Source: an uncultured Victivallales bacterium (GTDB lineage: Bacteria > Verrucomicrobiota > Lentisphaeria > Victivallales > UBA1829). Taken from it: a stretch of 34,904 bases of DNA. The notes under the pieces are model-generated. The model saw only the letters and a program-made list of their open reading frames with translations, was not told the origin of the DNA and made no database searches. Location of the stretch: positions 1-34,904 of the forward strand of contig CALXMJ010000083.1 of the NCBI GenBank assembly GCA_944389445.1. Reading direction: 5' to 3'. Numbering within the stretch: position 1 is the first letter of the stretch; every line of letters begins with the position of its first letter. Positions 1 to 34,904 of the stretch are shown piece after piece. The translations under genes and the position numbers were made by a program.

Positions 1-2
1 AC

Positions 3-593
3 GATATTCTGAGATTCGACTACAGGATGCACGCCGCCCTGCCGTCGGAATTCGCCCCGCTCGACCGCAGTATGAAACTCGCGGGACAGGCGTTCACGAT
101 CAAGGGAGCGCCCGACATCACCACCGACGGAGAGTTTGAAATGCGCGCGCAGATGCTCGAAGCTCTCCCGGAGGATTCCATCGTCGTCTGGGACTGCACC
201 GGAGACCGCGTCACCGCCCAGTGGGGGGAAGTCATGACCATGGCCGCAATGCGGGCCGGCTGCCGCGGCGCGCTCGTGAACGGAATCCGGGACACGGATG
301 CGATCCTCCGGCAGGGATTCCCGATCTTCAACATCTACCGCAGCAACGTCGGCATGCTCGGGCGGTTCCGCATGTACTACTATCAGAAGCCGATCCGGAT
401 CGGCGAGATCGTCATTGAGCCGGGAGACTGGATCTTCGGCGACATCGACGGCGCGATCCGCATTCCGGCCGATATCGCGTACGATGTTCTCCTCAAAGCC
501 GAGAAACTGCTCGACCGGGAGGAGGGAATCCGCGGCATGGTCAACTCCGGACTGCGCCCGACCGAAGTCGTCGAAAAGGGAGGATATTTCTAA
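3..593 (+). CDS. RraA-family protein (aldolase/demethylmenaquinone-methyltransferase-like fold), 5' end outside window
   Basis: The reading frame is open to the left edge of the window, so the true start lies upstream and only about the last 196 residues are visible. The order of motifs fits the RraA/HMG-aldolase family: a KLAGQAFTIKG strand, then WGEVMTMAAMRAGCRGALVNGIRD, whose G-x-R-D end supplies the Arg and the metal-binding Asp in the family, then GDWIFGDIDGAIRIP. Family members include Mg-dependent 4-hydroxy-4-methyl-2-oxoglutarate/oxaloacetate aldolases and RNase E inhibitors. No RNase E role is suggested here. The gene ends 3 nt before a heparinase II/III gene, so a small-molecule aldolase or decarboxylase role in catabolism of the released sugar acid is the best inference. 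The substrate cannot be read from sequence. Confidence 0.85.
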   Translation, partial: DILRFDYRMHAALPSEFAPLDRSMKLAGQAFTIKGAPDITTDGEFEMRAQMLEALPEDSIVVWDCTGDRVTAQWGEVMTMAAMRAGCRGALVNGIRDTDAILRQGFPIFNIYRSNVGMLGRFRMYYYQKPIRIGEIVIEPGDWIFGDIDGAIRIPADIAYDVLLKAEKLLDREEGIRGMVNSGLRPTEVVEKGGYF

Positions 594-596
594 AAA

Positions 597-2618
597 ATGG
601 CAATCTTTCTGACAGAAGCGGAACGTTCCGGAATCCGCGCATTCCGATCCGACCCGGTCTACTCCAACCTCTACTGGGGACTCCTGAACCGGGTGAGAAA
701 ATATGCCGCCTCCCCCTCGCTCGAATGCGCCGGGACCGACACGGAGTGGCCGCACCATGTTCTGGAGTATCTCACCGACGCCGCGCTCGTCTGCGCCGTC
801 GCGCCCGAAGAACGTCTGAAAACCCGGCTGCGCCACGCCGCGCTCGACGTGGCCGAACTGCCGCTCGACGACTGGATCGGGCCGTTCTTCCGGGATCACA
901 CGGCGACACCGCCGCGCGGCCACCTCGAAACCGCCCACTACGCGGCGGGACTGGCCATCGTCGCGGACCTCGTGCCGGAACTCTTCCGCGCCGAAGAGGC
1001 CGAAATCATCCGGGGAGCGCTGCGGGAAAAAGCCGTCCCGCTCTGCCGGGAGTGGCTCAGGTGGAACGATCGTCTCATGAACTGGCGCTGTATTCTGCTC
1101 TCCGGACTCGCCGTCGCGGGGGCGGTTCTCCGCGATGAAACCGTCCTCGACGAAGTGAGCGAAGAGTACCGGTTCTGCCTGAACGCAGTCCAGCCGGACG
1201 GCAGTTACGGCGAATCGCTGCAATACTCGAACTACTGCTTTCGCGGATTGATGCTGACGTATGAAGCGCTGCTGCGCAGCGGGCGCAACCCGGGCGATAT
1301 GCCGTATGCAAAAGCGGTCCGCTGGTTCCGCCACAGCCTGCTCTACAACAAGCCGCTCTCCGGCTGGGGCGGGCATCCGCGCCCCCGGTCGCTGAATTTC
1401 AACGACAGCGCCGCACTCTTCGGGCCAGATCCGGATCTGCTCATGCACATCGCCGTCCGCGCCGGAAAAGAGATGCCGGCGGAAGCCGCAACCGCCCGGG
1501 AGCTCTTCGATGAACTCTACGCCGCGACTCCGGCGCAGGGGCCGTTCGACCGCAGCAGCTTCGGATTCCTGAACCGCTACGGGTTCCTGAGCGTCGTGCT
1601 CTATCCGCAGAGCGCAGCCGCCGCCCCGGAGAAAGCGGGAGGGGAACCGCCCTGGGCCGCTTTTTCCAACGGCGACCGCATCGCCCGGAACAGCTGGGAA
1701 AATCCGCGCACAATCCTCGGATTCCGCGCCGGATCGGAGTACCTCAACGCACCGGGACACCTGCACGAGGATGCGAACAGCCTGATTCTCGCCTATGCCG
1801 GGGAACGGCTGCTCGTCGATCCCGGTCACTGCTGCTACCGCAACTGGCTGCATCACTTCGATCTGGCGGCGGGCAGCCACAACACGTGCGTCTTCCGCTG
1901 CGGCGGAACGGAGCTCGGCCAGAAAGGGACTCCGGGCCGCCGGATCGGCCCCGGCCGGACGCTGAGTCCCGCCCTGCCGCGCGGCGGACGGCCGCTTCTC
2001 GCGGGACGGTGCGGCAGCGTAACCGTCTTTGCCAACGACGCCGCCGAAGCCTATGGCGCGCCGATCCGGCGTTTTGAACGGTTCGCGCTCCTCTGCGGGG
2101 AGCACGTGCTCTTCCTCGTCGACCGGATCGAGAGCAGCGAACCGGTGACCGCAATCTGGAACTGGCTGCTCAACAATCGCGACGGGGAACTCGAATGGAA
2201 ACTTCTGCCGCCCGACCGGCTCGTGGCGCGGCGCGGACCCGCCGGGATGAAGCTCTTCCACATCGGCGCGGCGGACGATTTCCCGCAGGGACCTTTTTAC
2301 GGTCACGTGCACGATGCGTACCATCCGCTGCCGGGGCAGAAAGGGGAAGGAGCGCCGGGCAGCGGTCTGCAGTTCCGCTGGCTGGAGCGCTCCGACCGCA
2401 CCTCGCGGCGCGTCGTCCACGCGATCGCTCTCGACGACTACGGGCCGGTCACGCAGTGGCATCTGCAGACTGGCGCGGCAATCGCCCTGAAAGGGAGGGC
2501 TGAAGAGTGGGCACTCGCATTCGGGGACTCCGGGGAGATGCTCGTATCGGAAAAAAATTCGGGAGAATCCGTCCGCGTGGTTGAAACGGCGGAAAAGTGG
2601 AGTATGTTTCCGGCATGA
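597..2618 (+). CDS. heparinase II/III-like protein (putative polysaccharide lyase)
   Basis: This 673-residue protein has the two-part build of heparinase II/III proteins: an alpha-helical toroid over roughly residues 1-330, then a beta-sandwich domain. The family signature begins near residue 387 with GHLHEDANSLILAYAGERLL, followed by VDPGHCCYRN and then SHNTCVF. His388 and His390 fall in the conserved region. Members cleave uronic-acid-containing polysaccharides by beta-elimination. No signal peptide is visible at MAIFLTEAERS, so it may act on imported oligosaccharides in the cytoplasm. A GGGAGG ribosome-binding site at about 578-583 lies inside the end of the upstream gene. Its stop codon overlaps the next start (ATGA), indicating translational coupling. 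Substrate (heparin-like, alginate-like or other) is not determinable. Confidence 0.9.
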   Translation: MAIFLTEAERSGIRAFRSDPVYSNLYWGLLNRVRKYAASPSLECAGTDTEWPHHVLEYLTDAALVCAVAPEERLKTRLRHAALDVAELPLDDWIGPFFRDHTATPPRGHLETAHYAAGLAIVADLVPELFRAEEAEIIRGALREKAVPLCREWLRWNDRLMNWRCILLSGLAVAGAVLRDETVLDEVSEEYRFCLNAVQPDGSYGESLQYSNYCFRGLMLTYEALLRSGRNPGDMPYAKAVRWFRHSLLYNKPLSGWGGHPRPRSLNFNDSAALFGPDPDLLMHIAVRAGKEMPAEAATARELFDELYAATPAQGPFDRSSFGFLNRYGFLSVVLYPQSAAAAPEKAGGEPPWAAFSNGDRIARNSWENPRTILGFRAGSEYLNAPGHLHEDANSLILAYAGERLLVDPGHCCYRNWLHHFDLAAGSHNTCVFRCGGTELGQKGTPGRRIGPGRTLSPALPRGGRPLLAGRCGSVTVFANDAAEAYGAPIRRFERFALLCGEHVLFLVDRIESSEPVTAIWNWLLNNRDGELEWKLLPPDRLVARRGPAGMKLFHIGAADDFPQGPFYGHVHDAYHPLPGQKGEGAPGSGLQFRWLERSDRTSRRVVHAIALDDYGPVTQWHLQTGAAIALKGRAEEWALAFGDSGEMLVSEKNSGESVRVVETAEKWSMFPA

Positions 2619-3790
2619 AAATCCTGCGCACAATAAAACTGCCAGGGCTGTGGGCACTGCACAGCTACTACACGCTGCCGCCGTGGGCGCCGGACAACTC
2701 CGGGCGGCTGCTGCTCGCGGGGGTGGACCTCGCGACGCGCGAGGGAGAAGTGTTTGTGGTCGGGAAAGACGGCGAAATCGAAGAGCGCTTCGGCCGCCAT
2801 GCGGTCGAGTCGGACTTCTTCCACACCGGGTTCTGGCAGAGCTGGAGTCCGGACGGGCGCAGCGTCTACTTTCTGAACGGTTCGCTGCGTCATCCGCAAA
2901 TCACCCGCCGCGAACTCGCGACCGGGCGGGAATGCTCCATCGACGGCGCGATGGAGGGGGCGTCGCCGGACGGGGAGCCGATCGTCTCTGCCCTGATCGG
3001 CATGCTTTACGCGGCCGGCTACGGGACCGGGGTCTACAATCCCGGGCTCAGCCCGGTTCCGTTTGAAGAGCGTGACCGTCACGGGGTGTTCGAGTACGAC
3101 CTTGCCGCCGGGAGCGCCGAACTCCGGCTCAGCGTGCAACAGGTGCTCGATCTGCATCCGGACCGGGAGAAGCTGCTCCGGCTCGACCGCGAACTGGCGG
3201 AACGCAACGGCACTCCGACCGGACTCACGCTCATGTGTTACTGTGTGCGCTGGAGCCGTGACGCGCGGCGAATGATGTTTCACTTCGGCAACCACTGTGT
3301 CGTCAAAGAGCGCGGGGAACCGAAAATCCTCTATCTTTTCACCTGCAACCGGGATTTCACGGATCTGCGTCTGGCGCTCGATCTCTGCGACGGCGGCGTG
3401 CACTGGAGTTTCCATCCGGACGGGGAGCATCTCGTCGGGTACGCCCGGAACGTCCTCTCGTCGGTCGGGATTGACGGAACGGGATTCCGGCAGCTGTGCG
3501 ACGCGCGTGGCGGCGGCCATCCGAGTCTCTCTCCGGCGGATCCGCTGCTCGCGGTCACCGACACCTACAACGGAATGATCGAATTCTGGGACATCGGAAA
3601 AAACCGGAAAATCGATGAGGCGTTCTTTCCCGCCCTGACGCCGGGGAAAGAGGCTTATCGTCACGGACGCAACGAGTTCCGAGTCTGTCATCACCCGGTA
3701 TTTTCGCCGGACGGGCGGAGGGTGCTCTTCAATGTACTGGAGGATGAATTGAGTTATCTGGTTGAAATCGAACCCCCGGTGCGGCGATGA
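2615..3790 (+). CDS. beta-propeller (WD40/PD40-like) protein, possibly oligouronide lyase-like
   Basis: The protein is about 391 residues and contains repeated propeller-blade motifs: SWSPDGRSVYF, HWSFHPDGEHLVGY, HPSLSPADPLLAV and HPVFSPDGRRVLFN. A seven-bladed propeller is likely. The start at 2615 is chosen because its ATG overlaps the upstream TGA (ATGA) with GGAG a few bases before. A GTG start at 2597 in the same frame is less likely. No signal peptide is seen. Family PL22 oligogalacturonate lyases are cytoplasmic propellers of similar length that share blades ending in His-rich loops, so a lyase acting on unsaturated uronides is plausible beside a heparinase-like enzyme. A scaffold or binding role is equally possible. 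It overlaps the next gene in the same ATGA manner. Confidence 0.75.
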   Translation: MKILRTIKLPGLWALHSYYTLPPWAPDNSGRLLLAGVDLATREGEVFVVGKDGEIEERFGRHAVESDFFHTGFWQSWSPDGRSVYFLNGSLRHPQITRRELATGRECSIDGAMEGASPDGEPIVSALIGMLYAAGYGTGVYNPGLSPVPFEERDRHGVFEYDLAAGSAELRLSVQQVLDLHPDREKLLRLDRELAERNGTPTGLTLMCYCVRWSRDARRMMFHFGNHCVVKERGEPKILYLFTCNRDFTDLRLALDLCDGGVHWSFHPDGEHLVGYARNVLSSVGIDGTGFRQLCDARGGGHPSLSPADPLLAVTDTYNGMIEFWDIGKNRKIDEAFFPALTPGKEAYRHGRNEFRVCHHPVFSPDGRRVLFNVLEDELSYLVEIEPPVRR

Positions 3791-4368
3791 GCGTCCTCGG
3801 AAACATTCTCTGCCGCGGCAACACCTGGCCGGTCGGACGGACGCTCACGGCGCGTTTCGCGCGATGGCTCGGGCGGCTGCTTGCGCTGCGCCACCGGAAC
3901 GTCGAGCTCGCCCGCTCGGTCATGATCGCTCCGGACGCGCGTGTGAATCCCCGCGACGGCAGAATTGCGATCGGGGAACGCTCCCTCCTCGCCTCGGGCG
4001 CGATGGTCGAGGGGGAAGTCACGATCGGGGACGACTCTTCGGTCCAGAACTACACGATCATCGTCGGCTATCCCGGCAACGGAGCGGTCCGCATCGGCAG
4101 CAAAGTCCGGATCGCCGCCCACACCATGATCGTCGCGACAAATCACGTGTTTGCCGATCCGAATCGTCCGATTCACGGACAGGGGTTGAAACCGGAACCG
4201 ATTACGATTGAAGATGATGTATGGATCGGGGGGAATGTTTTCATCACGGCGGGAGTCACCATCGGCAGCGGCTCGGTCATCGGGGCGGGGTCGGTGGTGA
4301 CCCGGTCCATTCCGCCGCGGAGCGTCGCGGTCGGCGCTCCGGCCCGGGTCATCCGTCGCCGGGAGTGA
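3787..4368 (+). CDS. left-handed beta-helix (hexapeptide repeat) acyltransferase
   Basis: This 193-residue protein is dominated by hexapeptide repeats of the [LIV]-G-x-x-x-x type from about residue 50 onward. Repeats include ITIEDDVWIGGNVFITAGVT, then IGSGSVIGAGSVVTRSIPP and a closing VGAPARVIRRRE. The segment ATNHVFADPNRPIHGQG holds the His normally used as catalytic base in maltose/nodulation-type acetyltransferases. Such enzymes O-acetylate sugars or nucleotide sugars using acetyl-CoA. It is the last gene of the operon, translationally coupled by ATGA to the propeller gene. Why an acyltransferase sits with polysaccharide-degradation genes is unclear. It could acetylate a non-metabolisable sugar for detoxification, like galactoside acetyltransferase in lac operons. 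Confidence 0.9.
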   Translation: MSVLGNILCRGNTWPVGRTLTARFARWLGRLLALRHRNVELARSVMIAPDARVNPRDGRIAIGERSLLASGAMVEGEVTIGDDSSVQNYTIIVGYPGNGAVRIGSKVRIAAHTMIVATNHVFADPNRPIHGQGLKPEPITIEDDVWIGGNVFITAGVTIGSGSVIGAGSVVTRSIPPRSVAVGAPARVIRRRE

Positions 4369-4387
4369 GCCGAATTCCGGATCGGGC

Positions 4388-4416
4388 TTGACTTTCCGTT
4401 GCAGAAGCGCTATTTT
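4388..4416 (+). promoter_or_regulatory. predicted sigma70-type promoter for the beta-helix gene
   Basis: TTGACT at 4388-4393 and TATTTT at 4411-4416 are separated by 17 bp. They lie in the 80-bp gap after the acyltransferase gene and place the transcription start near 4423, some 26 nt before the start codon at 4449. Confidence 0.55.
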
Positions 4417-4418
4417 CG

Positions 4419-4433
4419 TTTCCATACAGAAAA
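4419..4433 (+). promoter_or_regulatory. putative operator, copy 1 of a TTTC-N6-GAAA motif
   Basis: TTTCCATACAGAAAA is a partial palindrome (TTTC...GAAA) overlapping the predicted transcription start of the beta-helix gene. Closely related sequences occur at 7111-7124 and 7174-7189 before the Gfo/Idh/MocA gene. The AraC regulator encoded between them is the natural candidate to bind, which is inference. Confidence 0.35.
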
Positions 4434-4448
4434 TCGGCAGGTGTTCTC

Positions 4449-6320
4449 ATGAAAAAAATTCCGCTCATGCTCGCGGCCGGAATTCTCTCGGCCGGGTTGT
4501 TCGCCGCAACGCTGCACGTGGCTCCAGACGGCGACGGGGAATCCGTGTTCCGGACCATCGGAGCGGCCGCGATCCGGGCGCAGCCGGGCGATGTGATTCT
4601 CGTCCGCCCCGGCGTCTATCGGGAACACATCGCACCGGAACGCGGCGGCGAGGCGGGAAAACCGATCGTCTACCGCGCCGCGAAAGCAGGAACGGTGTTC
4701 GTCCGCGGCAGCGAAATCTGGAAACCGGAACTCACTCCGGTGGCAGGACAAAACAACGTTTTCACCACTCCGACACCGGACGACGCATTCTTCGGAGATT
4801 TCCCGAATCCGTTCAAACGCAAGCTGAATGCGGGCAGCTCCGACAAAAAAGAACCCGCCCGCCCTGCCGACAGTGCGCTGCTGCCCTACTCGCTCGGGCA
4901 GATTTTCTGCGACGGACGGGAGCTGCGCCAATCGCAGACGGTCGAGGAAGTAGACCGGGTACCGGAGAGCTGGATCCTCTCGCCCGACGGAAAGAGTCTC
5001 CGGCTGCACATGCCTCCGGGATATGACCCGAGCCGTTCACAGCTCGAGCTTTCCGTGCGAGACCGGGTGTTCGCTCCGGCGCGACGCGGGCTCGGCTACA
5101 TCGAGATCGAGGGTTTCATCTTCGAGCACTGCGCAAATCAGGCGCCCTTTCCGCAGCTCGGGATGGTTTCGACCCGCAGCGGTCATGACTGGGTGATCCG
5201 CAACAACGTGATCCGCCATGCCAAAACGGTCGGCCTCGACGTCGGCAGCGAATACTGGCGCACCGATCTGCTGCCGAAAACCACACCGGAAGACCGGAAA
5301 CTGCTGCGCAAAGGCGGACGCCACCTCGTCACCGGAAACCTCATTGTCGAAAACGGTCTCTGCGGCATCGCCGGATGGAGCTGCCGCGGCGTGAAGATCA
5401 TCGGCAACACCATCGAACGCAATAATTTACTCTCTCTGACCACGAGCGAATGCAACTGGGAGGAGTGGGCCGGAATCAAACTGCACGAAGCGGATGAGGC
5501 GCTTGTCGAAGGCAATCTCGTCCGCTTCAACGGCGCCCATGGGATCTGGTTCGACAACGGCTACAATCAGGCGCGCATCACGCGGAATTTCGTTTTCGGC
5601 AATGTCGGGACGGGGATATTCATCGAGCTCGGCGCTGGCAACATCCTCATCGACAATAACATCGTGGCGAATACGACGCCGTTCTTCGGGCCCTATCCGG
5701 GACGGGGGATCTACGCGCACGACGCCTCCGGCGTGCGGATCTGCCACAATCTCGTCATCGACAACAAGGCCGAGGCGGTCTACATGCAGAACGTCACCGA
5801 CCGGAAATATCACGGCAAAATCGTCGAGACCTCCGATGAACTCGTGGTCAACAACATCTTCGCAAACAACGGCGGCGGCGTGAGCCTGCCGTTCCCGGAG
5901 AAACGTTCCGGCAACTGCGTCACGGACCACAATCTCTTCGTCGGCGACGTGAACTTCCGGTACAGCGCCGGGACCGCCTGGGAACAGATTCTCGCCGCAG
6001 TGAAACCGAAGCTGACGCGGGAAGAACTGGTTCGCGCGGAACTCATCCGCGGCTTCGCCCCCGCCGTGTGGCCGAAAGTATCCGGCCGCGAAACGGGATC
6101 GATCTTTCTTTCGCAGCGCGAATTCCAGATCCGGATCAAACCGTTTGAACCGTCGATCTACATCCGGAACGTCTCCGGGAAAACCTTTGTGTTCGAGCCG
6201 GTTGCGGGAGTGGAGCGGGATTTTCTCGGTCAGCCTTACGGGAAAACCGTCCAGCCCGGTCCGTTTCAGGATCTCAGCAGCCGGACCGATTACCGGCTGC
6301 TCTTCCCGGTCCGGAGATGA
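4449..6320 (+). CDS. secreted right-handed parallel beta-helix protein (pectate lyase-like fold)
   Basis: The 623-residue product starts with a signal peptide (MKKIPLMLAAGILSAGLFA, cleavage near ATLHV), so it is exported. Next come a DUF1565-like opening (FRTIGAAAIRAQPGDVILV, then RPGVYREHI) and a long run of beta-helix coils with Asn ladders: RNNVIRHA, TGNLIVENG, IIGNTIERNN, VEGNLVRFNG, ITRNFVFGN, LIDNNIVANT, VVNNIFANNGGG. This fold is used by many polysaccharide lyases and some glycoside hydrolases. A lyase or glycan-binding role on an acidic polysaccharide fits the neighbouring heparinase-like and RraA genes. It has its own predicted promoter, and its stop region runs into the following AraC gene. 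The catalytic residues and the exact family are not assignable by eye. Confidence 0.85.
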   Translation: MKKIPLMLAAGILSAGLFAATLHVAPDGDGESVFRTIGAAAIRAQPGDVILVRPGVYREHIAPERGGEAGKPIVYRAAKAGTVFVRGSEIWKPELTPVAGQNNVFTTPTPDDAFFGDFPNPFKRKLNAGSSDKKEPARPADSALLPYSLGQIFCDGRELRQSQTVEEVDRVPESWILSPDGKSLRLHMPPGYDPSRSQLELSVRDRVFAPARRGLGYIEIEGFIFEHCANQAPFPQLGMVSTRSGHDWVIRNNVIRHAKTVGLDVGSEYWRTDLLPKTTPEDRKLLRKGGRHLVTGNLIVENGLCGIAGWSCRGVKIIGNTIERNNLLSLTTSECNWEEWAGIKLHEADEALVEGNLVRFNGAHGIWFDNGYNQARITRNFVFGNVGTGIFIELGAGNILIDNNIVANTTPFFGPYPGRGIYAHDASGVRICHNLVIDNKAEAVYMQNVTDRKYHGKIVETSDELVVNNIFANNGGGVSLPFPEKRSGNCVTDHNLFVGDVNFRYSAGTAWEQILAAVKPKLTREELVRAELIRGFAPAVWPKVSGRETGSIFLSQREFQIRIKPFEPSIYIRNVSGKTFVFEPVAGVERDFLGQPYGKTVQPGPFQDLSSRTDYRLLFPVRR

Positions 6321-6334
6321 AAGGCGGTGGCGGG

Positions 6335-7105
6335 ATGGATTATCCGATCGACTATCCGGTCAAACTGCTGAATATTCACACTTCCAGTTTCGATGGATCC
6401 TATTCCTACCCTCGTCATTACCAGAAATTTCCGCAACTCTATCTCGTACTGGAGGGGAAAGTTTTCTATGAGGCGGACGGCGAGGAACTCACATTGACCG
6501 GCGGCTGCGGCGTCTGGGTTGCGCCCGGTTGCCTGCGGGCTCCGCGCGCGGGATCCGATTCCGGGCGGAAACTCGTCGGCATTTTTCTCGCCCGGCAGGA
6601 GCTGTTTCCCGACTCGGCGGGGATCCGGCGGATCACCCTCGACGGGTCGGGTCGCCGCGACGCAGCGGAATGCGCCGATGCCGTCGAACGCGGCGGTTCC
6701 GGCGCAGTGATTCAACTGCTGTTCAACCGCCTCTGCTACACGCTGGAGGCGGCTCTCTTCGAGCCGCCTCCCCCGCACGATCCGCGGCGGGAGCGGGAGG
6801 AATCGACGGTCCGCGCCCTCGAGAGAATCATGAGTGCAAATTTAGGCAACCCGCTCTCTTTCGAGGAATTATGTCGTCTCGCCCATCTCTCGCAATCGAG
6901 TGCGGGGAGGAGTTTCCGCCATCGGCTCGGAGTCTCACCGATGGAGCATTACCGCAGAATGCGCCTCGAACGCGGAGCGGAACTGATCCGATCCGGGCAC
7001 AGCACGGTCTCGGAAGCGGCATTCGCGACCGGATTCTCCTCTTCGCAACATTTCGCGACGGCATTCCGAAACTGTTTCGGGAAAACCCCGACGGAACGGA
7101 ATTGA
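6335..7105 (+). CDS. AraC-family transcriptional regulator
   Basis: The protein is about 256 residues with a cupin-like sensor domain at the N-terminus (FPQLYLVLEGKVFYEADGEE, then GVWVAPGCLRAPRAG). The C-terminal AraC domain carries two helix-turn-helices: LSFEELCRLAHLSQSSAGRS, then RRMRLERGAELIRSG, VSEAAFATGFSSSQHFATAF and a GKTPTERN end. It probably senses a sugar and controls the flanking beta-helix and oxidoreductase genes. The start is uncertain: an ATG at 6317 overlaps the upstream stop, but the G-rich stretch before 6335 looks like a ribosome-binding region, so 6335 is preferred. It is cotranscribed with the beta-helix gene. Confidence 0.9.
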   Translation: MDYPIDYPVKLLNIHTSSFDGSYSYPRHYQKFPQLYLVLEGKVFYEADGEELTLTGGCGVWVAPGCLRAPRAGSDSGRKLVGIFLARQELFPDSAGIRRITLDGSGRRDAAECADAVERGGSGAVIQLLFNRLCYTLEAALFEPPPPHDPRREREESTVRALERIMSANLGNPLSFEELCRLAHLSQSSAGRSFRHRLGVSPMEHYRRMRLERGAELIRSGHSTVSEAAFATGFSSSQHFATAFRNCFGKTPTERN

Positions 7106-7110
7106 CCGGA

Positions 7111-7189
7111 TTTTATACAGAAAAGAGCAGTTCTTGAACGAAATTCCTGATTTTTCCGGTTATATTTCGTCAGTTTTCCATACATGAAA
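7111..7189 (+). promoter_or_regulatory. regulatory region before the Gfo/Idh/MocA gene with two copies of the TTTC/GAAA motif
   Basis: The motif occurs as TTTTATACAGAAAA at 7111-7124 and TTTTCCATACATGAAA at 7174-7189. A likely -10 box TATATT is at 7161-7166. The best -35 (TTGAAC, 7134-7139) is 21 bp away, too far for a normal sigma70 promoter, which would suit an activator-dependent promoter. The link to the adjacent AraC regulator is inferred from the related motif at 4419-4433. Confidence 0.35.
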
Positions 7190-7204
7190 CTGGAGGATGA
7201 AGCC

Positions 7205-8281
7205 ATGGATCCAATCAAAGTCGGAATCATCGGATTCGGCCGCAGCGGATGCAACATCCATGCCGACGCAATCGCCCGGATGCCGGAACTGTTTGAAGTG
7301 TGTGCGATCTGCGACCTGCTGCCGGAACGACGCAAGCATGAGGCGTTTCCGCACGCGAAACCGTATGCGGACCATCGCGAACTGCTTGCGGACCCTGCGG
7401 TCGAACTTGTAGTGGTTGCCCCGCCGAACTGTTACCACGCCTCTTTCGCCGTCGAAGCACTGAACGCGGGCAAACACGTGCTGTGCGAAAAGCCGTTCGG
7501 CTTCACCACCGCGGATGTCGATGCGATGATCGCGGCGTCGAAACGGGCGAACCGCATTCTGCAGCCCTTTCAGCAGCGGCGCTATGAGGAGGATTTCCGC
7601 AAAGTGCTCGAGATCTGCCGCAGCGGCCGGCTCGGGGCCATCGATTTCATCCGCATTTCGTGGGTCGGATTCAGCCGCCGCTGGGACTGGCAGACCTCCC
7701 GCCGGTTCGGCGGGGGTCAGCTCTATAACAACATGCCGCACCTCGTCGATCATGCTCTCGAACTCTTCGGAGAAACAGTCCCGGCAGTCTGGTGCACGAT
7801 CAACAACGCCCTTTCCAGCGGAGACGCCGAGGACGAAGTTCACCTGATTCTGCACGCGCCGGGAGCTCCGACCGTGGAAGTCGAAATGGCGGCGACTGCC
7901 GCCTATCCGCTCGACCGCTGGTATGTCTGCGGAACGGCCGGCGGACTGCGCGGCAACGCAACTCATCTCGAATGGAAGTGGGTCGACTGGAGCAAAATGC
8001 CGGAACGCCCGCTCGATCTCCATCCGACAGCCGGGCGCAGCTACAACAGCGAAACCCTCGAATGGCACAGCGACAGCTGGGATGCGGAACAGCAGAGCGA
8101 CGCGGGTGCCGGCGCCGCGCCCGCGCCCAAACCGGTCATGGCTCTCTACTCGGGCCTCTACCGGGCCATCCGGCAGGGAGCGCCTCAGGAGATCACGCCG
8201 GAGCAGGTGCGCCGCCGCGTAGCCGTCCTTGAACAGTGTTACCGCATGAATCAAATCCCGTTTCCGAAAGGGACCCGCTGA
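7205..8281 (+). CDS. Gfo/Idh/MocA-family NAD(P)-dependent oxidoreductase
   Basis: The 358-residue protein opens with a Rossmann motif, VGIIGFGRSG (Gly10, Gly12, Gly15), and has the family's catalytic-lysine motif as CEKPFGF (Glu95-Lys96-Pro97). The C-terminal domain includes GGGQLYNNMPHLVDHALELF, with the usual His. These enzymes oxidise or reduce sugars, inositols or uronates. The start at 7205 is chosen because GGAGG at 7192-7196 sits 8 nt upstream. An in-frame ATG at 7184 lacks a ribosome-binding site and overlaps the operator-like motif. The next gene begins 2 nt after its stop, so the pair (oxidoreductase plus isomerase) is an operon, a common arrangement for intracellular catabolism of an unusual sugar. 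Confidence 0.92.
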   Translation: MDPIKVGIIGFGRSGCNIHADAIARMPELFEVCAICDLLPERRKHEAFPHAKPYADHRELLADPAVELVVVAPPNCYHASFAVEALNAGKHVLCEKPFGFTTADVDAMIAASKRANRILQPFQQRRYEEDFRKVLEICRSGRLGAIDFIRISWVGFSRRWDWQTSRRFGGGQLYNNMPHLVDHALELFGETVPAVWCTINNALSSGDAEDEVHLILHAPGAPTVEVEMAATAAYPLDRWYVCGTAGGLRGNATHLEWKWVDWSKMPERPLDLHPTAGRSYNSETLEWHSDSWDAEQQSDAGAGAAPAPKPVMALYSGLYRAIRQGAPQEITPEQVRRRVAVLEQCYRMNQIPFPKGTR

Positions 8282-8283
8282 AA

Positions 8284-9027
8284 ATGGATTCTCTTACCGC
8301 TTATCTCGGAATTAAGACCTATTCGTTCCGCTCCATCCCGGCCAACCCGGATGTCGCCGCAGCCGTGAAAGAGTGCGGGGTACGCACGGCGGATCTCTCA
8401 GGATGCCATGTGAACTATGCGAAACCGCGGAGCTGGCCGGATGTGATTGCGGCTTACCATGATGCGGGAGTTCGCCTCTCCGGCATCGGCGTGGCGGGAT
8501 GTTCGCCGGACGAAGAAAAAAACCGTCCGTTCTTTGAATTCGCCCGACTGGCGGGATGCGGCGTCGTGAGCGTCACGTTCCCGCCGGAAGAGCACGAGAT
8601 GACGCTGAAAATCCTCGAGGCGCTCTCGGAAGAGTACGGATTGCGCGTCGCGATCCACAACCACGGCGGCTATGACTGGCTCGGCAACTCGACGATTCTG
8701 CGCTATATCTTTGCGCGCACCTCATCCCGGATCGGGCTCTGCCTCGATACGGCGTGGTGCATGCAATCGGGTGAAAATCCCGTTGCCTGGCTCGAAGAGT
8801 TCGGCAGGCGGCTTTCCGGAATCCACTTCAAGGATTTCACGTTCGCCCCCGACGGGACGGCCCGGGACACCGTCGTCGGCGAGGGAGCGCTCCATCTTCC
8901 GGAGCTGCTCGCCCGGTTTCGCGCGCTCGATTTCTCCGGCAGCGCGGTTGTGGAATATGAGGGTGACGATCCCGTCGCCGCTTCCGCCGCCTCGGTGCGG
9001 AACATCCTCCGGCTCTATCCGGAATGA
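8284..9027 (+). CDS. sugar phosphate isomerase/epimerase-like TIM-barrel protein (xylose isomerase-like)
   Basis: The 247-residue protein matches the xylose isomerase-like TIM barrel (AP-endonuclease 2 fold). Likely metal and catalytic positions are spread in the expected order: VAIHNHGGYDW (His125, His127), CLDTAW (Asp155), IHFKDF (His181) and VVEYEGDD (Glu224 or Glu226). Members isomerise or epimerise keto-sugars, inosose or hydroxypyruvate. The start at 8284 is preferred over upstream in-frame ATGs because it follows the oxidoreductase stop by 2 nt and AAAGGGA precedes it. It likely acts on the same sugar as the upstream Gfo/Idh/MocA enzyme. A strong terminator follows. Confidence 0.9.
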   Translation: MDSLTAYLGIKTYSFRSIPANPDVAAAVKECGVRTADLSGCHVNYAKPRSWPDVIAAYHDAGVRLSGIGVAGCSPDEEKNRPFFEFARLAGCGVVSVTFPPEEHEMTLKILEALSEEYGLRVAIHNHGGYDWLGNSTILRYIFARTSSRIGLCLDTAWCMQSGENPVAWLEEFGRRLSGIHFKDFTFAPDGTARDTVVGEGALHLPELLARFRALDFSGSAVVEYEGDDPVAASAASVRNILRLYPE

Positions 9028-9051
9028 ACCACTCTCCCGCCTCGCTTCAAC

Positions 9052-9075
9052 CGGCCGCCCGCGCGGCCGTTTTTT
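9052..9075 (+). terminator. rho-independent terminator after the isomerase gene
   Basis: A perfect 7-bp stem (CGGCCGC at 9052-9058, GCGGCCG at 9063-9069) with a 4-nt loop is followed by six T at 9070-9075. It lies 25 nt after the isomerase stop and closes the left GC-rich operon group. Confidence 0.9.
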
Positions 9076-9132
9076 GTTTTCAATGCCGGAGAAATCCTTT
9101 TCCCGGTGGAAAAAAATAGTTTTTTGAAGAGA

Positions 9133-9210
9133 GAATGCCGTCTGGTGCTCAAACGCCAGATGGCATCACCTTTTCCTGTTCTAATCTTTTCAAAACTCTA
9201 TCGCTGATAT
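9133..9210 (+). repeat. hairpin-bearing dispersed repeat, copy 1
   Basis: ATGCCGTCTGG (9135-9145) and CCAGATGGCAT (9156-9166) form an 11-bp stem with one G-T pair around the loop TGCTCAAACG. The following T-rich stretch to about 9210 resembles that after copy 2 (14646-14722). The hairpin and loop are identical in the two copies except for one stem base. The element sits just outside the AraC-SDR-glycyl radical cassette and is not coding. It could be an IS end, a REP-like element or a weak terminator. Confidence 0.75.
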
Positions 9211-9502
9211 TTTCCTTTACCATGGGGCTCACTGGGCATACACGCCGCAAGCCGCCGAAAAGTGCTGAAAGAGTTTCGCGGCGAATGGTTCGGCGCTCAC
9301 ATTACCTATCCCGGAAAGTACCGGAATCCGTAAAGGGACTCCGCCGCCGGAGCGATTGAAATCGCTGAAAAAGAGATTCGGACGCATCTTGACGGACTGG
9401 TTCGGCAGTCCAGCGAGGGATACGTTGCATACGGGAGGCTCCGCCAAGTCACGTTTGTCGTCTGTAATCGCTCAGGAACAAATGTGCGCAAAACTTCGGA
9501 CA
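9211..9502 (+). other. gene-poor stretch with a possible decayed coding frame
   Basis: No intact gene is visible. One + strand frame (about 9208-9534) has plausible protein character, for example VLKEFRGEWFGAHITYPG, then an in-frame TAA at 9331-9333, then IEIAEKEIRTHLDGLVRQ and GYVAYGRLRQVTFVV. It may be a pseudogene fragment. I could not assign it to a family. It follows the hairpin repeat and precedes the converging end of an AraC gene. Confidence 0.3.
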
Positions 9503-10354
9503 CTACCGAGCAGAGTGAAGCATATTTCTTTGTTTGAAAAAAGTGCGATATTCAGTTGGAGAACGGCCGGTATGCTTTTTCATGAATCGAGAAAGATAGA
9601 ATTCCGAACTGAAAGCAAGTTTTCCCGCCACCTCTCTCAAAGTAATTGACGGATCAGCAAGAAGAGCCATTACTTTCCGCAGAAGTATATTGGTCAGATA
9701 TGTTTTTGGTGTTAGCTTAAACCTGTTTTTGAATCTTCTGCGGAAAACATCCGCATTCATTTCCATTTTTTCAGCCAGTGATTCCACTGTCATTAACGCA
9801 TTGCATTGTTCAGAAATAAACGGCAGCAATCGGTCTAAAATCGGATCGGATTTTTGCATTTCACTCTCGGTTCCTTCCGGCCAATGTTTCAAAAAGAAAT
9901 CCAGCAGCAAAGCGCGGATGCGGCAAACTTGCCGCATTGCATTTTCATCCTGCCAAATCCGGGCCATTTCCTGAATCATTGCAGAGGCGTCTCCTTCAAG
10001 GCATTGAGAATTTTCCGAATTGAAAAGATCTATCCCTGGAAATTTTTCAAAACCAACATGAAATGTATAATACATAATTCCAGGTTGGAGACAGTAATCA
10101 GCCGCTTGCCCGCTTGGAATAAAATAAAAATGATTTTCCTTCAGAATACGGGAAAAACCAATTCCGTTGTCGATAAAACTCTCTCCTGAATTATCGCTTT
10201 CAAATACAAGAACCAAAATATTGTAAGGGAAAACGCATCTGTCATGAAACGACAGGCGTTCTTTGCGGAGAAGATGCAGAACAATCATGTTCGATGCATT
10301 GAACAACGAGAGATGACTTTTATCTTCAATGTCGGGAAAGTGCATGATTTCCAT
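9503..10354 (-). CDS. AraC-family transcriptional regulator, divergent from the glycyl radical cassette
   Basis: This 283-residue protein has an N-terminal sensor region (hydrophobic beta-rich, with HFYFIPSGQAADY) and a C-terminal AraC DNA-binding domain. The domain runs through MTVESLAEKMEMNADVFRRR, TPKTYLTNILLRKVMALLAD, LREVAGKLAFSSEFYLSRFM and GRSPTEYR. It is transcribed away from the SDR-glycyl radical enzyme genes across an 80-bp AT-rich gap, the usual position of a local activator. It probably senses the substrate of that pathway. The region is noticeably more AT-rich than the left 9 kb, consistent with separate acquisition. The ribosome-binding site is AAGGA-like and rather distant from the start. 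Confidence 0.9.
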   Translation of the reverse strand: MEIMHFPDIEDKSHLSLFNASNMIVLHLLRKERLSFHDRCVFPYNILVLVFESDNSGESFIDNGIGFSRILKENHFYFIPSGQAADYCLQPGIMYYTFHVGFEKFPGIDLFNSENSQCLEGDASAMIQEMARIWQDENAMRQVCRIRALLLDFFLKHWPEGTESEMQKSDPILDRLLPFISEQCNALMTVESLAEKMEMNADVFRRRFKNRFKLTPKTYLTNILLRKVMALLADPSITLREVAGKLAFSSEFYLSRFMKKHTGRSPTEYRTFFKQRNMLHSAR

Positions 10355-10434
10355 TATAAAAATCCATTCCTTTTGCCTTTTTTTGATATATAATAATATA
10401 CAAAGAAATTACAAAAAAACAAAGAGCGGTTCAA
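10355..10434. promoter_or_regulatory. divergent AT-rich promoter region between AraC regulator and SDR gene
   Basis: The gap contains TATAAT at 10389-10394 and TATACA at 10397-10402; TTGCCT at 10373-10378 lies 18 bp before the latter. The segment TTTGATATAT...ATATACAAA around 10382-10405 is an imperfect inverted repeat and a candidate regulator site. Assignments are tentative. Confidence 0.4.
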
Positions 10435-11202
10435 ATGAAAAAAAATGATCTTGACTTTACCGGAAAGACAGCAATCGTTACCGGAGGAAGGCGCGGTATC
10501 GGGCGGGCCATAGCGTTGGCGTATGCCGAACATGGCGCAGAAGTGGCAGTCATTGCAAAGAACCATGATGGAAGCGGGATTCTTGCCGATCTGGAAAAAA
10601 CAGGAACGCCGGGACATTATTTTTCATGCGACATCGGTGACGAATCGTCACGCCGCGGCTTAATCGCCGAAGTCGTGAAACAATTGGGAGGGCGGCTTGA
10701 TATTCTGGTGAACAACGCAGGAATGCAATTCGTTGAAACCATAGAAAACTGTACTGAAGACAACTGGAAAAAAAGCGAAGCGCTTATGCTGGATGCTCCC
10801 TATGACTTTTCCAGGCAGGCGATCCCCTTTATGAAAGCCCAACACAATGGAAAGATAATCATGATCTCGTCCATTTGCGCCATACGGGAAGGCGGTGCAA
10901 ATTTCGGCTATGGAGTCATGAAAGCCGGAGTTGCCGCCATGGCTCGCTGCATGGCGAATTCGCTTGCTCAATACAACATTCAGGTCAATGCGATCGCTCC
11001 CGGTATTATTCGTACTGATCTGACAGAGCGGCAAGGTTGTTTTGAGGATCACCGTTACAAGTCCGTTATTCAGAAATATCCGGCCGGACGTTTGGGAGAA
11101 CCGGAGGAAATCGCCGGAGTCGCTTTGTTTCTCGGCAGTAACTTGAGTTCATTTATGGATGGGCAGCTGTTGATTGTAGATGGCGGCTTTTCCGGTAATT
11201 AA
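10435..11202 (+). CDS. short-chain dehydrogenase/reductase (SDR)
   Basis: The 255-residue length is typical of classical SDRs. Motifs are the cofactor loop TGGRRGIGR (16-24), NNAG (93-96), catalytic Ser145 or Ser146 in MISSICA, and Tyr159-x-x-x-Lys163 (YGVMK). The end (SSFMDGQLLIVDGG) is also typical. At the place where the fourth catalytic residue (Asn, in an N-L-x-A-P context) is expected, the sequence reads MLDAP, so Met118 seems to replace Asn. Arg19/Arg20 in the loop could favour NADP, but this is weak. The gene is first in an operon with a glycyl radical enzyme and its activase, so it probably oxidises the dehydratase substrate or reduces its aldehyde/ketone product. Confidence 0.93.
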   Translation: MKKNDLDFTGKTAIVTGGRRGIGRAIALAYAEHGAEVAVIAKNHDGSGILADLEKTGTPGHYFSCDIGDESSRRGLIAEVVKQLGGRLDILVNNAGMQFVETIENCTEDNWKKSEALMLDAPYDFSRQAIPFMKAQHNGKIIMISSICAIREGGANFGYGVMKAGVAAMARCMANSLAQYNIQVNAIAPGIIRTDLTERQGCFEDHRYKSVIQKYPAGRLGEPEEIAGVALFLGSNLSSFMDGQLLIVDGGFSGN

Positions 11203-11221
11203 CTGAAATATGGAGTTTTTT

Positions 11222-13468
11222 ATGAAATATGCAGAAATCAAGCGGGAATGGGGAAATTACTATCGTGGGATATCATCCCATTGTGTCTCAAGGCCGTTCA
11301 ACCCTCTGAAAAAGGAGATGGACGCTTTCGCGGAGGCCAATCCCGGTCTTTCCCCCATGATGCTCAAGGCCGGACAATATGAAATCATCGCCGATAAATT
11401 CATACCGGTTTTGCTGCCGCATAATCCGTTTTTCTTTGAAACCGGTCTGAAAATGGCGGAATATGATGGCCGCGTTGATCTGAGTTCCGGCGGCTGGTTG
11501 TATTTACGCAATGTGGCGCTGTATTCAGATTCTCCGGAAAAGGCCGCAGATTACAGGCGGTACTGCTATGGCGATTTGATCGGTCTGCATCTGTCGTACG
11601 GGCCGTACTATGATTACGATCACCACTGTTTCCCGTTCTCCAACATGCTGGAACTGGGATTGTCCGGTATATTGAAGCGTCTTGAAGAGGGACATGCCGG
11701 AAATACGGAACCGGAAAAAGCCGAATTCTATGAAGCTGCCCGGCGCGGCATTCTGGCAGTTCGGAAAATCGCCGAAAAGTTTGCCGCCGCCGCAGAGGAG
11801 AAACTCGCCTCGGCCGAATCTCCGGAGGAAAGGAAAAATCTGGAACGGATACGGACGGCCGCACGCCGGATACCGTGGAATCCGCCGCAGACATTTTACG
11901 AAGGCCTGGAATGCCTTTGGTTCTTCCATGAGCTCGGCAGTGTTCTCGACGGCATCGGCATGTCCGTTCTGGGGTCTCCCGACCGCCAGCTTATCCGGCT
12001 TTACCGCCGGGATATTCAGGAGAAACGCCTGACTGAAGCGGAAGCCTACGAACTGATCTGCCTGTATATGCTTCAGACGGACAGCAAACTTGATTTCGAC
12101 CGTCCGATTGAGGGGCAGTTCAACGCCGGAGAACAGGGAGACACGCTGATTCTTGGCGGTCTGGATGAGAGCGGCAATGATGTGACCAATGAACTCACCT
12201 TCCTTTTTCTGAAGGCGCATCGCGAATTGAAACTGACCTATCCCAAAATTCATATCCGTTTCAGTTCCAGGACGCCGGCAGTTCTGTTCCAGGAGGCGGC
12301 CAAAGACTTTCTGGCCGACCGGAACGTGCTGTCGTTTCTGAACGACGACATTGTCATCCCGTCCCAGATCATGGCGGGCAAAACGCCTGAAAGCGCAGCA
12401 AGGTATGTGGCGGGCGGCTGCTGGGAGAACATTCTGGAGGGATATGAGCACAGTCAGGGCGCCAACAGCTATTTCAGTCTCGGAAAATGCGTTGATCTGA
12501 GTATCCATGAGGAGAATGAGGATGAAAAGTCACTTGAACTGCCGTTCCGGAAACTTGACGGCGCCACTTCGTTCGAGGGGGTCTATTCCATTGTAATGGA
12601 TAATATAAAACTGGCGCTGCATCAGCTTTTCAGCATCCAGCAGAAATATGGCGCTCTGTGGACGCAGGTCAATCCCTGTCCGTTTTTCTCCGCCTGTCTG
12701 AACGGCTGCGCCGAAAGCGGCCGGGACTATTCCGCGGGCGGAGCATGTTACAGTCCGCATGGCATTCCGTTCACCGGGGTTGCGGTACTGGTAGATTCCC
12801 TGCTCGCGCTGAAGACGATCTGTTTCGGAGAAAATCCCGTTCCGCTGCCGCGCCTCCTCGCAGTGATCCGCAATGACTGGCGTGATGCGGAGGCGCTGCG
12901 CTGCCGGGCTATGGCTTCTCCGCATCTGGGCGACGGCAAGGGGGAAGCCGCACGGTTGACGGCTCGCATTCTCAATGACCTAGCGGATTATGTCGCCGGT
13001 TTCCGCAACGAATTGGGCGGAATATATCAGTGCGGGCTCTACAGTTACCGTGATATCATCGACTGGGCGAAGGTCACCCGGGCGACACCGGATGGCCGCA
13101 GAGCCGGAGATTTTCTCTCGCAGGGACTGACCCCGGCGCGGACGCACGCCGATGCCGTAACGCAGGTATTCTCCGACACGGCGTCGTTGCCGCTGCTCCG
13201 CTTCCCGGCCAATTCCGTGCTGACCTTGAGCCTGTCGAAGAACGGTCTGACGGAGGCGCTGCTGAGCGGGTTCCTGAAAGCGTGGGTACTTGTCCGCGGA
13301 AGCGGTATGCTGCAGCTGAACTGCATCAGCCGGGAAGAGCTTGAGGATGCGCAGAAAAATCCGCAGAATCATGCTTCGCTGATTGTCCGGCTCTACGGAT
13401 ATTCCGCAAAATTCATCACGCTTTCAGAAGAAAAGCAGCGTGAATTCATCTCCCGCAACATATACTGA
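11222..13468 (+). CDS. glycyl radical enzyme, dehydratase-like (C-x-E type), substrate unknown
   Basis: The 748-residue protein has the pyruvate formate-lyase-like fold. Landmarks are RIPWNPPQTFYEGLECLWFF, the thiyl loop YVAGGCWENILEG (Cys400-Trp-Glu402), NGCAESGRDYSAGGACY (the conserved C-x-E-x-G-[RK]-D region, Cys496), and TRATPDGRRAGDFLSQGLTP. The glycyl radical site is IVRLYGYSAKF, with Gly726 22 residues from the end. The Cys-x-Glu arrangement is found in eliminating enzymes (glycerol/propanediol dehydratase, choline lyase, hydroxyproline dehydratase) rather than PFL. The site reads GCWEN and RLYGY instead of the common GCVEP and RVAGY, so it is probably outside the well-known subgroups. 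ATG 11222 is preferred over 11210 because TGGAG at 11211-11215 precedes it. No microcompartment genes are nearby. Confidence 0.92.
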   Translation: MKYAEIKREWGNYYRGISSHCVSRPFNPLKKEMDAFAEANPGLSPMMLKAGQYEIIADKFIPVLLPHNPFFFETGLKMAEYDGRVDLSSGGWLYLRNVALYSDSPEKAADYRRYCYGDLIGLHLSYGPYYDYDHHCFPFSNMLELGLSGILKRLEEGHAGNTEPEKAEFYEAARRGILAVRKIAEKFAAAAEEKLASAESPEERKNLERIRTAARRIPWNPPQTFYEGLECLWFFHELGSVLDGIGMSVLGSPDRQLIRLYRRDIQEKRLTEAEAYELICLYMLQTDSKLDFDRPIEGQFNAGEQGDTLILGGLDESGNDVTNELTFLFLKAHRELKLTYPKIHIRFSSRTPAVLFQEAAKDFLADRNVLSFLNDDIVIPSQIMAGKTPESAARYVAGGCWENILEGYEHSQGANSYFSLGKCVDLSIHEENEDEKSLELPFRKLDGATSFEGVYSIVMDNIKLALHQLFSIQQKYGALWTQVNPCPFFSACLNGCAESGRDYSAGGACYSPHGIPFTGVAVLVDSLLALKTICFGENPVPLPRLLAVIRNDWRDAEALRCRAMASPHLGDGKGEAARLTARILNDLADYVAGFRNELGGIYQCGLYSYRDIIDWAKVTRATPDGRRAGDFLSQGLTPARTHADAVTQVFSDTASLPLLRFPANSVLTLSLSKNGLTEALLSGFLKAWVLVRGSGMLQLNCISREELEDAQKNPQNHASLIVRLYGYSAKFITLSEEKQREFISRNIY

Positions 13469-13471
13469 GAG

Positions 13472-14389
13472 ATGCCGCCTGATATGACCGCTGCTGATAC
13501 AAAAATCTTTGATATCGGACACTTCTCCGTGCATGACGGGCCGGGCATCCGCACGACTGTGTTTCTGAAAGGATGTCCTTTACGGTGCCTCTGGTGCCAT
13601 AACCCGGAATCGCAGTCAGAAAAAAGTGAAATATTCTTTACCCCGTCCCGGTGTGTGGGCTGCGGAGCGTGTTTCACTGTCTGCCCGGCGTCATGCCACC
13701 GCATGGAAAACAAGATGCATCTCTTTGACCGGAAACGATGCACGCAATGCGGGATTTGCGCCGCAAACTGTCCCGCCGGCGCCCTTGAGTTGTGCGGCAG
13801 GCATCTTTCACCGGAAGAAGTCATGGCGGAAGTTCTGAAAGACCGGGTTTTTTATGAAACTTCAGGCGGCGGCATGACGGTTTCCGGCGGGGAGCCGCTG
13901 GCGCACTTCGATTATCTGTTCCACCTGCTTTCACTGGCCCGGAAGGAGAAAATCCATACCTGCGTTGAAACATCCGGCTATGCTTCGTTCGAGCATATCC
14001 GCGCCCTGATTCCGCTGGTCAGTCTGTGGCTGTGGGATTTCAAGGCTTCCGAAGCGGATCACCGCAGGCTTACCGGCGTGGAGGCGGAGCGGATCCGCGG
14101 CAACCTGCGAAAGCTCGATGCGTGCGGCGCGCCGCTGGTTTTACGTTGCCCATGGATTCCGGAGATCAACGATTCCTCCGCTTACAGCGAGGAACTTCTT
14201 GAAATCTCGGCAGAGCTGAAAAGTGTCAGGAGAATTGAAATCGAACCCTACCAGCCATTAGGAGAGGACAAATATAAGCGTCTGGGACGGCCATTGCTCT
14301 GTGAAGCGAAATTCCCTTCAAAAAAGGCGAGCGGGGATTACCTGAAATTCCTTCAGAACCGGACAAACATCCCGGTCGTCGAGGGGTAA
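13472..14389 (+). CDS. glycyl radical enzyme activating protein (radical SAM)
   Basis: This 305-residue protein carries the radical SAM cluster motif CPLRCLWC (the CxxxCxxC of activases) after FSVHDGPGIRTTVFLKG. It is followed by two ferredoxin-type 4Fe-4S motifs, CVGCGACFTVCP and CTQCGICAANCP, which mark the activases of dehydratase/decarboxylase-type glycyl radical enzymes rather than the PFL activase. GGGMTVSGGEPLAH is the usual SAM-binding GGE segment. It generates the glycyl radical on Gly726 of the enzyme encoded 3 nt upstream. An alternative start is ATG 13484. The gene ends immediately beside IS66 remnant sequence. Confidence 0.95.
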   Translation: MPPDMTAADTKIFDIGHFSVHDGPGIRTTVFLKGCPLRCLWCHNPESQSEKSEIFFTPSRCVGCGACFTVCPASCHRMENKMHLFDRKRCTQCGICAANCPAGALELCGRHLSPEEVMAEVLKDRVFYETSGGGMTVSGGEPLAHFDYLFHLLSLARKEKIHTCVETSGYASFEHIRALIPLVSLWLWDFKASEADHRRLTGVEAERIRGNLRKLDACGAPLVLRCPWIPEINDSSAYSEELLEISAELKSVRRIEIEPYQPLGEDKYKRLGRPLLCEAKFPSKKASGDYLKFLQNRTNIPVVEG

Positions 14390-14610
14390 CAACAAGCCGT
14401 CCGAACGCCTCACCTGGAACATCCGAAAGAACTGCCTCTTTGCCGGAAACGAAGCCGGTGGGCAGCGTCTCGCAACTGTATTCATTCGCTGCAACATGCA
14501 AAGCGAACGGCATCTGCTTTCGCAAGTGGCTCGAAGACGGTCTGCCGCGTTTGAATTCCACTCCAGCAGAGCAGATTGATTCTCTGATCCCCAAGGGAGA
14601 AGTAAAATAG
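14388..14610 (+). pseudogene. IS66-family transposase C-terminal remnant, frameshifted
   Basis: Starting right after the activase stop, one frame reads IRKNCLFAGNEAGGQRLAT. A single extra base near 14478 then shifts it to YSFAATCKANGICFRKWLED, continuing through GLPRLNSTPAEQIDSLIPKG to a TAG at 14608-14610. This matches the end of IS66 transposases (RKNWLF-G-GG-R..., then SLIETCKLNG..., HP.NRI.ELLPW). The catalytic core is absent, so this is a dead fragment at the right edge of the glycyl radical cassette. Confidence 0.85.
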
Positions 14611-14643
14611 TCAATGAGCTCAGGCTCATTATTATGAAGCGGG

Positions 14644-14722
14644 GAATGCCGTCTGGTGCTCAAACGCCAGACGGCATCATTTTCTCCTAGCTCTAATTTT
14701 TTCCAAAGCTCTCCGCGATATG
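14644..14722 (+). repeat. hairpin-bearing dispersed repeat, copy 2
   Basis: ATGCCGTCTGG (14646-14656) and CCAGACGGCAT (14667-14677) form a perfect 11-bp stem with the loop TGCTCAAACG. The next 45 nt resemble those after copy 1 at 9133-9210 (TCTAAT, CTCT, GATAT in the same order). The two copies, in the same orientation, bracket the 5.4-kb AraC-SDR-glycyl radical segment plus the IS66 remnant. Confidence 0.78.
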
Positions 14723-14843
14723 TGAATTTTTACAACTCCGGGCGGATTCATTCGGCACTCCATATCGGACGCCGGATGAAGTCTGTTTCGGTACTTGCAA
14801 TCGGCCAACAATGGGATATAGTAAACCAAGACTTTTACACTAA
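14719..14843 (+). pseudogene. IS3-family transposase C-terminal remnant, frameshifted
   Basis: YVNFYNSGRIHSALHI followed, after loss of one base near 14764, by RTPDEVCFGTCNRPTMGYSK and a TAA at 14841-14843. This is the hallmark end of IS3-group OrfB proteins (YN..R.HSALGYRTPDEVYF). Nothing of the DDE catalytic core is present. It begins inside the region that is shared with the end of repeat copy 2. Confidence 0.8.
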
Positions 14844-14933
14844 TTTTCCCATAAAAATTGTCTAGGCGGCAGGGCGATACGCATTATTCTCTGAATGTCT
14901 GAGCTTTATAAAACCAGAAACGAGTATAAAATT
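14844..14933 (+). promoter_or_regulatory. possible promoter region before the GH95 gene
   Basis: TTGTCT at 14858-14863 and CATTAT at 14882-14887 are spaced 18 bp and would give a start near 14895, 40 nt before the chosen GH95 start. The short inverted repeat AATTTT/AAAATT lies just upstream (14841-14859). The evidence is weak. Confidence 0.25.
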
Positions 14934-17231
14934 ATGAAACCATGGGAATTGCAATATTTTTCTCCGTCACCGCAGAGTGAAGTCAGAAAACGTCCGGCGT
15001 GGAAACTGCTGGATGACGGAACCTATGAGATTCATACCGGCTGGGGCGGCGAGGAGCCCGGATGGGAGCAGTGGGCTCTTCCGCTCGGATGCGGCTGGTT
15101 CGGAACAAAGATCTTCGGGGGAGTCCCGCTTGAACGGATTCAAATTACGGAAAACTCCCTTGCCAATCCTTACCCGGAGGGACTCAACAGTTTTGCGGAA
15201 CTCTTTCTGGAAACCGGTCATGAGGAATACACCGGCTACCGGCGTGCCCTTTCGCTGGACGATGCGGTCGCCGAGACGGAATATGTCAGCGGCGGGGTCC
15301 GATACCATCGCGAATGTTTCAACTCCTATCCCGACCGCGTTGCCGTCCTGCGGATTACCGCCTCGAAACCTGGAGCAGTAAGCGGTCGGATCTTCGCGAT
15401 CCTTCCCTTTCTCAAGGAGTTCGGGGCACAGCCCGGTGACGGCAAAGGAAAATCCGGAAAAATCTATTACGAAAACAATCGGATTGTCATGTCCGGTCAT
15501 ATGGACTATTATGAAATCGACTACGAAGGCGAGATCCGTGTACAGGCGGAAAACGGAGTCGTAAGTGCCGATTCAAACGGCATTTCGATCAAAGAGGCGG
15601 ACCGCCTGACTCTCTATTTCTCGTGCGGCACAAACTATTGTCTGGAAAGCAGGGTTTTCGAAGAGAAGGACCCGAAAAAGAAACTTGCGCCGTATCCGCA
15701 TCCGCAGGAGAAAATCCGGCAGACGCTCGACCGGGCTCTCAAACTCGGATTCGAGGAACTCAAGCTCCGTCATCTGGAGGATTATCACGACCTTTTCCGA
15801 CGAGCTGAGATTGATCTGGGAGGCGTTCGGGAGCCGGACAAAGGCACCGATCTTCTGCTGGAAGAATATAAAGCGGGAAAAGAATCCCGTTATCTGGAGG
15901 AACTCTACTTTCAGTACGGCCGTTATCTGCTGATCTGTTCCTCGCGGAAACAGACTCTTCCATGCAATCTTCAAGGCGTCTGGAATGTCTACGATTCCAG
16001 CCCTTGGAGCTGCGGCTACTGGCACAACATCAATGTGCAGATGAACTACTGGCCCGTTTTTTCCTGTAATCTGACCGAACTGTTTGAATCCTATGCGGAT
16101 TATCATAAGGCCTATCTTCCTCAGGCGCGGAAATACGCCGCACAGTATCTGAAGGAGATAAATCCGGATCAGACACATTCCGAATGCGGCTGGACGATCG
16201 GAACCGGAGCATGGCCCTATCGGATCTCCGCGCCCTCCGCGAAAGGGCATTCGGGACCCGGAACGGGTGGCTTGACGGCAAAACTTTTCTGGGAATACTA
16301 CGATTTCACAAGGAATCCGGAGATCCTGCGCAGAATCTATCCGATTCTCCGGGGAATGTCCGTTTTTCTGTTTCACTGTCTCCGGAAACGCGGAGATGTG
16401 TTTCTTGCCGTGCCCTCCGCTTCGCCGGAACAGGTGGATGTCTCGCCGGAACAGAAAGGCTATCTCCATACGGAAGGGTGCGCCTTCGATCAGCAGATGA
16501 TTTATGAGACCTTTCACGATACACTCCGTGCCGCGGAAGCATTGCAGATCGAAGAGCCATTCCTGAATACGATTCGCGAAATTCTGCCTCATCTGGAGCC
16601 GGTTCTCATCGGAGACTCCGGACAGATCAAGGAGTTCCGTGAGGAACACGAATACGGGGAATTCGGAGAAAAGCATCATCGCCATATCTCCCAGCTCATC
16701 GGACTGATGCCGGGAACCATCATCAGCGAGAAGACGCCGGAGTGGATGGAAGCCGCGCGCGTTTCCCTCACGAAACGCGGCGATCTTTCCACAGGATGGG
16801 CGATGGCTCACCGTCTGAATGCCTGGGCAAGACTCGGCGACGGGGAACATGCCTTCCGCCTTCTTCAGACGCTTCTTTCCAAAGGGACTCTTCCCAATCT
16901 ATGGGATACGCATCCTCCGTTCCAGATCGACGGCAATCTTGGTGGAACCGCAGGGATTGCGGAGATGCTTCTGCAATCGCATTCGGGCAGGATCCGTCTT
17001 CTTCCCGCTCTTCCCGCCGTCTGGAAGAACGGATCGTTTTCCGGCCTCCGTGCCCGTGGAGCATTCGAACTTTCCGCCCGGTGGGAAGACGGCATTCTGA
17101 CGCGGCTCATCATAAAATCAGAGCGTGGCGGCGAATGTCGTCTGGTCGGTCCGGGAATCCCCGGCGGAGAGAACGGACTTCATCTCCGCCTGACCGCGGG
17201 AGAAGAGCGGAACATTATTCCGGCAACGTAA
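14934..17231 (+). CDS. GH95-family glycoside hydrolase (alpha-L-fucosidase/alpha-L-galactosidase type)
   Basis: The protein is 765 residues from ATG 14934 (778 from 14895; neither has a clear ribosome-binding site). GH95 signatures are LPLGCGWFGTKIFGGVPLER with IQITENSL near the N-terminus, LPCNLQGVWN, WHNINVQMNYWPV (Asn365 and Asn367), SASPEQ (Glu499, the position of the catalytic acid) and HPPFQIDGNLGGTAGIAEML (Asp666). It ends LLPALPAVW..GSFSGLRARG. GH95 enzymes release terminal alpha-1,2-fucose or alpha-galactose by inversion and use Asn-activated water, and all these positions are retained. No signal peptide is seen, so it probably trims imported oligosaccharides. Its 3' end overlaps the convergent GH10-like gene by 17 nt. 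Confidence 0.93.
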   Translation: MKPWELQYFSPSPQSEVRKRPAWKLLDDGTYEIHTGWGGEEPGWEQWALPLGCGWFGTKIFGGVPLERIQITENSLANPYPEGLNSFAELFLETGHEEYTGYRRALSLDDAVAETEYVSGGVRYHRECFNSYPDRVAVLRITASKPGAVSGRIFAILPFLKEFGAQPGDGKGKSGKIYYENNRIVMSGHMDYYEIDYEGEIRVQAENGVVSADSNGISIKEADRLTLYFSCGTNYCLESRVFEEKDPKKKLAPYPHPQEKIRQTLDRALKLGFEELKLRHLEDYHDLFRRAEIDLGGVREPDKGTDLLLEEYKAGKESRYLEELYFQYGRYLLICSSRKQTLPCNLQGVWNVYDSSPWSCGYWHNINVQMNYWPVFSCNLTELFESYADYHKAYLPQARKYAAQYLKEINPDQTHSECGWTIGTGAWPYRISAPSAKGHSGPGTGGLTAKLFWEYYDFTRNPEILRRIYPILRGMSVFLFHCLRKRGDVFLAVPSASPEQVDVSPEQKGYLHTEGCAFDQQMIYETFHDTLRAAEALQIEEPFLNTIREILPHLEPVLIGDSGQIKEFREEHEYGEFGEKHHRHISQLIGLMPGTIISEKTPEWMEAARVSLTKRGDLSTGWAMAHRLNAWARLGDGEHAFRLLQTLLSKGTLPNLWDTHPPFQIDGNLGGTAGIAEMLLQSHSGRIRLLPALPAVWKNGSFSGLRARGAFELSARWEDGILTRLIIKSERGGECRLVGPGIPGGENGLHLRLTAGEERNIIPAT

Positions 17232-18558
17232 TTTCAAACTCGTTCTTCCAAGAGGACGACAGAAGAATTTCAGCAGGGAAACAACCGGAATCCGTTTGAA
17301 TTTCCAGATGATACGGCCCGTAAAATCCACGGAAATATTCCATTCCTTTTTCGGTATCATATTCCAGAATGCCGCTCGTATTCCATTCGTCGCGGATCAG
17401 ATGCTTCAGAACGGAAAAGACCGGTTTTTCACTCAGTTCCGCATCGTTGTTCAGAAGACCGCCGAACGCTTTGTTTTCGTTGTAGATCGGTTCATCGGGA
17501 TTTTCCGGCAGCTGGGCTGTATTGTCGACGAGGTTCCAGTAGACAATTCCGTTGAGAGCTGGGTGCGAAAACCAGAGCCGATACAGCCGTTCCGCCATTT
17601 TCGCCTGAAAATCGAACCGATCCGGACCGATCATCTCGTACGCCGTCAGCGTAATCTCTGAAATGTTAATGGGAATTCCGAGTCCAGCATACAGGTCCAG
17701 CATCCGGAATTGATTGAGTGCGTTGAGCTTGTATTCGCTCCATTTGAGCATGTCCGGAAATGCGGCGCACATCAGGTGGAACTGGAGTCCGAGCCCGTCC
17801 ACCTTCCGGCCGCTGCGGAGCAGGTGCCGGACAAGCATGAACAGCGGTGTATATTCTTTATTGTATCCTTCCCAGCAGTTGAAATCGTTATAGTGAAGCA
17901 CGGCGGATTCGGGAAAATAGCGTTTCGCAAGATCAAAACCGAATTCCACCTGGCGGTACGGCAGTTCCCGGATGTCGTTTCTCCAGAGACTGAGTCCCTC
18001 GTTGACGACATCCCAGAGCGGAATCCGTTCCCCGTACCGCTCCGCGATCCGGCGAATTCGCCGCTCCCATTTGAGTTTGAGTCCGGCATCGGCCGTGAGC
18101 CAGGACGGAAGATTGCACTGCCAGAGCAGCGGATGCCCTTTGGGTGTCAAATGTGCGGATTCAGCCCATTCCAGGAGTTCGTCCACGGCGGGACGGCGGA
18201 AAAATTTCGGAGAATCTTTTGCAAACCGCTCCTTTCCCGGTTCCGGTTCCAGACCATCCCAGTAAAACGGCACAACAACTGTGTTGAAAAGCTCCTTGAA
18301 TTTCCGCTCGTACTCCTCATTTTTTCTTTCGGTGTCAAACTGCCGGTACATAAAACCGTTGCAGCCGAATTTGAATTCGTGTCCGGTCTGACGGAATCGG
18401 ACAGTCGCTTTCGAAACGGCTGATCCGTCCTGGTGTTTGAGAATCAGATGCGCCTGTCCTTTGCGGTTCAGCTCGGTTCCATGCTCGATTCGGGCTTCCA
18501 CTTCCGGATTTTCGCGAAGCAGCGAACGGCTGACCGCTTGAATAAATTCATTTTCCAT
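17215..18558 (-). CDS. GH10-family (endo-1,4-beta-xylanase-like) glycoside hydrolase
   Basis: The 447-residue protein has an N-terminal beta-rich segment (about 25-75, with AHLILKHQDGSAVSKATVRF) followed by a GH10 TIM barrel. Barrel motifs are FNTVVVPFYWDGLEPEPG, KGHPLLWQCNLPSWL (His142), LWDVVNEGLSLW (acid/base Glu187), LHYNDFN and INISEITLT (nucleophile Glu301). GH10 enzymes are mostly xylanases. The usual GHTLVWH reads GHPLLWQ here, so specificity may differ. No signal peptide is seen. The start at 18558 is fixed by AGGAGG 7 nt upstream; an in-frame ATG at 18591 is rejected. It is divergent from a GntR-type regulator whose putative operator overlaps its -35. Confidence 0.92.
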   Translation of the reverse strand: MENEFIQAVSRSLLRENPEVEARIEHGTELNRKGQAHLILKHQDGSAVSKATVRFRQTGHEFKFGCNGFMYRQFDTERKNEEYERKFKELFNTVVVPFYWDGLEPEPGKERFAKDSPKFFRRPAVDELLEWAESAHLTPKGHPLLWQCNLPSWLTADAGLKLKWERRIRRIAERYGERIPLWDVVNEGLSLWRNDIRELPYRQVEFGFDLAKRYFPESAVLHYNDFNCWEGYNKEYTPLFMLVRHLLRSGRKVDGLGLQFHLMCAAFPDMLKWSEYKLNALNQFRMLDLYAGLGIPINISEITLTAYEMIGPDRFDFQAKMAERLYRLWFSHPALNGIVYWNLVDNTAQLPENPDEPIYNENKAFGGLLNNDAELSEKPVFSVLKHLIRDEWNTSGILEYDTEKGMEYFRGFYGPYHLEIQTDSGCFPAEILLSSSWKNEFEITLPE

Positions 18559-18589
18559 GAAGAATCCTCCTCTTGATTGGACAGGGAAC

Positions 18590-18617
18590 AATATATCTGC
18601 TGTCGCGGGGAAAACAA
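18590..18617 (-). promoter_or_regulatory. predicted promoter for the GH10-like gene
   Basis: On the minus strand, TTGTTT (complement of 18612-18617) and TATATT (complement of 18590-18595) are spaced 16 bp. They lie about 30 bp before the start codon at 18558. Confidence 0.5.
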
Positions 18618-18651
18618 AGAGGTGTTCAGCGTGTTAAAGCACTTTCCCCGC
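18605..18651. promoter_or_regulatory. inverted repeat, candidate operator of the divergent GntR-type regulator
   Basis: GCGGGGAAA (18605-18613) and TTTCCCCGC (18643-18651) are perfect 9-bp inverted arms 29 nt apart in the gap between the two divergent genes. The left arm overlaps the predicted -35 of the GH10-like gene, and the right arm lies 19 nt upstream of the regulator's -35. Regulation of both directions by one bound or looped complex is inference. Confidence 0.5.
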
Positions 18652-18670
18652 TTTTCCCGGCTTCCGCATC

Positions 18671-18698
18671 TTGTATCTTCCCTGTTTTTCAATATAAT
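18671..18698 (+). promoter_or_regulatory. predicted promoter for the GntR-type regulator operon
   Basis: TTGTAT at 18671-18676 and a consensus TATAAT at 18693-18698 are 16 bp apart. AAGGAG at 18711-18716 serves the ATG at 18723. Confidence 0.6.
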
Positions 18699-18722
18699 TA
18701 ATAGCAGCAGAAGGAGACGATC

Positions 18723-19757
18723 ATGGGGTACAAAAATACAAATGAGTTCATGCGGATCCGCGGAGTGATTCTTTCCTCCATAGCGAATTCAAACCGGACG
18801 GAAATCCGGATACCATCCCTTCGGAAGCTTGCCGAACTTTACCGGGTATCGCCTCCGACTGCAATGCGGGCGATCCACTCTCTGCTCGAAGACGGCTATA
18901 TTGTCCCGCTGAAAGGCGGCGGTTACCGCTCCCTTTCCCAGATGCGAAGTTCCATGAAAATTTTCGGGATGATCAACAGCTTCGGCAAACAAATTTACGA
19001 TATTCACTGTTTCTGGCTTCTGAACGCGGCTCTCGGGATCGAACTGACCGGACGGGGACCCGAATTCTGCACAAAGGATCTCTATCTTGAAACCCAAACC
19101 GATCTTCGCCGCGCCATCTTTGAACATGGTCTTGCGGGATTGATCTGTTCCGGTGTAACAGCGGAAATCGTGGATGAAATCGTCCGGCTCCAGAAGGAAA
19201 CGCCGATCCCGGCGGTTGCATTCTACACCTCCACGCGGAAAATCACGGCGGCTGCGCCGCTCGCTGAGGATTTCTATGGACTTTTCCGTCAGCTTCTGCG
19301 GGAAAAGCGCACGAGCTTTCTGGTTCTCCTTTCGGAACACCATCCGTTTTATCGGGAAATCGCCGAAGCCATTGAGAAAACGCGTCTCCAGAACGGTGTC
19401 AGTCTGACACGCATTTCCTGTGCGGAAGAGGAGGCGCTGTTTCAACTCCGGACTCTCTACAGAACGACTCCCTCCTTTGACGCGATTCTGTTTTTCTCCC
19501 TTATGCCGGGAACCTATGAATTTCTGGCAAAACGGGAAAATCCCGATCAGTGCCGTTTTGTTCTGGATCAGTTTTCCCTTTATGAAAGCCTCCGCTTTAC
19601 AGGTTATGTCTACTCCATTGATCTGAAAAAAACAGCAGGAAAGATCATCGGGAATCTTCTGGAACAGACCAGAGGAAACGAAAACAAACACTTCTTTCGA
19701 ACGGAATTTTCAATTGTTCAATATGAAAATGGACATGTTCTCAAACCACTCACATGA
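18723..19757 (+). CDS. GntR-type regulator with LacI-like sensor domain (AraR-like architecture)
   Basis: In this 344-residue protein the N-terminal winged helix is evident in IRIPSLRKLAELYRVSPPTA, then MRAIHSLLEDGYIVPLKGGG (residues about 24-65). This matches GntR proteins, where the P-S-x-R-x-L-A...S..T...A...L...G pattern is diagnostic. Residues from about 75 onward (KIFGMINSFGK, GLAGLICSGVTAEIVDEIVR, FDAILFFSLMPGTYEF) look like a periplasmic-binding-protein/LacI sensor that would bind a sugar ligand, as in AraR. It is divergent from the GH10-like gene and only 15 nt before a large secreted glycoside hydrolase, so it likely represses both until its inducer is present. It leads its own operon and is probably autoregulated. 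Confidence 0.88.
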   Translation: MGYKNTNEFMRIRGVILSSIANSNRTEIRIPSLRKLAELYRVSPPTAMRAIHSLLEDGYIVPLKGGGYRSLSQMRSSMKIFGMINSFGKQIYDIHCFWLLNAALGIELTGRGPEFCTKDLYLETQTDLRRAIFEHGLAGLICSGVTAEIVDEIVRLQKETPIPAVAFYTSTRKITAAAPLAEDFYGLFRQLLREKRTSFLVLLSEHHPFYREIAEAIEKTRLQNGVSLTRISCAEEEALFQLRTLYRTTPSFDAILFFSLMPGTYEFLAKRENPDQCRFVLDQFSLYESLRFTGYVYSIDLKKTAGKIIGNLLEQTRGNENKHFFRTEFSIVQYENGHVLKPLT

Positions 19758-19772
19758 AAGGATTGCACAACT

Positions 19773-22700
19773 ATGACAATGAGAGTCGCTCTGCTGACAA
19801 GCTGTCTATTCGCGCCCGCCCTTCTCTTCGGACAGATTCTGTTTGAAGATTCCTTTCAGGATGCGGATACGCTGAACAACAGAAAACAATGGCCTCCCTA
19901 CCGGGAAGGCGCGGAAATCCTCCGCATGGAGGATGGAAAATTTGCACTTCATCTCTCACCGAAACCGGTGAAACCGGGATGCAGGGCCATGGTCAGCCGG
20001 CAGTTCGATCTGAACAGCGTCCGTGGCAAACGGCTGACTGTTACCGCGGATGTCAAATGGGACATCAAGCTGCCGTTCAGCAAATGGATGGGATCGCGTT
20101 TCATGCTCTGCATCACCGGTTCCGACAAGAAAACGTCCTATGTCAGTGCATCCATTCCGCCGGGGAAATCCGACTGGAAACCCGTCGAATTTTCCGCACA
20201 GATTCCGGATGATGCCCAGAGAGTCATGCTGTTTCTCGGAATCCAGGATGCTCCCGGCGATCTATATGTGAGAAATTTGAAAGTCCGTTCCGGCGACCTT
20301 TTTCTGGACCTCTCCTCCGCGGCAAACATGACCTATCAGGATCAACAGGCCGGCGACGGCAAAGGAGGCTGGTCCGATCAGGGACCCGACAACGATGCCT
20401 CCGGATTCAATTTCCGGCAGACGACTTTCGCCAATGTTCCCTTCAACCCGCTTGATCCGGGAGCAAAAAAACGAAACACCGTCCTGACGTTTGCATCCCC
20501 GAATTTCCCGAAAGGGCTGGAAAAGGCGGAAATTTCCCTTTCCGGCACCGGAACGAATGCGGAATATCTTTATCTTCTGCACACATGCTCCTGGGGCGGA
20601 ACCAAAGGACCGGCAGGATTCATCTCAATCTCCGGCGACAGCGGAAAAATGCAGAAAATCACCGTTCAGGACAGCCGGGACGTCAGCAACTGGTGGTTCC
20701 CGAAACAGGTGGAAAACGGTGCGATCGGCTGCATCTGGAGCAATGTCTCAGGCGGAAATGTCGGATTGTATGTTACGAAATACAAGTTGGATTCCTCGCT
20801 TGGAAAGATTCGAAAGATCACATTGGAAAGCGCTCATGCCGCGCCCATCTGGATCGTAGTCGGCGCCACGCTTTCCTCCCGGGACTATCCATTCCCCAAA
20901 ACAGAAAGCACTCATATCAAGGCGGACCGGGTCTGGAAGGCGGTTCCTGTCGATACGCAGACGCAGGGAATCCGGAAAGGATCGGCGCTGGATCTCTCCC
21001 GGATTCTGCCGCTGGAGAAAGTCGGAGTTTACGGACGTGTCGTGGTCGCTCCGGACGGACATTTCACCTTTGAAAAACGTCCGGATAAACGGATCCGCTT
21101 CATGGCAGCCACCATTGACTTCTCCCTCCTCTGGGAAAAAAATCCCGATCTGGCCGGTGCTGATGATGCGGAAATCAAACGGAGAATTCGGGAATTCGCC
21201 GAAGAGATCCGCAGAAACGGATACAACATGGTCCGTCTTCATTTCTTCAATACCGCGATGATGGGAAGCGCCAGACAGGATCTGGAATTCGATCCCGTCT
21301 TCTTCGACCGATTCGATTATATGGTCCACTCCTTCAAGGAGAATGGAATTTATCTCAACTGGGATGTCTGGACCAGCGCCCCCGGTTTTCAGGCGGGCAA
21401 TCACTGGGCAAACCGTGTCGGGGATAAAAGACATTATTTCTACTATCTCTATGTGGATCCGAAGGTCCGGAACATGTGGAAGGAAGGAGTAAGGAAATTC
21501 CTGAATCGGAAGAATCCGTATACGGGAACAACACTTGCCGAAGATCCGGTGCTCGCCATTACCATCGCCGCAAACGAGCAGGACGGAATGCTCCGCGGCT
21601 GGCGCGACACCTCCGAACTTCTGCCGGAATGGAAAGCCTTCCTCCGGAAACGCTACAGCTCAATCGACGCCCTGAAGAAAGCATGGGGAAAACGGGCGGC
21701 CGCCCTCCGGGATTTCGACTCAATCACTCCTTACCGGAGTGCCGATTTTGCCACACCGGATCAGTATGGACGCGATATTACCGAATTTATCATGGAAAAG
21801 GAAAACGCTCTTGTCGATTTTTATCGGAAATCGCTTGAGGAAGCCGGATACAAGGGACTCTTCAGCCAGTGGAACATGGGACAGGAACTGTTCCGGAATC
21901 TGGAGCGTCAGAAAGTGGATGTCGTGACCATCAACGGCTATCACGCCCACCCGTCTGCATATACCAGTCCGGGATCGACAATCAGCCAGGCAAGTTCGAT
22001 TTCGCAGATTGCCGCCTGCATCCGGAATCTGAATGCCACAAAGCTCTATCGGAAACCGCTGGTGCTTACGGAATACGGCCATGTCTTCTGGAACAAATAC
22101 CGCTATGAACAGGGATTTGTCACGGGAGCCTATTCGGCCTTCCAGAATCATGACGGAATCACCGGATTCTGCAATCAGGTCCGTTCAGCACAGAAAATCA
22201 AAAATCCCAAGCAGATGTGGATCAGTCCATTTACAGGATTTGCATTCGATCCGGTGGCAAAATCGCAGGAATTCCTGACCGCTCTGATGTATCGGCGCGG
22301 GGATGTGACCCCGGCAAAAAATATGGTGCGGATCGCCGTTTCCGGCAAGAAAATCATGAAGGCTGGAGAGTGGATGGATGCGGTTCACAGCGGACAGACG
22401 CGTCTCTCTCTGGTTACAGGATTCGCTGTGGACTGCGAATCAAATCTGCCCGTCAGTCCAAACGAGCTGATTCTCCCGCTCAGCGGGAGGACTCAGCTCA
22501 ATGTTCAGGAGAAGTTCATTGAAACAAAGGAAAGTGAGGTCAACGCCTTCGACTTTGATTCAACCATCCGGATGCTGAAACAGAAAAAACAGCTGCCGGA
22601 ATCCAACCGCACCTCGGCGGAAAAAACTCAGTATGAAAGTGCAAGCGGAGAACTGTTCCTGGATCAGCACAAACGCTTCATGTCCGTTGACACACCGCGC

Positions 22701-23126
22701 CTTCAGGGAATTTGCGGAGAAGCGGGAACAAAAGCAAAACTTTCCAATCTGGAAATCCGGCAGATGAGTCCGCGTGGCAACCTTTCGCTTGCCAGTGTGG
22801 ATGGAATGAAGGATTTGCAGCAGGCGAAGCGTCTGGTCGTGGTGTTTGCGACCAATGCGCTCAACAGCGATATGCAGTTCCGTGATCTGGAAATGCGGGT
22901 TCTGAATCGGATCGGCACGCTTCCGGTTCTGGTGGAAACCGGTTCCTTCTCGCTGACCTTCCGTAATGTCAATGCGAAGAAGATGAAAGGATATGCTCTT
23001 GCCATGGATGGCTCCCGCATCGCGGAAATTCCGCTGAGACATTCCGGGAACACTGTTGAGCTGACCCTGAAATCCACAGCGTTCCCGCAGGGGCCGGCCG
23101 TCTATTTTGAAGTGGTCGCTGAATAA
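19773..23126 (+). CDS. large secreted clan GH-A-like glycoside hydrolase, multidomain
   Basis: The 1,117-residue protein has a signal peptide ([20 protein letters not shown]). Residues about 20-170 form a beta-sandwich of carbohydrate-binding type ([34 protein letters not shown]), with a second beta-rich segment to about 400. The TIM barrel (about 420-860) contains [23 protein letters not shown] (probable acid/base Glu602) and [13 protein letters not shown] (probable nucleophile Glu767), as in GH5/GH42-type retaining enzymes. A C-terminal beta domain (about 1055-1117) resembles the orphan fragment at 34670-34900. AAAGGA precedes the start by 10 nt. It follows the regulator by 15 nt and is probably cotranscribed with the pseudopilin, peptidase and GH123-like genes. 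The substrate is unknown. Confidence 0.85.
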
Positions 23127-23144
23127 ATATAAGGAGTCCGGAAA

Positions 23145-23231
23145 ATGAAACCATGGAATCCGCTTCTCCTCTCTGCAGCTCGTTCTTTCGCCGTAGAAAA
23201 TGCGGAAAAAATCGGGAAAACGGATCCATGA
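23145..23231 (+). CDS. possible 28-residue small ORF before the pseudopilin gene
   Basis: AAGGAG at 23131-23136 lies 8 nt before an ATG that opens a 28-codon frame ([15 protein letters not shown]..., ending KIGKTDP). Similar bases (ATGAAAnnATGGAAT) recur at 23228, in the pseudopilin frame. No family is recognised. It may be a leader peptide, a vestige of a longer 5' end, or chance. Confidence 0.3.
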
Positions 23232-23293
23232 AAAAATGGAATGAAATAACACTCCGGAACACAGACAGAAACCACGAAAGGAGAACTGGATAC

Positions 23294-23995
23294 ATGCAGA
23301 AACGGATTTTCACACTTCTGGAACTGCTCATTGTTGTGGCTGTGATCGCCATCCTTGCCGGACTGCTGCTGCCTGCTCTGAACAAGGCACGGGAAAGCGC
23401 AATCGCAATCAAATGCACGGAAAGTATGAAACAGCTTGGACTGGCATATCATCAGTATGCACAGAGCTGTGACGACTGGACTTTGAGTTATGAAAATCCA
23501 AGATGGTATATCAACGAGTTCTTTCTGGATATTCTGAATGTCAAAGTCAGAGGACCGAGCGGCTGGAATCTGGAATACTGGGACAAGAGTTTCATCTGCT
23601 CCAATGCAACCCGCTGCGGAACCAATGCGGCAATCTACAAATCCCTGTCGCCGCTTTACCGGTCCGTCTGCAATGCCTATGGACTGAATGTTTCCGGAAC
23701 GGAAGGGCCCTCCTGGACCAATTATAAACTGACCAAAGTCAGAAATTCCTCAGCCAAAGTCGCTTTTTCCGAGACATCCGCAGGAGGCCTGATTCCCTCC
23801 TGGAGCCGTGATCCGGCAGAGAAATGGTGGCTGCTTGGAAACGGTCAGCTGACAGATACCGATCAGTACATGGCCTATCGCCATAGAGAAAACACAGCGG
23901 CAAATACTCTTTTTTTCGACGGTCATGTTGCAGCAATTCCTTATTCCGTTTTCATGCAGAGTCAATTCTCTTACCACCTGACGCCGTATCAGTAA
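23294..23995 (+). CDS. type II secretion/type IV pilus pseudopilin-like protein
   Basis: The 233-residue protein begins [20 protein letters not shown] followed by [14 protein letters not shown], the type IV prepilin N-terminal methylation motif with Glu at +5 and a hydrophobic helix. The residue before the predicted cleavage site is Ile rather than the usual Gly. The C-terminal half includes [18 protein letters not shown], a version of the H-X9-DG domain (11 residues between His and DG) found in many PVC-group pseudopilins. Start 23294 is preferred (AAAGGAGA upstream) over longer in-frame starts at 23153 and 23228. Such stand-alone pseudopilins are very numerous in Lentisphaerota. The position inside a hydrolase operon suggests a role in surface display or secretion of glycan-degrading enzymes. 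Confidence 0.88.
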
Positions 23996-24007
23996 TCCCG
24001 TGTCTTG

Positions 24008-24037
24008 CCCCGGAAATGTGGACTTTCATTTCCGGGG
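24008..24037 (+). other. strong intergenic hairpin between pseudopilin and peptidase genes
   Basis: CCCCGGAAATG (24008-24018) and CATTTCCGGGG (24027-24037) form a perfect 11-bp stem with an 8-nt loop. No T-run follows, so it is not a typical terminator. It could act as an RNA-stability or processing element that lowers expression of the two downstream genes. Confidence 0.6.
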
Positions 24038-24073
24038 GGATTCAACAAACCGTCAATGCATAAGGATGATGCT

Positions 24074-25252
24074 ATGCTGACATTTCAGAAAAACGAAGAC
24101 AGCAACTTCGCCGCGGAAGAAAGTTCCGTTCAAGATGGATACTGCCGCATTGCGTTTACCCCGTCGCCGCACGATGGAATTGCAAAATTGTGGTTTCACT
24201 GGGTTGTCCGGAATGAATCTTCCGAGCCGCTCCCTCCGCAGACCCGAATCATTTTGAAGAACCTGCAAGGGGTGCTCGGCGCTGAAGACGGCTCCTTTCA
24301 GCCGGTTATCCGGACGGACAAATCCGACTGGGAACGTCTGCACAGCGGCGTTCGAAGTGTTCTGCCGGATGGCCGCACTCAACTGGAATGGATCGTGAAG
24401 ACGCCGCAACGGAACGGATTTCTGGAGTGTGCGCTCTGTTATCCGTACTGGATGCCGGAGCTGGAACGAATGTGTCAGGAGACGGGCGGATACTGGGTCG
24501 CGGACGAGATCGGCGTGACCAGGGAAGAGCGGAGAATTCTCCGGCTCTCCAACTGCTATGGCAATCCGGAGCGCCCGGAACGCGGACTCTATCTTCTTGC
24601 GCGGCAGCACGCCGGGGAAACACCGGGGTCCTGGGTGCTGGACGGCCTCCTGAGGCGCCTTGCGGAACGAAAGGCTCCTTTCCCGGTCTGGTGCATCCCA
24701 TTTGCCGATCCGGACGGCATTGCAAACGGTGATTACGGAAAGGATTCCTTTCCGCAGGATATGAACCGTTCCTGGGGGCCTTTTGAATTTATGCGTCATG
24801 AGACGAAAGTGATCGGTACCGATCTTCGGGAATGGCGCAGACGCATTCTTCCCGGAGAGTCGCTGGTTCTGGATTTTCATGCTCCTGGAGCGGATGAAAC
24901 CGGAGTTTATGCTTACGTCTCCGACGAATCGCGGAAACATCCGTTCCGATGGAAAATCCATGATCTTCTCCCGCGGCTCGACAGAGCAATCGCCCCCTGT
25001 TCGCAGACGCCATTTCTCAGGACAGGCGGTTACAAGAAATATTCCGCCTGGGGAGAGTTTGCAAATCTTTCGGAGTTCTGTCTCTGGACTCTTCCGCTTC
25101 TTTTTGCTTCGATTGAGATCAGTTACTGGAAGGCGGGAGGAAAAGTCCTGACCAGAAAGGAATATCAAAATATCGGAAGCCGGATCACAGATGAGATCAT
25201 TTCTATTTTTTCGGAATCATTACAGTCAGGAGTCAGCAAAAAATGCGTTTGA
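24074..25252 (+). CDS. M14-family zinc carboxypeptidase-like protein
   Basis: The 392-residue protein has an N-terminal beta-sandwich (1-155), as in cytosolic carboxypeptidase-type M14 enzymes. The M14 zinc site is LLARQHAGETPGSWVLDGLL (His179 and Glu182), with QDMNRSWG (Asn231-Arg232, substrate carboxylate binding), LDFHAPG (third ligand His269) and FASIEISYW (Glu348, candidate general base). The start at 24074 is chosen for AAGGA at 24062-24066; upstream in-frame ATGs at 24005 and 24056 are poorer. No signal peptide is seen. It may trim peptides or amino acids from glycopeptides, or act on a peptide-like crosslink. Its 3' end overlaps the GH123-like gene by 10 nt, so the two products likely act together. 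Confidence 0.85.
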   Translation: MLTFQKNEDSNFAAEESSVQDGYCRIAFTPSPHDGIAKLWFHWVVRNESSEPLPPQTRIILKNLQGVLGAEDGSFQPVIRTDKSDWERLHSGVRSVLPDGRTQLEWIVKTPQRNGFLECALCYPYWMPELERMCQETGGYWVADEIGVTREERRILRLSNCYGNPERPERGLYLLARQHAGETPGSWVLDGLLRRLAERKAPFPVWCIPFADPDGIANGDYGKDSFPQDMNRSWGPFEFMRHETKVIGTDLREWRRRILPGESLVLDFHAPGADETGVYAYVSDESRKHPFRWKIHDLLPRLDRAIAPCSQTPFLRTGGYKKYSAWGEFANLSEFCLWTLPLLFASIEISYWKAGGKVLTRKEYQNIGSRITDEIISIFSESLQSGVSKKCV

Positions 25253-26904
25253 AAACCCGTCTCTGCAGTTCTCTGGCAAAGATTTTTCCTCAGGAGGAAC
25301 CGCAGGGAGTTCCATACCATTCCGCCTCGGCGCTGAAGGGAGAACGATTCTCGTTCCAGTTTGTGTTTCATACAAAAAAGCAGTGGACCCCTTTCCGAGT
25401 GGAGGTGGACTCCGCTCTGCGTAAATATGTCCGGGTTCGGAAAGTGGAGCTTGTCCCGGTACCAAGCCTATCCCCCTTTCTTCCGGAGGAATGGGCGGAA
25501 GAGGATCTTATTTCCCATCAGCCCGGTTTGTATCCGGATCTTCTGGAAGAACTTCCGGATCCCTATTATCCGCTTCCGGACGCCTGGAATGCTCTGTGGA
25601 TTACCGTGGAACTGCCGGAGACGATTCAGGGCGGCAGATATCCAATCCGGCTTCGTCTCCTGGAATCGGGAGCCGATGCAGGAGAACAGGTTTTGATTCT
25701 GGATGTCATTGATTTAGTTCTGCCACCGCAGAAACTGATCTGCACCAGCTGGGTCCATGCGGACTGTCTTGCCGTTTATTATGATACCCCGATGTGGAGC
25801 GGAAAACACTGGAGCATTCTGGAAAAGTTTATCCGTTCGGCAGTCCGGCATGGCATCAACATGCTCTACACACCGCTGCTGACGCCTCCGCTGGATACCG
25901 CACCCGGAGAGGAACGGCCAACGACTCAGCTGATCGGGATCCGGAAAAAGAAAGGGGACTACTTTTTTGATTTTTCCAGACTGGATCGCTGGATCAACAT
26001 GGCGCAGAAGTGCGGAATGAAATACTTTGAGTTTTCGCATCTGTTTTCTCAGTGGGGGGCGAGGTATGCACCGAAGGTCGTGGCGGATGTCAATGGAACC
26101 GAACAACGGATTTTCGGGTGGGAGACGTCTGGAACTGATCCGGAATACCGAAAATTCCTTGCGCAGCTTCTCCCGCAACTGACGAATTTTCTGATCCGGA
26201 AAAATCTGCGGAAGCAATGTTATTTCCACTGTTCCGACGAACCGAATCGAAAACAAGTGGAATCCTATCGGGAGGCTTTTCTGTTCCTGCATAAATTTTT
26301 GAAGGAGTTTCATTTGTTTGATGCGATGTCCGATACCGGAGTTGCCCGACGAATCCCGGAAGTCATTCCGATTCCTGCAGAAGAACATATCAGGACTTTT
26401 GCATTGCAGAAGCCGGACCAGCTCTGGACCTATTACTCCTGTACTTCGCAAAAGAAAGTCAGCAATCGTTTTCTGCACATGCCGTCCTCCCGGAACCGGA
26501 TTCTCGGAGCACTTCTTTACCGGTACGGAATTTCCGGATTTCTGAACTGGGGTTTCAATTTTTATTATTCGGGTCTTTCCCGTTTTCCGCTTGATCCCTT
26601 TCGCCGAACAGATGCTGGGGGAGCATTCCCGCCGGGAGATGCTTTCCTGGTTTATCCGGGAAGAAATGGTGCGCCTTTGGATTCCATTCATTATGAAGTT
26701 TTTGCAGAGGCTTTGCAGGATTTCCGTGTTCTTTCACTACTGGAGAGATATCTCCATAGAGACAAAATTATGGATATGCTGGACCACCATTCTCCCGGAG
26801 GACGAATGACAATGACAGAGTATCCGCGAGGAGAAAATGCCGTATTATCTCTTCGAAAGCGAATAAACAAATGCCTTGCAGGGAGTGTAAAAGAGACCAG
26901 CTAA
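25243..26904 (+). CDS. GH123-like/DUF4091 glycoside hydrolase
   Basis: This 553-residue protein has an N-terminal beta-sandwich (1-165) and a TIM barrel. YFHCSDEPN places Asp332-Glu333 at the position of the Asp-Glu pair that drives substrate-assisted catalysis in GH123 beta-N-acetylgalactosaminidases. The DUF4091 signature follows: GFLNWGFNFYYSGLSRFPLD, then FPPGDAFLVYPGRNGAPLDS and a FAEALQDFRVLSLLE end. No signal peptide is seen. CAGGAG precedes the start, which lies inside the end of the peptidase gene. Cleavage of GalNAc- or other HexNAc-containing glycans is the family expectation, unproven here. The stop codon lies in the loop of the terminator that ends the operon. Confidence 0.83.
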   Translation: MRLKTRLCSSLAKIFPQEEPQGVPYHSASALKGERFSFQFVFHTKKQWTPFRVEVDSALRKYVRVRKVELVPVPSLSPFLPEEWAEEDLISHQPGLYPDLLEELPDPYYPLPDAWNALWITVELPETIQGGRYPIRLRLLESGADAGEQVLILDVIDLVLPPQKLICTSWVHADCLAVYYDTPMWSGKHWSILEKFIRSAVRHGINMLYTPLLTPPLDTAPGEERPTTQLIGIRKKKGDYFFDFSRLDRWINMAQKCGMKYFEFSHLFSQWGARYAPKVVADVNGTEQRIFGWETSGTDPEYRKFLAQLLPQLTNFLIRKNLRKQCYFHCSDEPNRKQVESYREAFLFLHKFLKEFHLFDAMSDTGVARRIPEVIPIPAEEHIRTFALQKPDQLWTYYSCTSQKKVSNRFLHMPSSRNRILGALLYRYGISGFLNWGFNFYYSGLSRFPLDPFRRTDAGGAFPPGDAFLVYPGRNGAPLDSIHYEVFAEALQDFRVLSLLERYLHRDKIMDMLDHHSPGGRMTMTEYPRGENAVLSLRKRINKCLAGSVKETS

Positions 26905-26919
26905 GCCTGCTGGTCTTTT
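26894..26919 (+). terminator. rho-independent terminator overlapping the GH123-like stop codon
   Basis: AGACCAGC (26894-26901) and GCTGGTCT (26909-26916) pair perfectly over a 7-nt loop, followed by TTTT. The TAA at 26902-26904 lies in the loop. The T-tract is short, so efficiency may be moderate. Confidence 0.75.
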
Positions 26920-27110
26920 GCTTCGCAGGACGGAGATCTCCGCTTCGCGGCTCTGCGGAGAGAAGGCGCACCGAATACAGCAGATCAGCCAGGACAACTG
27001 AGGGATGGAAATGTCCCTCATAAGTCGGGATTCCTTGAGGAATATGGTTTCGATGGAAAAGGGATTTATGCGGATTATGAATTCCTGAGAGGACGACATC
27101 TGGAATATGA
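26920..27110. other. hairpin-rich non-coding stretch, no intact gene
   Basis: Successive inverted repeats are TCTCCGC/GCGGAGA (26937-26943 and 26955-26961), TGAGGGA/TCCCTCA (26999-27005 and 27014-27020), ATTCC/GGAAT (27030-27043) and GGACGAC/GTCGTCC (27091-27097 and 27120-27126). A short + frame reading GFLEEYGFDGKGIYADYEF has some protein character but no recognisable family. It could be IS flanking DNA, a structured RNA or a decayed gene. Confidence 0.35.
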
Positions 27111-27263
27111 ATTGTGGAGGTCGTCCACTCCTGGTTCAATCGATTCCGGAAATTGCTTGTCAGATATGAAAAGACAAATCGGGCATATGAATCATTGCTT
27201 CAATTGGCCGTTAGTATTATCATTTTTGGAAAAAACAGGCATTATTCAGGGATATATTCTTAA
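27111..27263 (+). pseudogene. IS5-type transposase C-terminal remnant
   Basis: The frame reads IVEVVHSWFNRFRKLLVRYE then KTNRAYESLLQLAVSIIIFG before TAA at 27261-27263. This is the end of IS5-group DDE transposases (VVERTFSWLNRFRRLLVRYEK...YL.LLHLA..II). The Glu in this motif is kept, but no upstream catalytic domain exists, so it is a dead fragment. Confidence 0.85.
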
Positions 27264-27495
27264 TACAGTATCTATTTTCTATTTTGTCAGATGGAATCCT
27301 ATCTTTACACTCTTATTGACGCATCATGCTGACTGTCAATTTATTATTTGGAAGAAACGTGTCACATGTCTTTTTTATTGAAAAACAGAATCATCTGTTC
27401 AACACATGCATCCCGCCTTCCCAATGAAGATGCACCCCCTTAATCAGTTGAAATTAATATCAGAAAGAAATTTCATAAAAATGAAAAATACCCTC
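27264..27495. other. AT-rich intergenic DNA with no gene seen
   Basis: About 230 nt between the IS5 remnant and the LacI promoter. No open frame of note, no terminator-like hairpin and no repeat shared with other parts of the window was found. Confidence 0.5.
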
Positions 27496-27524
27496 TTGAC
27501 AAAAAAATGATTTTATGCTATAAT
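27496..27524 (+). promoter_or_regulatory. consensus sigma70 promoter of the LacI-led operon
   Basis: TTGACA at 27496-27501 and TATAAT at 27519-27524 are exact consensus boxes with a 17-bp spacer and an upstream TG at 27516-27517 (extended -10). It is the strongest promoter in the window, consistent with control by a repressor. Confidence 0.9.
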
Positions 27525-27530
27525 TAAAAA

Positions 27531-27548
27531 TGCTGAACCGATTCAGCA
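27531..27548 (+). promoter_or_regulatory. LacI-family operator overlapping the transcription start
   Basis: TGCTGAACCGATTCAGCA has perfect 7-bp arms (TGCTGAA/TTCAGCA) around a CG centre, the normal form of LacI-family operators (TGAA-nCGn-TTCA). It covers the expected +1 just downstream of the -10 box, so binding would block transcription. Autorepression by the adjacent LacI protein is the simplest inference. Confidence 0.85.
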
Positions 27549-27590
27549 AAATCTTGATTTTACGCAGTACTTTTCTGGATGGGCATGAAA

Positions 27591-28577
27591 ATGAAAGTGA
27601 CATTGAAAGATATTGCTGAAAAAGCCGGAGTCTCCAAGGCTCTGGTTTCAATGTATTTGAATCATGATCCCCGTGCCCGTCTGACCAGAGAGAAACAAAA
27701 TAAGATAGATGAACTGGTCGCAAAAATGGGATATCGCCCCTCCCATTTAGCAAGAGTTTTGCGGCAAGGACGCACCAAAACCATCGGAATGGTTCTTGGC
27801 GGCTTGAACGACCCTTTTTTCCATCATTTGGCAGAACTTGTTTTGAAATACAGCAGTGAACAGAATTATCAAATTCTGATTGCTCTGACGGAATGGGATC
27901 CGGAAAAAGAAAAACAGGCCCTTCAGCTTCTTCTTGACCGTGGCGTCGATGCAGTGATCCTCACAGCGGATACTATGAATGACCCGGAAGCGTTTACACA
28001 GATCATCGGAGACCATCCAGGAATTCTTTTGCGCAGGATACACCCGGCTTACAGCTCCGTCACAGGAAACATGAGGGATATTTTCCACGAGACCATCAGC
28101 CATTTCCGATCTCTCGGGATTTCAGAAATTTCTTTGATTGAACATGATAAACAAGTTCAAGCTCTTTTTCAGGAAGTCGCGGAAAAAGAAAATTTCAGAA
28201 TTCGGATTCCAGAAATCCGATGCCGGGCCGATGACAACGCCTCGCTAGGGGAATTTGCCCTGAATGCATGCCGGGAAACCGAGGGACTTTATATTGCATC
28301 CTGCTGGGTCGCCAAACAGTTTCTGCAAAAACTCCCAGAGCATCCGGAACTTCATCCGAAAATAGTGACGAACTATAATTTCCCGGAAGATTTTATTGGA
28401 GATTCCTCTATTACAGGAATTATAGACAATCATTTTTCAGATTTTGTCCGTCTGCTGACCGATACCATTATTGATCTTGCAGAACATCCTCAGAAACCAG
28501 TTATCAAGACAATGAATTTTCATTTTTATTCCCGTCAGGATTTTCTAGCCACGCATCCGGAGGCAGTCGGAAAATGA
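27591..28577 (+). CDS. LacI-family transcriptional regulator
   Basis: The protein is about 328 residues. The N-terminal LacI helix-turn-helix and hinge are clear: VTLKDIAEKAGVSKALVSMY, followed by GYRPSHLARVLRQGRTKTIG and MVLGGLNDPFFHHLAELVL. The remainder is a periplasmic-binding-type sensor domain (LLLDRGVDAVILTADTMNDP). In-frame ATGs at 27579, 27585 and 27591 compete; GGATGGG at 27577-27583 favours 27591. It is the first gene of an operon with a pseudopilin, a small secreted protein and a GH2-like enzyme. It is expected to repress this operon through the operator at 27531-27548 until a sugar ligand binds. Confidence 0.93.
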   Translation: MKVTLKDIAEKAGVSKALVSMYLNHDPRARLTREKQNKIDELVAKMGYRPSHLARVLRQGRTKTIGMVLGGLNDPFFHHLAELVLKYSSEQNYQILIALTEWDPEKEKQALQLLLDRGVDAVILTADTMNDPEAFTQIIGDHPGILLRRIHPAYSSVTGNMRDIFHETISHFRSLGISEISLIEHDKQVQALFQEVAEKENFRIRIPEIRCRADDNASLGEFALNACRETEGLYIASCWVAKQFLQKLPEHPELHPKIVTNYNFPEDFIGDSSITGIIDNHFSDFVRLLTDTIIDLAEHPQKPVIKTMNFHFYSRQDFLATHPEAVGK

Positions 28578-28610
28578 AAGCCGGAAACTGCAGAAAGGAA
28601 TTCTTGAAAT

Positions 28611-29336
28611 ATGAAAAAGAATTTTTCTCTTATTGAATTATTAATTGTAATTTCCATTCTTTCCATTTTAGTCAGCCTGCTTCTTCCATCCCTGTTCAAG
28701 GCGAGGATGTCCGCACGTCAGGTCCAGTGTCTCTCCAACATGAAGCAACTTGCCACGGCATTTCAGTCTTATCTTGGAGATTACAACGACTGCTATCCGC
28801 TGATAGCCCCGGTCTCCAATTGGAGTATGGAAGGTGCAGGTAATGCAGCACGCTGGTACAATACAGGGTTCTACAGTCTTCATCTGATTGCCACCTACAT
28901 TGTGCCCGGAGCTGCACAGTGTTTTAAAAATACGGTCTGGGAACCGGTTTCAAAGGTTTTTGTGTGTCCGGGGAATCAGCTGAATCCAAACAATACGCAG
29001 GCAAATTACACTGCCAATTACTTTGTTTTCGGCAATCCCAATGAAGTGCCCTCCGTTTTCTCCTCCGGGAAGATGAAATATCCAACAAAAATTTTCACAA
29101 CCGCGGAAGGCCTTTCTCACACATTTGATTACAACACGGCCTCTCTGAATGTTTTTCCGGCTGCGGATTTTGAAAATCACACGACCAGCGGAGTCTATCA
29201 ATGGCACTTCCGCCATGAAAAAAGAATCAACTTCATATTTGGAGACGGCCACGCAGCCTCACATGCACCACCATTTTTCGGAATCGGGTCCTGGACCCAG
29301 CGGAAGAGCGGTCCTTTTTTCTGGTACAACTACTGA
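28611..29336 (+). CDS. pseudopilin-like protein with H-X9-DG domain
   Basis: The 241-residue protein begins MKKNFSLIELLIVISILSIL followed by VSLLLPSLFKARMS, a type IV prepilin N-terminus with Glu at +5. The residue before the predicted cleavage site is Asn rather than Gly. HEKRINFIFGDG fits the H-X9-DG pattern exactly (nine residues between His and DG). AAAGGA precedes the start. It is the second pseudopilin of the window and is again placed between a regulator and a glycoside hydrolase. It is likely membrane-anchored by its N-terminal helix and may be assembled into a secretion pseudopilus or serve as a carrier for glycan-degrading proteins. Confidence 0.9.
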   Translation: MKKNFSLIELLIVISILSILVSLLLPSLFKARMSARQVQCLSNMKQLATAFQSYLGDYNDCYPLIAPVSNWSMEGAGNAARWYNTGFYSLHLIATYIVPGAAQCFKNTVWEPVSKVFVCPGNQLNPNNTQANYTANYFVFGNPNEVPSVFSSGKMKYPTKIFTTAEGLSHTFDYNTASLNVFPAADFENHTTSGVYQWHFRHEKRINFIFGDGHAASHAPPFFGIGSWTQRKSGPFFWYNY

Positions 29337-29380
29337 GTAATAGTAACAATAAAATCCAACAAAGAGAAGGAATCCATTCT

Positions 29381-30043
29381 ATGAAACAAATGCTCATTCT
29401 CAGCATCCTGAGCGGGCTTATAGTGGGTGCTCATGCCGATCATGTCATTCTCGGCAAAGGAAAATTCGCACATTTTAATCATTATGGGAATGCGGAGATA
29501 CAAAAGAATAAAGATTCTCTCTCGATTCGATTCGGAGGATGCAATTCCGACCGGGGCGGAGCTCTTCAGATTTTCCGAAATGCACTGGCTGCACCGGCAA
29601 ACGATGACAGCAATGCGCTGACAATCACAATGAAAGGAGACGGTTCCAATGGACGTTTTGTCATTCTCTGCTCCGACACTTCCGGGAAATCATGGTGCTG
29701 GAACGGAGAGCGCTGGATGGATTCCGCACAGATTTCCGTTCTGGAGGACACCTGGCACAAAAAAGTCTTTCCTGCAAAAGAATTTGTCCAAATCACTCCG
29801 ACTCCCCAAAAAGGAGAAAAAAGCGAACTGAATTTGCAGAAAATTCAAAATCTTCAACTGGCAATCGGAGCGAATCTGACCAATCCGGGAAAGAGACTTC
29901 TTTCCATGGAAGTTTCTGAAATTGCAATGGAAAAAGATCCCCGTCCATCGCGAATCGAAGCGGAAGATAATAATAAATCGAAAAAGAACGACGGGAGCCC
30001 CATAAAAAAAAAGCAGTCCGCCAGCCGGAACGTTCTGAACTAG
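29381..30043 (+). CDS. small secreted protein with beta-sandwich-like domain, unknown function
   Basis: The 220-residue protein has a signal peptide (MKQMLILSILSGLIVGAHA, cleavage before DHVIL). The mature part is rich in beta strands and aromatic residues (GALQIFRNALAAP, LTITMKGDGSNGRFVILCSD, KSWCWNGERWMDSAQ, NLQLAIGANLTNPGKRLLSM), a texture seen in carbohydrate-binding (CBM/CIA30-like) modules. The C-terminus is highly charged with a Lys tract. AGAAGGA precedes the start. It lies between the pseudopilin and the GH2-like gene, so a glycan-binding accessory role is plausible. No family is firmly recognised. Confidence 0.7.
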   Translation: MKQMLILSILSGLIVGAHADHVILGKGKFAHFNHYGNAEIQKNKDSLSIRFGGCNSDRGGALQIFRNALAAPANDDSNALTITMKGDGSNGRFVILCSDTSGKSWCWNGERWMDSAQISVLEDTWHKKVFPAKEFVQITPTPQKGEKSELNLQKIQNLQLAIGANLTNPGKRLLSMEVSEIAMEKDPRPSRIEAEDNNKSKKNDGSPIKKKQSASRNVLN

Positions 30044-30053
30044 TTCCGGCGGA
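30017..30053. other. hairpin at the junction of the small secreted protein and GH2-like genes
   Basis: TCCG (30017-30020) and CCGGAAC (30025-30031) pair with GTTCCGG (30043-30049) and CGGA (30050-30053) around an 11-nt loop, with a CCAG bulge. The upstream gene's TAG is at 30041-30043. A run of nine A precedes it, so in the minus direction it would be a terminator with a T-run. On the + strand it lacks one and may instead act as an attenuating structure before the GH2-like start. Confidence 0.5.
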
Positions 30054-30072
30054 TTGGTGCTCTCCCCCATGG

Positions 30073-33000
30073 GTGGACTGGAATTTACACAACCATTTCC
30101 GGGAAAACCTGGCCTGTCGTGAACGGATTTCATTGAACAATTACTGGATGTTCCAACCACGGGAAGAGTCGGCGGAAGAAAAGATTCTGGCATCTGGCGG
30201 AAAATGGCCTTCTTTTCCAGACCATCCGGAAAAGATGGGGAGCTGGTATCTTTTGAAAGTTCCGGGGCGCTGGGATGCCCGCGGCGCATTTTACATGTAC
30301 GATTTTTCCAGGAAAAAGGTGGATAAAATCGGCGGGCGGACTCGCTCCGCCTATTCCCAAGGCTGGATCCGACGCACATTTTTTGTTCCGGAAACATGGA
30401 AGGATAAGGAGATTTCTCTGGAATTTTCCGGCATAAACCGGGATGCACGGCTGTTTCTCAACGGAAGGCGGGTCTGCGACTTCTCTTTAAGTACAAAAGT
30501 TATGATTTCTCCCTGGCTGGTTTACGGGAAAAAAAATGATCTTACCCTTTTTGTTTCCCTGAAATCCCTTCCGCTTTCTCCTGAACACTCAAGATACAAG
30601 GAATACTGCGGTTTCCGAAGAGGAGATGGAGCGGACTGGTGGTTCAATTGGAATCCCGGACCTGGAATCAGCGGAAATGTCTTTCTCAACGTGCGCCCTC
30701 GAAATGTCAGTCTGGACAATCTGCGGATCGTCACGACAACAAATGACAAAAAAATACTCGCCGCGGCAGAACTCACCAACCGGACAAAACAGACGCAGAT
30801 ATTCCGTCTCGACGGAAGAATTTCCAGACAATCGAAAACGCTCTTTCAGCTACCCGGAGTTACAGTAAAACTGGCACCTGGTTCCACACGATCCATCTCT
30901 TTGAGCGGTATCTGGAAGGATGCCGTGTTCTGGTCACCAGAGCACCCGAATCTGTTTCGCTTTCATCTTTATCTTCGGGATTCCCAAGGGATTCCACAGG
31001 ATGAGCTTTCAACCCGCTTCGGCTTCCGGGACATCAAAATCCAAGGGAGTGATTTCCTGCTGAACGGGAAAAAAATCCATCTGAAATTTCTGAGTTCACA
31101 ACTCAGGATTGCCGAGAAAACCGATGAGGAAATCCGAAAAATTCTACAGGAATTGAAGCGTCTTCATTTCAACGGTCTGCTCTATGAATCTCTGGATGAA
31201 CGGGTTCTGAATCTCTGTGATGAACTTGGCCTGATGGTTTCGCTTCGTCATGTCTTCCCTCCCCTGGTCCGCGGAGGAGATTACCTCCCCGGGGTTCCGA
31301 ATCAAGGAATTCCTTTTGCAGCCTATTTGAGTACAAAATATGCAGATGCCCGAACCGAACTGGAAAGCACAATTTCAGAAGTGGTTCGCAAATTTCGCAA
31401 TCATCCTTCTCTTGTCATCTGGATGCTCAACCCACTTCTCTGCTGGAATCCCGACTGGATCAATCCGAACCGGATTGATGAGGAAACCCGCCAAAGCGAT
31501 GTCGTTCTGGCATCTCTGCGGGAAGAAGCATTTCTCCGTCGGGAAGATCCGACACGGATCGTCATTCAAAGTATGGGTTCCAACACCGGCGCAGTCATTT
31601 CCTGCAATCCGTATCCGACGTTCAGCAACCAGCCGGATGAATGGGCCGACTGGCCGATGCGTTGGGCAGAACACCGTAAAAAACCTCTTTTACTGGAAGA
31701 AGTCGCTCTCCCTTTTGTATTCAATTTTGCCTCATTTCACAGTTCTTCTAAAAAGAGGTTCAATTCCTGGACAGAAATGCGGCAGCTTTTCTATGAGCAT
31801 GCCGCACGCTACTTCGGGGACCCGATATATTCTTCAGCGGACGCATCCATGAGTGATCTGGCCTGGCATACCCTTTCCAACGGAATCCAGAAAAAACCGG
31901 ACGGCTCTTCCTTCTACCCGTTAAATCCCGCGGCGGAAGCCGCACATGCCTACTGGCTTCGACGTTGCGGCCTGGCCTGGCGGCTGTATGACATTTCCGG
32001 AATCTGGCCGTTTCAATCGCATCAACTCTACTATTCCAATGGGAAAGGAGCAAAGCGCGATTACGCATATAAGGATATCACGACCCCAGGAATCAAAAAT
32101 GACTATGGCATTCCGGAAACATTTACCCATGTCAATCGAATTTTCGCTGAACAGAAACGCATTCAGCAACCGTTTCTTGCCTGGATTGCCGGTCGTCCGG
32201 AACGTTTCACCTCTCTGGAACACAACTATTACTCTGGAGAAGAGCTGATCAAACAGCTGATATTCTCCAATCATCATGAGAATCCGGTAAAGATCCATGC
32301 GGAATATCGGATCACCGAAGGCGATCGAATTCTCTTTTCCTCGCAATGGTCCGGAGAAATCCAGTCGGGGGAGAACTTCCGTCTTCCTTTCCGCTGGCGT
32401 CTTCCAACGTTTTCCAAGCGGAACCGCCTCTCGCTGGAGCTGACAGCCCGAAGCGGTGGAGAGACCAGCCGAGACACATTCCAGTTTACTGTTTTTCCCC
32501 GGGAAAAAACGATTTCCACCTCCGACGTAACTCTTTATGATGAATACGGGACAACAGAACGTCTGCTGCAGAAAATGGAAATTCCATATCGAAAGTTCAC
32601 CACATCTTCGGCCATGACGGGAACACTTGTGGTCGGCAACAACTCTTTTACAGAACAATTTCTCTCGCGCATTCCCGATCTGAAGCAGAAGCTGCAAGCT
32701 GGATTGACACTTCTGGTCATGAATCAGAATAAGGATACGGTACTGGGTCCGTATTTGGAAGAACGGCGTGCGCGGCATGTTTTTTTGAAAGATCCGCAGC
32801 ATCCCATTCTGCAGGGAATTCAGCCAGAGGATCTCTTGCACTGGCGTGGAGAAAGCGATGTCGCCGAAGCCTATCCGGAGAGCAGAACAGCTGTTCACAG
32901 AGACCGCTTTATGCACTGGGGACAGGAAGGAACCGTTTCCTCCTATGTACTGGATAAACCTTACAGTGGACGATTCCGGATCCTCTTGGACTGCGATGCG

Positions 33001-34224
33001 GATTTGTCTCGAACAGTACTGATGGAATATCTGCTCGGGAAAGGCCGACTGATCTTCTGTCAGCTGGACCTGGATTCCCGTTTTGGAAAGGATCCCGTGG
33101 CAACCCGGCTGACGGAACGACTGCTCGCCTATGCGGCAAAACCGGAACAGACGGTGCGGAAAAAAGTCGTTTTCATCGGCCAGGAAATGTTGAAAGGAAC
33201 CCTGGAAAGACTTGGCTTCCGATTCCAGAAAATTCCATGGAAGAAGGCCGATGTTCTGATCTCGGCGGATTCGACTCTTGCTCCGGAAGAACTGAATCGT
33301 TTTGTATCCGGCGGAGGAACTCTTCTTTTCCTGGGGAACTCGAACAGACAGTATTGCGCATTCGGGATTCCTGTTCCGGAAAGCACCCTCTGTCGTCTGG
33401 CGGCATATGATCCATCGCCTTACTTGCGCGGGATCGGGAATTCCGACTTCTATCTGAATCCGGCAATGAGTCCTGCACTCTTTCCGGGAAGATACGCATT
33501 TCTCTGCAAAAAAACGGGAAAAGGTACGGTATCCGCATTCTCTCTGCTTCCCGAGCAGTTCCAGGAATACGCTTCCAGGATCAAAATCAAAAGAGTTTTA
33601 TCAGTGCTTCTGACCAATCTTGGAGCAGAAGGAGTGGATGAAATCTCATTCCATACAGACAAAGAATCCGGAATGCTGACGGGACGGAAGGTGGCGTTTC
33701 TTACGGATCCGGAGGAACAGGGGCTTCGAAAAGGCTACCACCTTCCGGAATTTCCTGATTCTACCTGGAAACATATCAAACTGGGATTTGACTGGGAAGG
33801 TCAGGGAATCAACATGAACAATCCCAGATACAAAAATGCCTCTGCTCCGTATGATGGCGATGCCTGGTACCGTGTCCGCGTTTTTATTCCAGGTTCATGG
33901 AAAGGGAAGCCGATCGTGTTCCATGCGGACAGCATTGATGATCTGGACTGGGTCTGGCTTAACGGAATCCCTGTCGGTCATACGGGAATGGAAAATCCGG
34001 AGTACTGGGCGGTTCCGCGAAATTACAGAATACCGGAAAAAGCTATTCGGTTTGGGAAAGAAAATCTTCTTGCCATACGAGTACGCGATCTAAGAGGAAA
34101 TGGAGGTGTTTTGAATGCCGTTTATCTTGCTCCGGAAGGAGCGCCTCCTGCAAAAGACGCCTTGTGGGAGCGTCCACGACGAGAAATCCGGGATTTCGAT
34201 CCCAACTTCTGGAGACAATGGTGA
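30073..34224 (+). CDS. GH2-like multidomain protein lacking the usual acid/base glutamate
   Basis: The 1,383-residue protein has the GH2 order: a sugar-binding jelly roll (about 20-215, WIRRTFFVPETWKDKEISLE), an Ig-like domain (about 215-320), and a TIM barrel from about 330 (DEEIRKILQELKRLHFNGLL). In GH2 the acid/base lies in an N-E pair after HPS..W.L.; here RNHPSLVIWMLNPLL has Asn453-Pro454, so the Glu is missing. A candidate nucleophile, Glu542 or Glu543, remains in KKPLLLEEVALP. Residues from about 1,000 include glutamine-amidotransferase-like beta segments and a C-terminal jelly roll (DAWYRVRVFIPGSWKGKPIV). The start is weak: GTG 30073, no clear ribosome-binding site and no signal peptide. 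It may be non-catalytic or use another acid. Last gene of the LacI operon. Confidence 0.8.
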   Translation: MDWNLHNHFRENLACRERISLNNYWMFQPREESAEEKILASGGKWPSFPDHPEKMGSWYLLKVPGRWDARGAFYMYDFSRKKVDKIGGRTRSAYSQGWIRRTFFVPETWKDKEISLEFSGINRDARLFLNGRRVCDFSLSTKVMISPWLVYGKKNDLTLFVSLKSLPLSPEHSRYKEYCGFRRGDGADWWFNWNPGPGISGNVFLNVRPRNVSLDNLRIVTTTNDKKILAAAELTNRTKQTQIFRLDGRISRQSKTLFQLPGVTVKLAPGSTRSISLSGIWKDAVFWSPEHPNLFRFHLYLRDSQGIPQDELSTRFGFRDIKIQGSDFLLNGKKIHLKFLSSQLRIAEKTDEEIRKILQELKRLHFNGLLYESLDERVLNLCDELGLMVSLRHVFPPLVRGGDYLPGVPNQGIPFAAYLSTKYADARTELESTISEVVRKFRNHPSLVIWMLNPLLCWNPDWINPNRIDEETRQSDVVLASLREEAFLRREDPTRIVIQSMGSNTGAVISCNPYPTFSNQPDEWADWPMRWAEHRKKPLLLEEVALPFVFNFASFHSSSKKRFNSWTEMRQLFYEHAARYFGDPIYSSADASMSDLAWHTLSNGIQKKPDGSSFYPLNPAAEAAHAYWLRRCGLAWRLYDISGIWPFQSHQLYYSNGKGAKRDYAYKDITTPGIKNDYGIPETFTHVNRIFAEQKRIQQPFLAWIAGRPERFTSLEHNYYSGEELIKQLIFSNHHENPVKIHAEYRITEGDRILFSSQWSGEIQSGENFRLPFRWRLPTFSKRNRLSLELTARSGGETSRDTFQFTVFPREKTISTSDVTLYDEYGTTERLLQKMEIPYRKFTTSSAMTGTLVVGNNSFTEQFLSRIPDLKQKLQAGLTLLVMNQNKDTVLGPYLEERRARHVFLKDPQHPILQGIQPEDLLHWRGESDVAEAYPESRTAVHRDRFMHWGQEGTVSSYVLDKPYSGRFRILLDCDADLSRTVLMEYLLGKGRLIFCQLDLDSRFGKDPVATRLTERLLAYAAKPEQTVRKKVVFIGQEMLKGTLERLGFRFQKIPWKKADVLISADSTLAPEELNRFVSGGGTLLFLGNSNRQYCAFGIPVPESTLCRLAAYDPSPYLRGIGNSDFYLNPAMSPALFPGRYAFLCKKTGKGTVSAFSLLPEQFQEYASRIKIKRVLSVLLTNLGAEGVDEISFHTDKESGMLTGRKVAFLTDPEEQGLRKGYHLPEFPDSTWKHIKLGFDWEGQGINMNNPRYKNASAPYDGDAWYRVRVFIPGSWKGKPIVFHADSIDDLDWVWLNGIPVGHTGMENPEYWAVPRNYRIPEKAIRFGKENLLAIRVRDLRGNGGVLNAVYLAPEGAPPAKDALWERPRREIRDFDPNFWRQW

Positions 34225-34240
34225 GTTGAGTACAGTGTAT

Positions 34241-34288
34241 ACGGAATTTTAGACACGATCTTTGAGTCCTGCTAAAATTCCGTTTTTT
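34241..34288 (+). terminator. strong terminator after the GH2-like gene
   Basis: ACGGAATTTTAG (34241-34252) and CTAAAATTCCGT (34272-34283) form a perfect 12-bp stem over a 19-nt loop, followed by six T (34283-34288). It closes the LacI-led operon. Confidence 0.85.
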
Positions 34289-34398
34289 ATTTTCCCGCTG
34301 AAACAGGCTGAAAACTCCATCGCAGGACAGAATGGTCGGAGTATTTTTCAGAACAGGCAGAAAATCTGTTTTTCTGCTCATATCCGAGGGGTACTGGA

Positions 34399-34515
34399 TT
34401 ATGAAACATTTATACCAGGCTTTTGTATCCCATTAAGCCCAAAACTGTGTTCAAAATCATCCGGAGACAGATTGTGCAGTTTGCGATGAGGACGCATGGA
34501 GTTGTAAAAGTTCAT
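34399..34515 (-). pseudogene. IS3-type transposase C-terminal remnant
   Basis: On the minus strand the frame reads MNFYNSMRPHRKLHNLSPDD followed by FEHSFGLNGIQKPGINVS and a stop at 34399. The YN..RPH..L..LSP.DFE pattern is the end of IS3/IS481-group integrase-like transposases. The frame stays open upstream to 34644 but is no longer recognisable. It is in the opposite orientation to the 14.7-kb IS3 remnant and not identical to it. Confidence 0.8.
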
Positions 34516-34669
34516 CCTATGGAAATCCAATCTGGGGGACGAGGCGCCCCTTATTTTAGGGTTGTACAATTTTTTATGAATCTCACGGAGAATTTTTCGA
34601 GATAATGAAATATCCCATCTTAAGGACTTTGAAAAATTCGCCATTTTGTGCTTGAGAGAAAATTACTGA
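34516..34669. other. intergenic DNA, no gene seen
   Basis: The stretch between the IS3 remnant and the orphan C-terminal domain has no recognisable gene, promoter or terminator. It may be decayed transposase sequence, since the minus frame of the remnant continues through part of it. Confidence 0.4.
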
Positions 34670-34900
34670 AAAGCCTCAAAATGCTCCAGGGGCAATATGG
34701 ATCCCTATCTTCTGCGGAAGGGAAAAGCGGAAATCTCTTTGAAGAACTCCGCCAAAGGAGTTGTGCGGATTCGCGCGCTTGATGTCAACGGAGCAGTTCT
34801 CGCCGAGATTCCGTTCCGGGAATCAAAAGGATCAGTAATCTTTACCGCCGATACGGACCAATACGGAGCAATGGCTTATGAACTTCTCCGGATTCCATAA
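34670..34900 (+). pseudogene. orphan C-terminal domain of a secreted glycoside hydrolase (3' fragment)
   Basis: After an in-frame TGA at 34667-34669 the frame is open to TAA at 34898-34900. An ATG at 34697 gives 67 residues. GKAEISLKNSAKGVVRIRAL, DVNGAVLAEIPFRES and YGAMAYELLRIP align with the last 60 residues of the 1,117-residue hydrolase (GSFSLTFRN..., [28 protein letters not shown]), sharing the AEIP-[LF]-R core. It has no catalytic part and is probably the 3' stub of a hydrolase gene broken by the adjacent insertion sequence, or the start of another interrupted locus. Confidence 0.7.
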
Positions 34901-34904
34901 CAGC

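Follow-up and report, generated by a model that had tools for sequence, protein, structure and literature searches.

A very large protein of the glycoside hydrolase family 2 (GH2) fold, encoded in a 34,904-nucleotide stretch of DNA from an uncultured Victivallales bacterium (the whole of which is called the window here), belongs to a large clade in which the acid/base glutamate at the end of strand β4 is lost, the motif that replaces it is conserved, and the glutamate at the nucleophile position of β7 is present in all family rows aligned. GH2 is a textbook family in which annotation of function relies on the two catalytic glutamates. We tentatively propose, from the alignments, that members of this clade still turn over a glycan with the β7 glutamate (E543) and a relocated proton donor, likely E523. 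Our search of the open-access literature, to which most subscription papers do not belong, returned no paper on this clade and no reported activity of a member; the accessible part of PMC11739564 is on a GH35 enzyme.

The protein contains the three GH2 domains in order, all of them above the Pfam curated cut-offs, and falls far under the cut-offs of the NCBIfam equivalogs for beta-galactosidases and glucuronidases. Its main features are:

30073..34224, plus strand: open reading frame of the GH2-like protein, 1383 aa, GTG start
30250..30555, plus strand: Glyco_hydro_2_N domain, residues 60-161 (Pfam E 4.3e-14)
30709..31029, plus strand: Glyco_hydro_2 Ig-like domain, residues 213-319 (Pfam E 8.3e-8)
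31195..31707, plus strand: GH2 TIM barrel, Pfam part of Glyco_hydro_2_C, residues 375-545 (Pfam E 1.9e-5)
33655..34140, plus strand: second GH2_N-like jelly-roll domain, about residues 1195-1356 (C-terminal model, Z 18.8, rmsd 2.0, 140 aligned)

AF2 models were made of the window protein alone, one of residues 1-820 and one of the C-terminal part. The first (mean pLDDT 79.3, pTM 0.85) has a GH2 fold, its best structural row being 6ncy_A (Z 27.8, rmsd 3.5, 486 aligned). The protein shares the jelly roll, the Ig domain, the TIM barrel and the β7 Glu with the beta-glucuronidase/beta-galacturonidase fold of 6ncy and 5z18, but differs from it in having neither the N-E on loop 4 nor the β2 Arg and in carrying extra C-terminal domains. 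The modelled secondary structure places β4 at 447-452, β6 at 509-511, a short helix containing E523 at 521-525 and β7, with E543, at 539-544; confidence at the catalytic loops is middling, with ten-residue pLDDT means of 70 and 61 for loop 4, 62 and 77 for loop 6 and 66 for 541-550, within a range of 42-96 across 441-700. Searched against the PDB, a front-half profile hits numerous GH2 chains, and most of the stretches listed stop at the motif, at profile position 427-430. For the catalytic half, a profile (A6) built from window residues 441-700 and 15 named relatives, from β4 onward, finds no PDB chain, its best score being E 0.096 for 6xxw, suggesting that an ordinary GH2 front is joined to a remodelled catalytic half. 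Towards the C-terminus, the region of about residues 819-1096 is modelled as alternating strands and helices; the fold lists for the C-terminal model consist of matches to the jelly roll or of rows with rmsd >20. The second copy of the N-terminal sugar-binding jelly roll that follows it is a doubling that looks unusual; the first-pass annotation had rightly described a very large protein with extra C-terminal domains.

This reading frame probably covers the larger, C-terminal part of a longer gene, which is split across 29381-30080, with an N-terminal module in one frame and the GH2-like part in another. The elements of the split are:

29381..30043, plus strand: upstream open reading frame, 220 aa, with a signal-peptide-like start (judged by eye) and the module that forms the N-terminus of the fused orthologues (blastp)
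30004..30012, plus strand: run of nine A (A9) in the overlap of the two frames, shift -1, upstream-frame codons AAA AAA AAG

The upstream frame aligns by blastp with the N-termini of the relatives L057, L058 and L072 at 36-38%, a Pfam search of it gave no match, and three orthologues are single intact reading frames of 1651, 1656 and 1674 aa. The split at A9 may be an assembly error, a real mutation or slippage.

Where GH2 enzymes have HPS...W.L.NE, the protein reads FRN followed by HPSLVIWMLNPLLCWNPDWINP, with codons AAC for N453, CCA for P454, CTT for L455 and GAA GAA for E542 and E543. The sites concerned are:

31402..31440, plus strand: HPSLVIWMLNPLL, residues 444-456, end of β4, in the place of the classical HPS...W.L.NE (alignments and model)
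31429..31479, plus strand: substitute loop 4, NPLLCWNPDWINPNRID, residues 453-469, conserved, with P454 at the Asn place and L455 at the acid/base place
31639..31641, plus strand: E523, in the short helix after β6, candidate substitute acid/base, Glu in 75/76 family rows
31699..31701, plus strand: E543, nucleophile position on β7, Glu in 76/76 family rows

A gapless count from HPS...W onto the classical W-S-L-G-N-E sets N453 on the Gly, P454 on the Asn and L455 on the acid/base Glu, and the family alignments agree with this register, whereas the phmmer alignment with 5uj6 introduces a gap of one residue so that N453-P454 face N-E, which puts the Pro at the acid/base position. In either register the acid/base site is without a carboxylate. 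The absence of the acid/base Asn-Glu from this barrel, noted in the first-pass annotation, is thus borne out; its equation of Asn453-Pro454 with N-E agrees with the 5uj6 pairing but not with the family alignments, and what it took for one odd protein has a real loss but represents a single branch of a large clade from which the acid/base is likewise missing.

Four full-length members of the window's own clade were found: the window protein, L057 and L072 (same genus) and L183 (another family, 46%), the members being 42-46% identical to the window protein and drawn from two families. P454-L455 stands in place of N-E in all four, so that the proline singled out beforehand is conserved in close homologues, and all share the loop NPLLC.N..WINPN. 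Residues N453-P454-L455-L456-C457, N459, W462-I463-N464-P465-N466, D522-E523-W524-A525-D526-W527 and E542-E543 are identical in the four. Within this clade, 14 of the 20 columns of loop 4 are invariant, against 112/351 of the remaining barrel columns (Fisher p 0.001), and for loop 6 the figures are 15/20 and 111/351 (p 0.0001). The conservation of loop 4 above the rest of the barrel, together with the shared motif, argues for a site under selection and not a decaying one. Chance or sequencing error at the motif was ruled out by the conservation of loops 4 and 6 in all four members. The clade occurs in at least 3 of 137 genomes of the order at E 1e-220, with the best four candidates at most scored per genome. 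A further copy, L058 (G002:C47), matches residues 1-435 only, ending just before the motif, and the 1.5 kb that follow hold no match to the remainder.

The wider family was assembled as 123 aligned rows (31 from the bacterium's own genome, 26 searched loci, 35 named rows and 31 from profile searches), among which Glu stands at the acid/base column in 23/31, 1/26, 0/35 and 0/31, respectively. As the 76 rows called family here were chosen for lacking that Glu, the fair count is the one by source: in the 74 distinct rows from family-query searches the column holds Asn in 68, Leu in 3, Trp in 1, Tyr in 1 and Glu in 1, the lone Glu row (L071) being a weak partial match over residues 88-390 (E 3.5e-21). 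The 76 rows, window included, were what remained of 99 Glu-less rows after removing 18 duplicates (17 identical, and L171, 96.5% to L101), four rows more than 97% alike, and L078, whose nucleophile column is K in one alignment and E in another. L079 (G052, same order) is identical over 565 columns to L155, from Victivallis vadensis DSM 14823, in keeping with a host that most likely comes from the order to which Victivallis belongs. In the non-redundant set the acid/base column is N in 70, L in 4, W in 1 and Y in 1, and H-N is found in 52/76, in motifs like NHNATGY.GDQNP. Two rows replace N-E by V-W (L068) and S-Y (L069), the Trp recalling subfamily GH2_21.

The 35 named rows come from a scan with peptide patterns at β5 and β6, which favours the HN type and lies close to E523; 41 of 80 named loci covered the core, 35 were kept, and 5/80 had stops in the frame used; the structure alignment (A3) took 33 of the 35. 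Record labels of the best 80 of 81 named loci include Lentisphaerae, Kiritimatiellae, Verrucomicrobia, Planctomycetota, Spirochaetes and Armatimonadota. Sampling of 387 genomes of the window's phylum, with no more than two matches scored in each, gave hits in 56 at E 1e-100. The motif was read for 30 of these matches, each from a different genome, and the acid/base is absent throughout, the totals with L086 added being N 28 and L 3. The bacterium's own genome, a 4.30-Mb draft in which the window is contig C83, encodes 35 proteins with a GH2 barrel match, a large expansion for a genome of that size. N-E is kept in 27 of them, and eight are without the Glu (the window protein and those of C64, C22, C237, C320, C114, C397 and C434); more relatives of the window protein, outside the Pfam list, lie on contigs C211, C384, C400 and C430.

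Two trees, both quick searches, bear on how the loss arose. The first (86 rows, long-branch rows kept) needs four changes, and its N rows do not fall on one side of a branch. The second (82 rows) groups the 68 N and L rows on the same side of a branch (SH-aLRT 94, not starred), and two changes suffice; it omits 18 duplicates, 10 close relatives and 13 long-branch rows or their partners (C18, C183, C297, C302, C99, C326, C67a, C129b, C380, L071 and the family rows L068, L069 and L078), so that the W and Y variants lie outside it. The pruned tree fits one E-to-N change followed by one N-to-L change in the window's clade, the direction being inferred from the classical state. The large clade would thus most likely have lost its canonical β4 acid/base Glu once, to Asn, and the window's branch would have changed again, to Pro-Leu within the new fixed loop.

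By alignment, E543 occupies the place of the catalytic nucleophile at the end of β7. Glu542 and Glu543 had both been put forward as nucleophile; E543 stands, and E542 was rejected, as it is Glu in just 4/76 rows, those of the window's own clade. Besides E543, the carboxylates conserved in at least 93% of the 76 rows are D492, E575 and E523. D492 is shared with classical GH2 (23/24 rows) and E575 (Glu in 75/76) lies inside a helix (566-581), whereas E523 sits at the start of the helix after β6, which makes it the best placed and, from sequence, the best candidate for a substitute acid. Its one non-Glu row is L069, with Asp, and without the pattern-selected named rows Glu is found in 40/41. The presence of E523 is not diagnostic, since classical rows have E in 11/24 at this poorly aligned column. 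The earlier suggestion of a different acid has become the favoured reading, in which the role of E523 is deduced from alignment.

The β2 Arg, described as assisting the nucleophile in GH2 (accessible part of PMC12243196), is R in 22/24 classical rows but in only 12/76 family rows, and is thus lost in 64/76. By motif type it is kept in 9/12 FN, 2/2 VN, 1/1 TN and 0/52 HN rows, and the four members of the window's clade have L, M, I and I at this position (L370 in the window protein). On the alignments, this loss is the strongest point against an ordinary GH2 chemistry, and it feeds two further readings. One is bolder than ours and is offered as a speculation: a GH2-derived clade spread over several phyla would have rebuilt its site after a single loss of the β4 acid/base, and mostly of the β2 Arg too, around an E523 + E543 pair; its stereochemistry might then differ, and the clade would rank as a new CAZy family or subfamily whose mechanism is its own.

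The other, which we consider rather unlikely, is a non-hydrolytic glycan binder or sensor, a candidate because the β2 Arg is also gone; its barrel would serve for binding, with added affinity from the N-terminal module and both GH2_N-like domains. In its favour, the window's clade has lost the β2 Arg along with the acid/base and the Asn that partners it, the protein has two jelly rolls, and the module is fused in orthologues. Against it, a pure binder has no need of the invariant Glu of the nucleophile column, conservation in loops 4 and 6 exceeds that in the remaining barrel, and the many paralogues per genome are more suggestive of a degradative repertoire. Judged from these sequences, the window protein is probably still an enzyme and possibly a glycan binder.

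It is improbable that the proton donor of an active enzyme is instead a carboxylate further along loop 4 (D461, which is E in the other three clade members, or D462, in 55/76 rows). D or E is present at one of these two positions in 65/76 rows, including 4/4 of the window's clade, but the position shifts by one between clades and its absence from 11/76 means that it cannot serve the whole family; D461/D462 was accordingly rejected as the family-wide acid. An enzyme that dispenses with a proton donor, acting on substrates whose leaving groups are good or relying on water or on an acid of the substrate itself, has little probability. Plant myrosinase, a GH1 enzyme of clan GH-A, has its acid/base Glu changed to Gln, keeps its nucleophile and acts on a known activated substrate. 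The replaced acid/base and kept nucleophile are common to it and the window's family, although myrosinase is of another family, has Gln and has that activated substrate; the Asn for Glu in 70/76 rows recalls its change, but the Leu of the window's clade cannot hydrogen-bond a water and the genes scanned give no clue to the substrate. A decaying or mis-assembled gene is very improbable, as the N-terminal module in another frame across A9 and the G002 copy that stops just before the motif are outweighed by 1383 open codons, by P454, L455, E523 and E543 being the same in 4/4 members despite their divergence, and by the three orthologues intact as single reading frames.

Replacement of the GH2 acid/base has precedents, in GH2_21 and GH2_19. 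According to the accessible part of PMC12243196, GH2 comprises 23 subfamilies, some small groups fitting none; in the ulvan beta-glucuronidase of GH2_21 (UniProt T2KN75) the acid/base Glu is replaced by Trp, and in others by Lys, Arg or Asn, and another conserved Glu (E402 of T2KN75) has been hypothesised as the substitute acid/base. GH2_21, compared here through that description, and the window's family thus both have the acid/base replaced and the nucleophile kept. In some members of GH2_19 (PDB 7XYR), N-E is replaced by T-V, N-A or N-Q, although N-E is the commonest form there (PMC12243196, accessible part), unlike in the window's family, where Glu was found in 1/74 searched rows. None of T-V, N-A and N-Q occurs among the 76 family rows, which therefore do not show the GH2_19 pattern. 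PDB 6hpd, which we take to be the GH2_21 ulvan enzyme, aligns best with the window protein over residues 1228-1343, outside the barrel.

In the reading that we prefer, the gene product is probably a secreted glycosidase-like protein of GH2 fold that would continue glycan turnover with E543 at the nucleophile position and with its proton donor relocated, most likely to E523 just after β6. Its production would be switched on by a nearby LacI-type regulator, one of two genes upstream:

27579..28577, plus strand: LacI-type regulator, at the upstream end of the cassette, and found upstream in L198 and L200 as well
28611..29336, plus strand: DUF1559 (SBP_bac_10) protein, immediately preceding the GH2-like gene, as in L198 and L200

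The set of LacI-type regulator, DUF1559 pseudopilin-like gene and giant GH2-like gene recurs in two bacterial families (window 27579-34224, L198 and L200); the regulator adjoins the DUF1559 gene in the window and in L200, and in L198 an LVIVD-repeat frame lies between them. The genes scanned in these neighbourhoods gave no consistent hint of a substrate, GH38 being found near L198 and L109. Elsewhere in the window, an SDR, a glycyl-radical enzyme and a radical-SAM protein stand in a row at 10435-14389, near GH95 (14895) and GH10 (17215, minus strand), and 19773-23126 holds a 1117-aa frame with no Pfam match at E 1e-4.

A domain search would label such Glu-less proteins as ordinary GH2, and the clade is an experiment of nature for studying the loss of an acid/base from a glycosidase and, perhaps, its replacement.
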